Positions 1 to 64,000 of a stretch of 64,000 nt of DNA are shown in pieces. The position numbers and the translations under genes were made by a program. Within the stretch, counting starts at the first letter, position 1. Each line of letters begins with the position of its first letter. This DNA is from Micromonospora marina (lineage in GTDB: Bacteria; Actinomycetota; Actinomycetes; Mycobacteriales; Micromonosporaceae). The notes beneath the pieces were generated by a model. It made no database searches, was not told where the DNA came from, and was given only the letters and a program-made list of their open reading frames with translations. The stretch is from the NCBI RefSeq assembly GCF_900091565.1, contig NZ_FMCV01000002.1, positions 248,001 to 312,000 of the forward strand. The letters are read 5' to 3'.

Positions 1-115
1 TCGCGCGCAGCCGGGTGAGCCGGAGGTACGCCCGTTGCTGCGCGGAGATGATCTCGTCGGCGAGCTCGTCGGTGGTCGCCGTCCACACCGCGGCAAGGTC
101 GATCGCTCCGGTCAC
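1..115 (-). CDS. dnaA: Chromosomal replication initiator DnaA (N-terminal fragment)
   Basis: Only the first 38 codons lie in the window; the gene continues past base 1. The GTG start is the complement of 113-115 and the protein begins VTGAIDLAAVWTATTDEL, followed by an EIISAQQRAYLRLTRL helix. This matches the N-terminal domain (domain I) of actinobacterial DnaA, which contacts helicase and other DnaA molecules. DnaA is the AAA+ ATPase that opens oriC. Divergence from rpmH is the standard arrangement in Actinobacteria. In that order oriC itself lies on the other side of dnaA, outside this window. Identification rests on this short N-terminus plus synteny. Confidence 0.85.
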   Translation of the reverse strand, partial: MTGAIDLAAVWTATTDELADEIISAQQRAYLRLTRLRA

Positions 116-173
116 CGTCGTGCCACCCCCTCGCCTGCTCCTTCTCACGCCCGCCCGGACGGCTGACCGGTCG

Positions 174-193
174 TCATCCACAAGTTATCCACA
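174..193. promoter_or_regulatory. Two DnaA boxes in the dnaA upstream region
   Basis: Two adjacent 9-mers read TCATCCACA (174-182) and TTATCCACA (185-193); the second is a perfect classical DnaA box. They lie about 60-80 bases upstream of the dnaA start, where DnaA autoregulation is known in other bacteria. The rest of 116-480 holds no recognisable gene. Confidence 0.65.
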
Positions 194-480
194 GCCTGTG
201 TACCGACCGATTGTGGCCGCCCACCGGACGCGGGTCGGACCTGCCCCCCTCGATCCATGGAGGCGTTGAAGCGGGTTCACCGTGCCGAACGATTCAACAG
301 CGTGTCCGGTCTTGCCGATCGGCGACAAACCCCGAACCCCCGACGCCGACCGCAATCGCGCACGCTAACAGCGCGGACCCCACAGCATCAACCGGCGACA
401 CCCTGACGACCTTGGCAACATCAGTGAAAACCGCCCCTTCGGTCGCGCTTGCCCGCAGGTCGGGCGCCCGAGTGTGACGT

Positions 481-509
481 TTGACGGTCATTGCGCCCCT
501 GCGTAGGCT
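481..509 (+). promoter_or_regulatory. Promoter upstream of rpmH
   Basis: TTGACG (481-486) and TAGGCT (504-509) are separated by exactly 17 bases, a textbook housekeeping-sigma promoter for Actinobacteria. It points towards rpmH, leaving a leader of about 180 bases. A second -10-like TAGGGT sits at 536-541 without a clear -35. Confidence 0.65.
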
Positions 510-691
510 GGAGCGGCTGCTCTCTCGCCCTCTGCTAGGGTGATTGATGCTTGCTGTCCGTGGCTGTCACCCCGCATCACCGGGGAGCGTGTCACGGCAG
601 CGCCGATCGGAGGTCACCGACAGGTGATCTGAACCAGCACACGACCCCGGGCGATCCGCCGCGCGGGGCGTACGACAACGGAGAGCCTGAC

Positions 692-829
692 GTGAGCAAG
701 CGCACCTACCAGCCGAACAACCGCCGGCGCGCGAAGACCCACGGCTTCCGGCTGCGCATGCGCACCCGTGCCGGCCGCGCCATCATCGCGACCCGTCGCT
801 CCAAGGGCCGCGCCCGCCTGTCGGCCTGA
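692..829 (+). CDS. rpmH: 50S ribosomal protein L34
   Basis: A 45-residue, very basic protein starting at GTG 692 ([19 protein letters not shown]) and ending GRARLSA. This is the full-length L34 signature: the invariant KRTYQP start, an Arg/Lys-rich middle and a RR-KGR-RLSA tail. L34 is a structural protein of the large subunit. It lies immediately upstream of rnpA, as in nearly all bacteria. The start is set by the family N-terminus; an in-frame upstream extension carries no L34 sequence. Confidence 0.97.
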
Positions 830-863
830 CGCCGACAGGTCCGGTCCGGGGACGTGGGCAGTC

Positions 864-1277
864 GTGCTGGCCGCCGCGCAACGACTGCGGCGCAGTAGCG
901 ACTTCGCCGCAGCGGTCCGCGGTGGCCGACGCGTCGGCCGCGGTGCCGTCGTGGTCCACCTGACCCTCCCCGGATCGATCGGCACGACCGCGACACCCTC
1001 GCCGAAGCCGGCGCGAAGCAGCGGTGCGGAGACATCCGCACCGAGCCGCGCCGGCTTCGTCGTGTCCAAGGCCGTCGGCGGCGCGGTGGTCCGCAACAAG
1101 GTCCGCCGCCGGCTCCGGCACCTGGTCCGCGAGCGGCTGGCCGAACTGCCCGCCGGCACCACCCTCGTGGTACGCGCACTGCCCGCCGCCGCCGACACGA
1201 CGTACGCCCGGCTCGGGGCCGACCTGGACGCGGCCCTCGCGGCCGCGCGGGCCCCTCGGGGACGGCGGTCGCGGTGA
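864..1277 (+). CDS. rnpA: Ribonuclease P protein component
   Basis: About 137 residues from GTG 864. RnpA binds RNase P RNA and helps cleave the 5' leader from pre-tRNAs. The protein opens [21 protein letters not shown] and carries the basic RNR signature helix ([17 protein letters not shown]), the family's RNA-binding hallmark. The frame stays open upstream to 768, but that stretch overlaps rpmH and lacks family sequence. It sits 34 bases after rpmH, and its TGA overlaps the yidD start by four bases (GTGA), so the three are probably co-transcribed and translationally coupled. Confidence 0.95.
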
Positions 1278-1561
1278 CCGGTCCGACGACGGCGGCTCGG
1301 CCGCGCACAACCGGTGCCCGCCTGCTGCTGGCGCCCATCATCGCGTACCGTCGGTGGATAAGTCCGGCTCTGCCGGCCCGCTGCCGGTTCTACCCGTCGT
1401 GCAGTGCCTACGCCGTCGAGGCGGTGTCCCGGCATGGTGCGCTGCGGGGAGCCTGGCTGACGGTCCGTCGGCTGTCGCGCTGCCATCCCTTCCACCCTGG
1501 TGGACACGACCCGGTTCCGGAGCCGGGCGACCGCCGCCGTTCCGACGTGACTGGAGCCTGA
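1274..1561 (+). CDS. yidD: Membrane protein insertion efficiency factor YidD
   Basis: A 95-residue protein from GTG 1274. It contains the YidD core: [27 protein letters not shown], then [13 protein letters not shown] and [14 protein letters not shown]. The conserved cysteines and the [10 protein letters not shown] motif are intact. YidD is a small membrane-associated protein thought to assist YidC-dependent insertion. The gene overlaps rnpA by four bases and its stop codon directly abuts the yidC GTG, so it is the middle gene of the rnpA-yidD-yidC operon. Confidence 0.93.
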
Positions 1562-2554
1562 GTGTTTAGTCTCGACTGGATCTACTACGCGATCTCGTGG
1601 ATCCTGCTGGCCTGGCACTCGGCCTGGGACGCCATCGGAGTGCCGGTCGGGGCCGTGATCGGTACGAACTGGGCCTGGATCCTCGCCATCATCTTCCTGG
1701 TGGTGACGGTCCGGGTGATCCTGTTCCCGGTCTTCGTCAAGCAGATCAAGTCGCAGCGTGCCATGCAGGCGCTCCAGCCGAAGGTCAAGGAGCTCCAGGA
1801 GAAGCACAAGGGTGACCGGGAGACGCTCCAGAAGGAGATGATGGAGCTCTACCGGAAGGAAAAGGCCAACCCGCTCATGGGCTGCCTTCCGATGTTCCTC
1901 CAGATCCCGGTCTTCCTGGGCCTGTTCCACACGCTGCGCCGGCTCAGCCCGGACAACCAGGGCAAGACCCTGTACGGCTGGACCGTCGACCAGTTCGACA
2001 GCGCCTCCAACGCGACGCTCTTCACCGCGCCGATCTCCGGCAAGTTCGGCTCCACCGCCGAGGAGCTGAGCCGGCTGGGCGCGAGCACCGGCACGGTCAA
2101 GGTGGTCGCTGGCATCCTGGTGATCATCATGATCGCCACCACCTACCTGACCAGCCGCCAGATGATCCTCAAGACCGGCTGGGCCGAGGACCCGCAGCAG
2201 CGGATGGTGCAGCGGCTGATGCTCTACGGCATCCCGCTGTCCCTGCTGGTCTCGGGCGCGATCTTCCCCATCGGTGTGATCATCTACTGGGTCACCAACA
2301 ACCTCTTCACGCTCGGCCAGCAGCAGTGGGTGCTGCGGAAGTTCCCGCCGCCGCCCACGGCCAAGAGCACCAGCGCCGCCCCCAGTAAGGGCCCGGTACA
2401 GCCGGCCAAGGCCGGTGGCCTGTTCGGCCGCAAGGCGGCCCAGCCGCCCGCGAAGGCTCCGGCAGCCGCGCCGAAGGTGGCCGGCCCGAAGCCGGGCGCC
2501 AAGCCGGTCAACCCGAAGAAGGGCGGCAACAGGCCCGCCAAGCGACAGGGCTGA
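1562..2554 (+). CDS. yidC: Membrane protein insertase YidC/Oxa1
   Basis: 330 residues from GTG 1562, directly after the yidD stop. The Oxa1/YidC core is present: an N-terminal hydrophobic segment (MFSLDWIYYAISWILL), a second helix at about 35-58, a charged cytoplasmic hairpin (KSQRAMQALQPKVKELQEKH) and further membrane segments in the second half. PLMGCLPMFLQIPVFLGLF is the family signature. Like other Gram-positive forms it lacks the large periplasmic domain of E. coli YidC. The last ~75 residues are a Lys/Pro/Ala-rich tail, probably cytoplasmic and ribosome-binding. It inserts membrane proteins with or without SecYEG. Confidence 0.96.
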   Translation: MFSLDWIYYAISWILLAWHSAWDAIGVPVGAVIGTNWAWILAIIFLVVTVRVILFPVFVKQIKSQRAMQALQPKVKELQEKHKGDRETLQKEMMELYRKEKANPLMGCLPMFLQIPVFLGLFHTLRRLSPDNQGKTLYGWTVDQFDSASNATLFTAPISGKFGSTAEELSRLGASTGTVKVVAGILVIIMIATTYLTSRQMILKTGWAEDPQQRMVQRLMLYGIPLSLLVSGAIFPIGVIIYWVTNNLFTLGQQQWVLRKFPPPPTAKSTSAAPSKGPVQPAKAGGLFGRKAAQPPAKAPAAAPKVAGPKPGAKPVNPKKGGNRPAKRQG

Positions 2555-2771
2555 GCCCGCCGGGCCACCGTTGCGATCCCGGCGGTGGCCCGTTCCGGCC
2601 GCGTGCTGCCTCCGAGGAGTCGGTGCCGCGCCGGAATCGCCGCGCGGAGCGCGGACACGGGCGAAACTGGCCCGTACAGACGTGCCCGAGGGCACCCGGC
2701 GAACCTCCCGCCGGCCCCGGGAGACCAGCGGACCCCGACGGTCCGGCCGAGCGAGTACGGAGATGAGACCC

Positions 2772-3353
2772 GTGACCGAGACCAGCATCCCCAGCGCCGA
2801 CCAGTCCCTGGACGAGGAGACCCCTGTCACCGCCGCCACCGAGACCGAGGACGCCGCGGGCGAGGCCCGGGAGAAGAAGGCACCGGCCGACAGCGACCTG
2901 TTCCGGCAGAGTGAGATCGCCGCCGACTACGTCGAGGGTCTGCTGGACATCCTCGACTACGACGGCGACATCGACGAGTTGGTCTCCGGCGGCCGTCCCG
3001 TGGTCGAGGTGGTCGGCGCCCGGCTCCAGAACCTGGTCGGCCAGCGCGGCGCGACCCTCGAGGCGCTCCAGGAACTGACCCGGCTGGCCGTGTTCCGTCA
3101 GACCGGCACCCCGAGCCGGCTGCTGCTCGACGTCAGCGGCTACCGGGCGGCCCGTCGCAAGGAGCTGGCCGCCGTGGCGAAGAACGCGGTCGAGAAGGTC
3201 AAGGAGCACGGCGAGCCGGTGCGCCTGGAGCCGATGTCCGCGTTCGAGCGCAAGTGCGTGCACGACGTGGTGAACGCGATGAGCGGGGTGGAGAGCGAGT
3301 CCGAGGGCGTCGAGCCCAACCGCCGCATCGTCGTCCGGCCGGCGGCGGACTGA
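2772..3353 (+). CDS. jag: KH/R3H RNA-binding protein Jag (KhpB)
   Basis: About 193 residues from GTG 2772, chosen because GGAG lies at a suitable distance; an ATG at 2763 is also in frame but too close to that site. An acidic ~45-residue N-terminus leads into a KH domain ([22 protein letters not shown]) and an R3H-type domain ([18 protein letters not shown]). Jag/KhpB proteins bind RNA and in other bacteria influence cell elongation and division. The gene almost always follows yidC. The Jag_N domain seen in Firmicutes is absent, as usual for actinobacterial forms. Confidence 0.92.
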
Positions 3354-3358
3354 GGTCC

Positions 3359-4447
3359 GTGATCTCCGACGAGACGACGGCAGGAGCCGTGACCGGCCCG
3401 GGTGGCACGCCGCCCGGGCCGTCGGCTGTGCGCCCCGACAACACTGTCGACCCGGTCTTCTCCGACGACGACGGGCCGGCCGACCCGGCGTACCCGGGAA
3501 GGGCCGGTACCGACCCGGGCGAGCCCGCCTTCTCCGGCGGACCGGCGGTGGTGACCGGGGTGGAGCCCGCCGACCCGGCGGTGGACGTGACGCCTGCCTT
3601 CTCCGGTGAGCAGGCGGCGGACGTGACGCCGGCCGACCCCGCCGCGGTGGCCGACCCGGTCTTCGCGGAGCCGTCGGCGGACACACCGTCCCTCGTGGAC
3701 AGTGGCGCCGAGCCTGATCCGGCGTCGGCGACGCTGCCGCCCGAACTGGCGGAGGCCGCCCGCTCGTTGTTCGGGGACCGGCTCGACCTCGCCGCCGCGT
3801 ACGCCGAACTGCTCGCCACCGACGGTGTGGTCCGTGGCCTGATCGGCCCCCGGGAGACCCCGCGCCTCTGGGAGCGGCACCTGCTCAACTGCGCGGTGGT
3901 GGCGGAACGGATTCCGGAGGGCGCCCGCGTCATCGACGTCGGCTCCGGTGCCGGGCTCCCCGGTCTGGTGCTGGCGATCGCGCGTCCCGACCTCACCGTG
4001 ACGCTCGTGGAGCCGCTGGCCCGGCGTACCGCTTTCCTGATCGAGGCGGTGCAGCGTCTCGGCCTGACCCGGGACGTCCGTGTGTTCCGTGGGCGGGCCG
4101 AGGAGGCGGCGGCCGGCTCGCGTGACCGGGAGCCGCTGAGCGCCGACATCGTGACGGCACGCGCGGTGGCGCCGCTGGACCGGCTCGCCTCCTGGTGCCT
4201 GCCGCTCGTGGCTGCCGGCGGCCGGCTCGTCGCGCTCAAGGGCGCATCGGCCGCCGATGAGATCACCGAGCACGCCGAGGCCGTGATCCGCCTCGGCGGT
4301 GGTACACCGGAACTGCATAGATGCGGCGAAGGGGTGATCGAAGCCCCGGCGACGGTGGTCGAGGTGGTCCGGGAGCGCGTGGTCAACCCGCGCCGTCCGA
4401 AGAAGCCGAAGCGGTCGCGTGGCGGTCGCCGTCGCGGAGACCGCTGA
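3359..4447 (+). CDS. rsmG: 16S rRNA (guanine-N7)-methyltransferase RsmG with long N-terminal extension
   Basis: The C-terminal ~230 residues are RsmG/GidB, which methylates G527 of 16S rRNA using S-adenosylmethionine. The SAM-binding motif [20 protein letters not shown], the [17 protein letters not shown] signature upstream of it and [15 protein letters not shown] downstream are all clear. From the GTG at 3359 (CTGAGG just upstream, five bases after the jag stop) there is an extra ~125-residue Pro/Ala/Asp-rich N-terminus with recurring P-V/A-F-S/A and PADPA units. It has no known fold and is probably disordered. A downstream start (for example GTG 3388) would shorten it without affecting the core. 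The C-terminus is Lys/Arg-rich. Confidence 0.92.
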
Positions 4448-4464
4448 GCGGGTACGCCATTCCG

Positions 4465-4498
4465 CACGCCCCGTCCGGTCGTTGGACCGGTGGGCGTG
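4465..4498 (+). terminator. Hairpin after rsmG
   Basis: CACGCCC plus CCGGTC pair with GACCGG plus GGGCGTG around a GTTG loop, giving 13 base pairs with one small bulge. It starts 18 bases after the rsmG stop and lacks a long T-run, which is common for actinobacterial terminators. It probably ends the rpmH-rsmG unit before the parA promoter region (TAGGCT at 4546-4551). Confidence 0.55.
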
Positions 4499-4694
4499 AC
4501 GCGATCGATCGCAACCCGACATGGACCCACCGCGCCCGTCGGCCGTAGGCTGACCGCGCGTCGATAGTGTGGAACGGCGGTGCCGGGGCGGCACCCGAAC
4601 CCGACGGTTCCCGCCGAGCCGACTGCGCCGTGCGAGGCGCGGACGCGATTTCGACGGGTGCGGACCGACCATCCGGAGCGGGTAGGGATGACAG

Positions 4695-6029
4695 GTGCAT
4701 GACGACGGCAGGTACGACGATCCACGGTTGACCGGACCCGGAGGCCAGCCCTCCACCGACCCCGTTTCACGTGAAACCAACTACCAGGAGTGGACGGTGA
4801 ACGAGTCCGGCGAACCGTCCTCCTCGTACCCGGCTCAGTCGTCCAAGCGGCGGGAGCCGCCGGCCGGCGGGCCCGTGCGCCCCGTCTCGTCCGTGCCGGC
4901 GAACGTACCGCCGGCCCGCGACCCGCTCGACCCGGCCGACGGTCCGGTGAACGCGCCGACCCCGCGCCCGTCAGCGGTGCGGGCGAACGCCGCAGTGCCC
5001 ACCCGCTACGAACCCCAGCCGCCCGTCTCGACCGTGCCGTTTCAGGCCGCCCCCGAAGCCGTGTCGGCGTCCGACACGCCACAGGCAGACGGGTACGGGG
5101 ACGAGGTAGACGCCAGCACGTACGTTTCACGTGAAACCCCGACGCGCGAAGAGGATGATCCACCGTTGGCTATGGAGGCGATGCGCGCCGTGCAGATCCT
5201 GAATCCCAGTGGCGAGGTCACCATGCCGCGCCCCGACCGGACCCGGGTGATGTGCGTCGCCAACCAGAAGGGCGGCGTGGGTAAGACGACCACCACCGTG
5301 AACCTCGCAGTGGCGCTCGCGCTCCACGGCAACCGGGTGCTCGTGGTCGACCTTGACCCCCAGGGGAACGCCTCCACCGGTCTGAACGTGCCGCACCACA
5401 CGGGCGTGCCCGACGTGTACGACTGCCTGATCGACAGCGTGCCGTTGGAGGAGGTGGCCCAGGCGGTCGAGGGCATCCCCAACCTGTGGTGCGTACCGGC
5501 CACGATCGACCTGGCCGGCGCCGAGATCGAGCTGGTCTCGGTGGTGGCCCGGGAGTCGCGCCTGGCGCGGGCCATCGCCGCGTACCCGGGGCACTTCGAC
5601 TACGTCTTCATCGACTGTCCGCCGTCGCTCGGCCTGCTCACCGTCAACGCGCTCGTGGCCGCGCAGGAGGTGCTGATCCCGATCCAGTGCGAGTACTACG
5701 CGCTGGAGGGCCTGAACCAGTTGATAAACAACATCAACCTGGTTCGTCAGCACCTCAACCCGAAGCTCGAGGTCTCCACCATCCTGCTCACCATGTACGA
5801 CAGGCGTACCCGGCTGGCCGACGCGGTGGAGCAGGACGTCCGGAACCACTTCGGCGACAAGGTGCTCCAAGCCGTCATCCCCCGCAACGTGCGTGTCTCC
5901 GAGGCACCGAGCTACGGCCAGTCGGTGATGACCTACGATCCCGGTTCACGGGGAGCCACGAGTTACTTCGAGGCCGCCCAGGAGATCGCGGAACGAGGCG
6001 TCAAGGAGCCGGTGAGCCGGAATGCGTAA
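4695..6029 (+). CDS. parA: Chromosome partitioning ATPase ParA (Soj)
   Basis: 444 residues from GTG 4695 (MHDDGRYDDPRL). The ParA ATPase core starts near residue 182 with VMCVANQKGGVGKTTTTVN, the deviant Walker A motif (KGGVGKTT). Downstream are VLVVDLDPQGNAS (Walker A') and FDYVFIDCPPSLGLLT (Walker B). ParA is a dynamic DNA-binding ATPase that moves ParB-parS complexes. The first ~180 residues are Pro/Ser-rich and poorly conserved. Two parS sites are embedded there, both read in frame as VSRET. Later starts (GTG 4797, ATG 5173) are possible and would put one or both parS sites outside the coding sequence. Confidence 0.94.
   Translation: MHDDGRYDDPRLTGPGGQPSTDPVSRETNYQEWTVNESGEPSSSYPAQSSKRREPPAGGPVRPVSSVPANVPPARDPLDPADGPVNAPTPRPSAVRANAAVPTRYEPQPPVSTVPFQAAPEAVSASDTPQADGYGDEVDASTYVSRETPTREEDDPPLAMEAMRAVQILNPSGEVTMPRPDRTRVMCVANQKGGVGKTTTTVNLAVALALHGNRVLVVDLDPQGNASTGLNVPHHTGVPDVYDCLIDSVPLEEVAQAVEGIPNLWCVPATIDLAGAEIELVSVVARESRLARAIAAYPGHFDYVFIDCPPSLGLLTVNALVAAQEVLIPIQCEYYALEGLNQLINNINLVRQHLNPKLEVSTILLTMYDRRTRLADAVEQDVRNHFGDKVLQAVIPRNVRVSEAPSYGQSVMTYDPGSRGATSYFEAAQEIAERGVKEPVSRNA
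4764..4777. promoter_or_regulatory. parS site 1 (inside parA 5' region)
   Basis: Perfect 14-base palindrome GTTTCACGTGAAAC, the consensus ParB-binding site. It lies about 70 bases into parA and is translated P-VSRET-N. Confidence 0.92.
5124..5137. promoter_or_regulatory. parS site 2 (inside parA 5' region)
   Basis: Second perfect GTTTCACGTGAAAC, 360 bases after site 1. That distance is a multiple of three, so it is read in the same frame and again encodes VSRET. Confidence 0.92.
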
Positions 6030-6056
6030 TGCGGAGATGTCGCTGGGAGGCGTCGC

Positions 6057-7097
6057 ATGAAGAACCGTCCCCGCGGCGGACTGGGTCGAGGGCTCGGCGC
6101 CCTCATCCCCACCGGACCGGTACCGGGCGCCGAACCGGCCGCCGTCGAGCCGGAGACGCCGGCCGCGGCCGCGCCCTCGCCGGGCCCGGCCGCTGGTGCG
6201 ACCGCTGCCATCACCGGCGGCCTCGGAAGCATCTCGCCTCCGGCCGTCGAGCCTGAGCTTCAGCTGAGCCCGGTGCCCGGTGCCCGCTTCGCGGAGATCC
6301 CGGTCGACGCGATCGTGCCCAACCCGAAGCAGCCCCGGCACGTCTTCGACGAGGAGGCACTGGAGGAACTGAAGACCTCGATCCAGGAGGTCGGCTTCCT
6401 CCAGCCGATCGTGGTCCGCCAGCTCGACCCCGAGAAGTTCGAACTCGTGATGGGCGAGCGGCGCTGGCGTGCCGCCCAGGCGGTCGGCCGGGAGACCATC
6501 CCGGCGATCGTCCGGGACACGAAAGACGACGCGATGCTCCGGGACGCGCTCCTGGAGAACATCCATCGCGCCAACCTCAACCCGCTCGAAGAGGCGGCGG
6601 CGTACCAGCAACTGCTGGAGGAGTTCGGCGCCACGCACGAGGAGCTGGCCCGGCGGATCGGCCGCAGCCGCCCGCAGATCTCCAACACCATCCGACTGAT
6701 GAACCTGCCGCCCGCCGTGCAGCGCCGGGTTGCTGCCGGCGTCCTCTCCGCCGGCCACGCCCGGGCACTGCTCAGCCTGGACAACGCCGAGGCGCAGGAG
6801 GCCCTCGCGGAGCGGATCGTCCGCGAGGGCATCACGGTCCGCGGTGCCGAGGAGCTGGTGCACCTGGCGCTCGCCGATGAGCCGACGAAGACAGCCGCCG
6901 CCAAGCGCCGGCCGAAGCCGCACGCCCCGGCGCTCACTGATCTCGCGGACCGACTTTCGGACCGGTTCGACACCCGGGTGAAGGTCGACATCGGCCGCAG
7001 CAAGGGCAAGATCACGATCGAGTTCGCCACCGTCGACGACCTGGAGCGGATCGTCGGCATCATCGGCATGGGTGAGGACGCGCAGCCCGAGGCGTAG
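6057..7097 (+). CDS. parB: Chromosome partitioning protein ParB (Spo0J)
   Basis: 346 residues from ATG 6057 with GGGAGG seven bases upstream. The N-terminus [17 protein letters not shown] is the standard ParA-contacting start. The ParB/Spo0J CTPase domain follows (about 80-190), with [15 protein letters not shown], the GERRWRAAQ motif and [15 protein letters not shown] helix-turn-helix region that reads parS comes next (about 195-240, [16 protein letters not shown]). The C-terminal ~65 residues form the dimerisation domain. ParB loads at the six parS sites in this window, spreads, and recruits ParA and SMC. It lies 27 bases after parA, in one operon. Confidence 0.96.
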
Positions 7098-7115
7098 TCC
7101 CTTCTCCGGTCTGTT

Positions 7116-7155
7116 GATCCGGCCGCACCGCCCGACGAGGGAGTGCGGCCGGATC
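7116..7155 (+). terminator. parAB terminator
   Basis: A perfect 13-base inverted repeat (GATCCGGCCGCAC at 7116-7128, complement at 7143-7155) with a 14-base loop, starting 18 bases after the parB stop. It marks the end of the parAB transcript and the start of the parS island. Confidence 0.7.
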
Positions 7156-7315
7156 TGCGTCTGGGCCTGACTTCGGTGCCCTACCTCCCTCCGACTGGAG
7201 GCGGCCGGGTCGGCGCCGATCGCGTGGGACGGACGCTCGGCCGAACGGTTGCCGCCGAAGCCGCGGTCGCGGCGACCCGCGCGGCGAGCGCCACCAGCCT
7301 CAGCCGCAGCTCCCC

Positions 7316-7329
7316 GTTTCACGTGAAAC
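7316..7329. promoter_or_regulatory. parS site 3
   Basis: Perfect GTTTCACGTGAAAC in the gene-free stretch after parB. Confidence 0.92.
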
Positions 7330-7918
7330 CACCGGCAACGATCGCCAGGCCGCCGATCGCGGGGGCACGCGCCGGACGAGCCGGTTACGGCCAGCCGCGA
7401 CCGATGGGAGTCGGTGACGGGGCGGCAGCGGTGCGGGTCGGTGCCGATCGTGCGGTAGCGGTGGTAGCGGTGGAACCGGCTGGTTTCAGCGATGCAGCCG
7501 GGTCGGCTTCGACGGTTGCCGGAATCCGTCCCTTGATGGCCGGCTCGTTCCGGCCGACCGCTCGATCGCCAGCGACGAGGCGTTCCGGTGTTCTACCGAT
7601 CTGCGCTCTGCCGGGAAACCGAGTCGGGAGCGGCAGGAGCACTCGGACGGTGAACCTCGATCCTCGCTCGGCGCCCCCGCTCCTGATTGACCCGGCCGAT
7701 CCTGACGCCGAGCCGCGCACTACGACTTCGAACCATCGAGCCGGGGAGAAGAATCCCGGCGTCCGGGCGGGGCGCGGTCAGCGCTGCCAGCATCCATCAA
7801 GCCGCGGGTCCGGCCTACCCGCGCCTCTCGGGCTCCTGTGCACCGTGGGCTCCGCCTGGCGGGGATCGCACTTGCGCACCCCTCTGTCGGAGCTGACCGA
7901 GCCTGGAGACGGCCATCC

Positions 7919-7932
7919 GTTTCACGTGAAAC
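7919..7932. promoter_or_regulatory. parS site 4
   Basis: Perfect GTTTCACGTGAAAC, about 600 bases after site 3. Confidence 0.92.
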
Positions 7933-8261
7933 GGCATCCCGCTTCCGGCTCTCAGAGCCGCGGCCACGTGCACGTGATGATGAGCAGCAGGGCTGAGGGG
8001 GCCGGTCCGCTCGACCCGCGATCAGTTCCCGAAGGACGCCGTCGCCGCCGGGGCAACGGCCACCTCTCCAGCGGTGCCACTCCCATTGCCCCGACCCTGG
8101 CCGCCACCGCGAGCGTGCTCAACCGACGCCGGGAGCACCAAGGCGAAGGTCCGGCTGCCGACCGCCCAAGAAGCAATCCTCGGGTGCGGCCTACGACGTG
8201 CCGCGCCAAGCAGCCACATCAAGCGCCCGCGCCGCAGAGCGGGACGGAGCGCCGCGCCGCT

Positions 8262-8275
8262 GTTTCACGTGAAAC
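8262..8275. promoter_or_regulatory. parS site 5
   Basis: Perfect site; flanking T and A extend it to the full 16-base TGTTTCACGTGAAACA (8261-8276), the form usually given as the bacterial consensus. Confidence 0.93.
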
Positions 8276-8354
8276 ACGTACGAGAAGAACCGGCCACACC
8301 CGGTGCGGATCCGTCGCCGGATCGTTTGACGAACGGACCCGGAAGCCCCCCTGG

Positions 8355-8481
8355 TTATCCACAGCAGTTTTCCACAGGCACCCTCTGTTTCACGTGAAAC
8401 GAAGCGAGGAAACCCTTGCTGAGCAGTGCATGACGCGCTGTGCTGGTGATCTCGGCAGCCTGTGGACAACCCGGTGGACAA
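8355..8481. promoter_or_regulatory. DnaA-box-like cluster around parS site 6
   Basis: Four 9-mers resemble DnaA boxes: TTATCCACA (8355-8363, perfect), TTTTCCACA (8368-8376), and on the opposite strand TTGTCCACA (complement of 8461-8469, the actinobacterial consensus) and TTGTCCACC (complement of 8473-8481). They bracket parS site 6. The region lies about 8 kb from dnaA on the rpmH side, so it is not the usual oriC position. Confidence 0.6.
8387..8400. promoter_or_regulatory. parS site 6
   Basis: Perfect GTTTCACGTGAAAC, 125 bases after site 5 and flanked on both sides by DnaA-box-like sequences. Confidence 0.92.
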
Positions 8482-8543
8482 CCGGTGTGTGCCCAGTGGA
8501 ACGGGTAGGGACAGGCGTCGCCAACTCGGTTAGGGTCAGCGTC

Positions 8544-9425
8544 GTGCCGGACACCCCTCCCTCAGTTCCCGACTTCACCCAGTGGCCGTCCTTCCCCTTC
8601 GAGGGCGATCTCCGCGTCAAGCAGCTCGACGAGCCCGTACCGTTCGAACCTCCCCGCCGCGGCGAGGCGGACCGTGAGTGCACCGCCTGCAACGCGCCCG
8701 ACGAGGCGTACATCTGGGTCGGTGAGCGGTGGCGTGTCCGCGCCATGGACCGGCCCACCGGTCTGCCAATGGTCCTGATCCTGGAGTCCCGATCGCACCT
8801 GGATCTGGGCGACCTGCCGAATCTGCTCGCCGCCGAGCTGGGCGTGATGACCGTCCGCCTGGAGCGGGCCGTCCGCTCGCTCGACGGGGTGGCTCGCGTC
8901 CATGTGAACCGGTGGGGCGACGGTTCGGCGCATCTGCACCTGTGGTTCCTGGCCCGGCCGTACGGGCGGCTGCAACTGCGGGGCACGTTCCTGTCGCTGT
9001 GGGACTCGATCCTGCCGCCGATCTCCGAGGACCAGTGGCGGGAGAACCTGGCGCTGGTGGCAGCGTGGCTCGCCGAGTTCGGTGGCCGCCCGCTGGCCGA
9101 GCCGCCGCGCATCCAGTGGCAGGCACCGTCGAGTCTCTCCTCGACCTCCCCCGCGAACGCCGCTGAGGAGCCCGAGGATGAGTCCCTGTCGGTGATCGAG
9201 GCTGCGGATGAGATTCCGGAGTCCGACGCGGCAGCGGACCTCTCAGACCCCTCGGCGGACCCGTCGGAGCCCGACCCGGCAGCGCAGACCGGTGAGACGC
9301 CCGCGAGCGAATCACGCAGCGCATCGGGCGGCGGGCCGGGCAACGCCTCGGACGACGAAGACGAGGACGAGCGGGAGGACGCGCCGGACGACCGGCCGGG
9401 CGGGGCGCGTACCCGGGAGGTCTGA
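8544..9425 (+). CDS. Conserved actinobacterial protein with HIT-like core, next to parB
   Basis: 293 residues from GTG 8544, chosen because TAGGGT (8531-8536) ends seven bases upstream, the pattern of a leaderless transcript. Residues ~1-190 are well structured: a CxxC pair (CTACNAP), a VRLERAVRSLDGVARVHVNRWGD segment and AHLHLWFLARP, then a Trp-rich C-terminal part. The HLHLW strand after a glycine-rich turn recalls HIT/GalT-type folds, but the third histidine of a classical HIT triad is not evident and catalysis is uncertain. The last ~100 residues are acidic, Ser/Pro/Asp-rich and probably disordered. Genes of this kind often sit near parB in Actinobacteria. Its stop is one base from the convergent ddl stop. 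Confidence 0.8.
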   Translation: MPDTPPSVPDFTQWPSFPFEGDLRVKQLDEPVPFEPPRRGEADRECTACNAPDEAYIWVGERWRVRAMDRPTGLPMVLILESRSHLDLGDLPNLLAAELGVMTVRLERAVRSLDGVARVHVNRWGDGSAHLHLWFLARPYGRLQLRGTFLSLWDSILPPISEDQWRENLALVAAWLAEFGGRPLAEPPRIQWQAPSSLSSTSPANAAEEPEDESLSVIEAADEIPESDAAADLSDPSADPSEPDPAAQTGETPASESRSASGGGPGNASDDEDEDEREDAPDDRPGGARTREV

Positions 9426-9426
9426 G

Positions 9427-10422
9427 TCAGCGACGGCGGGCGGCGGCCCGGGTCACGAGCGTGCCGAGAACCCGGCCGAAGTCCAGCCCGGCCGCCTGGA
9501 TCGCCAGCGGCAGGAGCGACGTCTCGGTCATGCCCGGGGAGACGTTGACCTCCAGCACGTGCGGGTCGCCGTCGGCGCCGACGATCAGGTCGACCCGGGA
9601 CACGTCGCGCAGTCCGAGCGCGGTGTGCGCGGCGAGCGCCACCTCGGTCACCCGGGCGGTCGTCGCGGCGTCGAGCCGGGCGGGCGCGTGCCAGGTGGTG
9701 CGCCCGGCGGTGTAGCGGGCCGCGTAGTCGTAGACGCCGTTGCGCGGCACGATCTCGACCGGGGGCATGGCCTGCGGCCCCCTGCCGAGGTCGAGCACGG
9801 AGACCGCCACGTCCATCCCGGGGACGTAGCGTTCCACGAGCGCGGTCTGGTCGTACGCGAAACAACCCACCATCGCGGCCGGCAGCGACGCCGCCTCCCG
9901 GACCACGGCGGCGCCCAGTCCGGAACCGCCCTGCGCGGGCTTGACCATCAGCGGCAGCCCGAGGCGGTCGACGATCCGGTCCAGGACGGCCACGGCGCCC
10001 AACTCGGAGAACCGGTCGTGCGGCAGCGCCACCCAGTCGGGCGTCGGGATGCCCGACTCGCGCAGCACCGCCTTGGCCGACGGCTTGTCCCACGCGAGGC
10101 GGGACGACCGGGCGTCGCAGCCGACGTAGGGCACGTCGCAGAGGTCCAGGACGCCGCGCAGCGACCCGTCCTCGCCGGTGGCGCCGTGCAGGGCGATCAC
10201 CACGGCGTCCGGCGGGTCGGCGGTCAGGGCGGGCAGCAACGCCACGTCGGCGTCGCGCAGTTCCGCCTCGACGCCGACGGCGCGCAGCGCGTCGAGGACC
10301 CGGCGACCCGATCGCAGCGAGACGTCCCGCTCGTAGGAGAGGCCGCCCGCGAGCACCAGTACGTGCAACTCGTCGGCGGCGGATCCGGTCACGGGAGTCG
10401 GTGTGGCGGGGCTGTCGGACAT
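9427..10422 (-). CDS. ddl: D-alanine--D-alanine ligase family ATP-grasp enzyme
   Basis: 331 residues, ATG at 10420-10422. ATP-grasp ligases of this family join two D-alanines for the peptidoglycan stem. Seen in order: N-terminal LAGGLSYERDVSLRSG, VIALHGATGEDGSLRGVLD, YVGCDARSSRLAWDKPSAK, the ATP-grasp loop LMVKPAQGGSGLGA and the metal-binding end LEVNVSPGMTETSLLPLA. The NVSPGMT segment differs slightly from the usual NTxPGxT. Many actinomycetes carry a second ddl elsewhere, so this copy could be a paralogue acting on another D-amino acid pair or on a lactate-type substrate. It is convergent with the upstream gene. Confidence 0.87.
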   Translation of the reverse strand: MSDSPATPTPVTGSAADELHVLVLAGGLSYERDVSLRSGRRVLDALRAVGVEAELRDADVALLPALTADPPDAVVIALHGATGEDGSLRGVLDLCDVPYVGCDARSSRLAWDKPSAKAVLRESGIPTPDWVALPHDRFSELGAVAVLDRIVDRLGLPLMVKPAQGGSGLGAAVVREAASLPAAMVGCFAYDQTALVERYVPGMDVAVSVLDLGRGPQAMPPVEIVPRNGVYDYAARYTAGRTTWHAPARLDAATTARVTEVALAAHTALGLRDVSRVDLIVGADGDPHVLEVNVSPGMTETSLLPLAIQAAGLDFGRVLGTLVTRAAARRR

Positions 10423-10429
10423 GCGGGCA

Positions 10430-11743
10430 TCATGCCAAGTCGGGACCGGGCGCGTCCGAGCCGCCCTGGCGACGGCGGGGACCGGCGCCGCCGACCGCGC
10501 CGAAGACCTTGCGCATGGCGATCTCCTGCTCCATCACCCCGGCGAGCCGGCGGACGCCCTCGCGGATCCGCTCCGGCGTCGGGAAGGAGAAGTTGAGCCG
10601 CATGTTGCCGGCGCCCGTGCCGTCGGCGTAGAAGCCGGTCCCCGGCACGTACGCGACGCGGGCGGCCACGGCCCGCGGCATCATCGCCTTGGAGTCGAGC
10701 CCGTCGGGCAGCGTCGCCCAGACGAACAGGCCGCCTTGCGGCTTGGTCCAGGTGGTGCCCTCGGGCATCAGGTCGGTCATCGCGTCGAGCAGCGCGTCCC
10801 GGCGCTCGCGGTAGACCTCGCGGTAGACCTTGAGCTGCTGCCGCCAGGGCATGGTGCCGAGGTACGTCGAGACGGCCGACTGCGCGTAGGCGCTCGGGCA
10901 GAGGATCTGCGCCTCGCTGGCGATGACCAGCTTGTCGCGGACCGCGTGCGGGGCCAGGATCCAGCCGACCCGAAGGCCCGGCGCGAAGGTCTTGGAGAAC
11001 GTGCTCAGGTAGAAGACGCCGTCGCGCCGCCGGGCCCGCAGCGGCCGGGGCGCCTCGCCGGAGAAACCGAGCTGACCGTACGGGTCGTCCTCCACCACGA
11101 GCAGCCCGGCGCGCTCGCAGATGTCGAGCACCCGCTCACGCCGCTCCTCGCTCAGCGTCACACCGGCGGGGTTCTGGTAGGTGGGGATGGTGTAGAGGAA
11201 CTTCACCCGCCGGCCGGCGCGGGCGAGGTCCGCGATGGCCATCTCCAGCGCCTCCGGAATGAGCCCTTCGTCGTCCATCGGCACATGGGCGACCTGGGCC
11301 TGGGCGGCCTGGAACACCCCGAGCGCGCCGACGTACGTCGGGCCCTCGGCGAGCACCACGTCACCCGGGTCCAGGAAGAGTCGGGCCACCAGGTCGAGGG
11401 CCTGCTGGCCGCCGACCGTGACCACCACGTCCTCCGGGGAAGCGCCGCAGGAGGCGTCGATCCCGGACAGGGACATCACCTCGCAGATCCGCTCGCGCAG
11501 CTCCGGGGTGCCCTGGCCGATGCCGTACTGGAGGGTGGTGGCGCCGTGCTCGGAGCCGAGCCGGCCGAGCATCTCGCCGACCGCGTCCAGCGGCAGCGCC
11601 GCGATGTAGGGTGCCCCACCGGCGAGCGAGACGACCTCCGGCCGGCTGGCCACCGCGAAGAGCGCCCGGATCTCCGAGGCGGTCATCCCGCGGACGCGCC
11701 GGGCGTACCGGTCGGTGTAGTCGTCGAGCGTCGTGCCGGTCAT
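10430..11743 (-). CDS. PLP-dependent aminotransferase, 2-aminoadipate transaminase type
   Basis: 437 residues. Of two nearby ATGs, 11743 was chosen because GAGG lies eight bases upstream; the other (11749) is too close to it. It is a fold-type I aminotransferase of the MocR/LysN-like group without the GntR DNA-binding domain. Visible features: VSLAGGAPYIAALPLDAV, LQYGIGQGTPELRERI, VTVGGQQALDLVARLFLDPGD, TIPTYQNPAGVTLS, VVEDDPYGQLGF, and the PLP lysine in YLSTFSKTFAPGLRVGW. The substrate cannot be fixed; 2-aminoadipate or branched-chain/aromatic amino acids are typical. It ends seven bases before the ddl start codon, so the two are probably co-transcribed with the transaminase first. Confidence 0.88.
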   Translation of the reverse strand: MTGTTLDDYTDRYARRVRGMTASEIRALFAVASRPEVVSLAGGAPYIAALPLDAVGEMLGRLGSEHGATTLQYGIGQGTPELRERICEVMSLSGIDASCGASPEDVVVTVGGQQALDLVARLFLDPGDVVLAEGPTYVGALGVFQAAQAQVAHVPMDDEGLIPEALEMAIADLARAGRRVKFLYTIPTYQNPAGVTLSEERRERVLDICERAGLLVVEDDPYGQLGFSGEAPRPLRARRRDGVFYLSTFSKTFAPGLRVGWILAPHAVRDKLVIASEAQILCPSAYAQSAVSTYLGTMPWRQQLKVYREVYRERRDALLDAMTDLMPEGTTWTKPQGGLFVWATLPDGLDSKAMMPRAVAARVAYVPGTGFYADGTGAGNMRLNFSFPTPERIREGVRRLAGVMEQEIAMRKVFGAVGGAGPRRRQGGSDAPGPDLA

Positions 11744-11868
11744 GGACATCACCTCGATCGGGTGTCGGCGGGGCTGCCGCCCGGTGTGGTACCCGCGATG
11801 CCGGCATCCATTGGCGGCGGGGCCGGTTGGTCGATCGTAGTCCCCGGTGACGGTCGTGGCACCGGCCG

Positions 11869-11884
11869 TGTGGACACGTCCACA
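11869..11884. promoter_or_regulatory. Inverted repeat in the divergent transaminase/GNAT region
   Basis: TGTGGAC and GTCCACA flank a two-base centre, forming a 16-base inverted repeat that also resembles two head-to-head DnaA half-boxes. It sits in the 281-base gap between divergent starts, a likely place for an operator. No other feature stands out in this gap except a -10-like TACGAT at 11954-11959. Confidence 0.35.
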
Positions 11885-12024
11885 TCCCGGACCCGCCGTC
11901 GGCCGTCCGGGCGGGGGTTGGCGCGTTCCCTCCCGTACTGCCGGGCAGGGGCGTACGATCGCTCGTCGGGAGCAGGAGGGCGCGGGACTCACCGGCGCTC
12001 CGAGCCTAGTGGTGGGGTGCGCTC

Positions 12025-12690
12025 ATGTCGCGACGTCTGGTCAGCCTGACCCTGGACACGCTGGAGGACCTGCCTCGATCCTGCCGCAGCTGCGTCTACT
12101 GGGAGCTGGATCCGGTCTCCGCCGAACGGGCCTGCGCGGCAGGCGACCCGGGCCTGGAGAAGGAGGCGTGGGTCTCCCAGACGCTGCTGGAGTGGGGCTC
12201 CTGCGGCAAGCTCGTCTACGTCGACGGCATGCCGGCCGGCTTCGTCATGTACGCCCCGCCGGCGTACGTCCCGCGCTCGATGGCGTTTCCCACCTCGCCG
12301 GTCTCGGCGGACGCGGCGCTGCTGATGACGGCGCACGTGGTGGCCGCCTTCGCCGACGGCGGCCTGGGCCGGATGCTGGTGCAGGGCGTGGCCCGCGACC
12401 TGACCAAGCGCGGCATCAAGGCGATCGAGGCGTTCGGCGACGCCAAGTTCGGCGACGACGCGGACGATCCGGCGCGTGCGTGCGTGGCGCCCGCCGACTT
12501 CTTCCTGTCGGTGGGCTTCAAGACGGTCCGACCGCACCCGCGCTACCCCCGGCTGCGGCTGGAGTTGCGGACGGCGCTGAGCTGGAAGTCGGACGTCGAG
12601 TACGCGCTGGAGAAGCTGCTCGGCTCGATGAGCCCGGAGACGCTGCTGCGGCCGGTCCGCCCGGCGCCCGCCACCCGCTCGACGAGCTGA
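12025..12690 (+). CDS. GNAT-family N-acetyltransferase
   Basis: 221 residues from ATG 12025 with a GGTGGGG element upstream. It begins MSRRLVSLTLDTLEDLP and has an early Cys cluster (RSCRSCVYWELD). The acetyltransferase centre is LLMTAHVVAAFADGGLGRMLVQGVARDLTKRGIKAIEAFGD, where GLGRMLVQG corresponds to the acetyl-CoA pyrophosphate-binding loop. A variable C-terminal part follows. The acceptor is unknown. This acetyltransferase type recurs between the parAB and trx genes in actinomycetes. It is convergent with the amidase, separated by only eight bases. Confidence 0.85.
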   Translation: MSRRLVSLTLDTLEDLPRSCRSCVYWELDPVSAERACAAGDPGLEKEAWVSQTLLEWGSCGKLVYVDGMPAGFVMYAPPAYVPRSMAFPTSPVSADAALLMTAHVVAAFADGGLGRMLVQGVARDLTKRGIKAIEAFGDAKFGDDADDPARACVAPADFFLSVGFKTVRPHPRYPRLRLELRTALSWKSDVEYALEKLLGSMSPETLLRPVRPAPATRSTS

Positions 12691-12698
12691 GCTGCGAC

Positions 12699-13859
12699 TC
12701 AGTCGACGACGGTGCCGGCGGCGACGATCGCCCGTAGTTCGCTCACGTCGATCGAGCCGGTCGGCACGTCCCGCTCGATCGGCAGGTACATCCGCTGCAC
12801 GCCGGCCACGATGGCCTCGACCACCCGGTCCCGGAAGCGCGGATCGACGAGCCGCGCCCGGTCGTCCGGTGAGGTGAGGTATCCGACCTCGACGCGTACC
12901 GCGGGCATCCGGGTGAGCCGGAGCAGTTCCCATGCCTTGGCGTGGGTACGGCAGTCGCGCAGCCCGGTGCGGGCCACGATCTCCCGTTGCACGAGACCGG
13001 CCAGGCGTTCGCCGGTCGCCGACGTGACGCCGTTGTCGGTGCCGTAGTGGTAGGTGGCCACCCCCTCGGCCTCCGGGTTGGCGTGCCCGTCGGTGTGCAG
13101 CGAGATGAACACGTCGGCGCCGAGGGAGTTGGCGAGCTGGGCCCGGTCCGCGTCCGGCAGACAGTCGCCGGGCGACGGGCCCCGGGTGAGCTGCACGCGT
13201 ACGCCCGCCGCGGCGAGCCGCCCCTCCAGCCGGCTGGCGAGGTCGTGCACGAGGTCCGCCTCGCTCCAGCGCAGCGGGCCGTCGGGCACCACCACACCCG
13301 GGTCGGTGCCCCCGTGCCCCGGGTCGATCACCACGGTCCGCCCGACGAGCGTCGGCCCGGCCTGCCGGATGGCGTCGGACTCGCGCAGCCACTGCGGGCG
13401 CCCGCCGACCACCTTGCGGCCGAGGCGGCGCAGCGCGTTGACGGTGTGCGGCCCGCACGAGCCGTCCGGTTTCAGGCCCATCTCCCGCTGGAACTGCGCC
13501 ACCGCGCGGGAGGTGCGGATGCCGTAGATGGCGTCCGCGCGGCCCACGTCGTACCCCATCTCCAGCAGGCGTTCCTGGAGCGAGCGGACGTCCTCGCCGG
13601 TCAGCGGCTCGGGTACGGCGTGGTAGAGCGCGCGGGCGCCGAACCGCCAGCGGGCCGCGTCGAGCGCCCGCCAGGTCTCGGCGCCGACCCGCCCGTCGAC
13701 GCTGAGGCCGCGGGACTGCTGGAAGGCCCGTACCGCGCGTTCGGTCTGGGCGTCGTAGTCGTCGCCTCCGGCCTCGGCGGGAAGAAGCTCCAGGGCGGCG
13801 AGGACGGTACGGATCTCGGCCACTGCCGGTCCCTGGTCACCGGGTCGGATCGGACGCAC
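12699..13859 (-). CDS. cwlM: CwlM-like N-acetylmuramoyl-L-alanine amidase family protein
   Basis: 386 residues from GTG 13859, preceded by GAGGGG. There are two PG_binding_1 repeats (about 1-65, PGDQGPAVAEIRTVLAAL...; and 85-150, TGEDVRSLQERLLEMGYDVG...) and then an Amidase_3 domain (about 180-380). The zinc ligands look intact: His in VIDPGHGGTDPG, Glu in RWSEADLVHDL and His in FISLHTDGH; the catalytic Glu is probably in VRVEVGYLTSPDD. There is no signal peptide or membrane segment, so the protein should be cytoplasmic. In mycobacteria the syntenic CwlM is a cytoplasmic regulator that activates MurA when phosphorylated, and a similar role is plausible here. Confidence 0.88.
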   Translation of the reverse strand: MRPIRPGDQGPAVAEIRTVLAALELLPAEAGGDDYDAQTERAVRAFQQSRGLSVDGRVGAETWRALDAARWRFGARALYHAVPEPLTGEDVRSLQERLLEMGYDVGRADAIYGIRTSRAVAQFQREMGLKPDGSCGPHTVNALRRLGRKVVGGRPQWLRESDAIRQAGPTLVGRTVVIDPGHGGTDPGVVVPDGPLRWSEADLVHDLASRLEGRLAAAGVRVQLTRGPSPGDCLPDADRAQLANSLGADVFISLHTDGHANPEAEGVATYHYGTDNGVTSATGERLAGLVQREIVARTGLRDCRTHAKAWELLRLTRMPAVRVEVGYLTSPDDRARLVDPRFRDRVVEAIVAGVQRMYLPIERDVPTGSIDVSELRAIVAAGTVVD

Positions 13860-13965
13860 GACGACCCCCTCTGCACGGACGTTGGCGGACCGGAACTCCG
13901 ACGGACGCTTACGGAGCGTACCGTGGCCGATACCCACCGGGTTCCCGTTCATGCAGGTCAGGAAA

Positions 13966-14005
13966 GCCGCAACCCCGCCACCGGGCGTGGTGACGGGGTT
14001 GCGGC
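13966..14005 (-). terminator. Terminator of the trxB-trxA unit
   Basis: A perfect 12-base inverted repeat (GCCGCAACCCCG / CGGGGTTGCGGC) with a 16-base loop lies 14 bases beyond the trxA stop. Read on the minus strand it is followed by TTTCCTG. It separates the trx genes from the amidase gene. Confidence 0.7.
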
Positions 14006-14019
14006 AGTTTCGGTACGGC

Positions 14020-14343
14020 TCAGAGCGCCGACTCGATGAGCTTGACCAGCTCGCCCTTCGGCTTGGCGCCGGCGATCGACTGCACCGGCTGGCCGTTCTT
14101 GAAGATGGTCAGCGTCGGCACCGACATCACCCGGTAGGCGCGGGCCGTCTCCGGGTTCTCGTCGATGTTGAGCTTGACGATGGTGACCTGGTCCTTCATC
14201 TCGCCCGCGATCTCCTCCAGCAGCGGCGAGACTTTGCGGCAGGGGCCGCACCACTCCGCCCAGAAGTCGACCAGCACCGGCTTGTCGGACTGCAGCACGT
14301 CGCTGACGAAGCTGGCGTCCGTGACCGCCTTGGTTGCTCCCAC
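14020..14343 (-). CDS. trxA: Thioredoxin
   Basis: 107 residues from GTG 14343 behind a strong GGAGGAG site. It has the thioredoxin fold and the redox motif WCGPC (DFWAEWCGPCRKVSPLLEEI), the cis-proline loop MSVPTLTIFKNG and a C-terminal helix. TrxA reduces protein disulfides and is recycled by the TrxB encoded just upstream, 38 bases away in the same transcript. Length and motifs are standard. The SigR-type promoter before trxB implies induction by thiol stress. Confidence 0.97.
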   Translation of the reverse strand: MGATKAVTDASFVSDVLQSDKPVLVDFWAEWCGPCRKVSPLLEEIAGEMKDQVTIVKLNIDENPETARAYRVMSVPTLTIFKNGQPVQSIAGAKPKGELVKLIESAL

Positions 14344-14381
14344 TATGAACTCTCCTCCTCCGAACCTTGCTCGTGGAACTC

Positions 14382-15335
14382 TCAGCCCTGAATGGTGGCG
14401 ATGAAGCGCTCGGCGTCCAGCGCGGCGGCGCAGCCGGTGCCGGCCGCCGTGATGGCCTGCCGGTAGGTGTGGTCGACGACGTCACCCGCCGCGAACACAC
14501 CGGGCACGCTGGTCCGGGTGCTGGGGGCCTGAACCCGCACGTACCCCTCGTCGTCCATCTCCACCTGACCGCGGAACAGCTCGCTGCGCGGGTCGTGACC
14601 GATCGCCACGAACACGCCCGTGACGTCGAGCACCTTGCTCTCGCCGGTGTGCACGTTGCGCACCCGTACGCCGTTGACCTTGCCGTCGTCGCCGAGGATC
14701 TCCTCGACCACGGTGTTCCACTCGACCTTGATCTTCTCGTTGCTCAGTGCCCGGTCGGCCATGATCTTGCTGGCGCGGAACGAGTCGCGGCGGTGGAGGA
14801 TGGTCACCGACTCGGCGAAACGGGTGAGGAAGCTGGCCTCCTCCATCGCCGAGTCGCCGCCGCCGACCACCACGATGTGCTGGTTGCGGAAGAAGAAGCC
14901 GTCACAGGTGGCGCAGGACGACACGCCGTGGCCGAGGTATTCCTGCTCGCCCGGCACACCCAGCGGACGCCAGGCCGAGCCGGTGGAGAGGATGACGGCG
15001 CGGGCGCGGTAGGCGGTCTCGCCCACCCACACGGTGCTCACGGCGTCGGAGCCGATCTCGCCGGTGTCCTTCAGCTCGACCCGCGTCACGTCGTCGGTGA
15101 GGAACTCGGCGCCGAAGCGCTCGGCCTGCTTGCGCATGTTGTCCATCAGCTCGGGGCCGAGGATGCCGTCGGCGAAGCCGGGGAAGTTCTCCACCTCGGT
15201 GGTGGTCATCAGCGCGCCACCCGACTGCACGCCCTCGATCACCAGGGGCTTCAGGTTGGCGCGGGCGGCGTAGACCGCCGCCGTGTAGCCGGCCGGACCG
15301 GAGCCGATGATGATCAGGTTGCGGACCTCGTCCAC
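14382..15335 (-). CDS. trxB: Thioredoxin-disulfide reductase
   Basis: 317 residues from GTG 15335 ([20 protein letters not shown]), chosen for its GGAG site and because a longer start would run into the promoter. FAD binding: [16 protein letters not shown] at the N-terminus and [20 protein letters not shown] near the C-terminus. The redox motif is CATCDG, followed by the NADPH-binding [13 protein letters not shown]. It transfers electrons from NADPH to thioredoxin. It is co-transcribed with trxA. Synteny with SigM, the anti-sigma gene and the CwlM-like gene matches mycobacteria. Confidence 0.96.
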
Positions 15336-15426
15336 TGCCGTCTCCAGATGTGTGTGTTCGTCACCGGCCGCACCGATGTCGATCCCGAGTGCCGGCGGCT
15401 CAGGGGCGCCGGCGCCTGACTTGCAG

Positions 15427-15454
15427 AACGTCATCGTACGAAGCGGGGATTCCC
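15427..15454 (-). promoter_or_regulatory. SigR-type promoter of trxBA
   Basis: On the minus strand GGGAAT (complement of 15449-15454), 18 bases, then CGTT (complement of 15427-15430). GGGAAT-N18-GTT is the published consensus for Streptomyces SigR, the thiol-stress sigma factor whose classic target is trxBA. It lies about 90 bases upstream of the trxB start. The rest of the gap to the anti-sigma gene holds a GTCACGTGAC palindrome at 15478-15487. Confidence 0.7.
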
Positions 15455-15511
15455 GAGCCGGTCATCCGGTGGGTCAGGTCACGTGACGGGACGAGCGTCG
15501 GGTCCGCGTTT

Positions 15512-16456
15512 TCACCCTACCCGCGTCCGGAACCGCGTGTCCGCGCCGGACCCGGGTACCCCGCACTCCGGCCCGCTCACCCATCCCCAGCGGGCGCCGC
15601 CCGCGTCCGCGAACGTCACCACGAGCGCCGGTGCGCCCTGGAACCGGGCGTAGTCGACCATGGTCACGGTGAGCGGCCCGGCGCCGTGCTCGACCCCGAT
15701 CGCGGTGAGGCACGCGGCGAGGGTTTCCGGCCGGTTCAGCCGATCCAGGTTGCTGAGGGCGCCGAGGCGCTCACTCTTGTACGGGCGCGTCTCCGCGCCG
15801 TCCTTCGCCGCGCCGGACGGCCCGGCCATGTCTCCCGGGATCGACTTCGCTCCGACGGGCACCCGGTCGGCGGCGAGGCGTTCCGGTGTCCAGTCGGTGC
15901 CGCTGCGCACGGCCGGTCCGGTGGTCCGGTACGGCGCGGCGGCCATGGGTGCCGCCTCCCCGCCCGTCCGGTCGGCCGTACCGACGCTGCCGTCACCCGG
16001 ATCGGCCATCCGGCCGACACCGAGCCCCACCGCGGCGACCGAGGCCGCGGCCAGGGCCACCGGCCCGGCGATGCGGGCCCAGCGCCGGGGCCGACGGCCG
16101 GGGCCGCTGAGCCGGTCGAGGCGGGGGGGCGTGCCGGGTGGCCGACTCACGCCGCCGGACTGCGCCGGCACGACCGGCGTACCGTCGCGCAGCGCGGGGC
16201 CGGCCCCGGCGAGCGCGGCGGTGATCCGGTCGGCCACCGCCTGCGGCATCTCCGGCGCGGGGGCTGCGGCCCAGCCGGCGAGGTCGGCTCCGACCAGGTC
16301 GACCGCGTCGGCGAGATTCTCGTACGCGGCACGCCACGCGGGGTCCTGCTCGACCAGCCGGGCCACGGTCGCCTGCTCGGGAGTGCCGTCCAGCGCCCCG
16401 CCGAGGTAGTCGGCGAGCAGGTCGTGGTCGACCTTGCTGAACTCCCGGGAAGTCAC
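15512..16456 (-). CDS. Anti-sigma factor-like membrane protein, partner of the SigM-type factor
   Basis: 314 residues, GTG start overlapping the sigma stop by four bases (GTGA) with AGGAGG upstream, so translation is coupled. The N-terminal ~85 residues (HDLLADYLGGALDGTPEQATVARLVEQDPAW) look like the sigma-binding part of anti-sigma proteins. There is no HxxxCxxC zinc motif. One transmembrane helix (IAGPVALAAASVAAVGLGV) lies near residue 130. The extracytoplasmic ~165 residues include a KSERLGALSNLDRLNRPETLAACL module. Synteny with the mycobacterial SigM/anti-SigM pair supports the role. Family-level function is inferred from position and topology. Confidence 0.8.
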   Translation of the reverse strand: MTSREFSKVDHDLLADYLGGALDGTPEQATVARLVEQDPAWRAAYENLADAVDLVGADLAGWAAAPAPEMPQAVADRITAALAGAGPALRDGTPVVPAQSGGVSRPPGTPPRLDRLSGPGRRPRRWARIAGPVALAAASVAAVGLGVGRMADPGDGSVGTADRTGGEAAPMAAAPYRTTGPAVRSGTDWTPERLAADRVPVGAKSIPGDMAGPSGAAKDGAETRPYKSERLGALSNLDRLNRPETLAACLTAIGVEHGAGPLTVTMVDYARFQGAPALVVTFADAGGARWGWVSGPECGVPGSGADTRFRTRVG

Positions 16457-17157
16457 GGCTCCTCCTGGCTGACGGCCTGCCGGGACGCTCCCGACGAGGA
16501 TCCGACGCCCTCGGGACGCCTGCGGTTCCCGGGGGTGAGCCGCGGCACGTCACCGGCCGGTGCGTCGGTGCCGGTCCGCAGGTGTCCGAGCAGTACGGCG
16601 AGGCGGGCGCGGCCCCGGGCGCACCGGCTCTTCACGGTGCCCTCGGCGACGTCGAGCATGCCGGCGACCTCGGCCACCGGGTAGCCCTGGACGTCGACCA
16701 GGACCAGCGCGGCCCGCTGCTCCGCGGGCAGCGCGGCGAGCGCCTGCCGGACCACGAGGGCGGTGTCGTGGTCGTGGGCGGGCGCTGCCGGTTCCGCGCC
16801 GCCGGTGTGCCGGCCCGGTTCGCCGTCGGTGTGCACGCCGTCGGGCAGCGGGACGGTGGCGTGGGTCTGCCGCCGCCGGATCCGGTCCAGGCAGGCGTTC
16901 ACCACGATGCGGTGCAGCCAGGTGGTGACCGCCGAGTCGCCCCGGAACCGGGCCGCCGCGCGGTGCGCCGACAGCATGGCGTCCTGGAGGGCATCGGCGG
17001 CCTCCTCGCGGTCGCCGATCGTGCGCAGCGCGACCGCCCAGAGGCGGTCCCGGTGCCGTTGGAACAGCTCGGCGAAGGCGTCCCGGTCGCCTGCCGCGTG
17101 TGCCCGGAGCAGCTCCAGGTCGGAGCGGCCGGGCTGCGCGCCGTCGCGTTCGACCAT
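16453..17157 (-). CDS. sigM: ECF RNA polymerase sigma factor, SigM type
   Basis: About 234 residues from ATG 17157; two GTG codons just upstream (17160, 17163) are alternatives, and no clear ribosome-binding site decides. Region 2: AELFQRHRDRLWAVALRTIGDREEAADALQDAMLSAHRAAARFRG, then AVTTWLHRIVVNACLDRIRRR. Region 4: ALAALPAEQRAALVLVDVQGYPVAEVAGMLDVAEGTVKSRCARGRARL, with the helix-turn-helix that reads the -35 element. The ~35-residue C-terminal tail is Arg/Ser-rich. The membrane anti-sigma gene follows with a four-base overlap. In mycobacteria the syntenic factor is SigM. The signal and regulon here are unknown. Confidence 0.92.
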   Translation of the reverse strand: MVERDGAQPGRSDLELLRAHAAGDRDAFAELFQRHRDRLWAVALRTIGDREEAADALQDAMLSAHRAAARFRGDSAVTTWLHRIVVNACLDRIRRRQTHATVPLPDGVHTDGEPGRHTGGAEPAAPAHDHDTALVVRQALAALPAEQRAALVLVDVQGYPVAEVAGMLDVAEGTVKSRCARGRARLAVLLGHLRTGTDAPAGDVPRLTPGNRRRPEGVGSSSGASRQAVSQEEP

Positions 17158-17200
17158 CACCACATCCGGTGGAGGTGGCTCGGCGGGGACGGCGGCCGGG

Positions 17201-18811
17201 TCACGAGCCCTGGACCGTGATCTCCTGGACGCCGAGCTTCCAGCTGTTGCCGCTGTCCTTCGCCGGCAGCTTGGTGATCCAGAACAGCAGGTACTGGTAC
17301 TTCTGATCGGGTTCGAACGCGTTGAAGATCATCTTGGTGCCGCCGTCCTCGTTCGGCGGTCCGACCACCGTCGAGTAGGCGTTCAGGAGCTGCTTGTCGC
17401 CGGAGGAGGTGGACGGGAAGTCGCCGCGGGTGCCGGTGCGAAGCTCGACGGTGGCGCCGGTGGCCGAGAGTGTGGCCTCCAGCTGCTTGACCGTGTGCGG
17501 GGCGCCCAGGTCGATCCAGACGCCCATGCCCTTCTTGAGGCCGCCGAACTTGGCGTTGGTGCGGTAGCTGTTTGTCTCCCAGCCGTCGTCCTCGTCGCCG
17601 TCGATGACCTTCTCGGCGTTGCGCACCTCGGCGCGGTCGCCCTCCGGGTCGATGATCCGTACGTCCTCGATGGTGAGCTTGCGGACCTGCGCGGCGGGTT
17701 CGGCACCGCCGTCGGTGGCCGGCGCGCTGTTCGTCGGCTGGGCGACCGGCTCCTTGTCGCCGTCGTCGCCACCACCGAGTGCGTTGATGCCGATGAGCAG
17801 CCCGACCAGGGCGACCGCCAGCAGACCGGCGATGCCGATGGCGACCTTGCGACCACCGGCCGCGGCCAGCGGGGAGGGCTCCTCGCCGGGGTCGGCGGTG
17901 AAACGCAGCGGACCGGCCTGCTCCAGGAACTGCTCGTCGGCCGGGATGTCGAGCCGGCTCAACTCGGCGGCCAGCACATCCGACGAAGGCGGGGGGATCT
18001 CCGGGTCGAGCAGGTCCATGGTGAGATCGTCGAGGTAGGCCGGCACCCCGGCGCGCATCTGCCGGGGCGCGGCGATGGCGCCGCCGGCGTCCCGGACGGC
18101 GTCCGGCAGGGCGGCACGGCCGTGCCCGGCGGTGGCGCCGTGCAGCGGGGCCTCACCGTGCGGCCAGTGCCCGGTCAGGGCGAAGTAGAGCACCCCGCCG
18201 ACCGCGCGCAGGTCGTTCTCCTGGCTGTCCGCGCCGTCGGTACGCGCGTCGGCGAGCACCACCCGGCCGTCGTCGCTGATCATGACGGTGCCGGGGTGGA
18301 GATTGCCGTGCACCATGCCGGTGGCGTGCACGGCGGCGAGGGCGCTGGCGACGGCGTTGCCGATCGCGGTGGCCCGGGCCGGGTCCAGCGGGCCGTCGGC
18401 GGCGACCAGTTCGCGCAGCGACTGCCCGTCGACCCATTCGCGGACCACGTAGGCCCGGTCGTCCTCGTCGATCGCGTCGTAGACGCCGACCAGGTTGGGG
18501 TGGATGACGCGGCTCGCGGCGACCGCGGCCTGAAGCATCTCGGTGGCGGAGTCGCCACCCGGGTAGCGGAGGACCACGGCGACGGGACGGCGGAGCACCA
18601 CGTCGACACCGCGCCAGACCAGCCGGCCCGCGCTGTCGTTGTTGATGTGCTCGACCAGCTCGTACCGCTCGGCGAGCAGCTCACCGACCGTGGGAGCACC
18701 GAAGGTCACGACCGTAGGAGAGGTCTCCTCCGCTTCCTGACCCTCGCCGACCTGGGTCACCCGTCCTCCCTCGGTGATCGCGTCGATCGATGGACCCGTG
18801 CTGCTGGGCAT
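17201..18811 (-). CDS. Membrane pseudokinase with discoidin-like ectodomain (MurJ-associated)
   Basis: 536 residues from ATG 18811. A protein-kinase-like domain covers about 40-270, but its catalytic features are lost. The glycine loop is weak, the expected Lys strand reads VAVVLRY, the HRD loop reads HGNLHPGTV and DFG reads DAR. A transmembrane helix (IGIAGLLAVALVGLLIGINAL) near 340 is followed by an extracytoplasmic domain whose WIDLGAPHTVKQLEATLS and YLLFWITKLP segments fit a discoidin/F5-8C-type beta-sandwich. In mycobacteria the same modules are fused to the C-terminus of MviN/MurJ, where the phosphorylated pseudokinase binds FhaA. Here the gene stands alone downstream of murJ. Confidence 0.85.
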   Translation of the reverse strand: MPSSTGPSIDAITEGGRVTQVGEGQEAEETSPTVVTFGAPTVGELLAERYELVEHINNDSAGRLVWRGVDVVLRRPVAVVLRYPGGDSATEMLQAAVAASRVIHPNLVGVYDAIDEDDRAYVVREWVDGQSLRELVAADGPLDPARATAIGNAVASALAAVHATGMVHGNLHPGTVMISDDGRVVLADARTDGADSQENDLRAVGGVLYFALTGHWPHGEAPLHGATAGHGRAALPDAVRDAGGAIAAPRQMRAGVPAYLDDLTMDLLDPEIPPPSSDVLAAELSRLDIPADEQFLEQAGPLRFTADPGEEPSPLAAAGGRKVAIGIAGLLAVALVGLLIGINALGGGDDGDKEPVAQPTNSAPATDGGAEPAAQVRKLTIEDVRIIDPEGDRAEVRNAEKVIDGDEDDGWETNSYRTNAKFGGLKKGMGVWIDLGAPHTVKQLEATLSATGATVELRTGTRGDFPSTSSGDKQLLNAYSTVVGPPNEDGGTKMIFNAFEPDQKYQYLLFWITKLPAKDSGNSWKLGVQEITVQGS

Positions 18812-19218
18812 GTGGCTTCCCGCTCTACCTTCGGTGGAACGGCCGCGGTGTCGACACCCGCGTCGATCCCGGTCGTACCCGTCGAGAGCGACCTTACCCG
18901 GGATGCCCGGTTCTCCGACATGTCATCTTCCCGCTGTGACCGGCCGGAAGGCCGGGCACAGCCGCTCCGGCCGGCTCGCCCGCCCACCCGACGGGCAAGC
19001 CGGACACACACCGTCAATCTAGAGGTTGGCGGCAACGTGGCGGCACAGGGGCGTACCGGTGTGGCGACGGAGAGGTTTCCCCGTCCCGGCCTGCGCTCCC
19101 TCGTCCGTACGGTTGGTTGTCCACAGGCCGGGAGGCCCGGTGGACGGCGGAATTCCAAGTTATCCACAGCCGTATCCCCAGCCTGGTGATCCTCGTTCAC
19201 AGTCGGTCACCGAGGGGG
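18812..19218. other. Gap between pseudokinase and murJ genes
   Basis: 407 bases with no credible gene. It separates two genes that are fused in mycobacteria. The murJ-proximal half holds two DnaA boxes (19117-19168). No clear terminator hairpin or promoter was recognised. Confidence 0.6.
19117..19168 (+). promoter_or_regulatory. Two DnaA boxes beyond murJ
   Basis: TTGTCCACA (19117-19125, actinobacterial consensus) and TTATCCACA (19160-19168, classical consensus) in the same orientation, 43 bases apart start to start. They lie in the non-coding gap directly after the murJ stop. Confidence 0.55.
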
Positions 19219-20961
19219 TCAACGGCCGAGGCGCCGCCGGACCATCCCGACCACCTCGGTGATCTCGCCGATCCGCAGCACCATGGCGAGCCCGAGGTAG
19301 GTCGCGCCGATCGCCGCGCCGCCGATCACCAGCTGCACCGCCGCGGCGAGCCAGCTCAGGCTCGCCGGATCGCCGGGGAGCACCGCCACCACGAGCACGC
19401 CGACGAGCGCGGCACCGAGCGCCGCAACGACCACCCGGCCGAGCGTCCGCATGATCCCGCCCAGCCCGATCCGGCCCACCCGGGGCCGCAGCAGCATCGC
19501 CGAGATGATCGCCGCCGCCAGGTACGACACCGCGTTGCCGAGCATCATCCCGGCCGCCGCGAACGTGTTCGAGAAGATCAGGAACAGGCCCACCTGGAGC
19601 AGGACGCGCAGCGCCACCACCGGAATGTTGACCAGAGCCGGGGTCCGGGTGTCCGGCAGCGCGTAGAACGCGAACGTGAAGAGCTGGCTCACCGCGAACG
19701 GCACCAGGCCCAGCGCCGCGACCAGCAGCACGGTGGAGGTGGCCACCGCGTTGTCGCCGGTGAACGCGCCGTACCGGAACACCACGACCGAGATGGGGGC
19801 GGCCAGCACCGCGTAGCAGACCGCGATGGGCGCGAGCACGGCGCTGACCATCCGGGTGCCCCGGGACAGGTCGGCGGTGACGTCGCTGAACCGGTGCTCG
19901 GCGGCGGCGGCGCTCATCCGGGGCATCAGCGCCGTGATGATCGAGACGGCGATGATGCCGTGCGCCATCATCAGCAGCAGGAACACGTTGTTGTAGATCA
20001 GCAGGCCGGCGTTGTCGCCGTCGGCGGCGCGGGTGAGCAGGTTGACCACCACGAAGAGGCCGAGCTGGTTGACGCCGACGTAGCAGAACATCCAGCCGCC
20101 GAGCCGGGCCAGCTCGCCCAGGCCGAGCGCACCGAAGTCGAATCGCAACTTCCACCGGAAGCCGACCTTGCGCAGCGCCGGCAGCAGGCCGGCGGTCTGG
20201 ACCGCGACGCCGAGCAGCGTGCCGCCGCCGATGAGCAGGATGCGGTCCCAGCCCATCTGTCCGGGCTCGACGATCTTGGCGCCGAAGACCGCGATGTAGA
20301 GCCCGCAGACGCCGATCACCACGACGTTGTTCAGGATCGGCGCCCACATGGGCGCGGCGAAGTGTCCGCGCGTGTTCAGCACCGCGGCGATCAGCGCGCT
20401 CACACCGGTGAAGAACAGCATCGGCAACATCAGGTACGACAGGCCGGTCACCAGGCCCCGGTAGTCCTGGTCCTTGCCGCCGGCGTAGATGGCGGTCAGC
20501 ACCGGCGCGCCGATCATCGCGATCAGCGCGACGGCGGCGAGGGCCAGCACGGCCAGCGTCAGCAGCCGCTGGGAGTACGCCTCGCCCCGGTCCGGATCCG
20601 ACTTGCGCCGCCGGACCAGCACCGGAATCAGCACGCTGGTGAGCACACCGCCGAGCAGGAACTCGTAGACCTGGTTCGGCAGGAAGATCGCGGTGGTGAA
20701 CGCGTCACCGACCAGCGCGCCACCGAGCGCGGCGCCGATCATCAGGTTGCGGATGAAGCCCGTACCCCGGCTGACCAGGCTGCCGATGGCCATCACCGCG
20801 CTGTTCGCCGCGGCGCTGGTCTCGGCGACCACCTCCTGCGGGGGCGCGACGGCCTCGACGCCGGGCTGGTTCAGCGGCTCGGCGGAGATGAATGTGGCGC
20901 CGTCGTCCGGCGGCAGGCCGTCGCCGTGCGCGTTCGCGCTGCGGTAGAGCCCGCCGCTCAT
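19219..20961 (-). CDS. murJ: Lipid II flippase MurJ (MviN)
   Basis: About 580 residues from ATG 20961 (MSGGLYRSANAHGDG) with GGAGG seven bases upstream; an in-frame upstream extension is not family-like. A ~55-residue hydrophilic N-terminus precedes roughly 14 transmembrane segments. MurJ hallmarks: SAVMAIGSLVSRGTGFIRNLMIGAALG, VYEFLLGGVLTSVLIPVLVRR and PDTRTPALVNIPVVALRVLLQVGLF. MurJ moves lipid II across the membrane for peptidoglycan synthesis. Unlike mycobacterial MviN the protein ends soon after its last helices, with no fused pseudokinase; that module is the next gene. It is divergent from pcnA. Confidence 0.95.
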   Translation of the reverse strand: MSGGLYRSANAHGDGLPPDDGATFISAEPLNQPGVEAVAPPQEVVAETSAAANSAVMAIGSLVSRGTGFIRNLMIGAALGGALVGDAFTTAIFLPNQVYEFLLGGVLTSVLIPVLVRRRKSDPDRGEAYSQRLLTLAVLALAAVALIAMIGAPVLTAIYAGGKDQDYRGLVTGLSYLMLPMLFFTGVSALIAAVLNTRGHFAAPMWAPILNNVVVIGVCGLYIAVFGAKIVEPGQMGWDRILLIGGGTLLGVAVQTAGLLPALRKVGFRWKLRFDFGALGLGELARLGGWMFCYVGVNQLGLFVVVNLLTRAADGDNAGLLIYNNVFLLLMMAHGIIAVSIITALMPRMSAAAAEHRFSDVTADLSRGTRMVSAVLAPIAVCYAVLAAPISVVVFRYGAFTGDNAVATSTVLLVAALGLVPFAVSQLFTFAFYALPDTRTPALVNIPVVALRVLLQVGLFLIFSNTFAAAGMMLGNAVSYLAAAIISAMLLRPRVGRIGLGGIMRTLGRVVVAALGAALVGVLVVAVLPGDPASLSWLAAAVQLVIGGAAIGATYLGLAMVLRIGEITEVVGMVRRRLGR

Positions 20962-21091
20962 CTGCCAGCCTCCAGGGTACGTGGCGACCGGGCCCGGCCG
21001 GCCCCGCCCAACCGGAACCTTAGTCAACCCGGACCCGTTACCCGCGCCCGGCGCGGTCGATCCATCTCCGGCCCGATAGGCTGGCGATCCC

Positions 21092-22552
21092 ATGTTCGAA
21101 GCCTCCGCCTCCCACGCCGCCGACCGCCGTGAACTGACCGCCGCGCAGCGCACCGCCGTCGCCGAACTCCTCCGAGTCTCACCGGTCGCCGACGAGCTGG
21201 GCCGGCGCTTCGCGCAGGCCGGTCACGAACTGCACCTGGTGGGCGGATCCGTCCGCGACGCGCTGCTCGGGCGGCTGGGCAACGACCTCGACTTCTGCAC
21301 CGACGCCCACCCGGACGAGACCCTCAAGGTCATCCGCGGCTGGGCGGAGTCGATCTGGGAGACCGGACGCGAGTTCGGCACCATCGCCTGCCAGCGCGAC
21401 GGCCTCAACCTGGAGATCACCACGTTCCGCGCGGAGGTCTACGACCAGGTCAGCCGCAACCCGGTGGTGCAGTACGGCACCAGCCTGACCGAAGACCTCA
21501 AGCGCCGCGACTTCACAGTCAACGCGATGGCGGTCAGTCTTCCCGACCACCGGTTCACCGACCCGTACGGCGGGCTGGCCGACCTGGCCGCCAAGATCAT
21601 TCGTACGCCCGGGACGCCGCAGGAGTCGTTCCGCGACGACCCGCTGCGGATGCTGCGCGCGGCCCGGTTCGCCGCCCAGCTCCGCTTCGCCGTCCACCCG
21701 GACGTCCGCGCGGCGATGACCGGCATGGCGGGCGACCTGGACCGGATCACCGCCGAGCGGATCCGGGACGAGTTCACCAAGCTCCTCTGCGGCGCCGACC
21801 CGATCACCGGGCTGCGCCTGCTCGTCGACACCGGGCTGGCCGAGCGCTTCCTGCCCGAGCTGACCGGCCTGAAGCTCACCATCGACGAGCACGCCCAGCA
21901 CAAGGACGTCTACGAGCACACGCTCACGGTGGTCGCCAACGCCATGTCGATGGAGTCCGACGGCTGCGACTTCGTGCTGCGGATGGCCGCGCTGATGCAC
22001 GACGTCGGCAAGCCCGCCACCAAGGCGGTCGGCGCGGACGGCCGGGTCAGCTTCCACCACCACGAGGTGGTCGGTGCCCGGCTGACCAAGAACCGGATGA
22101 AGGCCATGCGCTACTCCAAGGAGATCACCTCCCAGGTGGTCAAGCTGGTCGGGCTGCACCTGCGCTTCTACGGGTACGGCCGGGGCGAGTGGACCGACTC
22201 GGCGGTGCGCCGGTACGTCACCGACGCGGGTGACCTGCTGTCCCGGCTGCACAAGCTGACCCGCTCCGACTGCACCACCCGCAACCGGCGCAAGGCGGCC
22301 CAGCTCGCGGCCGACTACGACGCGTTGGAGGAGCGGATCGCCCGGATCGCCGCCGAGGAGGACCTGGCCCGGGTCCGGCCCGACCTGGACGGCAACGCGA
22401 TCATGGAGCTGCTCGGCGTACCGCCGGGACCGGTGGTCGGTCGCGCCTGGCAGCACCTCAAGGAGCTGCGTCTGGAGCGCGGGCCGCTGGACCGCGACGA
22501 GGCCGAGGCGGAGCTGCTGCGCTGGGCGCGCGAGGAAGGCATCACCGGCTGA
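21092..22552 (+). CDS. pcnA: CCA tRNA nucleotidyltransferase
   Basis: 486 residues from ATG 21092; TAGGCT at 21077-21082 implies a very short leader. The nucleotidyltransferase domain has HLVGGSVRDALLGRLGNDLDFCTDA, with the metal-binding DxD-type acids, then the EFGTIACQRDGLNLEITTFR and TLEDLKRRDFTVNAMA-type signatures. The head/neck region has RDDPLRMLRAARFAAQLRF. An HD domain follows (KDVYEHTLTVVANA, LMHDVGKPATK, FHHHEVVG). The enzyme adds or repairs the 3' CCA end of tRNAs. Divergence from murJ is conserved in Actinobacteria. In mycobacteria a Nudix gene and a large membrane-protein gene lie between them; both are missing here. Confidence 0.95.
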   Translation: MFEASASHAADRRELTAAQRTAVAELLRVSPVADELGRRFAQAGHELHLVGGSVRDALLGRLGNDLDFCTDAHPDETLKVIRGWAESIWETGREFGTIACQRDGLNLEITTFRAEVYDQVSRNPVVQYGTSLTEDLKRRDFTVNAMAVSLPDHRFTDPYGGLADLAAKIIRTPGTPQESFRDDPLRMLRAARFAAQLRFAVHPDVRAAMTGMAGDLDRITAERIRDEFTKLLCGADPITGLRLLVDTGLAERFLPELTGLKLTIDEHAQHKDVYEHTLTVVANAMSMESDGCDFVLRMAALMHDVGKPATKAVGADGRVSFHHHEVVGARLTKNRMKAMRYSKEITSQVVKLVGLHLRFYGYGRGEWTDSAVRRYVTDAGDLLSRLHKLTRSDCTTRNRRKAAQLAADYDALEERIARIAAEEDLARVRPDLDGNAIMELLGVPPGPVVGRAWQHLKELRLERGPLDRDEAEAELLRWAREEGITG

Positions 22553-22565
22553 GACAGGCGCCGGC

Positions 22566-22667
22566 AGCGCCGGCACCAGCCAGCTCGTCGCCGGCCGGAC
22601 CATCGACTGGAACAGCCCGACCCTCGGCCTGGGTGCCGGCGAGAAGTTCGTCGTCGCCGTGCTCTGA
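22566..22667 (+). pseudogene. Possible frameshifted gene remnant
   Basis: Short stretch with strong G/C third positions after pcnA. It reads AGTSQLVAGRTIDWNSPT in one frame and, after a single-base shift, LGLGAGEKFVVAVL-stop in another. It has no start codon and no family match recognised. It may be the tail of a decayed secreted or beta-sandwich protein, or chance. Confidence 0.2.
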
Positions 22668-22685
22668 CCCGTACCGCAGCGCGAC

Positions 22686-22717
22686 GCCCGCCGGCTCCCC
22701 GAGGGGAACCGGCGGGC
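22686..22717. terminator. Bidirectional terminator between pcnA and the flotillin gene
   Basis: GCCCGCCGG (22686-22694) pairs with CCGGCGGGC (22709-22717), with an inner TCCCC/GGGGA stem. It lies between two convergent genes and can end transcripts from both sides. Confidence 0.65.
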
Positions 22718-22724
22718 GGCGTCG

Positions 22725-24233
22725 TCATCGGGTGACGGCGCTGCCGTCCACCGTGGTCTTGCCGTTGTCCTGCGCGCTGCTGCCCAGCCGCGCCAGCAGT
22801 CCGGCCAGGTCGATACCGGTCAGGTCGCTGCCGAGCTGGAGACCCTGGGCGACGTTGCCGGCGACGGACTTGGTGAGCGACGACGCGCCGTCGGTGGAGA
22901 TCACTGTCATCTTGTCGATCGCGCCGATCGGGGCGCTCGCCGCGCCGACCACCTCGGGCAGCACCTTGACCAGCAGGTCCAGCACGGCCGCCTCGCCGTA
23001 CGCGGCGAACGCCTCGGCCTTGCGGGCCATCGCGTCGGCCTCGGCCTGGCCCCTGGCGAGGATGGCCGCCGCCTCGGCCTGGCCCTCCCGCTCGACCGCC
23101 TCGGCGATCGCGGAACGGCGGCGCTGCTCGGCCTCACCCTCCTTGGCGCCCTCGATCGCGTTCGCCTCGGCCAGCGCGGCCCGGCGGGCCCGCTCGCCCT
23201 CGCCGGTGAGGCGGGCCTGTTCGGCGGAGGCCTGCGCGGCGGCGATGGTGGCCTGCCGCTGCGCGTCGGCGGTGAGCACCGCCGCGTTGCGGGCCGCCTC
23301 GGCCTCCTGCTCGACCTTGTACCGGGCCGCGTCGGCCGGCTTACGGACCTCGGTGTCGAGCTGGCGCTGCTTCAGCTCGGCGTTGCGCTCGGCCACCTTC
23401 TGCTGCTCGGAGAGGATCGCCTGGTCCCGCTCGGCCTGCGCGAGCGGACCGGCCGCTGCCGACTTGGCCTTCGCCGCGTCGATCTCGGCCTGGATGCCTG
23501 CCTGCTTGAGCGCCAGGTTCCGGTTCGCCTCGGCGATCGCCTCCTCGGCGAGCAGCCGCTCCTGCTCGGCCTGCTGCCGGGCCCGCGCCTCCGCGATCGC
23601 CGCGTCCTTGAGCACCCGGGCCGCCTCCGGCCGGCCCAGATCCTGCAGGTAGGAGCCCTCGGCGAGGATGTCCTGGAGCTGGAACGTGTCAAGCACCAGG
23701 CCCTGGTTGGTCATCGAGTGCTCGGCCTCCTCCGCGACCGCGCTGGCGAACGCCGCCCGATCCCGGATGATCTCCTCGACGGTGAGCCGGCCGACGATCG
23801 AGCGCAGCGCGCCCGCGAGTACCTCCCGGGTGAAGTTGTCGATCTCCTCCTGCTGGTTCAGGAAGCGCTGGGCGGCGGCGCGGATCGCGTCCTCGGTGCC
23901 GCCGACCTTGACGATCGCGACGCCGTGCAGCTCGGTGCGGATGCCCTGCTTGCTCACCGCGCCGCGGATGCTGACGTCGATCCGGCGGCTGGACAGGTCG
24001 AGCGACTGGAGCTTCTGCACCACCGGAAGGACGAACACCGAGGCACCGAGCACGACCTTCTGCCCGGACATGTCGGTGGCCCGGCCGCCGTCGGCGGTCT
24101 GGGTGGTGCGGCCCTTGCGGCCGGTGACGATGAACGCCTGGTTCGGCCCGGCCACCTTGATCCGGGACAACACGAAGAGGACGAGGACGACGGCGAGGAG
24201 GACCGCGCCGCCGATGGCGACGAGCAGGGGCAT
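22725..24233 (-). CDS. Flotillin/SPFH-domain membrane protein
   Basis: 502 residues from the ATG at 24231-24233. One N-terminal transmembrane helix (LLVAIGGAVLLAVVLVLFVL) is followed by an SPFH/band-7 domain (about 30-200; NQAFIVTGRKG, GASVFVLPVVQKLQSLDLSSRRIDV, GIRTELHGVAIVKVGG). Then comes a long Ala/Glu/Arg-rich coiled coil (about 215-410) with the EA-repeat character of flotillins. The C-terminal ~80 residues (LLVKVLPEVVGAASAPIGAIDKMTVIST) match the flotillin end. Flotillins form oligomeric scaffolds in membrane microdomains. The upstream gene, 27 bases away, encodes an NfeD-like membrane protein, the usual partner. Confidence 0.92.
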   Translation of the reverse strand: MPLLVAIGGAVLLAVVLVLFVLSRIKVAGPNQAFIVTGRKGRTTQTADGGRATDMSGQKVVLGASVFVLPVVQKLQSLDLSSRRIDVSIRGAVSKQGIRTELHGVAIVKVGGTEDAIRAAAQRFLNQQEEIDNFTREVLAGALRSIVGRLTVEEIIRDRAAFASAVAEEAEHSMTNQGLVLDTFQLQDILAEGSYLQDLGRPEAARVLKDAAIAEARARQQAEQERLLAEEAIAEANRNLALKQAGIQAEIDAAKAKSAAAGPLAQAERDQAILSEQQKVAERNAELKQRQLDTEVRKPADAARYKVEQEAEAARNAAVLTADAQRQATIAAAQASAEQARLTGEGERARRAALAEANAIEGAKEGEAEQRRRSAIAEAVEREGQAEAAAILARGQAEADAMARKAEAFAAYGEAAVLDLLVKVLPEVVGAASAPIGAIDKMTVISTDGASSLTKSVAGNVAQGLQLGSDLTGIDLAGLLARLGSSAQDNGKTTVDGSAVTR

Positions 24234-24260
24234 GGGCGTTCCCGTCTGTGTGGTGGTGTG

Positions 24261-24773
24261 TCAGTAGGTCTCGACGTACACGCTGGTCTCGCTCAGCGCT
24301 TCGACCACGAAGATCCGGGTGCCGACCGGGATCGGCCCGTCGGCGCGGGCGTTGAGCTTCACCGGCTGACCGGCGAGGCGGACCCGCACCTCGCCGTAGC
24401 CGCCGCTGGGGATCGGCGTCACCACCAGGCCGATCGCACCGGCCAGATGGTCGCGGGTGGGTGTGGCGTCGGTACGCATGGTGCGGGCCGCGCGGCTGAG
24501 CCGCGCCGCCAGCCAGCCGGTGGGCACGGCGGCGAGCGCGCCGCCGGCCACCGCCGCCGCGATCATGCCCGGGGTACGACCCCCGAGCAGCTCGTTGACG
24601 ATGGCGCCGCCGAAACCGAACGCCCCGGTGAACCCGGCGGCCGCCTCCAGCGACACCGGCCCGTCGACGTCCGGCTGGCCGAGGTGGAGCACTCCCGAGC
24701 CGAGCAGGGCGAGAGTCAGCACGCCGACACCGACCCCGCCGATGATCAGGAAGATGAGCGTCCCGGTGGCCAT
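24261..24773 (-). CDS. NfeD-like membrane protein, flotillin partner
   Basis: 170 residues from ATG 24773. A -10-like TACCGT ends seven bases upstream, suggesting a leaderless transcript; an ATG ten codons earlier would lie over that promoter. It has hydrophobic segments at about 3-25 and 50-95, then a C-terminal OB-like domain: IGLVVTPIPSGGYGEVRVRLAGQPVKLNARADGPIPVGTRIFVVEALSETSVYVE, typical of NfeD proteins. NfeD/flotillin pairs are widespread and act together at the membrane. It is co-directional with the flotillin gene, so the two are an operon. Confidence 0.82.
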   Translation of the reverse strand: MATGTLIFLIIGGVGVGVLTLALLGSGVLHLGQPDVDGPVSLEAAAGFTGAFGFGGAIVNELLGGRTPGMIAAAVAGGALAAVPTGWLAARLSRAARTMRTDATPTRDHLAGAIGLVVTPIPSGGYGEVRVRLAGQPVKLNARADGPIPVGTRIFVVEALSETSVYVETY

Positions 24774-24834
24774 GACCTGCACGGTATCGACGCCGTGCAA
24801 CATCGACTTCGTTCAGCGGACGTTCAGCGGCGGG

Positions 24835-25932
24835 TCAGCGCGGCGCGATCGTCACCTCGGCGAGGGAGAAGTCCTCCGGCAGCGGCTGACGCACGAGTTC
24901 GCGGCCGGTGGTGTCGGCGAGCACGAAGTCTCGCGACCCGTACGGCCGCCGGTAGAGCAGGCGCTCGTCACCGACCCAGACGACGTCGGCCACCGGCAGC
25001 GGGTTCACCACCCGGCCGGTCGCCGCCTCCACGAGCAGCGGCTCCGTCTGCCCCTGCACCGCCACCAGTTTCCCGTCGGGTGACCAGGCCCACGGCCCGG
25101 CCGGGTCGCCCGGCAGCGGCTCGAACCGGGTGGGCCGGCCGCTGTCGGCGGCGAAGAACTGGACGCCCCGCCGCAGGTGCCGGGCCGACTCGGACCGGGG
25201 ACGGCTCAGGTCGGTCTGCTGGAGCAGCACCTCCCGCCCGTCCCGGGTCCAGAGGAAGAAGCAGTAGTCGGTGCAGGGGTAGCGGGTGGTGTCGACGGCG
25301 TGGGATCGCGTGGTGCCGTCGGCGCTCAGCACGACGAAACCGGATTGACCGACCCGCTGACTGGTGAATAGCAGGCGGCGGCCGTCCGGCGACCAGTTCG
25401 GCGAGCCGAGCGCGCGGCCCGGCTCGTGCCAGCTGGTGGTTCCCCGGGCCAGGTCGACCAGGCCGACCTGCCGGGGCCGGTCGTCGTCCCAAACCGCCAC
25501 CAGCGAACCGGCGGGCGCGGGCAGGACGGCGTCGTAGCGGGCGTTGCCGACGTACCGGCCGCGTCCCCGGTCGAGCAGGTACGACGGTCCGGCGGCGCCG
25601 GTCCGCGCCCGCGTGCCGGTGACCACCCAGTCGCCGGGCAGCACCAGCGGCCCGTCCGCCCAGTCCGGTCCGGGCGCCGACCGGACGACCGGCGACGGGG
25701 CGACGGTGACCGGCGCGGTCGGCGGCGGGGTGGGACGCGGACGGAGCAGGACGAACGGCAGGGTCACGGCGACCACTGCGACGAGCGCGGCAGCCGCCGC
25801 GCCCGCACGCCTGCGACGGCGCAGCCGGCGGCCCCGGCCGAGTGCGCGCGACGCCAGGTCCGGCGCGGGCGCGGCGCCGTCGGCGAGATCGTGTACGGCC
25901 GTCCGGAGCGTCTCGTCCAGTGACGTGCTCAT
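24835..25932 (-). CDS. Membrane-anchored beta-propeller (TolB/WD40-like) protein, ECF-linked
   Basis: 365 residues, ATG start overlapping the sigma stop by four bases (ATGA). It has a short cytoplasmic N-terminus (MSTSLDETLRTAVHDLADG), a basic RRLRRRRR patch and one transmembrane helix (AGAAAAALVAVVAVTLPFVLL). The outer ~280 residues contain repeated propeller-like strands (PNWSPDGRRLLFTS, LWTRDGREVLLQQ, WAWSPDGKLVAVQG). Coupling to the sigma gene and this topology suggest it senses or modulates an envelope signal for the SigE-family factor, but a direct anti-sigma role is not proven from sequence. Confidence 0.78.
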   Translation of the reverse strand: MSTSLDETLRTAVHDLADGAAPAPDLASRALGRGRRLRRRRRAGAAAAALVAVVAVTLPFVLLRPRPTPPPTAPVTVAPSPVVRSAPGPDWADGPLVLPGDWVVTGTRARTGAAGPSYLLDRGRGRYVGNARYDAVLPAPAGSLVAVWDDDRPRQVGLVDLARGTTSWHEPGRALGSPNWSPDGRRLLFTSQRVGQSGFVVLSADGTTRSHAVDTTRYPCTDYCFFLWTRDGREVLLQQTDLSRPRSESARHLRRGVQFFAADSGRPTRFEPLPGDPAGPWAWSPDGKLVAVQGQTEPLLVEAATGRVVNPLPVADVVWVGDERLLYRRPYGSRDFVLADTTGRELVRQPLPEDFSLAEVTIAPR

Positions 25933-26438
25933 CGGGTCACCTCCGTCCGGTTCGTCAGCCCGTCGAGTCCCGGTACCAGCTTCCGGAGCCGGGCCAGCGC
26001 CTTGGTGCTCTGGCTGGCCACGGTGCCGGGGCGGCAGCCGAGCAGCGCGGCCGTCTGCTCGACGCTCAGGTCCTCCAGATAGCGCAGGGTGAGCACGGCG
26101 CGCTGGCGGGGCGGCAGTGCCCGTAGCGCGTCGCGTACCAGCAGCCGCAGGTCGCTGTCGTCGCCGGCGGCCGGTCGCTCCGGCAGCTCGGCCACCGGCA
26201 CCTCCGCCCGCCGCGCCCGCCGCCGCCAGCCGGAGACCTGGTCGTGGTAGAGGATCCGCTTCACGTAGGGCTCCGCGTCGCCGTGGATCCGTGGCCACCG
26301 GACGTACGCCTTGGCCAGCGCGTTCTGCAGCAGATCCTCCGCCGCGTGCTGGCTGCCGGCCAGCGCGTACGCGACCCGCAGCAGGGCCGCTCCCCGCTCG
26401 TTGACGAACGCGGTGAACTCCCCGTCGACCTCTGCCAC
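25929..26438 (-). CDS. SigE-family ECF sigma factor
   Basis: 169 residues from GTG 26438, which has GGAGGTG six bases upstream. Region 2: FTAFVNERGAALLRVAYALAGSQHAAEDLLQNALAKAYVRWPRI, the start typical of the actinobacterial SigE-like (SACE-type) group. Region 4: ALRALPPRQRAVLTLRYLEDLSVEQTAALLGCRPGTVASQSTKALARLR. It overlaps the propeller gene by four bases and is divergent from ogt. The targets are unknown. Confidence 0.9.
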   Translation of the reverse strand: MAEVDGEFTAFVNERGAALLRVAYALAGSQHAAEDLLQNALAKAYVRWPRIHGDAEPYVKRILYHDQVSGWRRRARRAEVPVAELPERPAAGDDSDLRLLVRDALRALPPRQRAVLTLRYLEDLSVEQTAALLGCRPGTVASQSTKALARLRKLVPGLDGLTNRTEVTR

Positions 26439-26506
26439 CGTGCACCTCCGCATCTCCAGACGCTCGGGGCGGGGAAATCTTTGCCCGCCGCGCCACAATG
26501 GGTGAC

Positions 26507-26986
26507 ATGCGCTGGACCGTGCTCGACTCACCGATCGGGGAGTTCTCCGTCGGCACCGACGACGACGCGGTGCGCGGCGCGCACTTCGGCCGGGTGGACG
26601 GGGCGTCCGGCGAGCCCGGCGACGCGGTGGCCCGGTTGGCGGTGGCGGAGCTGCGGGCGTACTTCGCCGGCGAGCTGACCGAGTTCACGGTGCCGGTGTC
26701 GGCGCCCCGCGGCTCGGAGTTCGAGCGCGCGGTGTGGCGGGAGATGACCCGCATCCCGTACGGGGAGACGAGCACGTACGGCGAGGTGGCGAAGGCGGTC
26801 GGTGACCCGGGAGGCGCGCGGGCGGTCGGGGTGGCCTGCAACCGCAATCCGGTGCCGGTGATCGTGCCCTGTCACCGGATCGTCGGCGCGGGCGGCAAGC
26901 TGGTCGGCTTCGGTGGCGGGCTGCCGCGCAAGGTGACGCTGCTGGAGATGGAGGCGTCGGTGGCGCTGCGGCGAGCCTGGTCCTGA
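26507..26986 (+). CDS. ogt: Methylated-DNA--protein-cysteine methyltransferase
   Basis: 159 residues from ATG 26507. The sequence CACAAT seven bases upstream could be the -10 of a leaderless transcript; ATG 26498 is the alternative. The active-site motif PVIVPCHRIVGAGGKLVGFGGGLPRK contains the acceptor cysteine. The DNA-binding part has FERAVWREMTRIPYGETSTYGEVAKAVG and GGARAVGVACNRNPVP. It removes alkyl groups from O6-alkylguanine by suicidal transfer to cysteine. The N-terminal domain is short, as in stand-alone Ogt forms. It is followed by a very strong hairpin. Confidence 0.94.
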   Translation: MRWTVLDSPIGEFSVGTDDDAVRGAHFGRVDGASGEPGDAVARLAVAELRAYFAGELTEFTVPVSAPRGSEFERAVWREMTRIPYGETSTYGEVAKAVGDPGGARAVGVACNRNPVPVIVPCHRIVGAGGKLVGFGGGLPRKVTLLEMEASVALRRAWS

Positions 26987-26994
26987 CGTACGCG

Positions 26995-27036
26995 AAGGAG
27001 GAAGGCCGGGTCCGCGCGGACCCGGCCTTCCTCCTT
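26995..27036. terminator. Perfect 42-base palindromic bidirectional terminator
   Basis: The two 21-base halves are exact reverse complements, beginning AAGGAGGAAGGCC and ending GGCCTTCCTCCTT. It sits between the convergent ogt and ino1 genes, eight bases from one stop and 16 from the other, and forms a hairpin of about 19 pairs from either strand. Confidence 0.8.
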
Positions 27037-27052
27037 GTGCTGGTACGGCGCG

Positions 27053-28132
27053 TCAGCGCTCGATCTCGCCGGCGATGAACGCCTCGACGGCGGCGTGCGC
27101 ATCGTGGTCGGCGTACTGCTCCGGCGGGGACTTCATGAAGTACGAGGAGGCGGAGAGGATCGGGCCGCCGATCTTCCGGTCCAGCGCGATCTTCGCGGCG
27201 CGGACGGCGTCGATGATGACACCGGCCGAGTTCGGCGAGTCCCACACCTCGAGCTTCAGCTCCGCGTTCAGCGGGGTGTCACCGAAGGAGCGGCCCTCCA
27301 GGCGGATGTACGCCCACTTGCGGTCGTCCAGCCACGGCACGTGGTCGGACGGGCCGATGTGCACGTCGCTCTTGCTCATCTCGTGCGGGATCTGGGACGT
27401 CACCGACTGGGTCTTCGAGATCTTCTTCGAGACCAGGCGGTTGCGCTCCAGCATGTTCATGAAGTCCATGTTGCCGCCGAAGTTGAGCTGGTACGTGCGC
27501 AGCAGCTCGACCCCGCGGTCCTCGAAGAGCTTCGCCAGGGCGCGGTGCACGATGGTGGCGCCGACCTGGCTCTTGATGTCGTCGCCGACGATCGGCAGAC
27601 CGGCGTCGGTGAACTTCTTCGCCCACTCCGGGTCGGAGGCGATGAAGACCGGCAGGGCGTTCACGAACGCGCAGCCGGCGTCGATCGCGGCCTGGGCGTA
27701 GAACTTGTCGGCCTCCTCGGAGCCCACCGGGAGGTAGGAGACGACCACGTCGACCTGCGCGTCGCGCAGCGCCTGCGCCACGTCGACCGGCTTGGCGTCC
27801 GACTCCTCGACGATCTCGCGGTAGTACTGACCGAGACCGTCGTAGGTCGGGCCGCGCTGCACGGTGACGCCGGTCGGCGGCACGTCGCAGAGCTTGATCG
27901 TGTTGTTCTCGCTGGCGACGATCGCCTCCGCGAGGTCCATGCCCACCTTCTTGGCGTCCACGTCGAACGCCGCGACGAACTTCACGTCCGAGACGTGGTA
28001 GTCGCCGAAGGTGACGTGCATGAGACCCGGGACGCGGTCGTTCGGGTCGGCGTTCCGGTAGTACTCCACGCCCTGTACGAGCGACGAGGCGCAGTTACCC
28101 ACACCGACGATGGCGACGCGGACGGAGCCCAT
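27053..28132 (-). CDS. ino1: Inositol-3-phosphate synthase
   Basis: 359 residues from ATG 28132 ([25 protein letters not shown]), with GAAGGAGG upstream. It converts glucose-6-phosphate to 1D-myo-inositol-3-phosphate with NAD+, feeding phosphatidylinositol and mycothiol synthesis. Visible: the NAD-binding [50 protein letters not shown] and [25 protein letters not shown] with conserved lysines. Length and motifs match actinobacterial Ino1. It lies 23 bases after padR in the same direction, as in mycobacteria, so the regulator is co-transcribed and likely controls it. Confidence 0.95.
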
Positions 28133-28155
28133 AGCGTCTGCCTCCTTCTTCTTCA

Positions 28156-28794
28156 TCACGGCCGCTCTGTCCTGGACGTTCCAGGCGTGGGCGGGCTGTC
28201 GTTGTCTCCTCGGCCACCGGCCGTCCCGGGTCGCGGGTCGGCCGGGGCCCGGCCGGAGCGCTCGTTGGCGATGAGCTCCTCCAGCCAGCGGACCTCGCGC
28301 TCACAGGCGTCGAGCCCGTGGCGTTGCAGTTCCAGGGTGTACGCGTCGAGTCGCTCGGCTGCCCGGCCGAGCACGTCACGAAGACCTTCGCGACGTTCCT
28401 CGATCTTGCGACGACGACCTTCCAGGATCCGGAGCCGGGTGGCCTGGTCGGTCCGGGCGAAGAACGCGAAGTGCACGCCGAAGCCCGTGTCGTCGTACGT
28501 CTCGGGTCCAGCCTGCGCTATGAGCTGGGCGAAGCGTTCCTTGCCCTCCGCGGTGATGGTGTAGACCACCCGACCGCGTCGGCTGGTCAGCGCGGGAACC
28601 TCCTCGGCGGTCGCGGGTGTCTCGGCGGCTTCGGTGATCCATCCCGCCGCCTGCAGCCGGCGCAGGGTCGGGTAGAGCGAGCCGTAGCTGATCGCCGCCC
28701 GGATGGCGCCGAGCTTGGCGGTCAGCTCCTTGCGCAGCTCGTAGCCGTGCATCGGCGCCTCCTGCAGGAGGCCGAGGACGGCGAGTTCGAGCAC
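28156..28794 (-). CDS. PadR-family transcriptional regulator of ino1
   Basis: 212 residues from GTG 28794. The N-terminal winged helix-turn-helix is typical Pad[44 protein letters not shown] and [13 protein letters not shown]. It is followed by a helical C-terminal dimerisation part ([21 protein letters not shown]...). The last ~30 residues are Pro/Gly-rich. It precedes ino1 by 23 bases. A perfect 25-base palindrome lies 42 bases upstream and is the likely operator, implying autoregulation together with ino1. The inducer is unknown; inositol or a redox signal is a reasonable guess only. Confidence 0.9.
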
Positions 28795-28835
28795 GGGCCA
28801 TCCCTACTTTCCCCCTGCGCGGAGCACTAACCACC

Positions 28836-28860
28836 GCGATGTATCGGACCGATACATCGC
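28836..28860. promoter_or_regulatory. PadR operator palindrome
   Basis: Two 12-base arms, GCGATGTATCGG and CCGATACATCGC, around a single central A. The outer ATGT...ACAT half-sites are the hallmark of PadR operators. It lies between the divergent padR and DUF5318 genes. Confidence 0.75.
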
Positions 28861-28968
28861 ACGTTAGCGGAGAGGTGAGGGTGGGGCAAACCCCTGCTTG
28901 TGCGACGCGTCCATCACGCATCGTGACCATGGTCGCCTGGGTCCGCGGGAGCGCGTACCCTTTGCCGC

Positions 28969-29415
28969 ATGCGTACGTCTCGCCAGGTCGTCGACTACTC
29001 GCTTCAGAAGCGGGCTGTGCTGCGCGAACTCCTCGCCGGGCGGATCGGCACGTACGACGTCTGCGACGCCTCGCCGTACCTGAAGAACGCTGCTCGTTTC
29101 CACGGCGAGCCGACCGACCACCGCTGCCCGATCTGCCGCAGCGAGAACCTGATCCACGTCCACTACATTTACGGTGACGAACTCAAGCAGTCGGCCGGCC
29201 AGGCGCGTACCCGGGCCGAGTTGCCCGTCCTGGCCATGACGCTGCGTGAGTTCCAGGTGTTCGTGGTGGAGGTCTGCCCCGGCTGCGACTGGAACCATCT
29301 CGTCGAGCAGTTCCTGCTCGGCCGGGACGGTCTCGCGGGCGAGGCGGAGGGCGCGGGCGAGTCGGTCGCGGCCAACGGCTCCACCCCTCGGCGAAGGCGA
29401 GAGGCGCAACGGTGA
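28969..29415 (+). CDS. DUF5318 family protein
   Basis: 148 residues from ATG 28969. TACCCT (28956-28961) ends seven bases upstream, so the transcript is probably leaderless. It begins MRTSRQVVDYSLQKRAVLREL and has two Cys pairs, HRCPICRSENL and EVCPGCDWNHL, which could hold a zinc ion. AELPVLAMTLREFQVFVVEVC lies between them. The C-terminal ~30 residues are low complexity. The family is conserved between the padR-ino1 unit and the ponA-type gene in Actinobacteria (Rv0049 in M. tuberculosis). The function is unknown; small zinc-ribbon proteins of this type may bind RNA or protein. Confidence 0.87.
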   Translation: MRTSRQVVDYSLQKRAVLRELLAGRIGTYDVCDASPYLKNAARFHGEPTDHRCPICRSENLIHVHYIYGDELKQSAGQARTRAELPVLAMTLREFQVFVVEVCPGCDWNHLVEQFLLGRDGLAGEAEGAGESVAANGSTPRRRREAQR

Positions 29416-29609
29416 ACGCGGCTGTCCCGATCGCTGCCGGCCCATTCCCCGGGCGGCAGGATCGACAGCTTTCAAGCGTAAATAGTCCGAATAGATCGGA
29501 TTTGACGGGCGCGCGCCGGTACCGCCGGCGGGTAACGTCCCGTGTTCCAGCTCACGGCAACCCGGTGGCGGCGCCCCCGCGTCCCACCGCGACCGGCAGG
29601 GTGTGAGGA

Positions 29610-32462
29610 ATGAACTACGGCGATCCCAGTTCTTCGCGTGGGCGGGCCCAGATCCCGGGCCCGAACGGCGACCCCGGTTCCGAAGGGAACTGGGGTGGGA
29701 ACGGTTGGTCCGGCGCGGCGGAGGGCGGCGCCTCGGCGCGCGCCTCCGTGTCACCGTACGGCGCGGGTGGCCGGGCTTCGGTCGGCGGCGCCGCTCCGGT
29801 ACCGCGCGCAGCGGCCGGCTCGGCCCCGGTGGGCCGGGCCGGCACAGGCGGCCGCGCCTCGGTGCCCGTCTCTCCGGCACCCGGCGCCTCCGGACGCGCC
29901 GGCGCCGGCCGGGCGTCGGTGCCGGTCTCCCCGGCACCCGGCGCCTCCGGACGCGCGGGCGCCGGCCGGGCGTCGGTGCCCGTGTCCCCGGCGGCTCCGG
30001 CGGGACGCGCCTCGGTGGGCGCGGCGAGCGTGGGCGCGGCGGCGGTAGGCGGGCGGGCGAGCGTGGGTGGACGCGCGAGCGTGGGCGCGGCAGCTGTCGG
30101 TGGCCGCGCCCGGGTGCCCGGCGCCGCCGGTGGCGGCCCCGGTGGTCCCGGCGGTCCGGCCGGTCCCGGCCGGCGTGGCCGCGGCGAGGACCCGGCGCGG
30201 GCGAAGAAGCGCCGCCGGATCAACATGCTGATCGCCGGCTTCGCCGTGTTCATCATGCTCGCCGGCATCGGTGTGGTGAGTTTCACCTGGTACTCCACCA
30301 AGGTGGTGCTCCCGCAGGACACCATCCCGCCGCTGTCGACCACCATCTACGACTCGACCGGCAAGACCGCCATCGCCCGGATCGGCGACCAGAACCGCCA
30401 GCTCGTCACCATCGACCAGATCCCGGAGCACGTCCAGCACGCGGTCGCCGCGGCGGAGGACCGGAACTTCTACAAGCACTCCGGTGTGGACTACAAGGGC
30501 ATCGCCCGCGCCGCGTGGAACAACCTCACCGGCGGCGACAAGCAGGGCGCCTCGACCATCACCCAGCAGTACGCGCGCAACGCGTTCGAGAACCTGAACC
30601 AGGACACGTACGGCCGCAAGGTGAAGGAGGCGATCCTCGCCTCCAAGCTGAACGACAAGTACGACAAGCGCGTGATCATGCAGCACTACCTGAACGTCAT
30701 CTACTTCGGCCGCGGCGCGTACGGCATCCAGGCGGCGTCGCAGACGTACTTCAAGAAGAACGTCGACAAGCTGACCGTGGCGGAGGCCGCGGTGCTGGCG
30801 GCACTGATCAAGCAGCCGGAGCCGAGCGCCACCCATCAGGGCTACGACCCGGCGATCAACCCGACCGCCGCGCTGGACCGGTGGAACTACGTGATCAACG
30901 GCATGATCACGGAGAAGTGGCTTGATGCGCCGAACACGCCGGCGCACCCCACCGAGTACCCGAAGAACATCGCGAAGCCGACGAAGAACAGCGGCGGCGG
31001 CTTCGGCATCGACACCCCGTACGGCAACATCGTCAACTACGTCTCGCAGGAACTGCGCGAGATGAAGCTCTGCACCGACAACGAGGCCGAGGCGACCGAG
31101 AAGAAGCCGCTGTGCGCCAAGGCACTGAGCCGCGGCGGCTACAAGATCACCACGACGATCAACCGGAAGATGCAGGAGGCGGCGCTCGCCGCGGCCCAGC
31201 GGGCCAAGAAGGGCTCCGAGCTTGCCGGCCAGCCGTCGAACCTGATGGCCGCCGTGGTGGCCATCGATCCGCAGAACGGCCGGGTGCTCGCCTACTACGG
31301 CGGTGACAACGGCACCGGCACCGACTACGCCGGGAAGAACGTCGACAACGGCGTGGTCAGCGGCGGGCACTCGCCGGGTTCGAGCTTCAAGATCTACACC
31401 CTCGCCGCGGCGCTCAAGGAAGGCATCTCGCTCAAGTCCCGGTGGAAGGGCGAGGGGTTCACGCCGAAGGGCACCGAGTTCAAGGTCAGCAACGCCGGCG
31501 CGGACAAGGTCTCCTGCCGAAACTCCTGCACACTGGAGCTCTCGACGCTGAAGTCGCTGAACGTGCCGTTCTACTACATCACCGAGCAGATCGGCCCGGA
31601 CAAGGTGCTCGACATGGCCAAGCAGGCCGGCGTCACCACCATGTGGCAGACCGACACCAACCCGGCCAAGGCGCACGACCTGACCAAGGCCGACCCGAAG
31701 GACCTCGCGCCGTCGCCGTTCTTCCACGTCCTCGGCTACGGGCAGTACCCGATCACCGTGCTCGACCACGCCAACGGCGTTGCCACCTTCGCCAACCAGG
31801 GCGTCTACCACAAGGCGCACTTCGTCCGGAAGGTGGAGAAGCAGAACCCGGACACCGGCAAGTGGGACACGCTCGGCGGGGAGCAGCTCAATGGGCAGGA
31901 ACGGATTGACCCGGACATCGTCGCCGACGTCACCTCCGTGCTGAAGCAGTATCCGGGCCAGATCAACAAGAAGCTCGAGGACGGCCGGCAGGTCGCCGAG
32001 AAGACCGGCACCTGGGAACTCGGCGACAAGACGACAGCCAACGGTGACGCCTGGATGATCGGCTACACACCTCAGCTCGCCACCGCGGTCTGGGTCGGCA
32101 ACGTCAAGGACCGCAAGGCGATCAAGTACAAGGACGGCCGGGACATCAGCGGCGCCCGGATGCCGGGTGACATCTTCCAGCGCTTCATGAACGACGCGCT
32201 CAAGGGCGAGGACAAGGAGGAGTTCCCGCCGGCCGCGAACGTCGGCGAGGACGACACCGGCAACGGCGAGGCGCCCGCGCCGCCGCCGACCGAGCCCGGT
32301 CAGCCGGGCGGCCCGAACTGCGACCCGCTGGGCCTGTTCTGCCCCGGTGGCACGCCCGGCGGCGGCGACCAGAGGGGCGACAACCCCGGCGGCGGCGGAC
32401 GTCCCGGTGGAGGCGGTGGCGGCGGGCTGCTACCGAGCACACCACCGACACGACAGAACTGA
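29610..32462 (+). CDS. ponA: Bifunctional penicillin-binding protein (class A, PonA type)
   Basis: 950 residues from ATG 29610. The cytoplasmic N-terminus (~200 residues) is Gly/Ala/Ser/Arg-rich with 19-residue repeats. One transmembrane helix (MLIAGFAVFIMLAGIGVVSFTWY) follows. The GT51 glycosyltransferase domain has EDRNFYKHSGVDYKGI, GASTITQQYARNAF and YFGRGAYGIQAASQTYF. The transpeptidase domain has the active-site SSFK (GHSPGSSFKIYTL), the SLN motif and the KTG motif (AEKTGTWELG). A Pro/Gly-rich tail ends the protein. It polymerises and cross-links peptidoglycan. The position after DUF5318 and before a GT87 protein matches ponA1 of mycobacteria. Confidence 0.95.
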   Translation: MNYGDPSSSRGRAQIPGPNGDPGSEGNWGGNGWSGAAEGGASARASVSPYGAGGRASVGGAAPVPRAAAGSAPVGRAGTGGRASVPVSPAPGASGRAGAGRASVPVSPAPGASGRAGAGRASVPVSPAAPAGRASVGAASVGAAAVGGRASVGGRASVGAAAVGGRARVPGAAGGGPGGPGGPAGPGRRGRGEDPARAKKRRRINMLIAGFAVFIMLAGIGVVSFTWYSTKVVLPQDTIPPLSTTIYDSTGKTAIARIGDQNRQLVTIDQIPEHVQHAVAAAEDRNFYKHSGVDYKGIARAAWNNLTGGDKQGASTITQQYARNAFENLNQDTYGRKVKEAILASKLNDKYDKRVIMQHYLNVIYFGRGAYGIQAASQTYFKKNVDKLTVAEAAVLAALIKQPEPSATHQGYDPAINPTAALDRWNYVINGMITEKWLDAPNTPAHPTEYPKNIAKPTKNSGGGFGIDTPYGNIVNYVSQELREMKLCTDNEAEATEKKPLCAKALSRGGYKITTTINRKMQEAALAAAQRAKKGSELAGQPSNLMAAVVAIDPQNGRVLAYYGGDNGTGTDYAGKNVDNGVVSGGHSPGSSFKIYTLAAALKEGISLKSRWKGEGFTPKGTEFKVSNAGADKVSCRNSCTLELSTLKSLNVPFYYITEQIGPDKVLDMAKQAGVTTMWQTDTNPAKAHDLTKADPKDLAPSPFFHVLGYGQYPITVLDHANGVATFANQGVYHKAHFVRKVEKQNPDTGKWDTLGGEQLNGQERIDPDIVADVTSVLKQYPGQINKKLEDGRQVAEKTGTWELGDKTTANGDAWMIGYTPQLATAVWVGNVKDRKAIKYKDGRDISGARMPGDIFQRFMNDALKGEDKEEFPPAANVGEDDTGNGEAPAPPPTEPGQPGGPNCDPLGLFCPGGTPGGGDQRGDNPGGGGRPGGGGGGGLLPSTPPTRQN
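29850..29993 (+). repeat. 57-base in-frame tandem repeat in ponA
   Basis: Two full 57-base units (from 29850 and 29907) and a 30-base partial unit, each encoding GRASVPVSPAPGASGRAGA. They lie in the cytoplasmic N-terminal tail, where copy number could vary without harming the enzyme domains. Confidence 0.7.
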
Positions 32463-32477
32463 CGCACACCACCCGAC

Positions 32478-32512
32478 GGCGGCGGCCGGACCCGAGCGGT
32501 CCGGCCGCCGCC
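32478..32512 (+). terminator. ponA terminator
   Basis: A 15-base perfect stem (GGCGGCGGCCGGACC and its complement) with a five-base CGAGC loop, followed by GCGTTTCG, 16 bases after the ponA stop. Confidence 0.75.
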
Positions 32513-32584
32513 GCGTTTCGCGTACCGGAATTTCTCCGCGCGCGACGGGACGGCGACCCCCGCTGTACGGCAGGATGCCTCTCC

Positions 32585-34141
32585 ATGAGCACCCAGTCGC
32601 CCGCAGGCATCGATGAGCCCGGCGCGTCCGAGGCGGCGCCACGATCCGGGGAGACGGCGGACCACCCGTCCCGCTCGGACTGGTTCGTCCGGGGCACCTC
32701 CGGTCTGATCGGCGGGCCGCTCGGCGACCACGCCGTCGCCCTGGATCGGCCCGCCGGCCGGGAGAGCCGGTTCTGGACCGCGAGCCGGATCGTGCTGGCC
32801 CTGGTGTGCCTGACGCTGGCCCTGCACTGGGTGCAGAAGTCGCCCTGCCAGGACGGCGCCTGGCAGAACAACATCCAGTACACCCGGATGTGCTACACCG
32901 ACGTGCTGGCGCTCTACTACGCCGAAGGGCTCAACGAGGGCAAGGTCCCCTACGCCGACCACCCGGTGGAGTACCCGGTGCTGACCGGCTACTTCATGGG
33001 CGCGCTCGGCCTGCCCGTGCACGCCCTCGGCGCCGACAACCCCGGCATCAACCAGGGCCAGTGGTTCTACAACCTCAACGCGCTGGTGCTCGGCGCGCTC
33101 GCGGTCGCCACCGTCGCGGTGATCCTCAGCCTGCGCCGACGACGACCCTGGGACGCCGCGTTGTTCGCGTTGTCCCCGGCGCTCGTGCTCACCGCCACCG
33201 TCAACTGGGACCTGCTCGCCATCGGCCTGGCCGCGTTCGGCCTGCTGGCCTGGGCGCGCGCCCGGCCCGACCGGTACGCGCTGCTACTGCCCGGCGTGGC
33301 AGGCGTCCTCATCGGCCTGGGCGGCGCGGCCAAGATGTGGCCGCTGTTCCTCCTCGGCCCGATCCTGGTCCTCGCGTTGCGCACCGGCAAGATCGCGGCC
33401 GGGCTCGTCGCCACGGCGACCGCGCTGGTGACGCTCGTGGCGGTGAACCTGCCGGTGGCGATCCCGTACCGGGAGAACTGGGAACGCTTCTTCGACCTGA
33501 ACACCACACGCCCGATCGACTGGGGCACGCTCTGGTACATCGGCCGCTACCTGGACGGCCGGATCAGCCCGTCCGCACCCGGTGAACTCGGGCCCTTCGA
33601 GTGGCTCAACGCGAACATTCCCACCCTCAACTGGCTGTCGTACCTGCTGTTCGGCCTGGCCTGCCTCGGCGTGGCCGGGCTGGCGCTGCTCGCGCCGCGC
33701 CGCCCCCGGCTGGCCCAGCTCGCCTTCCTGGTGGTCGCCGCGTTCCTCATCTTCAGCAAGGTGTGGTCCCAGCAGTTCGTGCTCTGGCTGCTGCCGCTCG
33801 CGGTGCTCGCCCGGCCGCGCTGGGGCGCGTTCCTGGCCTGGCAGGTCGCCGAAGCCGGCTACTTCGCCGCGTTCTACGGCGAACTGCTCGGCACGGCCAT
33901 GTCCCGGCCGGTCTTCCCCGAGGGCGTCTTCGTGCTGGCGTCGAGCCTGCGCCTGATCACCGTGGCGGTGCTCTGCGGGTTCGTGATCCGGGACATCATG
34001 CGGCCCGAACTGGACGCGGTCCGGCACACCTACGCCGACGACCCGGACGGCGGCGTGCTCGACGGCGCGCCCGACGCGCCCTGGCACCAGCGCTGGCGGG
34101 CGCGCGCCGCCGAACGGCCCGCCGAACCCGTCTCGGTGTGA
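32585..34141 (+). CDS. Polytopic GT-C membrane glycosyltransferase (GT87-like)
   Basis: 518 residues from ATG 32585. A hydrophilic N-terminus (~65 residues) precedes about ten hydrophobic segments. The first external loop has YTDVLALYYAEGLNEGKVPYADHPVEYPVLTGYFMGA, where the acidic and EYP residues resemble the catalytic loop of polyprenol-phosphate-mannose-dependent mannosyltransferases. VNWDLLAIGLAAFGLLAWAR and AKMWPLFLLGPILVL follow. The sugar and acceptor are unknown. The homologous gene follows ponA1 in mycobacteria (Rv0051), suggesting an envelope role. It is convergent with the next gene, separated by 22 bases. Confidence 0.82.
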   Translation: MSTQSPAGIDEPGASEAAPRSGETADHPSRSDWFVRGTSGLIGGPLGDHAVALDRPAGRESRFWTASRIVLALVCLTLALHWVQKSPCQDGAWQNNIQYTRMCYTDVLALYYAEGLNEGKVPYADHPVEYPVLTGYFMGALGLPVHALGADNPGINQGQWFYNLNALVLGALAVATVAVILSLRRRRPWDAALFALSPALVLTATVNWDLLAIGLAAFGLLAWARARPDRYALLLPGVAGVLIGLGGAAKMWPLFLLGPILVLALRTGKIAAGLVATATALVTLVAVNLPVAIPYRENWERFFDLNTTRPIDWGTLWYIGRYLDGRISPSAPGELGPFEWLNANIPTLNWLSYLLFGLACLGVAGLALLAPRRPRLAQLAFLVVAAFLIFSKVWSQQFVLWLLPLAVLARPRWGAFLAWQVAEAGYFAAFYGELLGTAMSRPVFPEGVFVLASSLRLITVAVLCGFVIRDIMRPELDAVRHTYADDPDGGVLDGAPDAPWHQRWRARAAERPAEPVSV

Positions 34142-34163
34142 CCGGGGCGGTCGTCTCCCCGGT

Positions 34164-36164
34164 CTACAGCCGGAACACGACCGCCTCGCCGACCTGCTCC
34201 CGGGTCACGCCCGGCGTGTCGACCGGCCGGTCGAGCATCCCCTCCCACGGGGTGCCCGCCAGCTCGTCGCGCAACACCACCACGTTCTTCACGCCGATCT
34301 GCCGCAGGTAGTCGACGCTCGCGTAGTCCGGAAAGCTGACTGTCGCCTCGCGGATTTGGGCCTGCGAACGCGGCGTGAAACCGCTGCCGCCGTTTACCAT
34401 CGGCTGGAACCGGTCGGTGGACCAGAGCATCACCGGCTGGTCGAGGTTCTGGCTGCTCGGCAGCACCAGCATCGGGCCGTCCACGGTCCGCATCGCCGCC
34501 GGCTGCCGCGGCACCACCGGCTGCGGTGTGGCATTCAGCCCTTCCACGAGGACCAGCGCCAGCGGCAGCAGGGTGGCCAGGCGCAGCCACGGGCCCGGCC
34601 ACGGCGGCACCCGCTCGGCGGCCAGCTCGCGTACCCGCATGCAGAACGCGGTGACCGCGCCGGCCGCGAGCAGACCCAGCAGCAGCGTGGTCCACAGCAT
34701 CATCCGGCCCGGCGTGCGCAGCCCGCTCCACCCCGGCAGGTAGTCGAAGAGCGGCGCGTAGGTGAACCGGCCGCCGAAGAACCGCGTCCCCATCGCCAGC
34801 GCCATCGTCACGAGCACGCCGGCGAGCAGGAAGATCCGGTGCCGGATCCGCCAGACCGAGAAGAACAGGCCACCGGCGGCGAGCGCGTAGAGCACGAAAC
34901 CCGGCAGCAGCGTCATCTCCGGGTGCCAGGGCAACACGGCGCGGGCGCCCTCGTGCAGCCCGCCCCAGACCCGCGACTCGGCGGGCGCGGTGAAGAACCC
35001 GCTCGCCGGCGGCGAGTAGAGACCGATGTCCCCGAGCGTCCGCTCCGCGTTCGGGTGCAGCTCGGCAACCGTGAAGTACGGCACGGCCAGCGCCGCGCCC
35101 ACCGCGGCGAAGACGAGCCCACCGAACAGGTCGGCCAGGAACAGCCGCCGGCCGAACGGTCGCTTCACCCGGCGCCGCCGCACGAACCACAGCACCACCG
35201 CGACCAGGCCGGTCCCGGCCAGCATGTACGCGAACGGCAGCCCGATGCCGAACCCCAGGCTGAGCTGCCACGCGGCCACCAGCCACCCGGCGAACGCCCA
35301 GCCCGCGTGCCGGCGGCGCGGCCGGTAGCCGTACCGCAACGACCAGCCGTGACCTCGGGCCAGCATGGCCAGCGCCAGCGGGATGCCGCCGTTTGAGAGG
35401 ATGTGCAGGTGCCCGGCCTGGGCCAGCAGCCACGGCGCGTAGGCGAAGCTCGCCCCCGCCACCGCGCCGCCGATGCGGCCCGCGCCGAGCTGCCGGGCCA
35501 GCACGTACGCGCCGAACGCGGCCAGCGCGTGCGCCAACACGAACATGATGTTGTAGCGCAGCACGGCGTGCTCCGGGCCGACCCCGATCAGGCCGGCCGG
35601 GGCGTACCCGAGGAGCGTGTCGGAGAAGGCGAAGCTCCAGTTCTCCGGATAGAACGAGTTCGCGTGCCACAGCATCGCCGGGTCGGTCCGCAGGATGTGC
35701 CCGGACCACGCCATCTGCCACGCCTGCAGGCTCGGATCCCAGTAGTCCTGCGGCAGCGTGTGCCGCGGATAGCGCAGCGTGGGCCAGGTCATCGCCGCAG
35801 CCAGCGCCAGCGCGGCGAGGGCGGCGAGCGTCCACTCGTGCACCAGGAACCGGCCGACCGCGCGGACGCAGCGGCGGGCCCGGCCGAGCACCGGCTCCGG
35901 CGCGGGCCCGAACGCGGACCAGGGATCGGCGGGCTCGTCGCCGGCCGTACCCGTGGTGTTCTCGTCTGCGCTCGCGGCCTTCTCGGCGGCGGCGTCTGCG
36001 CCGTCGCCGCCCTTCGTCGGGGCGTCACCCTTGTCGGCGGACTCGTCCGCGGTGCCGGCCTCGGGACCGGCGTCCGCCTTGCCGGTGTCCGCCGTGCCGG
36101 TCGACTCGGCCTTGCCGTGGCCTGCCTTGCCGTCGCCTGCCTTGCCGGACTGGTCGGTCGTCAC
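34164..36164 (-). CDS. Large polytopic membrane protein, GT-C-like
   Basis: 666 residues, GTG start overlapping the endonuclease IV stop by four bases (GTGA). The first ~90 residues are Lys/Ala/Asp/Gly-rich with GKAG/GKAD repeats. About 12 hydrophobic segments follow. External loops contain [17 protein letters not shown] and [19 protein letters not shown], similar to membrane glycosyltransferases and YfhO-like proteins. The extracytoplasmic C-terminus (~130 residues; [37 protein letters not shown]) resembles the soluble end of such proteins. Substrate unknown. Coupling to endonuclease IV looks like operon economy rather than shared function. Confidence 0.75.
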
Positions 36165-36943
36165 GCCGTCGCGCCCAACTGCCCGCGCAGGAACGCGATG
36201 TCGGCCGCCTGGCCCTCGACGCCGCCGGGGGTCTCCACGATCACCGGCGCGCCGGCCGCGCGGATCACCGCCACCAGCAGCTCCGGGTCGATGGTGCCGC
36301 CGGTCAGGTTGTCGTGCCGGTCCTGACCGGAGTTGAACGCGCCCTTGGAGTTGTTCGCGTGGACCAGGTCGATCCGGCCGGTGATCGCCTTCACCCGGTC
36401 GACCAGGCCCAGCAGTTCCTCGCCGCCCGCGTACGCGTGGCAGGTGTCCAGGCAGAAGCCGACCTCGTGGTCGCCGAGCGCGTCCCAGAGCCGGGCCAGG
36501 GAGTCGAGGTGCCGGGCGCAGGCGTTGTCGCCACCGGCGGTGTTCTCGATCAGCACCGGCAGCGGGAAGCCGCCGGAGTCAGCCGCGTACGCGAAGGTCT
36601 TGCGCCAGTTGTCGAAGCCGACGGCGACGTCGTGGCCGGCGTTGACGTGGCCGCCGTGCACGATCAGCCCCCTGGCCCCGACGTCGGCCGCGGCGGTGGC
36701 GTGGGCGAGCAGCAGCTTGCGGCTGGGGATGCGGATCCGGTTGTTCAGCGTGGCCACGTTGATCACGTACGGCGCGTGCACGTAGAGGTCGACGTCGGCG
36801 GAACGAAGGCGCTCGGCGTCCTCGCGCGGCTTCGGGGCCTTCCAGCCCTGCGGGTCGGCCAGGAAGAACTGGACCGCCTCGGCCTGCCGGGCGGTCGCCT
36901 CGGCCAGCGGGTCGGTCGGATCGACGTGGGCTCCGATTCGCAT
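36161..36943 (-). CDS. nfo: Endonuclease IV (AP endonuclease family 2)
   Basis: 260 residues from ATG 36943. TAGGCT on the minus strand ends seven bases upstream, a clear leaderless arrangement. The TIM-barrel metal-binding motifs of Nfo are present: [97 protein letters not shown] and VIVETPGG. The His, Glu and Asp ligands for the three-zinc centre are in place. It cleaves DNA 5' to abasic sites in base-excision repair. It is slightly short for the family but complete. Confidence 0.92.
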
Positions 36944-37522
36944 GCAGGGCAGCCTACGTCGCGCCTGCGACGGTCGGCGCGCTCGCGGGAGGCGCCCGGC
37001 GGGTCGGACGCGTCACCACCCGGCCCGGCGGTCGTTGTCCGAGGTGGGATCGATGGTCGACGCTCCGCCCGCACGTGGTCCACAGCACGGACGGGCGAGG
37101 GTGGACCCCCGGAAACGGGACGCCCCGCCGTGCGGCCCGGCACTGCGGGGCGGGATCCACTCGTCACCCGGTACGGGAGACCGGCAGTAGGACCAATTCC
37201 TCCATTTACCCCAAGTGGTGACGAGAGCCATTGTATGGTCAGACCAGGTGACAACACGATAAAGCTCCGCGGGGCGTCTTCGATCCAACCTCATCGGTGT
37301 GGTCGTTCCTCCCCAGGTCCCACCCAAGGAATGCGGACGGGACGCCCCGCGGTCCCGTGGACAGGGGTCCACCTGCCGGCTCGCCGGAGGTGGGCCCCTG
37401 TCGCCGCACCCGGCACACCGGGGCCGCCCGCCCGGCCATGATCGTCCGGACCGGCTATCCTGGTCCGGTTGTCCGCGTGTCCGGCCGGGTTCCCCCGGCA
37501 GCGGCGCGGGCAACGACGCACG
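36944..37522. other. Intergenic region between nfo and the rpsF operon
   Basis: About 580 bases with no credible gene. Near the rpsF end, TATCCT (37456-37461) is a plausible -10 element for the ribosomal operon. A GTGGAC-AGGG-GTCCAC inverted repeat lies near 37355. An AT-richer patch around 37190-37265 may hold another promoter, but no -35/-10 pair is convincing. Confidence 0.5.
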
Positions 37523-37567
37523 ACCTCCTGCCACGGAAGGACCGTGGCCGCTTAGCCCACAGGAGGT
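37523..37567 (+). promoter_or_regulatory. rpsF leader: S6:S18-type autoregulatory RNA
   Basis: ACCTCCTG (37523-37530) is the exact complement of CAGGAGGT (37560-37567), the rpsF Shine-Dalgarno, so an 8-base stem can block translation. Inside it a second hairpin (CCACGG-AAGGA-CCGTGG, 37531-37547) is followed directly by an unpaired CCG (37548-37550). A CCG bulge beside a hairpin upstream of rpsF is the published signature of the RNA element bound by the S6:S18 complex. The placement before rpsF and the rpsR gene in the same operon fit product feedback. Confidence 0.62.
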
Positions 37568-37576
37568 GAGCACGTC

Positions 37577-37867
37577 TTGCGTCATTACGAAGTCATGGTG
37601 ATCCTCGACCCCAGCCTCGAGGAGCGCACCGTCGCCCCGTCGCTCGACACGTACCTGAACGTGATCCGGACCGCGGGTGGCTCGGTGGAGAAGACCGACG
37701 TGTGGGGCCGCCGGCGCCTCGCGTACGAGATCAACAAGAAGGCCGAGGGCATCTACGCCGTCATCGACCTCCAGGCGACGCCGGAGGCCGTTGGCGAGCT
37801 GGACCGTCAGCTCCGACTCAACGAGTCGGTGCTGCGCACCAAGGTCATCCGCCCGGAGATGCGCTGA
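37577..37867 (+). CDS. rpsF: 30S ribosomal protein S6
   Basis: 96 residues from TTG 37577, with AGGAGGTGAG seven bases upstream. The S6 family start [18 protein letters not shown], the [22 protein letters not shown] core and [12 protein letters not shown] are intact. S6 binds the central domain of 16S rRNA together with S18, whose gene is in the same operon. The uncommon TTG start combined with an otherwise perfect Shine-Dalgarno that can be sequestered suggests tuned expression. First gene of rpsF-ssb-rpsR-rplI. Confidence 0.97.
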
Positions 37868-37967
37868 GCATCTAGACCCGGCACGTCCGGATCACAAGCC
37901 TCATCCACGCTGTCGTACGGCTCTGAGAGCCTCAACGGCACAAAGATGAGTGCGCGAGGAGATGGTC

Positions 37968-38477
37968 ATGGCAGGAGACACCACCATCACGGTCATCGGC
38001 AACCTGACCGATGACCCCGAGTTGCGATTCACCCCCTCCGGTGCGGCGGTCGCCAAGTTCCGGGTCGCTTCGACGCCCCGCTTCATGGACAAGGCCTCCG
38101 GCGAGTGGAAGGACGGCGAGCCGCTGTTCCTCTCGTGCACGGTCTGGCGCCAGGCCGCCGAGAACGTCGCCGAGTCGCTGCAGCGCGGCGCTCGCGTGAT
38201 CGTGTCCGGCCGACTGCGCCAGCGGTCGTACGAGACCCGCGAGGGTGAGAAGCGCACCGTCATCGAGCTGGAGGTCGACGAGATCGGCCCGTCGCTGCGC
38301 TACGCCACGGCGAAGGTGCAGAAGATGTCCCGCTCCGGTGGCGGTGGCGGCGGCTTCGGTGGTGGTGGCGGCCAGGGCGGCGGCGGAGGCAACTTCGACG
38401 ACCCCTGGGCCTCTGCTGCCCCGGCCCCCTCCCGCGGTGGTTCGGGCGGAAACTTCGACGAGGAGCCTCCGTTCTGA
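37968..38477 (+). CDS. ssb: Single-stranded DNA-binding protein
   Basis: 169 residues from ATG 37968 ([22 protein letters not shown]), with GAGGAG upstream. The OB-fold DNA-binding domain covers about 1-115 ([59 protein letters not shown]). A Gly-rich linker leads to the acidic tip NFDEEPPF, which recruits repair and replication proteins. It protects single-stranded DNA at forks. It lies between rpsF and rpsR as in most bacteria. Confidence 0.97.
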
Positions 38478-38518
38478 TGGCGCCGAGCGCCCGCGATCGC
38501 AAACCAGGAGCACGAGCA

Positions 38519-38758
38519 ATGGCTAAGGCTGCGGCACTGCGCAAGCCGAAGAAGAAGGTGAACCCGCTCGACAAGGACGGGATCACCTACATCGATTACA
38601 AGGACACCGCGCTGCTGCGCAAGTTCATCTCCGACCGCGGCAAGATCCGCGCTCGGCGGGTGACCGGCGTCACGTCGCAGCAGCAGCGGCAGATCGCCCG
38701 TGCGGTCAAGAACGCCCGCGAGATGGCGCTCCTGCCGTACACGGCCACGACCCGCTGA
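38519..38758 (+). CDS. rpsR: 30S ribosomal protein S18, cysteine-free form
   Basis: 79 residues from ATG 38519, with AGGAG nine bases upstream. The S18 core is clear: [30 protein letters not shown] and [14 protein letters not shown]. Zinc-binding S18 proteins carry a CxxC near the N-terminus and another Cys after RRVTG; here these positions read VNPLDK and GVTSQQQ, so no cysteine remains. This is a C-minus S18, encoded in the canonical rpsF operon. S18 binds with S6 in the platform of the small subunit. Confidence 0.95.
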
Positions 38759-38772
38759 GAGGAGGCACGGAC

Positions 38773-39219
38773 ATGAAGATCATCCTGACTCAGGAGGTGT
38801 CCGGCCTCGGCTCTCCGGGCGACATCGTCGAGGTCAAGGACGGCTTCGGCCGTAACTACCTGCTGCCGCAGGGCTTCGCGATCGCCTGGACCAAGGGCGC
38901 GGAGAAGCAGGTCACGGTCATCAAGCGGGCCCGCTCGGCCCGCGAGATCCGCGACCTCGGCCACGCCACCGAGGTCAAGACCCAGGTCGAGGGTCTGAAG
39001 GTCAACCTGAAGGCCCGCGCCGGCGACGGCGGGCGGCTCTTCGGCTCGGTCACCCCGGCCGAGATCGTCGACGCCGTCAAGGCCGCCGGCGGCCCGACCC
39101 TGGACCGCCGCCGGCTGGAGCTGCCCGGCCACATCAAGGCGCTCGGCTCCTACCCGGTGAGCATCCGGCTGCACCCCGAGGTGACCGCCAAGTTCGACCT
39201 GAACGTGGTCAAGGGCTGA
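38773..39219 (+). CDS. rplI: 50S ribosomal protein L9
   Basis: 148 residues from ATG 38773, 14 bases after rpsR with a GAGAGGAGG site upstream. N-terminal globular domain: [37 protein letters not shown] long connecting helix and the C-terminal domain ([42 protein letters not shown]) follow. L9 is an elongated large-subunit protein near the L1 stalk. Last gene of the operon, followed by a strong terminator. Confidence 0.97.
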
Positions 39220-39237
39220 CACCCGAAGCACGACGCG

Positions 39238-39270
39238 AAAGGCCCGCACCGGTCGCCGGTGCGGGCCTTT
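39238..39270 (+). terminator. rpsF operon terminator
   Basis: AAAGGCCCGCACCGG pairs perfectly with CCGGTGCGGGCCTTT around TCG: a 15-base stem ending in T residues, 18 bases after the rplI stop. The symmetrical A/T ends suit it to the convergent gene as well. Confidence 0.85.
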
Positions 39271-39285
39271 CCGCATCCTCGCCGC

Positions 39286-41112
39286 TCAACCGAGCGGATT
39301 ACCCGTCACCGCGCTGATCACCACGGTGGACAGGCCACCACCCACCACCGCCGCCGCCAGCGCCACGGTCGCCGACCGCCACGTCGTCCCGACCTGCCGC
39401 AGCAACACCGCCACCACCAGACTGCTCACCATCGCCAACCCGAACCGCGGCGCCGCCGACACCAACGAATCCAGCGCATGCGCACGCGGCGGGTCACACC
39501 CACCACCGGTGATGTCGGTGACACACCCCGCCGGAGGCTGACCGCTCAGGAACAGCAGACCGACCACGAGCAGCACCGCCGGAACCAGATAGCAGGCCGC
39601 CGTGTAGAACAGCGGCCGCAATGGACCACCCGGATCCGGGTCGAGCAGGTCGTCCTCCAGCCGCCGGCCCCACGAGCCGCCGCCGATCGTCTCCACCCGC
39701 CGCCGTAACGTCGACGCCGCCGGCTCCACCGGGCGACGGTGCGGCACCGTACGCGCACGCGGCGCCGAGTAAGCCACCGCAGGCGAACGCGGAGCCGTCG
39801 ACGGCGACTCCATCCACCGGGGGTCGTCACCGGACAGCCGGGTACCCGACCAGAACGCCTCGGCCCGCGCCGGTGACGCCCAGCCCTCCCGCACCGGCGG
39901 CGCCGAACGGCCCCACGGATCTGGCTCCGCGTACCGGCCGTCGGCGTGCCGCACCGGCTCCAGGAAACCGGTGTCGGTGAACCGGTCCCACTCACCCGTG
40001 TGCTCCGTACGGTCCCAGCGGCTCGCGGGCACCGGCCGCTCCCAGGCGTGCACGCCCGACGCCTCCCACGGATCGACAGCGGGTGGCTCCACCGGCTCAC
40101 GCTCGGCGCCCCGGCGGCGCTGCCACGGATCCGCCGCCGCCCGCGACCGCGCCGAGTCCGACGGCGTCGTCCGTCCCCAGGTCGGCTCTGCCTCGGTTGG
40201 CGTCGTCCGTCCCCAGGTCGGCTCTGCCTCGGTTGGCGTCGTCCGTCCCCAGGTCGGCTCTGCCTCGGTTGGCGTCGTCCGTCCCCAGGTCGGCTCTGCC
40301 TCGGTTGGCGTCGTCCGTCCCCAGGTCGGCTCCGCCTCGGTTGGCGTCGTCCGTCCCCAGGTCGGCTCCGCCCTGGTCGGCGTCGCCCGTCCCCAGGCCG
40401 GCTCCGACCCGGCCGTCGACGCCGACCGGCCCGCGTCCGAAGACGACGCCGGCCACTCGGCATCCGTCCCCGAACGGGTCCACGCGCTGTCCGGCACCGC
40501 CGACCGGGACCAGGTCGAGTCCGACTCCGCGGGCGGCGGCCAGGACGAACCCGACGCCGACCGGCGCCGCCGGCCCGCCGGGCGATCACCGGCCGAACCA
40601 GTCGGCCCTTCGCTGGTACCCGCCGACTCCGGCAGCCCGGACCAGGTCACCTGCGGGCGGCGCGTCGCCGCCCGGCGCGGACGGCTCCGGGGCGCCGCCC
40701 CCGACACCGGTTCGTCGTCCTCGTCCGCCCGCCGGTTGCCCACGTACCCCCGCTCCTGCGGGGCGTCCATCGTCCACTCGGCGGTGCGGTCCGACAACGG
40801 ACCCGCACCGATCGCGCGCAGATCCCGTCGGCCACCGCCTGAGGACGGCGGGTACACCTCGTCGTCGTCGGGCGCGGCATGCCGCCCGCCGCCGTCCGCG
40901 CGACTCACCCCGGACTCCAGGGCCCAGCGGGGAAGGTACGTCTCCACCGGTTCGTCCTGGCCACGCTCGATCGCCCGCCGTCGGCTCGCCGTGCGGTAGC
41001 CCTCCGGCGCGTACGAGTCGACCCGGCGCGGCCCGACGGGCTCGTCCCAGGAACCGCTCGGCCGTCGCTCGCGCGGGCTGTCCTCCCCGCTTCCCCAGTC
41101 CCGGTGTCTCAC
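39286..41112 (-). CDS. Membrane protein with long repeat-rich cytoplasmic region
   Basis: 608 residues from GTG 41112 (VRHRDWGSGEDSPRERRPSG); the start is not firmly fixed. The first ~480 residues are hydrophilic, Arg/Ser/Pro/Trp-rich and include about seven tandem copies of EPTWGRTTPTEA. The conserved end has VETIGGGSWGRRLEDDLLDPD, then three hydrophobic segments (LFYTAACYLVPAVLLVVGLLFL, FGLAMVSSLVVAVLL, ATVALAAAVVGGGLSTVVIS). No enzymatic motif is seen. The long disordered region and regular W-G spacing suggest a scaffold or a substrate of kinases, but that is a guess. It is convergent with rplI. Confidence 0.72.
   Translation of the reverse strand: MRHRDWGSGEDSPRERRPSGSWDEPVGPRRVDSYAPEGYRTASRRRAIERGQDEPVETYLPRWALESGVSRADGGGRHAAPDDDEVYPPSSGGGRRDLRAIGAGPLSDRTAEWTMDAPQERGYVGNRRADEDDEPVSGAAPRSRPRRAATRRPQVTWSGLPESAGTSEGPTGSAGDRPAGRRRRSASGSSWPPPAESDSTWSRSAVPDSAWTRSGTDAEWPASSSDAGRSASTAGSEPAWGRATPTRAEPTWGRTTPTEAEPTWGRTTPTEAEPTWGRTTPTEAEPTWGRTTPTEAEPTWGRTTPTEAEPTWGRTTPSDSARSRAAADPWQRRRGAEREPVEPPAVDPWEASGVHAWERPVPASRWDRTEHTGEWDRFTDTGFLEPVRHADGRYAEPDPWGRSAPPVREGWASPARAEAFWSGTRLSGDDPRWMESPSTAPRSPAVAYSAPRARTVPHRRPVEPAASTLRRRVETIGGGSWGRRLEDDLLDPDPGGPLRPLFYTAACYLVPAVLLVVGLLFLSGQPPAGCVTDITGGGCDPPRAHALDSLVSAAPRFGLAMVSSLVVAVLLRQVGTTWRSATVALAAAVVGGGLSTVVISAVTGNPLG
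40163..40410 (-). repeat. 36-base tandem repeat, about seven copies
   Basis: Contiguous 36-base units, nearly identical in the middle copies and diverging at both ends (Ala/Arg/Ser variants). Each encodes 12 residues, EPTWGRTTPTEA. The period is a multiple of three and the frame is kept. Confidence 0.9.
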
Positions 41113-41221
41113 GGCCGGAGCGTGACCTCTCTCAACCCGAAAGTAAACCCGCTGTCCCAGGTGTCGCCGTTTCGCAGCGATAGTACGGGACGACCGACGA
41201 CAAAGCTCGGCCGGGAATCTT

Positions 41222-41339
41222 CCGTCCACAGGGTGGGGATAGTAAAAGCCCAGGTCGGAGGCGATAAGCCCACAATTACCCATCACTTTTCCACACCCCT
41301 GTGCACACCCTGCGCACATGCCTGCGCCCGGCGTCCACA
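41222..41339 (+). promoter_or_regulatory. DnaA-box-like sequences upstream of dnaB
   Basis: Three 9-mers in the same orientation: CCGTCCACA (41222-41230), TTTTCCACA (41287-41295) and GCGTCCACA (41331-41339). All keep the TCCACA core. They lie just upstream of the best dnaB promoter. Otherwise 41113-41509 holds no gene. Confidence 0.45.
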
Positions 41340-41369
41340 GGTTGTCCCGAGGCTCGTCCACCGGCCTTG

Positions 41370-41399
41370 TTGAGCGGCTGACCTCGGGTTCCGTATCGT
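41370..41399 (+). promoter_or_regulatory. Likely dnaB promoter
   Basis: TTGAGC (41370-41375) and TATCGT (41394-41399) with an 18-base spacer, about 105 bases upstream of the dnaB start. Confidence 0.5.
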
Positions 41400-41509
41400 T
41401 GGCCCCCGACCGCCGGGCGATGACCCCCGATCGACCGGAGGGTCGGCGGAGAGTTGTCGTACCCCGGCGATACAGCTGGACTCGATCCGACGCAGCGAGG
41501 GGGGAACCC

Positions 41510-44500
41510 GTGTCGGTCACCGACGAGACGCGCGCGGAACGGACCGGGGGATCGCCCGAGCCGCCGCCGCGCGATGCGCCGTTCGAAAAGACACCACCCC
41601 AGGACGTCGCCGCCGAGCAGTGCGTGCTCGGCGGCATGCTGCTCTCCAAGGACGCCATCGCGGACGTCGTGGAGATCCTGAAGACCAACGACTTCTACCG
41701 CCCGGTCCACGCCACCATCTTCGACGCGATCCTGGACATCTACGGGCGCGGCGAGCCCGCCGACCCGATCACCGTGGCGGCCGCGCTAGCCGACTCCGGC
41801 GACCTCGCCCGGATCGGCGGTGCCCCCTACCTGCACACGCTGATCGCCAGCGTGCCCACCGCCGCGAACGCCGCCTACTACGCCCGTATCGTCGGCGAAC
41901 GAGCAGTGCTCCGCCGGCTGGTCGAGGCCGGCACCCGGATCGTGCAGCTCGGCTACGGGACCGGCCCGAGCGGCAGCCGCGACGTCGACGACATCGTCGA
42001 CCTCGCCCAGCAGGCCGTCTACGAGATCACCGAGAAGCGCGTCAGCGAGGACTTCGCCGTCCTGGCCGACATGCTCCAGCCGACGCTCGACGAGATCGAG
42101 GCGGTCGGCGCCCAGGGCGGGGTGATGACCGGTGTGCCGACCGGCTTCACCGACCTCGACCGCCTGCTCAACGGCCTGCACGCCGGCCAGCTCATCATCG
42201 TCGCCGGCCGGCCCGGTCTCGGTAAGGCGCTCGCACTCGACACCCCGCTGCCCACCCCGCAGGGCTGGACCACAATGGGTGAGGTGCGCGTCGGCGAGCA
42301 ACTCCTCGCCGCGGACGGCACCCCGACGACGATCACCGACGTCTTCGACGTGATGTACGACCGCCCCTGCTACGAGGTCGAGTTCTCCGACGGCTCGGTC
42401 ATCGTGGCGGACGGCGAGCACCTGTGGAAGACCACGACCCGGGCCAGCCGCCGTCAAGCGGAGGCACGCCGGCGGTACCACTGGACCGAGCCGGCACCGG
42501 CGAAGGTACGGGCGGCCGAGGCGACCGCATCCGCCGGACCGCACCGCCCGGTCACTCTCACCGAAACCCTGGAACAGGTCGGCCCGGAATTCCGGAACGT
42601 GCCCCACACGGTGGCGCAGACGGTTGGTGTGAACGACCGGGTGGCCCGCCCGGTGACCCGGAAAGGCAAGACGCACAACTGGACGGTGCCGGGCTACCCG
42701 GTGAGCGCGTCGATCTCCGGCCTCCGCGCCCGAGCGGAACGGCAGGTAAACGCCGGCAGCCGCGCCGAGCACGACGGCATCGTCACGACGGCGCAGATCG
42801 CGGCCACACTGCGCACCGATACTGCCGACCGCCGTCTCAACCACGCCGTGCGGAACTGCGCACCGCTCCGGCTTCCGGAACGTGACCTGACCGTCCCGCC
42901 GTACACCCTCGGGGTGTGGCTCGGCGACGGGCACACCGGGGCCGGCCGCTTCACCACCGCGGACGCGGAGATGCTCGACCTGGTGGCCCGGGACGGCTTC
43001 CTGGTACGCCCGAGCGGGCCCATGGTCTACAGCGTGCATCTGCCCACACACGAGCGGAACGGCTCCTTCCTGGCCCTGCTCCGCCGGGTCGGGGTGGCCT
43101 ACGACAAGCACATCCCGCAGGACTATCTACGCGCTTCCGAAGTCCAGCGCCGGGCGTTGCTTGCCGGTCTCATGGACACCGACGGCACGGTGGCGCCGAC
43201 CGGGAACCTTCAGTACACGTCCACCTCGCGGCGCTTGATCGACGGCGTGCGGGAACTCGTCGTCAGCCTGGGCTACCGGTGCACCATGACCGAGCGCAGG
43301 GTGCGCGGCAGTACCGAGGAAACGTCGATCGCGTACACGCTGAACTTCTCCACCCCGGACACGGTCTTCCGGCTGGAGCGGAAGCGGACCGCCCATGCGG
43401 CCCGGCGCCGGTCGTCCCCGGACGTCCGCTCCCACTCGCGGTTCGTCGTGGACGTCCGCCGGGTGCCGAGCGTTGCGGTGCGTTGCGTGACTGTCGACAA
43501 TCCCGACCACCTGTATCTGGCGGGCCGCTCGATGATCCCGACGCACAACAGCACGGCGAGTATGGACTTCGCCCGTAATGCGGCGATCCGCGCCAACCAG
43601 GCGTCGGCGATCTTCTCGCTGGAAATGAGCAAGGTCGAGATCGTCATGCGACTCCTCTCGGCCGAGGCGCGCGTACCGCTGCACGTCCTCCGCAGCGGGC
43701 AGCTCTCCGACGACGACTGGACCAAGCTGGCCCGCTGCATGGGCGAGATCAGCGAGGCGCCGCTCTTCGTCGACGACACGCCGAGCATGAACCTCATGGA
43801 GATCCGGGCGAAGGCGCGGCGGCTCAAGCAGAAGCACGACCTGAAGCTGATCGTCGTCGACTATCTCCAGCTGATGACCTCGCCGAAGCGCACCGAGAGC
43901 CGGCAGCAGGAGGTCGCGGACCTGTCCCGTGGCCTGAAGCTGCTGGCCAAGGAGGTCGAATGCCCGGTGATCGCGGTGAGTCAGCTGAACCGTGGTCCCG
44001 AGCAGCGCACCGACAAGCGGCCGCAACTGTCCGACTTGCGGGAATCGGGCTGCTTGACGGCTGACACCAGACTCGTTCGGGCCGATGACAACTCGGAGAT
44101 CACTCTCGGAGCACTCCTGGCCGGGAAGGTCACCGACATCCCGGTCTGGGCGCTTGACGAGGGCCTCCGCTACACCCCTCGAACGCTCACGCATGCCTTT
44201 CCCAGTGGGACGCGCGAGGTCTTCCGGATGACTCTCGCCTCCGGGAAGCAGGTGGAGGCGACTGCCAACCACCCGTTCCTTACGTTCCGTGGCTGGGTGC
44301 CGCTGGGGGAACTCGCGGTGGGAAACCGGCTCGCCGCGCCGCGTCACATTCCGCCGCCGCTGAACATCCAGCCGTGGGCCGAGCCGAAGGTGGTGATGCT
44401 GGCTCACCTCCTTGGAGGCGGTTCGTTCGTCCGCCGACAGCCGATCCGCTACGCCAGCTGCGACGAGGCGAACCTGGCGGCCGTGACGGACGCGGCCACG

Positions 44501-45511
44501 CACTTCGGGATCAACGCTGTGCGAGACGACTACCCGGCCGCCCGAGTGACGACGCTCCGCCTGCCCGCACCCTTCCGGCTCGCTCGCGGACAGCGGAACC
44601 CGATCGCCGAGTGGTTGGACGGGTTGGGGCTGTTCGGGCTGCGGTCCCACGAGAAGTTCGTACCACCGGCGGTGTTCGGCCTGCCCAAGGAGCAGATCAC
44701 GCTCTTCCTGCGACACATCTGGGCGACGGACGGGTCCGTAACCGTCGACAAGTCCGGTCGGGGCGGACGGATTCACTTCTCCTCGACATCACGGCGGATG
44801 CTGGAGGACATTTCTCGCCTGCTGCTTCGCTACGGAATCTCCGCTCGGTTGCGACAGGTGCCGGTCGCCAGACACCGGCCGCAGTACACCCTGGACATTT
44901 CCGGTCGCGACGACCAGCTCCGCTTCCTCCGGGAGATCGGTGTGCACGGCGCACGGGCCAACGGCTGCGCGACGCTGCTTGTGACCCTCGAATCCGTCGT
45001 CAGCAACCCGAACGTGGACACGGTGCCCAAGGAGGTGTGGTCACGGGTTCGGGAGGTGCTGGCGGAGCGCAAGACGAGCCACCGAGAGTTCGCGGCTGCG
45101 GTCGGCACCCAGTTCTCCGGCAGCGCGATGTGGAAGCGTGCACCCAGCCGGTCCCGTCTCGCAAAGGTGGCCGCGGTGCTGGACTCCGCAGATCTTGACC
45201 TGCACGCGACGAACGACGTCTTCTGGGACGAGATAATTTCGATCGAGTCAATGGGTGAAAAGGACGTCTACGACGCCACGGTGCTCGGTACACACAACTT
45301 CATCGCCAACGGCATTGCCGCGCACAACTCGATCGAGCAAGATGCGGACGTAGTCATCCTTCTGCACCGCGACGACTACTACGACAAGGAGTCGCCGCGG
45401 GCGGGCGAGGCGGATTTCATCATCGCCAAGCACAGGAACGGGCCGACCGACACGGTGACGGTCGCGGCCCAGCTGCACCTGTCGCGCTTCGTGGACATGG
45501 CGATCGTCTGA
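41510..45511 (+). CDS. dnaB: Replicative DNA helicase DnaB with two inteins
   Basis: 1333-residue precursor from GTG 41510 (GAGGGGGG upstream). Removing the two inteins leaves a helicase of about 466 residues, normal for DnaB. N-terminal domain: [28 protein letters not shown]. The RecA-like domain has [32 protein letters not shown], the Walker A Lys at residue 239, the Walker B strand [12 protein letters not shown] and the C-terminal [18 protein letters not shown]. Intein 1 interrupts the P-loop GRPGLGK|ST and intein 2 interrupts SDLRESG|SIEQ. Both are known DnaB intein sites. Splicing is needed for any active helicase, because both insertions break the ATPase core. Confidence 0.96.
   Translation: [1333 protein letters not shown]
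42227..43549 (+). other. Intein 1 of DnaB (class 3, LAGLIDADG endonuclease)
   Basis: 441 residues, from [20 protein letters not shown] to MIPTHN, followed by Ser. It starts with Ala instead of Cys or Ser. The class 3 WCT triplet is present: Trp in block B ([11 protein letters not shown]), Cys in block F ([16 protein letters not shown]) and Thr in block G (MIPTHN). The C-terminal HN|S is intact, so splicing should start from the block F cysteine. Both nuclease motifs look intact: [11 protein letters not shown] and [12 protein letters not shown]. It is inserted in the Walker A motif. Flanking codons show a somewhat lower G/C third-position bias than host DnaB. Confidence 0.92.
44051..45328 (+). 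other. Intein 2 of DnaB (class 1, degenerate endonuclease motif)
   Basis: 426 residues, from [19 protein letters not shown] to [11 protein letters not shown], followed by Ser. Block A Cys1, block B ([15 protein letters not shown] with the TxxH-type motif), block F ([16 protein letters not shown]) and the HN end support standard class 1 splicing. The first LAGLIDADG motif reads [11 protein letters not shown], with Gly where the catalytic Asp is expected; the second ([10 protein letters not shown]) keeps its acid. Cleavage activity is therefore probably lost while splicing is kept. Confidence 0.9.
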
Positions 45512-45517
45512 GCGGCC

Positions 45518-45700
45518 TCAACCGAGCAGCGGGAACCATCCGGCTGCCTCGCCCAGTTCCAGCCGGTCCCGGTCGGTGAGCGGCACCCGTCGCCGGGGGC
45601 GGACGCGCGCCAGTAGCTGACGTCGTCCACGTCGGCCGGTCCGGGTGCGGGGCTGGCCGGGGGGACGAGCGCGCCGGGTCGATGCGGTGCACCGGCCCGG
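45518..45700 (-). pseudogene. Possible frameshifted remnant downstream of dnaB
   Basis: On the minus strand one frame reads ALVPPASPAPGPADVDDVSYWRA and, after a one-base shift, RVRPRRRVPLTDRDRLELGE, ending AAGWFPLLG-stop at 45518. Both parts have G/C-rich third positions, but no single frame joins them and no start codon with a ribosome site is evident. A decayed short gene or a sequencing frameshift are both possible. Confidence 0.25.
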
Positions 45701-45718
45701 CGGGCGCGTCGTCGGCGG

Positions 45719-46111
45719 TCAGTCGAACAGTTCGCCGAGGAAGCCGTGCTTCTTCTTGCGCCGGTAGTGGCCGTGGTAGCCGTAGTGCTGCTGCTGGCTG
45801 TGGCCGTACGCGGGCTGCGCGTAGCCGTGGCCGGGCGGCGGCGGAGGGGGCGGGGGGACGGCGCCGTAGCCGGGCTGGTGCGGCGCGGCGGCGGGCGGCG
45901 GCGGGGGTGGCGGGTAGCCGGCACCGGCCGGCGCGGCCTGCTGCGGTGCGCCGCCGTGCTGCCGGTTCCAGTTGGCTTCGGCATCGAACAGCTTCTCGAG
46001 CTCACCGCGGTCGAGGAAGATGCCCCGGCACTCGCCACACTGGTCGATGACTACTCCGCTGCGCTCGTACTGGCGCATCTCTCCGCGGCACTTGGGACAG
46101 GTCATCTGCAT
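45719..46111 (-). CDS. TFIIB-type zinc-ribbon protein
   Basis: 130 residues from ATG 46111. TACCTT on the minus strand ends seven bases upstream (leaderless pattern). The N-terminal zinc ribbon is explicit: MTCPKCRGEMRQYERSGVVIDQCGECRGIFLDRGELEKLF, with two CxxC pairs. A Pro/Gly/His/Tyr-rich low-complexity middle (poly-Pro runs) and a basic KKKHGFLGELFD end follow. Such zf-TFIIB proteins are common and of unknown function; they may bind nucleic acid or protein. Its promoter overlaps the end of the phosphoribosyltransferase gene. Confidence 0.85.
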   Translation of the reverse strand: MQMTCPKCRGEMRQYERSGVVIDQCGECRGIFLDRGELEKLFDAEANWNRQHGGAPQQAAPAGAGYPPPPPPPAAAPHQPGYGAVPPPPPPPPGHGYAQPAYGHSQQQHYGYHGHYRRKKKHGFLGELFD

Positions 46112-46134
46112 GACAACGAAGGTACCGGGTGTTC

Positions 46135-46767
46135 TCACGCGGTGGCGGTCAGCGCCTGCGTGACCTCGTCGTCGGAAACCTCGTGGAAGTCCTCGTAGTA
46201 CGCGCCGACGGCGGCGAAGTCGTGCGGGAGTTGGCAGCTCACGACCGTGTCGGCGTCGGCGGCGAGCATGTCGTACGCCTGCTCGGAGCCGATCGGGACG
46301 GCGACCAGGACGCGGGCGGCGCCGAGGTGGCGGGCGACCTGGACGGCGGCGCGGGCGGTGGCGCCGGTGGCGAGTCCGTCGTCGACGATGACGGCGGTGC
46401 GGCCGGTGAGGTCCAGTGGTGGCCGGCCGCCGCGGTAGCGCTGTTCGCGGCGTTCCAGTTCGGCCTGTTCGCGGCGGCGGACCTGGGCGCGGTCGTTCTC
46501 GCTGATCCGGCCGGCGACCATCTCGTTGAGGACCTGGACGCCGCCGGGGCCGAGTGCGCCGTACGCGACCTCGGGTGCCCAGGGCACGCCGAGCTTGCGG
46601 ACGACGAGGACGTCCAGTGCCGCGCCGAGCCGGTCGGCGACCACCCGGGCGACGGGTACGCCGCCGCGGACCAGGCCGAGCACGATGACGTCGGGCCGGC
46701 CGGCGAGGTCGGTCAGTCGTTCGGCGAGTTCGCGTCCCGCCTCGGCCCGGTCGCGGTAGGTGGTCAT
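46135..46767 (-). CDS. Phosphoribosyltransferase-family protein
   Basis: 210 residues from ATG 46767, overlapping the GT87 stop by four bases. The PRTase fold is shown by VIVLGLVRGGVPVARVVADRLGA and the PRPP-binding loop AVIVDDGLATGATARAAVQVAR. The segment LDVLVVRKLGVPWAPEVAYGAL and a coiled Glu/Arg-rich hood (QVRRREQAELERREQRYRGG) are typical of the subgroup fused elsewhere to alpha/beta hydrolases. A nucleobase substrate cannot be assigned and the reaction is unproven. The end (EDFHEVSDDEVTQAL) is characteristic of this subfamily. Confidence 0.87.
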   Translation of the reverse strand: MTTYRDRAEAGRELAERLTDLAGRPDVIVLGLVRGGVPVARVVADRLGAALDVLVVRKLGVPWAPEVAYGALGPGGVQVLNEMVAGRISENDRAQVRRREQAELERREQRYRGGRPPLDLTGRTAVIVDDGLATGATARAAVQVARHLGAARVLVAVPIGSEQAYDMLAADADTVVSCQLPHDFAAVGAYYEDFHEVSDDEVTQALTATA

Positions 46768-48107
46768 CCCTCAGGTGTACGCCTTCCGGCCGGATCGCGC
46801 GGGGTGGTTGCCGGGAATGCCGCCGGGTCGTCCGATCGGGTGAGCGTCAGCGCGGGGGCGAGCACGAGCAGGGCGGCCGGGTAGAGCAGGTACCCGAAGC
46901 GGGTGGAGGGCATCAGCAGGATCGCGGCGAGCAGCCCGTACCCGCAGATGAGGGCCGTGGCGGCGGCGGTGCGGGGCGGGCGGCGCAGCAGCCGGACGGC
47001 GATGGCTCCTCCGGCGGCGACGAGCAGCGCGGCGGCGACGGTGCGGCCGGCCGGCAGTGTTTCGGCGACGAGGTGCCCGGGGAACGGTGACTGGGCGGGG
47101 CTGCTGACGAGGCCGTGGCCGAGCGGGAAGCGCAGCACGTTCTCGACGAGGGCGTCGCAGTCGACGAGGAGTACCGGGACCAGCGCGAGGACGGGGAGGC
47201 CGACGGCGCCGAGGGCGGTGCGGGCCGCGGACCGGCGGGTGGCGGCCCAGCAGATCAGCACGATGGCGACCGGCCAGGCGAAGAGTTTCAGGGCGCCGGC
47301 GGCGCCGACCGCGAGGCCGGCCCGGCCGGGTCGTCCGGCGGCGGCGAGCGCGAGGGCGAGGAGGCAGAGCGCGAGTACGGGGAGGTCGTCGCCGCCGGTG
47401 GCCAGGGTGAGCGCGCAGACGGGCAGGACGGTAGCGGCCTGGACGGCGCGCAGGACGGCGGCGTCGCGGCGGGGTGCGGCGGGGCCGCCGCTTGCACGCA
47501 GCGTAGCGACGAGGGCGACGAGGGTGAGGGCGGTGACCACGGCGAACCAGACGCGGGAGTCGGTCCACCAGGTGTCGACGGCGGCTCGGGGCAGCCCGAA
47601 CAGCGCCATGCCGGGCTGGTAGGGGGTGTAGCCGAGGAGTTGCTCGCCGGGGGGCAGGGCGGCGATGGCGTCGGGTCCGAGGTAGGGGGTGCCGTGTTCG
47701 GCGAGGCGGGCGCCGGCGTGTTCGACCACGAGCACCTCCTCCTGGGCGCGGTCGGTGCGTCCGCCGGCGCGTTCGATGCTCTGCGTGATGATCGGCAGCA
47801 GCGCGGTGGCGGCCCAGGTGAGACCGGCGACGGTCCAGCGTGCGGGCAGGCCGGCCAGTGGTGTGCCGGGGGCGCGGCGGCGGGCGAGCAGTTGAGTGGT
47901 CGCGGCGAGTGTGGCGAGCGCGTACCCGATGGTGGCGACGGCGCCCCAGGCGCGGTGCGGCGGGAGCGTGGAGGTGGCGGCGGTGACCGCGGCGAAGACG
48001 GAGGCGGCGGCGTAGAGGCCCAGGTCGAGGGCGAGTCCGCCGGCGGCGGCGTCGAGTGCCGACCAGCGGCGGGATACGGGGGTTGCCGGGTCGGCGTGGG
48101 CGGTCAC
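46764..48107 (-). CDS. Polytopic membrane protein, GT87/DUF2029-like
   Basis: 447 residues from GTG 48107. There are about ten to twelve hydrophobic segments. The loop after the third segment contains VLVVEHAGARLAEHGTPYL and LGYTPYQPGMALFGLPRAA, resembling the YxPYxP-type loop of GT-C mannosyltransferases. Later ALKLFAWPVAIVLICWAA matches the conserved K-WP pattern of GT87 proteins. It is likely a polyprenol-phosphate-sugar-dependent glycosyltransferase; acceptor unknown. It overlaps the phosphoribosyltransferase gene by four bases. Confidence 0.76.
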   Translation of the reverse strand: MTAHADPATPVSRRWSALDAAAGGLALDLGLYAAASVFAAVTAATSTLPPHRAWGAVATIGYALATLAATTQLLARRRAPGTPLAGLPARWTVAGLTWAATALLPIITQSIERAGGRTDRAQEEVLVVEHAGARLAEHGTPYLGPDAIAALPPGEQLLGYTPYQPGMALFGLPRAAVDTWWTDSRVWFAVVTALTLVALVATLRASGGPAAPRRDAAVLRAVQAATVLPVCALTLATGGDDLPVLALCLLALALAAAGRPGRAGLAVGAAGALKLFAWPVAIVLICWAATRRSAARTALGAVGLPVLALVPVLLVDCDALVENVLRFPLGHGLVSSPAQSPFPGHLVAETLPAGRTVAAALLVAAGGAIAVRLLRRPPRTAAATALICGYGLLAAILLMPSTRFGYLLYPAALLVLAPALTLTRSDDPAAFPATTPRDPAGRRTPEG

Positions 48108-48147
48108 GCGGGCCAGTGTGGCAGACCGGCGGTGTGCCCCGGCCGGG

Positions 48148-50682
48148 TCAGGGTTGCCGGGCGTCGGTGGCGGCGGGCGGCGACGGGCGGGTGCGGCCGG
48201 CGCGGCGGCCGGGGAGGCGGATGACGGCGCCGGCGTCGTGCAGCGCGGGTGCGAGCGCGCCGGTCCGGCCGCCGTGGCCGCGCTGGAGGGCGGCGAGGAG
48301 CGCGGCGGCGGGCAGCGGCCGGGCGAACAGGTGACCCTGCCCGGCGGCGCAGCCGAGTTCCCAGAGCGCGCGGCGTTGCGGTTCGCTCTCCACGCCTTCG
48401 GCGACCACTGTGAGGTCGAGGCTGCGGCCGAGGTCGAGGGTGGAGCGGATCACGGCGGCGGCTTCGGGCGCGGTCTCCATCGCGCCGACGAAGCTGCGGT
48501 CGATCTTCAACTCGTGTACGGGGATTCGGGAGAGCAGGGAGAGCGACGAGTATCCGGTGCCGAAGTCGTCGAGTGCCAGCCGGACGCCGGAGTCCCGCAG
48601 GCGGCTGAGGACGCGGTCGACCACGTCGAGTTGACTGAGCGTGAGTGTCTCGGTCAGTTCCAGCACGAGCCGGTCCGGCGGGAGGTCGTGGGCGCGCAGC
48701 CGGGCCAGCACCGCGCCGGGGAAGCGGGCGTCGAGCAGGCTGCGCGGGGACACGTTCACCGAGACCGGCAGGTCGAAGCCGGCGTCACGCCAGGCGCCGG
48801 CGGCGATGAGCGCCTGGTCGAGGATCGCCTCGGCGAACGCGGGGAGCAGCCCGGAGCGTTCCACCGCTTCGAGGAAGCGCAGCGGGTCGATGAGCCCGTG
48901 GGTGGGGTGGTGCCAGCGGGCCAGGGCCTCGGCGCCGATCACCCCGCCGCTGGCCAGGTCGACGATGGGCTGGAAGTTGACTGTGAACTCGTGGTCGGCG
49001 ACGGCGCGGGGCAGTTCGCCGCCGAGGGTGAGCCGGCTCAGGTCGGCGGTGTCGCGGGCCGGCGCGTAGGTGGCGACCCGCTGGCCGGCGCGTTTGGCCT
49101 GGTACATGGCCACGTCGGCACGGCGCAGCAGTTCCGCCATGCCGCCGGTGGCGGGGGCGACGGCGATGCCGCCGCTGGCCTCCACGCTGATCCGCATGCC
49201 GTCGAGGTCGAGCGGGTCGTGCAGCGCCGCGAGCAGGGCCTCGGCGCGGTGGGCGGCGACGGCCGGTGCGGGCAGGCCGCGCAGGAGTACGGCGAACTCG
49301 TCGCCGCCGAGGCGGGCGACCAGGTCGTCGGGGCGGGCCGCGCCGCGCAGCCGTTCGGCGACCTGGATCAGCACCTGGTCGCCGGCGCCGTGCCCGAGGG
49401 TGTCGTTCACTTCCTTGAAGTGGTTGAGGTCGATCAGCACCAGGGCGGTGACGCCGTCGGCGTGCCGGGTGGTGAGCTGGGCGCTGCCCTCGTCGAGCAG
49501 GTGCCGCCGGTTGGACAGGCCGGTGAGGGCGTCGTGGGTGGCGGCGTAGGCGTGGTCCTCGGCGATGCGGGCGAGTTCGGCGTACGCCTGGGCGTTGCGG
49601 ACCGCGGTGCAGAGGGCCGAGGCGAAGGTACGGAGGGTGTACTGCTCGCGCTCGGAGAGTTCGACCGGGCCGGCGAACCGCAGCCGCAGCACGCCGACGT
49701 TGACCGTCTTGTCGTGGCCCTCAAGGCGGTTGGTGAGTACCGAACCGTCGATCGAGCTCGGTTCGCCGGCAGGGCCGCGGTAGGTGATGGCTCCTCCGAC
49801 GCCGCGCACCATCAGTGCTTCCTCACGTAGTTCGATTTCCACCTCGTCGGCGGAGAACAGCTCGGTAGCCTGTGTGACAGCTGTGGTGAGTACGTGATTT
49901 AGATCGACTACGTTCAATGCGTCTGTCGTTCGGGCCAACCGTTGCCAGGCCTCCCGCTCGGCGCGGTTACGAAGTCGGCTGGAGTACGCGAGATGCAGGC
50001 TCAGCACGAGCGGCGGTACGACGATCAGGAAGGTCGGGTCGATCCGGAGGATGAGCAGCGTGCACAGGATCACCGAGAAGCGGGCGAGCACGCTCGCCAG
50101 CCGGAGATCCCACTGCTCCCGGAAGCGCTTGCGGATCGGTGTCCCGGTCGCGAAGGCGAGGACCGGAAAAGTGAGCAGCTCATCGAGGACGACGACGGTC
50201 ACGTAGGCCAGCACCAGGGCAGGCAGTGACCGGCTGATGGGTCCTGACCAGGGCCAGGACCAGCCTGCGGCGATCAGTACCAGTCCTCCGGCCGCGGCCA
50301 GCGTCATCTCCTTGGCGACGCCGAAGGCCAGCTTGATCGGGGTGAGGCGACCGATCAGGCGGGTGACCGCGACACCCAGGCCGGTGGCGATGACGACCCA
50401 CGGCACCGGTGCGACTGCCAGCCCGATCACGGTTGCCGCATCGGTCCACGAAACGCCGTGGGTGGTGGCGCGAATGCGAATTCGTACATTCACCGTCGCG
50501 GCCACGGCTACGAGAAAGGTGATCGTGGCCGCACGTGTGATGTTCTTCTGGGTGGCCAGGTCGCCTACGGCGATCAGGCGGATGCTCACCAGTGTTACGA
50601 GCGCGGCCGCAACCACGACGAGACCGACAAGCAGCAAGAGCCGCCGATCGGTCCCATTGTCGCGTTCGTGGGTGCGAGTCAC
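48148..50682 (-). CDS. Membrane GGDEF-EAL protein (c-di-GMP turnover)
   Basis: 844 residues from GTG 50682, with GGAGG eight bases upstream. The N-terminal ~220 residues hold seven or eight membrane helices. A GAF-like segment follows (about 255-390). The GGDEF domain (about 400-560) has the A-site ARLGGDEFAVLL and an I-site RPDD five residues upstream. The EAL domain (about 575-810) has EALARW, NVSPRSL, ELTET, LDDFGTGYSS, LKIDRSF and AEGVE, all catalytic or metal residues in place. Both cyclase and phosphodiesterase activities are therefore possible. The C-terminus is Arg/Pro-rich. It is divergent from the SARP regulator gene across a 509-base gap. Confidence 0.93.
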   Translation of the reverse strand: MTRTHERDNGTDRRLLLLVGLVVVAAALVTLVSIRLIAVGDLATQKNITRAATITFLVAVAATVNVRIRIRATTHGVSWTDAATVIGLAVAPVPWVVIATGLGVAVTRLIGRLTPIKLAFGVAKEMTLAAAGGLVLIAAGWSWPWSGPISRSLPALVLAYVTVVVLDELLTFPVLAFATGTPIRKRFREQWDLRLASVLARFSVILCTLLILRIDPTFLIVVPPLVLSLHLAYSSRLRNRAEREAWQRLARTTDALNVVDLNHVLTTAVTQATELFSADEVEIELREEALMVRGVGGAITYRGPAGEPSSIDGSVLTNRLEGHDKTVNVGVLRLRFAGPVELSEREQYTLRTFASALCTAVRNAQAYAELARIAEDHAYAATHDALTGLSNRRHLLDEGSAQLTTRHADGVTALVLIDLNHFKEVNDTLGHGAGDQVLIQVAERLRGAARPDDLVARLGGDEFAVLLRGLPAPAVAAHRAEALLAALHDPLDLDGMRISVEASGGIAVAPATGGMAELLRRADVAMYQAKRAGQRVATYAPARDTADLSRLTLGGELPRAVADHEFTVNFQPIVDLASGGVIGAEALARWHHPTHGLIDPLRFLEAVERSGLLPAFAEAILDQALIAAGAWRDAGFDLPVSVNVSPRSLLDARFPGAVLARLRAHDLPPDRLVLELTETLTLSQLDVVDRVLSRLRDSGVRLALDDFGTGYSSLSLLSRIPVHELKIDRSFVGAMETAPEAAAVIRSTLDLGRSLDLTVVAEGVESEPQRRALWELGCAAGQGHLFARPLPAAALLAALQRGHGGRTGALAPALHDAGAVIRLPGRRAGRTRPSPPAATDARQP

Positions 50683-51191
50683 GTGGTCTGCCTCCACCGC
50701 GCTCGTTCGTAGCGGTGCGTGTGCTCGTACTGTACGGCCCGCTCAGACGCCCCGGGAAGTTCGCTTCACAGCCAGTCGTTGCCGCGCATGGCCTTCGCCC
50801 TTCGTTCGACCCCCAGAGCCGGCGATCACCGGCCCATCCGACGGTGAACATGTTATGGCTTTTAGGCCGGGATACAGCTATTAGATGTCCATATGCGCAT
50901 ATTGCGCCAATGCGCCTGCTTCTTGTTACGCTCGGTCTTTGGCTGGAGACTGAACGCATATTCAGCGCGCGCTTTCAAGTGGGATTATCGAGCCCTCACC
51001 ACCGGGTGTCTCTAGTCGTTCGGTTTCGTCCGTCCGTAACATCCGCCACGACAACTCACAGAAAAAGCGTCGTTGCTCTCCGGCGTCAGAACTCCTGTGG
51101 CGAATAGAGTGCTATCTTCCGTAAGTCTGCATTTCGCATAGTCCACACGGGCGCGGGGAATTCGATTGGCGCACGGGCGCGGGGGGAACAG
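50683..51191. other. AT-richer divergent intergenic region
   Basis: 509 bases between the GGDEF-EAL and SARP genes without a credible ORF. The part from about 50840 to 51130 is clearly richer in A/T than its surroundings. At 50893-50915 the units ATGCGCAT, ATTGCGCC and AATGCGCC follow each other, a possible operator with repeated half-sites. No confident -10/-35 pair. Confidence 0.5.
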
Positions 51192-54100
51192 GTGGTGGAT
51201 ATCCGGCTGCTGGGTGCGCCGGAGGTGTGGCTTGGGCTTGCCTCACTACCACTCGGCACGCCCAAGCAGCAGACAGCGCTGGCGGTGCTGGTGCTGCATG
51301 GCGGCCAGCTCGTCACCGTCGACACCCTCGTCGACGAGCTGTGGCCGGACGACCCGCCACGCTCCGCCCTGGCGAACGTGCGGACGTACGTGGGCAACCT
51401 TCGGCGGACGTTCGATCGACATCAGGGCCCGATCCTGGTTCGGCTCTCCGGCGGCTATCGCCTGGATGTGGCCGACGAGCGGGTGGACGTTCGTCGTTTC
51501 GAGCACCTGACCGGTGAGGCGGCGTCGGCCTGGTCGGACGGGCAACACAAACGCGTTGACGAGTTGCTCAGCCATGGCGAACGTCTGTGGCGCGGTCCCC
51601 TGGTCGCCGGTCTGCGGGTGGGGCCGGTCCTGACGGCGCGCCGGGCGGCACTGGAGGAGCAGCGGCTGGCGGCGACCGAGCTTCGTGCCCGGCTCGATGT
51701 CGCGCTCGGCCGTACCAGAGCAGCCATCGCGCTCCTCACCGACCACGTGAACAGCCATCCCTACCGGGAACAGGCGCATTTGCTACTGGCCAGTGCGCTG
51801 AAGGCGGACGGGGACGCGGGCGGCGCGCTCGCTGTCATCCAACGGGCCGAGTCGATTCTCATCCGGCAACTCGGCGTGGAGCCGGGAACCGAACTGCTCA
51901 GCCTGCGGAGGTCGCTACTGGGGCGGACCGCGGGGCACTCGCCGTCCGCCGTCCGGAAGGACAGTCCCGATCGGGGAGGCGCGGTCACCCCGAGCGCACG
52001 GGCACATCCTAACCACCTTCCGCGGGGTACCGCTGGGTTCATCGGACGGCGAGAGCTTGTCGAGCGGATGCTGGCGGAGATCGCTGCGTCGGCTGGCGAC
52101 GCGCCGACCGTACGTGTGATCGACGGTATGGCGGGCAGCGGCAAGACCCTCTTCGCGCTCCACCTGGCGCACCTGCTCAGCGGCCGGTACCCGGACGGGC
52201 AACTCTTCATCGATCTGCGGGGGCACACCGAGGGTGCTCCGGTCGAGCCGGGCGATGCCCTTACGGTGTTGCTTCGCCAGCTGGAGGTACCGGCCGGCCG
52301 GATTCCCAGTGATCATGAGGAACGGGCCGAGTTGTGGCAACGCGAGCTGCGAGGTCGCCGCGTCGTCCTCGTGCTCGACAACGCGGCCGACGGGCAGCAG
52401 GTACGCCCGCTCCTGCCAGTCGGCTCCGGATCGGCGGTCCTGGTGACCAGTCGCCGGCGGCTCTCGGTGAGCGACATCGGTCCGCCCGTCTCGCTTCCCG
52501 TGATGACCTCTGACGAGGCAGTGCAACTCCTGGCACAGACCGCCGGTACGGAGCGGATCAGCAGGGAACCGGATGCCGCGACTGAAGTGGCTCGCCGTTG
52601 CGGCCATCTGCCGCTGGCCGTCCGGCTGGCCGGCGGATGGTTGGCCCACCGGCCGGCCTGGCGAGTCGCCGACCTGGCTCGACGGCTGGAGTCCGGAGGC
52701 AACGTGCTGCGGCAGCTGGCGGTGGAGCAGCAGACCGTTGCCGGCGCCTTCTCGGCCTCGTACGAGCACCTGACCGAGCCTGCAAGGTGGCTGTTTCGCC
52801 TGGTTGGCCTCCATCCCGGCGATTCTTTCGACGCGCGTATGGCCGCCGCTCTCGCCGATCTGCCACTAGACCGGACGGAACGGGTGTTGGACGACCTTCT
52901 TGATCAGCACCTGATCGAGGAGGTCGGCCCAGGGCGCTACCGGATGCACGATCTGATGCGTCAGTATTCTGTGGAGCTTCTTCGTGAGTCGGTGGATTTC
53001 GCACTGCGTCGCGAGGCGGGTGCCCGTCTTCTCGATCATGCTCTTCACCGGGTAGCGGTCCGAGCCACTTCCCCAGACCAACAGGTGCTGAATGCCCACC
53101 TGCGCCTGGCGGCGCCCAATCGGATCGACTTGATCAACGACGCGGACCGCTCAGACATCGAGTGGCTGGAGCAGGAGCGGTCCAGCCTCATCGCGCTGAT
53201 CAGATTCGCTCAACAGGAGGAGCACTTCAGGTACGCGTGGCGGCTGGCTCGGGCCATGTGGCGGTTCTGCTACATGCGTGGGTACTTCACCGACATCGTC
53301 ACCACTCATCTGGCCGGCCTGACCGCGGCCGAGCGAAGCGGTGACCGCGTGGCGCAGGCGCTCATGCACAACTATCTTGCCTCCGCGTACACCCGGACCG
53401 GTAGCTATCTGGACTCGCTGCGACACCTCGAAATGGCGGTGTCGATTTCCCGGGACTTGGGCGATCGGCGTAACGAACACCGCTACCGCGCAAACCTCGT
53501 GGTCGTTCACTGGCTCAGCGGCAGTCCGGAGCGATCGGTGAGGCTCGGGCGTCAACTGCTTCGCGAGGACTCGCGCGGTGCCGTCGACCCGATCCTGTCC
53601 CTGCCCAACCTCGGTTACGCGCTGACCGCCGTCGGACGTTACGCCGAAGCGCTCCAAGCGCACCGGCAACACCTCTTCCTGGCCCGGTGCCAGGGCAGTT
53701 GGTACCACATCGCCAACGCGCTCGGCCATATCGCTTCGGTGGAGAACCTCCTTGGCGACCATCGCAAGGCGATCCGTCTTTTACTTGCATCGATTCGGTT
53801 GCGTGGCCAGACCGGGCATCGGTTCGGTGAGGCGGAAGCACGCAACGATCTCGGTATCGCGTACCGGCACCTGCGCCGGTACGACGAGGCACGGGTTCAG
53901 CACGAGCTGGCTCTCGATCTGGCGAGAGACTCAAGCGAGCGGCATGTCCAGGCGGCGGCGTTGAACGACCTCGGTCTGACTCTTACGGCAGCCGGTGACG
54001 TCGAAGCGGCGGTGCGGGCACACCGTGAAGCCCTCGCCCTCGCCAGCCGCATTGCGCATCCCTATGAGCAGGGACGCGCCCTGAGTGCCCTGGCCGACCA

Positions 54101-54224
54101 TCTGGCCGGAACGGACGCCGCCGAAGCGGACCGCTACCGGCAGCGCGCTTTGGCGATCTTCGAGCGGATGGGTGCGCCCGAGCGCCACGACCTGCGCCGA
54201 CAGCTCGCCGAGACGCCTGCCTGA
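51192..54224 (+). CDS. SARP/AfsR-type regulator (DNA-binding, BTAD, NB-ARC, TPR)
   Basis: 1010 residues from GTG 51192 (GGGGGG upstream; GTG 51195 is an alternative). An OmpR-like winged helix at about 1-95 (DIRLLGAPEVWL, VDTLVDELWPDD, ALANVRTYVGNLRR) is followed by a bacterial transcriptional activation domain at about 95-245 (HSHPYREQ-like NSHPYREQAHLLLASAL). The NB-ARC ATPase has the P-loop IDGMAGSGKTLFALHL, VVLVLDNAADG, VLVTSRRRL and the GxP-type CGHLPLAVRLAGG. The C-terminal ~350 residues are TPR helices. AfsR-type regulators activate antibiotic or developmental genes. No biosynthetic cluster lies next to it. More A/T-ending codons than its neighbours suggest acquisition or weak selection. 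Confidence 0.9.
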   Translation: MVDIRLLGAPEVWLGLASLPLGTPKQQTALAVLVLHGGQLVTVDTLVDELWPDDPPRSALANVRTYVGNLRRTFDRHQGPILVRLSGGYRLDVADERVDVRRFEHLTGEAASAWSDGQHKRVDELLSHGERLWRGPLVAGLRVGPVLTARRAALEEQRLAATELRARLDVALGRTRAAIALLTDHVNSHPYREQAHLLLASALKADGDAGGALAVIQRAESILIRQLGVEPGTELLSLRRSLLGRTAGHSPSAVRKDSPDRGGAVTPSARAHPNHLPRGTAGFIGRRELVERMLAEIAASAGDAPTVRVIDGMAGSGKTLFALHLAHLLSGRYPDGQLFIDLRGHTEGAPVEPGDALTVLLRQLEVPAGRIPSDHEERAELWQRELRGRRVVLVLDNAADGQQVRPLLPVGSGSAVLVTSRRRLSVSDIGPPVSLPVMTSDEAVQLLAQTAGTERISREPDAATEVARRCGHLPLAVRLAGGWLAHRPAWRVADLARRLESGGNVLRQLAVEQQTVAGAFSASYEHLTEPARWLFRLVGLHPGDSFDARMAAALADLPLDRTERVLDDLLDQHLIEEVGPGRYRMHDLMRQYSVELLRESVDFALRREAGARLLDHALHRVAVRATSPDQQVLNAHLRLAAPNRIDLINDADRSDIEWLEQERSSLIALIRFAQQEEHFRYAWRLARAMWRFCYMRGYFTDIVTTHLAGLTAAERSGDRVAQALMHNYLASAYTRTGSYLDSLRHLEMAVSISRDLGDRRNEHRYRANLVVVHWLSGSPERSVRLGRQLLREDSRGAVDPILSLPNLGYALTAVGRYAEALQAHRQHLFLARCQGSWYHIANALGHIASVENLLGDHRKAIRLLLASIRLRGQTGHRFGEAEARNDLGIAYRHLRRYDEARVQHELALDLARDSSERHVQAAALNDLGLTLTAAGDVEAAVRAHREALALASRIAHPYEQGRALSALADHLAGTDAAEADRYRQRALAIFERMGAPERHDLRRQLAETPA

Positions 54225-54230
54225 ACCGGC

Positions 54231-54263
54231 TTATCGATTTCTTATCGCGGCGTTCGTTAGCGT
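54231..54263 (+). promoter_or_regulatory. Candidate SARP-type promoter after the SARP gene
   Basis: TTATCG at 54231-54236 and again at 54242-54247, 11 bases apart start to start, then a -10-like TAGCGT at 54258-54263. Direct repeats at 11-base spacing just upstream of a -10 are how SARP proteins bind. The repeats begin seven bases after the SARP stop and would drive transcription towards moaC. Confidence 0.35.
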
Positions 54264-54365
54264 CCCAGACATCGGCCACGGGGAGGGTTCACCGCCGGAG
54301 CGGACCCGGCCGAACGAGGCCCCCACCGTCAGTTCCCCCCAGCGAATCGGCGGTGGGTAGGTGAG

Positions 54366-54406
54366 GGAGGGGCGTCGTGTACACGCACCCGACACGACGC
54401 TCCTCC
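54366..54406 (+). terminator. Hairpin between the SARP gene and moaC
   Basis: GGAGGGGCGTCGTGT (54366-54380) pairs with ACACGACGCTCCTCC (54392-54406), 15 pairs including one G-T, around an 11-base loop. There is no T-run. It could end the SARP transcript or attenuate read-through into moaC. Confidence 0.5.
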
Positions 54407-54459
54407 CCGCCGCCGGCCGGGGCACCCGCGGCGTCGTACCCGGCGGATAGGGTCGGGCC

Positions 54460-54951
54460 GTGACCGAACCCGCGCAGCTCACCCACGTCGACCCGGCCGG
54501 TGCGGCCCGGATGGTCGACGTCTCCGCCAAGCCGGTCTCGGGCCGGCTCGCGGTCGCCGCCGGCCGTCTCCGCACCACCGCCGAGGTGGTGGAGTTGCTA
54601 CGCCGCGACGGCCTGCCCAAGGGCGACGCGCTCGCCGTCGCCCGGATCGCCGGCATCATGGGCGCGAAGCGCACGCCCGACCTGATCCCGCTCTGCCACC
54701 CGATCGCACTGCACGGCGTCACAGTCGATCTCGACCTCACCGCCGACACGGTGGAGATCACCGCCACCGCGAGGACCGCCGACCGCACGGGCGTGGAGAT
54801 GGAGGCTCTGACCGCGGTGGCGGTGGCCGGCCTCGCCCTGGTCGACATGGTGAAGGCGGTCGACCCGGCCGCGTCGGTGGACGCCGTACGGGTGCTCCGC
54901 AAGGAGGGCGGCAAGACCGGCGAGTGGGTCCGGCCGGAGGGTCGGCCGTGA
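54460..54951 (+). CDS. moaC: Cyclic pyranopterin monophosphate synthase MoaC
   Basis: 163 residues from GTG 54460. TAGGGT (54448-54453) ends six bases upstream, so it is probably leaderless. Motifs: MVDVSAKPVSGRLAVAAGRL, DLIPLCHPIALHGV with the catalytic-site His, and the family end VEMEALTAVAVAGLALVDMVKAVD. MoaC makes cyclic pyranopterin monophosphate, the second step of molybdenum cofactor synthesis, from the MoaA product. Its TGA overlaps the next start (GTGA). moaA and moaD are not in this window. Confidence 0.95.
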   Translation: MTEPAQLTHVDPAGAARMVDVSAKPVSGRLAVAAGRLRTTAEVVELLRRDGLPKGDALAVARIAGIMGAKRTPDLIPLCHPIALHGVTVDLDLTADTVEITATARTADRTGVEMEALTAVAVAGLALVDMVKAVDPAASVDAVRVLRKEGGKTGEWVRPEGRP

Positions 54952-55418
54952 TCCGGGCCCGGGTGATCGTGGCGTCCAACCGGGCGGCCGCCGGGGTGTA
55001 CGAGGACACCAGCGGCCCGCTGCTCGTGACCGGGCTGCGCGAGCTGGGGTGTGAGGTCGACGCTCCGGTGGTGGTGCCCGACGGCGAGCCGGTCGGCGAC
55101 GCCCTGCGTGCGGCCCGTGCCGACGGCGTCGACGTGGTGCTGACCAGCGGTGGCACCGGCATCACACCGACCGATCGCACGCCCGACGTGACGCGCGCGC
55201 TGCTCGACTACGAGATCCCCGGCATCGCCGAGGCGATCCGCGCGCACAGCCGCGACGCCGTGCCGACGGCGGCGTTGTCCCGTGGGCTGGCCGGGGTGAC
55301 CGGCCGGACGCTCGTGGTCAACCTGCCCGGCTCGCGCGGCGGTGCCCGGGACGGTCTGGCGGTGCTCGGGCCGATCCTGCGGCACGCCGTCGACCAGCTT
55401 CGCGGTGGCGACCACTGA
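54948..55418 (+). CDS. mog: Molybdenum cofactor protein MogA/MoaB
   Basis: 156 residues from GTG 54948, with GGAGG upstream; overlaps moaC by four bases. Motifs: ARVIVASNRAAAGVYEDTSGPLL, DVVLTSGGTGITPTDRTPDVT (the molybdopterin-binding TSGGTG loop) and TLVVNLPGSRGGARDGL. MogA-type enzymes adenylylate molybdopterin before MoeA inserts molybdate. Sequence alone does not separate MogA from MoaB. Confidence 0.93.
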   Translation: MIRARVIVASNRAAAGVYEDTSGPLLVTGLRELGCEVDAPVVVPDGEPVGDALRAARADGVDVVLTSGGTGITPTDRTPDVTRALLDYEIPGIAEAIRAHSRDAVPTAALSRGLAGVTGRTLVVNLPGSRGGARDGLAVLGPILRHAVDQLRGGDH

Positions 55419-55455
55419 ACCCGCGAGGCACGCTCCCCGGCGTTAGGCTCGCCGG

Positions 55456-56715
55456 ATGAGCACGGAAACCGGAACCGCCGCTGCCGAGGCGGCCACGCCA
55501 CCCCCGGCCGGGTGGGAGGAGGCCCGCTCCCGGGTGTACGCGGTGGGTCTGTCCGCCGCGCTCCCCGCGGTCGCCCGTCCGCTGGCCGAGGCCGACGGGC
55601 ACACCCTCGCCGAGCCGCTGACCACGCGTACCGACCTGCCGGCGTTCCCCACCTCCAGCGTGGACGGCTGGGCGGTGCGGGGCCCGGGGCCGTGGCGGGT
55701 GGCCGGGCGGGTGCTCGCCGGGCAGACCGCGCCTGCGCTGGAAGCCGACGGCAGCACCGTGGAGATCGCTACCGGCGCGATGGTTCCCGAGGGGACGACG
55801 GCGATCCTGCGGATCGAGGAGTCGGCGCGTACGGCGGACGGCCGGGTGTCCGGCTCGCCCCGCCCGGCGCCGGAGTGGCGGGAGCCGGGTGAGGAGGCGT
55901 CCCTCGGGGAGGAACTGCTGCCCGCGGGCACGCCGGTGGACCCGGCGGTGATCGGCCTGGCGGCCTCCTGCGGGCACGACACGCTGCGGGTCCGCCGTCC
56001 ACCCCGGGCCGCGCTGCTGGTCTTCGGCGACGAACTACTCACCTCCGGTCCGCCCGGCGCCGGGCGGGTCCGTGACGCGCTCGGTCCGTCGGTGCCGGCC
56101 TGGCTGCGCCGCTACGGCTGCCAGGTGCGCGCCGCCGACGTGGTCGGCCCGGTCGCCGACACGCTGCCCGCGCACGTGGCGGCGTTGCGGGGTGCGCTCG
56201 CCAACGCCGATCTGGTCTGCACGACCGGCGGCACCATGCACGGCCCGGTCGACCACCTGCACCCGACGCTGGAGGCGCTCGGCGCCGACTACGTGGTGAA
56301 CACCGTGGCGGTGCGCCCGGGTTTCCCGATGCTGCTCGCCCGGCTGGTGGACGGCGACGGGCGGGTGCGGTTCGTGGCCGGTCTGCCCGGCAATCCGCAG
56401 TCAGCGGTGGTGGCGCTCGTGTCGCTCGTCGCGCCCCTGCTCGCCGGTCTCACCGGCCGGCAGATGCCGGTGCTGCCGCACGTGACACTGGCCGAGCCGA
56501 TTCCCGGGCGCGGCGACTACACCCATCTGGCGCTGGCCCGCTGGGACCGGGTGGCCGGCACCGCGTACCCGGTGCGGCACGTCGGCTCGGCGATGCTGCG
56601 CGGGCTGGCCGGCGCGGACGGGTTCGCGGTGATCCGGCCCGGCACGAGCGGCGCGGCCGGTGACCGGGTGCCGCTCGTGCCGTTGCCACTGACCGCCGGG
56701 GAGCGCTCGGGGTGA
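55456..56715 (+). CDS. moeA: Molybdopterin molybdenumtransferase MoeA
   Basis: 419 residues from ATG 55456. TAGGCT (55444-55449) ends six bases upstream, so it has its own leaderless promoter although it also follows mog closely. Domains: N-terminal FPTSSVDGWAVRGPG and IATGAMVPEGTTAILRIEE; the central MogA-like domain with ALLVFGDEL, DLVCTTGGTMHGPVDHL and VAVRPGFPMLLARL; then FVAGLPGNPQSAVVALVSLV and the C-terminal beta domain. MoeA inserts molybdate into adenylylated molybdopterin. The usual TTGGxSxGxxD reads TTGGTMHGPVD, which keeps the key Asp. Its TGA overlaps moaE. Confidence 0.93.
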   Translation: MSTETGTAAAEAATPPPAGWEEARSRVYAVGLSAALPAVARPLAEADGHTLAEPLTTRTDLPAFPTSSVDGWAVRGPGPWRVAGRVLAGQTAPALEADGSTVEIATGAMVPEGTTAILRIEESARTADGRVSGSPRPAPEWREPGEEASLGEELLPAGTPVDPAVIGLAASCGHDTLRVRRPPRAALLVFGDELLTSGPPGAGRVRDALGPSVPAWLRRYGCQVRAADVVGPVADTLPAHVAALRGALANADLVCTTGGTMHGPVDHLHPTLEALGADYVVNTVAVRPGFPMLLARLVDGDGRVRFVAGLPGNPQSAVVALVSLVAPLLAGLTGRQMPVLPHVTLAEPIPGRGDYTHLALARWDRVAGTAYPVRHVGSAMLRGLAGADGFAVIRPGTSGAAGDRVPLVPLPLTAGERSG

Positions 56716-57176
56716 GCGCGACGAACGAGCCGACGGGAGACGTCGTGAAACTGGGATCAGGTGTGATGCTCGGCGCGGTGTCCGACCGGGCGCTCGACCT
56801 GGCCGCGCACGAGGCGGCGGTCGCCGATCGCCGGGCCGGCGCGGTGGTGTCCTTCCAGGGCGTGGTCCGCGACCACGACCACGGGCGGGGGGTCACCCGG
56901 CTGGAGTACGAGGGCCACCCCACCGCCGAGGCGGTGCTGCGCGAGGTGGCGGCCGAGGTCGCGGCCGACCCGCAGGTGTACGCGGTGGCGGTGTCGCACC
57001 GGATCGGCCCGCTGGAGATCGGGGACGTGGCCCTGGTGGCGGCCGTCAGCACGGCGCACCGGGCGGCCGCGTTCGCCGCCTGCGCACGGCTGGTCGACGA
57101 GGTGAAGGCGCGGCTGCCGATCTGGAAGCGCCAGGTCTTCGACGACGGCACCGAGGAGTGGGTGAACTGCCCCTGA
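56712..57176 (+). CDS. moaE: Molybdopterin synthase catalytic subunit MoaE
   Basis: 154 residues from GTG 56712, overlapping moeA by four bases. MoaE motifs: GAVVSFQGVVRDHDHGRGVTRLEYEGHP, VAVSHRIGPLEIGDVALVAAVSTAHR and the catalytic lysine segment LPIWKRQVFDDGTEEWVNC. MoaE transfers sulfur from thiocarboxylated MoaD to cyclic pyranopterin monophosphate. The first ~20 residues are an extra hydrophilic leader; an internal start is possible. It is the last gene of the moaC-mog-moeA-moaE unit. MoaD must be encoded elsewhere. Confidence 0.94.
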   Translation: MSATNEPTGDVVKLGSGVMLGAVSDRALDLAAHEAAVADRRAGAVVSFQGVVRDHDHGRGVTRLEYEGHPTAEAVLREVAAEVAADPQVYAVAVSHRIGPLEIGDVALVAAVSTAHRAAAFAACARLVDEVKARLPIWKRQVFDDGTEEWVNCP

Positions 57177-57180
57177 GCGC

Positions 57181-58605
57181 TCAGCGCCGGGCGGTGGGCG
57201 CGGCGGTGCGGATCAGCCGGTCGTGGTAGAACGCCGGTTCGGCACCGGGACGCCACGGAAGCGCCGCGACGAGCACGATCAGCGCGATGGCCAGGGAGTT
57301 CTCCATCAGGGCGCCGAACAGGCCGTCCTGGTAGTGGGACACCTCGGGAAGCTGGTGCTCGTACGGCCAGATCGGTGAGATCACGAACAGCAGGTAGAGC
57401 CCGAGCGCACCGACGCCGTGGCGGAGGCCGGTCAGCGTCGGATACCAGATCGGCGGGCGCAGTGCCGGCACCCCGTTGGCCGAGGGGCCGCCGGTGGCGC
57501 GCGGCGGCAGGCCGCGGCTGGCTTCGCGTCGGCGTACCGCGGCGTCGGCCAGCACGATGATCGCCGGGATGACCCAGATCAGGTGGTGCGACCAGGAGAT
57601 CGGGCTGATCACGTTGGCGGTGAGCCCGACCAGCGTGAACGCGGTCAGCTCGTCGCCGTCGGCGCGGGCGCTCATCGCCCGGGACAGGCCCAGCGCCAGG
57701 ATCAGCACCGAGAACGCCAGCCAGAGCAGGCCGGGCGTCTCGATCGAGTCGTACAGCCGCGCCAGCAGACCGGCGAGGGACTGGTTGGCGGTCATGTCCG
57801 CCGCGCCGACCCGCTCGGTCTGCCAGAGCACACCGGCGAAGTACGCGCGGGACTCCTCACCGAGCACGCCGAACGTCGCGATGGTCACGCCGATCGTGGT
57901 GCCCACAGCGGTGAGCGCGGCCCGCCACTGCCGGGTGAGCATCAGGTAGGCGACGAACAGCGCCGGGGTGAGCTTGACCGCTGTGGCGAGCCCGATGCCC
58001 ACGCCGGCCCAGGCGCCGCTGTAGAGGAACCGGGCCAGCGGCGAATCCGCCGTCTCGTAGTGGGTGCCCCGCCTGGCTCGCCAGCGCAGCCCCACCATGT
58101 CCGCCATGACCAGCGCGAAGAGCAGCAGGTTGACCTGCCCGTAGCCGACCGTCTCCCGGGACGGCTCGACGGCCACGGCGAGCGGGGTGGCGATGCCGAC
58201 GGTGAACCAGAGCGGCCAGCCGAGCCGGTCCACGATGGGGCGTAGCAGCGCGGCGAGGACGACAGCGAGCGCGCCGATGCTGGCGAGCGCGTTCACGGAA
58301 CCGGCGCCGCCCAGCGGTAGCCAGGACATCGGCAGCATGACCAGGGCGGCGAACGGCGGGTAGGTGAAGCCCAGCGTGGTCGACGGCGCGACGAAGTCGT
58401 ACAGCTCGTTGCCGCCCGCCCACCACAGCACCGCGCCGTGGTAGATCTTCATGTCGAAGAAGTTGTACGGCCGTCCGAAGGCGCCGATGGCGAGCCACGC
58501 GGCGTACGACACGGCGGCGACGACGCCGAGACGTACCACGATCCGGCGGTCGACGCGGGAGGTCGGGGCGAGGCGGTTGGTCCGTCTACCGACTGTCGTC
58601 GGCAT
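57181..58605 (-). CDS. Polytopic GT87-type mannosyltransferase-like protein
   Basis: 474 residues from ATG 58605; further in-frame upstream sequence is not membrane-protein-like. About ten to eleven hydrophobic segments. Conserved GT87 features: YNFFDMKIYHGAVLWWAGGNELYDF (the DxxIY-type acidic loop), TLGFTYPPFAALVMLPMSWLP, GQVNLLLFALVMADM, AVKLTPALFVAYLMLTRQWRAA and ISPISWSHHLIWVIPAIIVL. This matches polyprenol-phosphate-mannose-dependent alpha-mannosyltransferases that build phosphatidylinositol mannosides or lipoglycans, PimE being the best known. The acceptor is not decidable here. A -10-like TAGGCT lies about 50 bases upstream. Confidence 0.85.
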   Translation of the reverse strand: MPTTVGRRTNRLAPTSRVDRRIVVRLGVVAAVSYAAWLAIGAFGRPYNFFDMKIYHGAVLWWAGGNELYDFVAPSTTLGFTYPPFAALVMLPMSWLPLGGAGSVNALASIGALAVVLAALLRPIVDRLGWPLWFTVGIATPLAVAVEPSRETVGYGQVNLLLFALVMADMVGLRWRARRGTHYETADSPLARFLYSGAWAGVGIGLATAVKLTPALFVAYLMLTRQWRAALTAVGTTIGVTIATFGVLGEESRAYFAGVLWQTERVGAADMTANQSLAGLLARLYDSIETPGLLWLAFSVLILALGLSRAMSARADGDELTAFTLVGLTANVISPISWSHHLIWVIPAIIVLADAAVRRREASRGLPPRATGGPSANGVPALRPPIWYPTLTGLRHGVGALGLYLLFVISPIWPYEHQLPEVSHYQDGLFGALMENSLAIALIVLVAALPWRPGAEPAFYHDRLIRTAAPTARR

Positions 58606-58811
58606 GGCGTGGCCACCCCCGTACCAAGATCGTCGTACCCGTCCAGGTCCAGAACGGAGCCTAGAACGGTGCCTCACGTTGTTGCCTCCCGCGTTACGCG
58701 ACCGTGTCCGATCCCACACGTGTTTGCGACATTTCCGCCGCGTCAACGGGTCTCGGACGGTTCAGGTGATTGGTGGCCTTGCGGGGGGTGGTGGCCGTAC
58801 GAAATGCCTGG

Positions 58812-59357
58812 TCAGCCGGGCATGCGTCGGGCTGTCGCCGCCGAGCGTACGGCGATCTTCGCCTCGCGGCGGGCGGTGCGGACCGCGCGCTTGACCGACC
58901 GGCGCGAGTGGTCGATCCGGTGGCCGGCGCGCCAGCGCAGGCCCGGCTTGCCCTCGGTGTCGGCGGCGGCGAGGAGGAGGCCACCGAGCAGGCCGAGGTT
59001 CTTCAGGAAGTGGATCTGGTTGTTGTTGCGGGCGGCCGGGTCGTCGTTGGTCCAGAAGGCGTGGCCGGCGGCGGTGGTCGGGACCAGCGTCCCCGCGAGC
59101 ACCAGCGCGGCCGGACGGGTGAACCGGCCGGTGGCGAGCATCAGGCCGCCGACCAGCTGGGTGGCGGCGTTGGCCCGGATGAGTGAGACCGTGTCGGTGG
59201 GGATCCGGGGGTGCACGTTCTGGATCATCGGGGCGAGCTTCCCGGTGACCGGTTCCGCGGCCTGCACCAGGCGTTCCGGGTTGCGCAGGTTGCGGGCGCC
59301 GCTGACCACGAAGATGCCGCTCAACATGACTCGGGCGAGGGAGCGCACGGGCTTCAT
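58812..59357 (-). CDS. DoxX-family membrane protein
   Basis: 181 residues from ATG 59357. Four hydrophobic segments with the DoxX pattern: MLSGIFVVSGARNLRNPERL at the start, LIRANAATQLVGGLMLATGRFTRPAALVLAGTLVPTTAAGHAFW in the middle and QIHFLKNLGLLGGLLLAAAD. The C-terminal ~50 residues are Arg/Lys-rich and cytoplasmic. DoxX proteins are small membrane proteins of uncertain role; some act in redox or sulfur metabolism. The 206 bases between it and the GT87 gene hold no gene. Confidence 0.88.
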   Translation of the reverse strand: MKPVRSLARVMLSGIFVVSGARNLRNPERLVQAAEPVTGKLAPMIQNVHPRIPTDTVSLIRANAATQLVGGLMLATGRFTRPAALVLAGTLVPTTAAGHAFWTNDDPAARNNNQIHFLKNLGLLGGLLLAAADTEGKPGLRWRAGHRIDHSRRSVKRAVRTARREAKIAVRSAATARRMPG

Positions 59358-59492
59358 GGCTCAGTCTTACCCCGTCGGGGGCCTCGTCATCCCCGCAACA
59401 CACGAAAGGTATCGGCCGACGTGGACGTCCGAACGGTATCGATTTCAGCGACCGTCGCGGATGGACCGGTCGCGTTCGGTAAGGTCGCGCGG

Positions 59493-60038
59493 GTGACGAC
59501 GCTGCGACTGCGCCCGGAGGGCCCGGCCGACGAGGCGCCGGTGGCCCGGGTGCTGGCCGCCGCCTTCGCCCGGCCCGACGTGGCGACCCCGCCCGAGGTC
59601 GGCCTGGTCGAGGAGCTGCGGCACAGCCCGGCGTGGATCCCGGAGCTGGCCATGGTCGCCGAGTACGGCGGCGAGGTGGTGGCGTACGCGCTGCTCACGC
59701 GCGTCGGCGTCCGCTCCGAACGCGGCACCTGGCCGGCGTTGGCGCTGGGTCCGGTTGCGGTGGCGCGGCACCGGCAGCGGCTGGGGCACGGTACGGCGGC
59801 GGTGCAGGCGGCGCTGGAGGCCGCGACCGAGCTGGGCGAACGCCTGGTGGTGGTGCTGGGCGATCCGGCCTACTACCGCCGGTTCGGGTTCGGCCCGGCG
59901 GACCGGCTGGGCCTGACCAGTCCATGGTCGGGGCTGGGGGAGCCGTGGCAGGCGCTGGTGCTGCCGGCGTCGGCGAGCGGAGAGCCGCCACCGCCGGCCG
60001 GCGAGGTGGTCTTCCCGCCGCCGTGGTCGCGGGTCTGA
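59493..60038 (+). CDS. GNAT-family N-acetyltransferase
   Basis: 181 residues from GTG 59493. TAAGGT (59480-59485) ends seven bases upstream, a clear leaderless promoter; the frame is open further upstream but runs back over the divergent DoxX start. Motifs: LRLRPEGPADEAPVARVLAAAF, VAYALLTRV, the acetyl-CoA loop LALGPVAVARHRQRLGHGTAAVQ and VVLGDPAYYRRFGFGPADRLGL, characteristic of the YhbS-like subgroup. The acceptor is unknown. Confidence 0.88.
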   Translation: MTTLRLRPEGPADEAPVARVLAAAFARPDVATPPEVGLVEELRHSPAWIPELAMVAEYGGEVVAYALLTRVGVRSERGTWPALALGPVAVARHRQRLGHGTAAVQAALEAATELGERLVVVLGDPAYYRRFGFGPADRLGLTSPWSGLGEPWQALVLPASASGEPPPPAGEVVFPPPWSRV

Positions 60039-60070
60039 GCCTGCGACCACGGCCGACGCTGCCGGAGCCG

Positions 60071-61306
60071 TCAGGCGGGCTGGGTGCGCAGGTAGCGGCC
60101 GAAGTGCGGCACTGTGAACGCCACGGTGCCCCGCTCGCCGGAGTAGATCAGCCCTTTCTTGATCAGCGTGTCCCGGGCCGGGGAGAGGCTGGCCGGCTTG
60201 CGGCCGAGCGCGCGGGCGATCTCGGCGGTCGGCACCGCCGCGTCCATGTCGTCCCGGCCGCCCTCCTCGCCGTCCACCAGCGCCAGCGTGGCCATCGCGC
60301 GCATGTATTCGCGTTCGGCGGGTGTGGCCCGCTCGAACCGGGAGCCGAAGAAACCCACAGCCAGTTCGGCCTCCGCCTCGGGCGCGGCGACCCGGACGTC
60401 CGCCGCGGTGATCGGCGAGCGGGGTGCGTGGTCCCAGGTGGCCTTCCCGTACGCCTGGACGAAGTAGGGATAGCCGCCGGAGGACTCGTAGAGCAGGTCG
60501 AGGGCCTTCTGCTCGTACTCGACCTCCTCCCGCTCGGCCGGCGCGCAGAGCGCCTGGTCGGCGGCGATCCGGTCGAGCCGGTCGATGCGCTGGTAGCGGT
60601 AGAGCCGCTCGGAGTAGGACTTGGCCGCGCTGAGCACGGCCGGCAGGTGCGGCAGGCCCGCGCCCACGACGATGAGCGGCGCGCCGAGCTGGGACAGCTC
60701 GTGGCAGGCGGCGCAGAGTGCGGAGACGTCCTCGGCGCCGACGTCCTGCATCTCGTCGATGAAGATCGCGATGCCGGTGCCGACGTCGGTGGCGACCCCC
60801 GCCGCGTCGCTGAGCAGCTCGACCAGGTCGATCTCGATGTCACCGGAGTCGGCGCGGCCGCTGCTCGCCGGTACGTCGATGCCGGGTTGCCAGCGGTCGC
60901 GCAGCTTGGGTGCCGCGCCGCCGCGCCCGGTCGGTACGGACCGTTGCGCGAACGCCTTGAGGACGCCGAGGAACGCGTCGATCCGGTCCGGGGCGCGGTG
61001 CCGGGGCGCCAGTTCGCGGACCGCCATGTGCAGCGCGGCCGCGATCGGCCGGCGCAGTGACTGGTCCGGCCGGGCCTCGATCTTGCCGGTGCCCCAGAGG
61101 TGGTTGATCGCCTCGGAGCGCAGCGTGTTGAGCAGGACCGTCTTGCCCACTCCGCGCAGGCCGGTGAGCATCAGGCTGCGTTCGGGGCGGCCGCGGGCGA
61201 TCCGTTCCAGCACCACGTCGAAGACGTCCAGTTCCCGCCCCCGCCCGGCGAGTTCGGGCGGGCGCTGGCCGGCGCCCGGTGCGTACGGGTTGCGGACCGG
61301 ATCCAC
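60071..61306 (-). CDS. AAA-type ATPase (ATP-binding protein)
   Basis: About 411 residues from GTG 61306, chosen because TACTGT ends seven bases upstream (GTG 61315 is also possible). It begins VDPVRNPYAPGAGQRPPELAGR, typical of a conserved actinobacterial ATPase. Walker A is LTGLRGVGKTVLLN and Walker B IAIFIDEMQDVG. A sensor-like LIVVGAGLPHLPAVLSAAKSYSERLYRY and a C-terminal winged helix (PTAEIARALGRKPASLSPARDTLIKKGLIY) follow. The architecture resembles STAND/Orc1-like ATPases. The partner and target are unknown. A large CTAG-rich inverted repeat lies just upstream. Confidence 0.87.
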   Translation of the reverse strand: MDPVRNPYAPGAGQRPPELAGRGRELDVFDVVLERIARGRPERSLMLTGLRGVGKTVLLNTLRSEAINHLWGTGKIEARPDQSLRRPIAAALHMAVRELAPRHRAPDRIDAFLGVLKAFAQRSVPTGRGGAAPKLRDRWQPGIDVPASSGRADSGDIEIDLVELLSDAAGVATDVGTGIAIFIDEMQDVGAEDVSALCAACHELSQLGAPLIVVGAGLPHLPAVLSAAKSYSERLYRYQRIDRLDRIAADQALCAPAEREEVEYEQKALDLLYESSGGYPYFVQAYGKATWDHAPRSPITAADVRVAAPEAEAELAVGFFGSRFERATPAEREYMRAMATLALVDGEEGGRDDMDAAVPTAEIARALGRKPASLSPARDTLIKKGLIYSGERGTVAFTVPHFGRYLRTQPA

Positions 61307-61380
61307 GAATCGCACAGTATCGGGTTCTCTAGCGGCCAGGCTAGATGCGCGTAGAGGCGGCTACTGCGTGTCGGCCTCGA

Positions 61381-61429
61381 CCAAAGACTAGGGCTGTCTA
61401 GCGTGAATGCTAGACAGCCCTAGTCTTGG
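61381..61429. repeat. CTAG-rich long inverted repeat upstream of the AAA ATPase gene
   Basis: The arms 61381-61402 and 61409-61429 are complementary over 21 positions with a single extra A in the left arm, separated by six bases. Each arm carries two CTAG tetramers, and two more CTAGs (61329, 61341) lie in the 70 bases before it. It could end transcription of the minus-strand LppU-like gene (stop at 61450) or act as an operator for the ATPase gene. Confidence 0.75.
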
Positions 61430-61449
61430 CTACCGGCGTCTCCGGAGCG

Positions 61450-62316
61450 TCAGCGGCGCTTCAGGCACAGCACGAAGTCGAGCGTGTCCAGCTCGCTGTC
61501 GAAGAAGTACCAGTCGGTGTAACCGGCCACCTTCCCGCACTTCGCCTCCGCGTCCTTCTTGCCGCTCGTCGCGCCGTCGATGCGGCTCAGCACCTCGTAC
61601 GTCTTCGGGGCGCAGTCGGCGATCACCAGCTTCGGCTGGCCGCCGCCACCCTCGTTGGCGACGCACTGACCCGCCTTGACGAAGCGCGGATCGGTGGAGG
61701 ACGCCGGAGCCGCCGTCGTGGGCGTCGTGTCGGCCGGCTCGCTCGGCGGCGCCTCGCTCGGATCCGCGGCCGGCGGGGTGACAGCGGTCGTCCCGCCGGT
61801 CGGCGTCTGCTCGTCCCGGCCCAGCATCCAGTACGCCCCGGCGCCGCCCAGCAGCAGCACCGCCAGCACGATCACGACCACCAGCAGCGGGCCCTTCCCG
61901 CGCTTCGGCGGCGCCGGTTCGGCGTACGGCTGCTGACCAGCGCCGTACGGCGACCCGGCGTACGGGCCGTCGAAGTGGCCCTGCTGCGGCGGTCCGGCGT
62001 AGGGGGCACCCGGGTGGCCCTGCTGCGGCGGCCCGGGGGACCAGGCCGGTCCCGGCTCGAAGCGCTGCGTCGGCGGCCCGTACTGATCGGCCGGCGGGCC
62101 GTAGCGGTCGGCGGGCCCGTACTGCTGGCCGGGCGGGCCGTACCGGTCGTCGGGGCCGTACTGCTGGGTCGGCGGGCCGTACTGCGGGTCGGAGTGCGGG
62201 GCGTAACGCGGGTCGCCCTGCGAGGTGAAGCGAGGATCGGGCTGCGGGGCGTAGCCGTCGTCGGGCCGTCCCCAGGGCTCGGGAGAGCCGCCGCCCGGTG
62301 GACCGAAGTTCGACAT
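61450..62316 (-). CDS. LppU/SCO3897-like membrane-anchored protein
   Basis: 288 residues from ATG 62316, with CAGGAGG upstream. The N-terminal ~145 residues are Pro/Gly/Gln/Tyr-rich with YGPP repeats and sit in the cytoplasm. One transmembrane helix (LLVVVIVLAVLLLGGAGAYWML) follows, then a Thr/Pro/Ser linker and an extracytoplasmic domain with conserved cysteines: AGQCVANEG, VIADCAPKTYEVL, DAEAKCGKVAGYTDWYFFDSELDTLDFVLCLKR. This end matches the LppU family of actinobacterial envelope proteins, which have no known enzyme activity. The short C-terminal domain probably has two disulfides. Confidence 0.84.
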   Translation of the reverse strand: MSNFGPPGGGSPEPWGRPDDGYAPQPDPRFTSQGDPRYAPHSDPQYGPPTQQYGPDDRYGPPGQQYGPADRYGPPADQYGPPTQRFEPGPAWSPGPPQQGHPGAPYAGPPQQGHFDGPYAGSPYGAGQQPYAEPAPPKRGKGPLLVVVIVLAVLLLGGAGAYWMLGRDEQTPTGGTTAVTPPAADPSEAPPSEPADTTPTTAAPASSTDPRFVKAGQCVANEGGGGQPKLVIADCAPKTYEVLSRIDGATSGKKDAEAKCGKVAGYTDWYFFDSELDTLDFVLCLKRR

Positions 62317-62401
62317 GAACGCCTCCTGCGTACGCCAGTGCTGAGAGGCCGGCCACCACCTAAGGACGCCGACGCCGTGGTCACCGTAGCGCGGTCCCAC
62401 G

Positions 62402-63016
62402 ATGAGCTCACGCCCCGAGAGTGCGACGAACGTTGTCGATTCCGCGACGCCGCCGACCCGCACCGCGCTGATCTGGACCGCCCTCGTGCTGGTCTACCTG
62501 CTGTGGGGCTCGACCTACCTCGGCATCCGGGTCGCTGTCGAGTCGCTGCCGCCACTCGTCTCCGCGGCGATGCGATTCGCCGCCGCCGCGGTCGTGCTCG
62601 CCGTGGTGCTGCGCCTGCGGCGCGGACCCGGCGCGTTGCGGGTGCCCGCGCGCCGTGTCGGCTCCGTCGCGCTCGTCGGCGTGCTGCTGCCGGCCGGCGG
62701 CAACGGTCTGGTGGTGCTCGCCGAGTCCGGCCCGGCCGGGACCGCCGTACCCTCCGGCGTGGCGGCGCTGCTCGTCGCCACAGTGCCGCTGCTCGTGGTC
62801 CTGCTGCGGACGGCGGGCGGGGACCGGCCCCGACCGTCGACGTTCCTCGGGGTGGCGCTCGGCGCGTTGTTCGTCGCGGAACCGATCACCGCGCAGGTGC
62901 TGATGGGCGGCGCGGTCATCGTGGTCGGCGTGGCGTTGGTGGTGAGCACCGAGCGACCCCGGCGGTCCCCGCCACCAGCCGTCGGCGGGACGGCGGGGGA
63001 ACCGGCCCGGCGGTAG
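62402..63016 (+). CDS. EamA/DMT-type transporter with internal deletion
   Basis: 204 residues from ATG 62402, against about 300 for a normal ten-helix EamA protein. The N-terminal EamA repeat is clear: TALIWTALVLVYLLWGSTYLGIRVAVESLPPLVSAAMRF, GNGLVVLAESGPAGTAVPSGVAALLVATVPL. After PSTFLGVAL it jumps directly to GALFVAEPITAQVLMGGAVIVVGVALVVS, the end of the second repeat. About 100 residues (end of repeat 1 and most of repeat 2) are missing without a frameshift. It may be non-functional or work as a short dimeric form. The substrate is unknown. Confidence 0.82.
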   Translation: MSSRPESATNVVDSATPPTRTALIWTALVLVYLLWGSTYLGIRVAVESLPPLVSAAMRFAAAAVVLAVVLRLRRGPGALRVPARRVGSVALVGVLLPAGGNGLVVLAESGPAGTAVPSGVAALLVATVPLLVVLLRTAGGDRPRPSTFLGVALGALFVAEPITAQVLMGGAVIVVGVALVVSTERPRRSPPPAVGGTAGEPARR

Positions 63017-63026
63017 CGTCCCGCCC

Positions 63027-63656
63027 GTGTCGGCGCTGCTGGTGACGGGAATCGCGCTGCTCGGTGCGGCGGTCGGGTGGGCCGCGGTCCCGGTCGGCCG
63101 GTCCGTTGTCACCGGTCCCGCCGGCGGCGCCCCCTGCCGATACACGTTCGCCCTGGTCGGCGTCGTGGTGTTCGGCGGGCTCGCCGCCGCCCGGCCCGCC
63201 GATCCGGCGCTGCCCGCACTGCTGCTGGTCGCCGCCGCCGGGCTGGTCCTCGTGGTCACCGACGTGACAGCGCTGCGGCTGCCCGACCCGCTCGTCGGCC
63301 TGGTCGCGCTCGGCGGCGGCCTCGGCCCGGCCGCTGCCACGGCGGCGACCGGCGAGCCGCGCCGCCTGGCCGTCGCGGCGGCCGGTGCCGCGCTCTCCTT
63401 CACCGGGTACGCGCTGCTGGCGCTGCTGCCCCGCGCCCGGCTCGGCTTCGGCGACGTGAAGCTCGCCGCCGCGCTCGGGCTGCCGCTGGGCTGGCTCGGC
63501 TGGCCGGCGTTGCGGCTCGGGCTGCTCCTGCCGCACGTGCTCGCCGGGGTGGCGGTGCTCGTCCTGCTCGCCGCCGGCCGGGTACGCCGGGACACACCGG
63601 TGCCGTTCGGCCCGGCGCTGCTCGGCGGCGCGTGGCTCGCCGCCGTCCTCACCTGA
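63027..63656 (+). CDS. Prepilin peptidase (A24 family), short form
   Basis: 209 residues from GTG 63027. TAGCGT (63014-63019) ends seven bases upstream (leaderless). Six to seven hydrophobic segments. The two aspartates of the A24 aspartic peptidase are in VTDVTALRLPDPL and LGFGDVKLAAALGLPLGW. The N-terminal Cys-rich methyltransferase domain of full-length PilD is absent, as in TadV-like or archaeal-type forms. It would cleave type IV or Flp pilin signal sequences; no pilin genes are in this window. It is convergent with the helicase gene, nine bases apart. Confidence 0.88.
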   Translation: MSALLVTGIALLGAAVGWAAVPVGRSVVTGPAGGAPCRYTFALVGVVVFGGLAAARPADPALPALLLVAAAGLVLVVTDVTALRLPDPLVGLVALGGGLGPAAATAATGEPRRLAVAAAGAALSFTGYALLALLPRARLGFGDVKLAAALGLPLGWLGWPALRLGLLLPHVLAGVAVLVLLAAGRVRRDTPVPFGPALLGGAWLAAVLT

Positions 63657-63665
63657 GAAGTGCCG

Positions 63666-64000
63666 TCAGATCAACCGGAGCTGGTGGTCCTTCGGACGGC
63701 GGGGTTCGGTCGCGTCCAGGCGCTCGAACAGCGCCGGGTCGATCACGTCGAGGAACGGTGTCGGGCGGGTGTCGCGTTCCGCCCCGTGCCGGGCGCGGCG
63801 GCCCGCGTGGCTGACGTACAGCCGGTCCTGCGCCCGGGTCAGCCCGACGAAGAACAGCCGCCGCTCCTCGGCCACCGCGTCGTCGTCCGGCTCGGAGCCG
63901 GGCCACCGCAGCGGCAACAGGCCGTCCTCGGCGCCCACCAGGAACACCACCGGGAACTCCAGCCCCTTCGCGGCGTGCAGCGTGAGCAGCGTGACCGCCT
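63666..64000 (-). CDS. UvrD/Rep-type ATP-dependent DNA helicase (C-terminal part)
   Basis: The visible 111 codons are the end of the protein; its beginning lies beyond base 64000. Superfamily 1 motifs are clear: VTLLTLHAAKGLEFPVVFLVGAEDGLLPL (motif V) and EERRLFFVGLTRAQDRLYVSHAGRR (motif VI with the arginine finger). The gene ends with TEPRRPKDHQLRLI. It is likely a UvrD/PcrA-like 3'-5' helicase for DNA repair. Which paralogue cannot be told from this fragment. Confidence 0.88.
   Translation of the reverse strand, partial: AVTLLTLHAAKGLEFPVVFLVGAEDGLLPLRWPGSEPDDDAVAEERRLFFVGLTRAQDRLYVSHAGRRARHGAERDTRPTPFLDVIDPALFERLDATEPRRPKDHQLRLI

Follow-up and report, generated by a model that had tools for sequence, protein, structure and literature searches.

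A conserved cage of predicted DnaA boxes around one parS site near the replication origin of Micromonospora marina and other Micromonosporaceae

The window analysed here is a stretch of 64,000 nucleotides of the Micromonospora marina genome (C46:248001-312000) with a gene order centred on replication and segregation functions. The genes dnaN and dnaA are on the minus strand at the left of the window, and genes of the rpmH-yidC-jag-rsmG type, assigned by sequence reading, lie between dnaA and parA. The parA gene (4695-6029, plus strand) codes for an AAA_31 domain, and parB (6057-7097, plus strand) codes for ParB_N, HTH_ParB and ParB_C domains; the ParB protein is 95% identical to that of M. tulbaghiae, the nearest named relative. 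The origin oriC lies between dnaN and dnaA at about C46:245490-246270 and contains 15 box-like sites. There are six parS sites in the window, at 4764, 5124, 7316, 7919, 8262 and 8387, all within a span of 4 kb, and four of these are in the long intergenic stretch to the right of parB (7098-8543; 1.4 kb), which is variable in length and has no clear gene. Beyond it is a conserved neighbor of parB (8544-9425, plus strand) coding for a HIT-like protein with an HLHLW motif, for which there is no Pfam match even at an E value of 10 and no NCBIfam match. The sequence GGGACA-17-TAGGGT (8508-8536, plus strand), conserved in relatives directly before the start codon, is likely the core promoter of this gene and would give a leaderless start.

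The sixth parS site (GTTTCACGTGAAAC, 8387-8400; the 16-mer at 8386-8401 has one mismatch with TGTTTCACGTGAAACA) is surrounded by DnaA-box-like sequences. Box 1 (TTATCCACA, 8355-8363, plus strand) is identical to the high-affinity DnaA box of E. coli and B. subtilis (PMC4285127), and box 2 (TTTTCCACA, 8368-8376, plus strand), with one mismatch, starts 13 bp after the start of box 1 and ends 10 bp before parS. To the right, 60 bp after parS, is box 4 (TTGTCCACA, 8461-8469, minus strand), which is identical to the high-affinity box of M. tuberculosis and S. coelicolor (PMC4285127) and is part of a block conserved within Micromonospora; box 5 (TTGTCCACC, 8473-8481, minus strand), with one mismatch, is in tandem with it at 12 bp. 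An earlier, sequence-only reading had described these four 9-mers, two of them perfect, as surrounding parS no. 6 about 8 kb from dnaA and on the side away from the expected oriC. Direct reading places them at 8355, 8368, 8461 and 8473 with the perfect copies first and third, the cluster lies about 8.2 kb from the dnaA start, and oriC is on the far side of dnaA, about 10 kb to the left of the cluster. The earlier description lacked box 3 (TCATGCACT, 8425-8433, minus strand), which is 24 bp after parS and, despite its degenerate letters in M. marina, is conserved in position; in most Micromonospora it is TCATCCACA.

With DnaA boxes pointing both ways and the canonical oriC nearby, the cluster might be a second or auxiliary replication origin. 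We regard this as highly improbable: the boxes are few, the region is about 70% G+C without an A+T-rich unwinding stretch, and a typical oriC sits between dnaA and dnaN. The last two of these features also led us to reject membership of the oriC class for the cluster.

A chance cluster can be ruled out. The window has 10 near-matches to TTATCCACA where 1.3 are expected, and the cluster at parS no. 6, the densest in the window, has four box-like sites in 127 bp, whereas 30 copies of the window generated by a Markov model reach two at most. Likewise, a trio of boxes 1-3 with intact cores is present in 89 of 106 real upstream regions and in none of 1060 Markov copies. A pattern search of the 6.06-Mb genome finds 40 exact copies of TTRTCCACA, 11 of them within the approximately 30 kb around oriC and the parS no. 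6 cluster.

Paired or clustered boxes are also found at other places. One pair, TCATCCACA and TTATCCACA separated by 11 bp, is at the 5′ end of dnaA (window 174-193) and in the same place in relatives; this is a probable dnaA autoregulation site. A TTGTCCACA and a TTATCCACA, 43 bp apart, lie beside a MurJ-like gene (window 19117-19168), and three tandem boxes, 13 and 18 bp apart, are between the apparent gyrB and gyrA genes (C46:238376-238416). At C50:166624-166653, an inverted box and a tandem pair have spacings of 9 and 12 bp and an order near that of DARS; this stretch shares 88% identity with window 8447-8486 over 40 bp. Other paired boxes are at C46:88421, C46:353012, C34:154378 and C34:314429, several of them intergenic.

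Comparison of 80 named loci around parB, together with about 110 further Micromonosporaceae stretches, reveals a module with a fixed geometry: box 1 in the plus orientation, box 2 in the same orientation 13 bp away (start to start), then after 8–10 bp parS, and after a further 24 bp box 3 in the minus orientation. It has several features. First, the trio of boxes is present in 104 of 130 distinct upstream regions, and although distances of 50–63 bp between boxes 2 and 3 were allowed in the search (with an intact TCCACA core in each box), only 55 (4 loci), 56 (47 loci) and 57 bp (53 loci) were found. Second, the gap between parS and box 3 is 24 bp in 92 of the 93 loci with an inner parS. Third, box 1 is TTATCCACA in 84 of the 104 loci, and box 2 is TTATCCACA in 53, TTGTCCACA in 26 and TTTTCCACA in 24. 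Fourth, the information per column is 1.85–2.0 bits in boxes 1 and 2 and parS, reaching 2.0 bits in box 1 and parS, and 1.5–1.8 bits in box 3, compared to 0.24–0.32 bits in the upstream flank. Finally, the cage is specific to one site: only one of the six parS sites in the window is enclosed, and only 13 of 127 other nearby parS sites lie within 60 bp of an exact box.

The module is widespread within the family and rare outside of it. The exact pattern TCCACA-N7..11-parS is present in 211 of 301 Micromonosporaceae genomes, with no matches to a reversed-pattern control, and a class-wide sample yields the parS-box pattern in only 2 of 392 genomes beyond three Micromonospora; the surveyed genomes are related, and the counts are thus not independent. 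Within Micromonospora, 101 of 106 match the exact arrangement of boxes and parS, and the loss of the module from the other five is only apparent, as they have perfect boxes 1 and 2 at unchanged spacing and a parS with one or two mismatches. The loss of boxes from relatives that keep parS, which the sequence-only reading had named as evidence against its proposal, is not seen among these Micromonospora. When the trio was sought without parS in the query in 61 Micromonospora genomes, 44 genomes gave a total of 46 matches. A perfect parS lies inside each of them, and no copies of the trio are found elsewhere in the 61 genomes. M. marina itself is missed by this search owing to its degenerate box 3; its inverted pair is farther out, at 8461 and 8473. 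In Amycolatopsis, Saccharomonospora and Prauserella (five loci), a TTGTCCACA lies between two parS sites upstream of parA, possibly an independent association of DnaA and parS.

Conservation of the boxes by itself could reflect the action of DnaA only. One form of this is a plain titration cluster of the kind seen in B. subtilis and in the Streptomyces DnaA-box cluster D78, with parS an incidental occupant of a region where parS sites are dense. In both bacteria such clusters repress untimely initiation (as cited in PMC5742627), parS density is high here (six in 4 kb), further paired boxes lie around oriC, and the boxes stay perfect in loci whose parS has one or two mismatches. An incidental parS is nonetheless quite unlikely, given the perfect parS inside every trio match in the Micromonospora genomes, the constancy of the parS-box spacing across genera and in both orientations, and the scarcity of exact boxes beside the other nearby parS sites.

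The module has several natural variants. In all 28 loci of Actinoplanes and its allies the module is reverse-complemented with respect to the neighboring gene with its spacing intact, and the same is true of two Micromonospora. Several genera retain a trio spacing of 56–57 bp around a decayed inner parS, and most of these loci carry a parS 6–40 bp outside of the trio, although in the compact parB-HIT intergenic regions of some genera such nearness is partly inevitable. One genus (g15) retains the trio and has no parS within 60 bp, and several divergent genera have neither the trio nor such a parS. Two small-genome Micromonospora have pairs of boxes flanking parS on both sides.

These variants bear on whether DnaA and ParB act here to regulate transcription of the downstream HIT-like gene. 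The module is 54–250 bp upstream of this gene in most relatives, and in M. marina 26 bp separate the end of box 5 from the putative -35 element, both of which favor such a role. However, the module lies clear of the conserved core promoter, its distance from the gene start ranges from 54 to more than 800 bp (and exceeds 2.2 kb in two Actinoplanes), and a whole genus has it inverted. Because its orientation flips as a unit, it is the module and not a promoter that makes up the unit. Variable distance and flipped orientation thus disfavor a promoter element, and we consider a role in regulating the HIT-like gene to be distinctly unlikely.

We propose that the module is probably a functional composite site for DnaA and ParB, as judged from comparison of the sequences. 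Its support comes from the fixed spacing, the conservation, the flipping of orientation as a unit, the outer parS of most loci with a decayed inner one, and the precedents of rctA/parS2 and the DnaA-bound parS of Caulobacter. Several observations count against it: one genus has the trio with no close parS and several genera lack both, the five Micromonospora noted above retain their boxes better than their parS, box 3 of M. marina is degenerate with box 2 also one base off consensus, and the trio is normally close upstream of one gene. The sequence-only reading had offered titration, reactivation, and a coupling of initiation to segregation as alternatives; the comparison favors a real DnaA/ParB composite site and does not single out any one of these. 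A literature search retrieved no data on binding, copy number or segregation in the Micromonosporaceae and, with most subscription journals outside its reach, no paper on the box locus at parS no. 6.

As to how such a composite site might work, we tentatively suggest – with somewhat more reservation than conviction – that ParB gates a negative DnaA site and thereby couples initiation with segregation. DnaA would bind tandem boxes 1 and 2 and the inverted box 3 (or boxes 4 and 5 in M. marina). These boxes face each other with about 47 bp in between, and the bound DnaA would form a small complex or loop in which DnaA is held or inactivated near oriC. ParB would load at the parS inside the cage and slide outward as a clamp. 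The two proteins would compete, such that ParB loading strips DnaA from the module and bound DnaA is a roadblock to ParB spreading. As its replication follows initiation by about 10 kb, the site would signal that the origin region is both copied and occupied by ParB, and would set the level of free DnaA.

The dependence could also run in the other direction, as in Caulobacter, with DnaA at the module altering ParB loading or ParA engagement so as to license movement of the origin region, in place of ParB control over DnaA. In Caulobacter DnaA binds parS (as reviewed in PMC6399470) and at low DnaA the centromere moves without being replicated (as described in PMC6667618), the distance between parS and the origin is similar (8 kb there and about 10 kb here), and a cage on a single parS out of six is as expected of a special licensing site. 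Against this, the five other intact parS sites within 4 kb would load ParB without DnaA, and some genera retain the trio without the inner parS, so that we view a licensing role of this type as possible and on balance doubtful.

Direct links between the start of replication and segregation at the level of DNA are known in very few species. A composite DnaA-ParB module would place the predicted sites of both key proteins in approximately 80–130 bp that can be mutated base by base, with a geometry fixed throughout a large family of actinobacteria in which antibiotic producers abound. Through its natural variants – modules in inverted orientation, inner parS sites that have decayed, a degenerate box 3, and two-sided pairs – the direction of control can be put to a direct test.

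Several known systems share parts of this organization. Clusters of DnaA boxes outside of oriC are present in Streptomyces coelicolor, itself an actinobacterium, and in B. subtilis (as cited in PMC5742627), and the module likewise has a cluster of consensus boxes outside of oriC, although no parS is described inside those clusters in the sources consulted. The core of E. coli DARS1 and DARS2 has two tandem boxes and one inverted, facing box in the same order and orientation when read on the other strand. The DARS spacings, as we measured them, are 12 and 14 bp compared to 13 and 55–57 bp here, and the module was not assigned to this class since it lacks the three-box core spacing. The 42-bp longer gap does preserve the DARS helical phase (14 versus 56 bp, four turns), a weak match, since roughly three of every ten distances taken at random would also agree. 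Moreover, DARS elements have no parS, and IHF and Fis take part at DARS2. E. coli datA is similar in being a box cluster near oriC with a site for another protein in between (IHF there, ParB here), but the essential datA boxes all point in one direction (PMC5742627) and box 3 is inverted, so membership of the datA class was also rejected. It is conceivable, albeit unlikely, that the module is a DARS- or datA-like three-box complex with the inverted box moved by four helical turns and switched by ParB; the ParB loading site in the loop would then take the part of E. coli IHF, and inactivation or reactivation of DnaA would be set by ParB loading.

The closest parallels combine initiator sites with a parS. 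In Caulobacter crescentus, DnaA binds to parS and sets the centromere in motion (Mera et al. 2014, reviewed in PMC6399470), and the module resembles this in having DnaA sites at a centromere of a primary chromosome (about 8 kb from the origin in Caulobacter); Caulobacter is, however, a Proteobacterium, and no trio with fixed spacing is reported there in the sources consulted. In V. cholerae chromosome II, rctA has a parS beside initiator sites, and spreading of ParB2 displaces RctB and relieves inhibition (PMC3141006, PMC3688505). The rctA/parS2-B region and the module both have initiator sites and parS interleaved near the origin and the par genes. They differ in that rctA involves RctB and 39-mers on a secondary chromosome whereas the sites here are DnaA boxes recognized from their sequence, and a fixed box-parS-box cage is not reported for rctA in the sources consulted. 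Of the properties expected of initiator/parS composites, two are seen in the Micromonosporaceae module: consensus sites for the initiator lie no more than a few tens of bp from a parS near the origin, and the association is kept by selection.

Follow-up and report, generated by a model that had tools for sequence, protein, structure and literature searches.

A CTAG-rich inverted repeat beside an AAA+ ATPase gene of Micromonospora marina is probably one half of a two-site operator

We analysed a 64-kb stretch of the Micromonospora marina genome (64,000 nucleotides, hereafter the window), in which a CTAG-rich inverted repeat lies between two genes on the minus strand. The features of this locus are as follows.

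60071 to 61306, minus strand: gene for an AAA+ ATPase (Pfam AAA_16) with a C-terminal winged helix, assigned by profile match, structure model and start comparison
61314 to 61319, minus strand: -10 element TACTGT, 7 nt ahead of the start codon, assigned by sequence and ortholog comparison
61328 to 61345, no strand: proximal site, exact TCTAGC-N6-GCTAGA, at the -35 region of the promoter of the ATPase gene
61351 to 61355, minus strand: an additional half-site, TCTAC, lying upstream of the proximal site, from the own-genus and family consensus
61368 to 61372, minus strand: GACAC, a possible WhiA site, which most relatives carry at -66/-67 relative to the start codon
61384 to 61427, no strand: distal site, a 44-bp palindrome with four CTAG half-sites, directly beyond the stop codon of the LppU-like gene
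61397 to 61414, no strand: core of the distal site, exact TCTAGC-N6-GCTAGA, from an exact-motif search
61450 to 62463, minus strand: gene of the LppU/SCO3897 family (NF049863), assigned by family match; the upstream neighbour in Micromonosporaceae

The inverted repeat has perfect 19-nt arms, AAGACTAGGGCTGTCTAGC (61384-61402) and GCTAGACAGCCCTAGTCTT (61409-61427), which are 100% complementary and enclose the 6-base loop GTGAAT (61403-61408). When a 1-nt bulge is allowed, the arms lengthen to about 21 nt; thus, the near-perfect repeat of about 21 bases with a six-base loop described in an earlier note on this DNA is real. Four CTAGs lie within the repeat, their centres spaced 10, 12 and 10 bp apart, and two more lie just outside it, as that note had claimed. 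The six CTAGs (61329, 61341, 61388, 61398, 61410 and 61420) span 95 bases in total. The rarity of CTAG and the A/T-richer composition of the repeat were likewise borne out: dinucleotide shuffles predict 72.65 CTAGs for the window and it contains 14, of which 6 lie in these 95 bases, and the G+C content of the repeat is about 60-63% as against 70-80% nearby. Pairs of the form CTAG-N5-9-CTAG occur at 14 places in the 6.06-Mb genome, four of them at this locus.

One point was absent from the earlier note. The two CTAGs outside the repeat (61329 and 61341) belong to TCTAGC-GGCCAG-GCTAGA, the same 18-bp word as the repeat core TCTAGC-GTGAAT-GCTAGA, and so form a second copy of this motif adjoining the ATPase start. 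The distal copy, with its two further flanking CTAG half-sites, is about 70 bp upstream of the promoter-side copy. Exact TCTAGC-N6-GCTAGA occurs at only these two places in the home genome. The search for a wider regulon there gave 60 places with two mismatches versus 682 for the reversed control pattern, and one place with a single mismatch, on contig 67, within overlapping open frames. Therefore, we claim no second target.

Because a scan of the region for canonical promoters and terminators gave no match, we judged the -10 element by comparison of orthologs. At 188 of 189 ortholog loci, 6-9 nt separate a TANNNT hexamer from the start codon; elsewhere in these stretches the frequency of such a hexamer is 2%. 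The ATPase start is likely the GTG at 61306 rather than position 61315; the longer frame from there overlaps the -10 element. Shine-Dalgarno-like bases precede the gene at 2 of the 189 loci, and the natural reading is that the predicted ATPase transcript is leaderless. The proximal site begins at -39 in all 46 loci of the genus, and its start falls between -38 and -40 in each of the 60 other loci. It abuts the -10 element, so that a dyad-symmetric site overlaps the gene's own promoter, as in an autoregulatory operator. The distance from the proximal to the distal site varies (63-74 bp, once 120), which argues against a rigid loop.

The promoter also carries GACAC in 27 of 30 own-genus loci, 34 of 60 loci from other genera of the family, and 36 of 44 and 46 of 55 loci in two sets from other families (shuffle expectations 3.4, 8.1, 6.1 and 6.8, respectively); since a motif this short is common and part of the matches fall at different offsets, these counts alone are no proof of WhiA membership. 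At the Nocardia and Rhodococcus loci, GACAC falls inside the CTAG dyad. Two reports (PMC3781837, PMC4850268) describe binding of WhiA to GACAC in Streptomyces venezuelae, and the second of them warns that GACAC is a very common word. GACAC at the ATPase promoter is a lead only, as a possible WhiA site.

The locus is conserved throughout the genus. With a 181-bp query, the region was recovered at the same position from all 37 Micromonospora genomes, the home genome among them, and from none of the 24 genomes belonging to other families. All four CTAGs keep identical spacing at the 30 best loci, and the flanking DNA is less alike among own-genus loci. In a second sample, the exact pattern of four CTAGs was found in 34 of 38 genus genomes. 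The centre of the palindrome appears to have been inverted repeatedly within the genus: in 43 own-genus rows, the loop centre is GG in 18 and CC in 17, and this switch requires at least 11 changes on the ATPase gene tree.

Next to the genus sample stand 200 genomes of the family Micromonosporaceae. The exact four-CTAG pattern was found in 61 of them, one copy each, and the reversed control pattern in none. Among 30 such loci that were fetched, 29 adjoin the ATPase gene and L059 does not. The last (genome G210, positions 1501-1536) is a four-CTAG palindrome with arms CTAGACCGGTCTAG in a family genome that has no ATPase match. The ATPase was found in 143 of the 200 genomes. The exact 18-bp dyad, present in one or two copies per genome, occurs in 121 of these 143 and in 0 of the 57 genomes without the ATPase (Fisher test, 4e-32, relatedness ignored); 22 of the 143 do not have an exact site. 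The exact-dyad places that were inspected, which do not cover the sites of all 121 genomes, adjoin the ATPase gene, except in genome G071. There, the exact site, at about position 514 of locus L157, precedes the ATPase gene by about 1 kb, with other open frames in between. Co-occurrence of the site with the gene, together with the restriction of exact copies to two places in the home genome, is the pattern expected of an autoregulatory operator.

Similar sites were found outside the family. A TCTAG-N8-CTAGA-like site precedes the ATPase start at loci of Jiangella, Actinomadura, Microbispora, Nonomuraea, Blastococcus, Geodermatophilus, Nocardia, Rhodococcus, Nocardioides and other genera. When the cut-off was set at 8 or more of 10 letters within 120 nt upstream of the start, such a site was present at 30 of 30 own-genus loci, 59 of 60 loci of other family genera, and 43 of 44 and 54 of 55 loci in the two other-family sets; the 189 loci share ancestry and the sets overlap in part, with some genomes included twice, so that these are not 189 independent cases. 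One other-family set leaves out L276, L293 and L304 (Micromonospora), L297 (genome already counted) and L242-L262. At the same cut-off, mononucleotide shuffles gave 2-3% and coding-sequence controls 14%, 6%, 1% and 1%, where the 14% is one of seven positions common to near-identical genes. The promoter-side site is retained in Jiangella, Actinomadura, Blastococcus and Nocardioides, among others, and the putative two-site switch is kept across many actinobacterial families.

Orthologs of the ATPase in many actinobacterial families are at least 64% identical, and the protein is known by no more than a general domain name. Pfam gave AAA_16 and a sub-threshold AAA_22, and a phmmer search of PDB gave ORC4 at E 0.039. 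An AlphaFold2 model built from 50 sequences (pLDDT 93.3, pTM 0.91) has an AAA+ module followed by a C-terminal winged helix, the arrangement seen in Orc1/Cdc6 initiators. Its closest solved folds are the archaeal ATPases PABY2304 (2qen; Z 23.6, rmsd 4.5, 324 residues aligned) and SSO1545 (2fna; Z 21.9, rmsd 4.3, 322 aligned), with A. pernix ORC2 (1w5t; Z 20.3, rmsd 6.0, 339 aligned) third. PABY2304 and SSO1545 match best over the whole model at 14-16% identity, and we know of no operator for either of them. The PADLOC defence scan of the protein gave just a weak mads_8 match (E 0.0028).

In an autoregulatory operator, the half-site would be expected to follow the protein clade. Among diverse ATPase paralogs (less than 55% identity), the TCTAG word was present at the cut-off in 1 of 23. 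The general palindrome test was weak: an upstream palindrome with p<=0.05 was found for 7 of 23 diverse paralogs and 5 of 15 sampled orthologs. Therefore, we turned to a clade-specific prediction. One paralog clade, clade B, has a different upstream dyad, TTTA-N11-TAAA, and this prediction was written down before further clade-B loci were fetched. The fresh set, which leaves out L332 and L333 (the same genes as L213 and L215) and loci less than 46% identical to L213 (L343-L356), comprises nine loci. TTTA-N11-TAAA was exact at 5 of the 9 and within one mismatch at all 9, versus 0.4% and 4%, respectively, in shuffles, and the TCTA word was found at none of the nine. With the fresh loci included, the exact clade-B dyad is present at 10 of 15 clade-B loci, and at these 15 loci its half-sites were not found at other spacings from N5 to N17. 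At the 189 loci of the window type, TTTA-N11-TAAA was not found even with one mismatch. In contrast, exact TCTA-N10-TAGA is present at 148 of these 189 loci versus 0 of 15 in clade B. In the protein, mean conservation of the recognition-helix columns (371-384) is 0.89 in 30 window-type rows versus 0.56 in 20 paralogs. Half-site specificity thus follows the protein clade, as it would for an autoregulatory operator.

On these comparisons, the repeat is very probably a DNA operator of the ATPase gene. The guess in the earlier note that it might be such an operator is strongly supported by the two 18-bp copies, one of them at the promoter, and by their co-occurrence with the ATPase. Because the half-sites follow the ATPase clade, autoregulation is the best explanation: we think it probable that the repeat and the promoter-side site form one operator, with the repeat as its upstream half, and that through it the ATPase most likely regulates transcription of its own gene. 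As for the reader, we lean towards the ATPase itself. The C-terminal winged helix would read the TCTA/TAGA half-sites, and an ATPase oligomer may occupy the four half-sites, which follow one another at intervals of roughly one helical turn, together with the promoter site. When abundant, the ATPase would block RNA polymerase at its own promoter. Given binding, repression is likely rather than activation, because a protein on the site in the -35 region would clash with RNA polymerase.

The main rival of autoregulation is a regulator of the TetR, Xre or a similar type, encoded elsewhere in the genome and dedicated to the ATPase gene as its sole target. The same motif evidence applies to it, an 18-bp dyad with flanking half-sites fits any dimer or pair of dimers, and no regulator gene need be adjacent. 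The observed pattern of half-sites would also arise if such a regulator had co-evolved with each clade of the ATPase. However, the motif vanishes together with the ATPase (0 of 57), and the half-site switches with the ATPase clade, so that a separate partner would be needed for each clade. We regard such a regulator as rather unlikely.

The structural likeness to Orc1/Cdc6 raises a different idea, namely that the repeat is a landing or nucleation site with a role in the chromosome near the origin, and that any effect on the promoter is secondary. Archaeal Orc1/Cdc6 initiators have inverted repeats (ORB repeats) next to their genes. Like them, the ATPase combines an AAA+ domain and a C-terminal winged helix in about 400 residues; it differs in its sequence (about 14% identity) and in that its sites are linked to a promoter. 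An array of four half-sites spaced by roughly one helical turn would suit such a role. So would the position of the gene: its distance from dnaA is 56-150 kb in the 40 of 45 Micromonosporaceae genomes that were worked out and 85-258 kb in 10 of 11 genomes of other families (G352 has a paralog only), where some of the genome lengths used were rounded. On the other hand, the promoter-side site is the better kept and is fixed relative to the -10 element, the origin-side position can be explained by inherited gene order, and no test here links a function in replication. We consider this role improbable. The same low probability applies to a combined proposal, in which each clade of an Orc1/Cdc6-like AAA+ winged-helix family would have its own DNA word, and the window-clade protein would assemble on the origin-side array of four CTAG half-sites, where it would both regulate its own gene and land for a role in chromosome maintenance.

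The earlier note also proposed a terminator. The repeat could serve the LppU-like gene in this way, as an intrinsic or a bidirectional terminator, or could be an RNA hairpin of another kind. The repeat is directly beyond the LppU-like stop codon, an 81-nt RNA folds strongly (-49.7 kcal/mol, z = -7.3), and most relatives have TTTT at the ends of the arms. At 46 own-genus distal sites, nearly all arm positions are complementary and changes are mostly on both sides; these symmetric changes keep the pairing and leave the hairpin perfect, as for an RNA. However, one-sided G-U changes amount to only 0-4% at arm pairs 4-21 in the same genus. Outside the genus, at 47 distinct distal sites, complementarity is 77-100% for the inner half-site positions and 72% and 96% for the outer T-A positions, as against 57-72% for the 6-bp spacers and 32-43% for the loop. 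An RNA stem would keep pairing throughout; here the spaced words are kept instead, and other genera retain the CTAG half-sites while the hairpin decays. This pattern argues for a DNA operator and not an RNA hairpin. In other genera, then, it is not pairing rather than sequence that is conserved. The terminator pattern scan (G+C-rich stem followed by a T run) found none, most relatives reach TTTT only, and an Rfam search by cmscan returned no family (one miRNA match was far below the gathering score). Moreover, the same motif is also over the ATPase promoter, and CTAG clusters are present upstream of the ATPase gene in families with no LppU-like gene detected in the flank. Termination as the main function is therefore not supported, and we give it little chance. 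The rule set out in the earlier note, that a single copy would make the repeat a plain terminator, does not hold for this repeat, which is single-copy but does not behave as a terminator. An added terminator activity for the LppU-like gene may exist in Micromonospora.

A relic of a mobile element (MITE- or REP-like), which the palindrome and its A/T-richer composition had suggested, is refuted by copy number and conserved position and has a negligible probability: the genome-wide search for the arms gave a single copy with no other in the home genome, the four-CTAG pattern occurs at most once per genome in 200 family genomes, and the repeat occupies the orthologous place in 37 of 37 congeners.

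Operators at their own promoters are well known among bacterial transcription-factor autorepressors. The operator proposed here resembles them in having a palindrome over the promoter of its presumed reader, a second site upstream and a one-gene regulon. It differs in its presumed reader, a winged-helix AAA+ ATPase in place of a classical repressor, in its four half-sites at 10-12 bp steps and in its leaderless promoter. In Salmonella, CTAG-containing conserved intergenic sequences have been described (PMC5337935). In the available part of that report, CTAG is likewise conserved between genes; the phylum is different, and no link to a promoter or an ATPase is seen in that part. Our literature search, which covered titles and the openings of abstracts, found no description of this motif or of the ATPase. 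A self-operator is of a known kind; an ATPase as its reader and the switching of the word clade by clade were not found in the literature searched.

The promoter architecture (operator, -10 element, leaderless start and GACAC) is conserved to a depth similar to that of the ATPase, which points to a core, dose-sensitive function. If autoregulation by the ATPase is true, an AAA+ ORC-like ATPase joins the self-controlling DNA-binding proteins. The clade-specific half-sites make both the reader and its specificity directly testable.

Several further observations were made. Relatives of the ATPase are present on 112 of 72,556 plasmid records, 110 of them at less than 60% identity, and one PHROG of unknown function matches the protein. 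An unannotated 5.9-kb record entitled "Bacteriophage sp." (MT837995.1) contains a relative of the ATPase at 72% identity; this record is possibly bacterial (host) DNA. In several relatives (L019, L022, L024, L027-L030, L035 and others), a tandem pair of LppU-like matches lies upstream of the ATPase gene, which suggests duplication. Elsewhere in the window, at 26995-27036, there is a perfect 42-bp palindrome without a loop, which consists of AAGGAGGAAGGCCGGGTCCGC and its complement.
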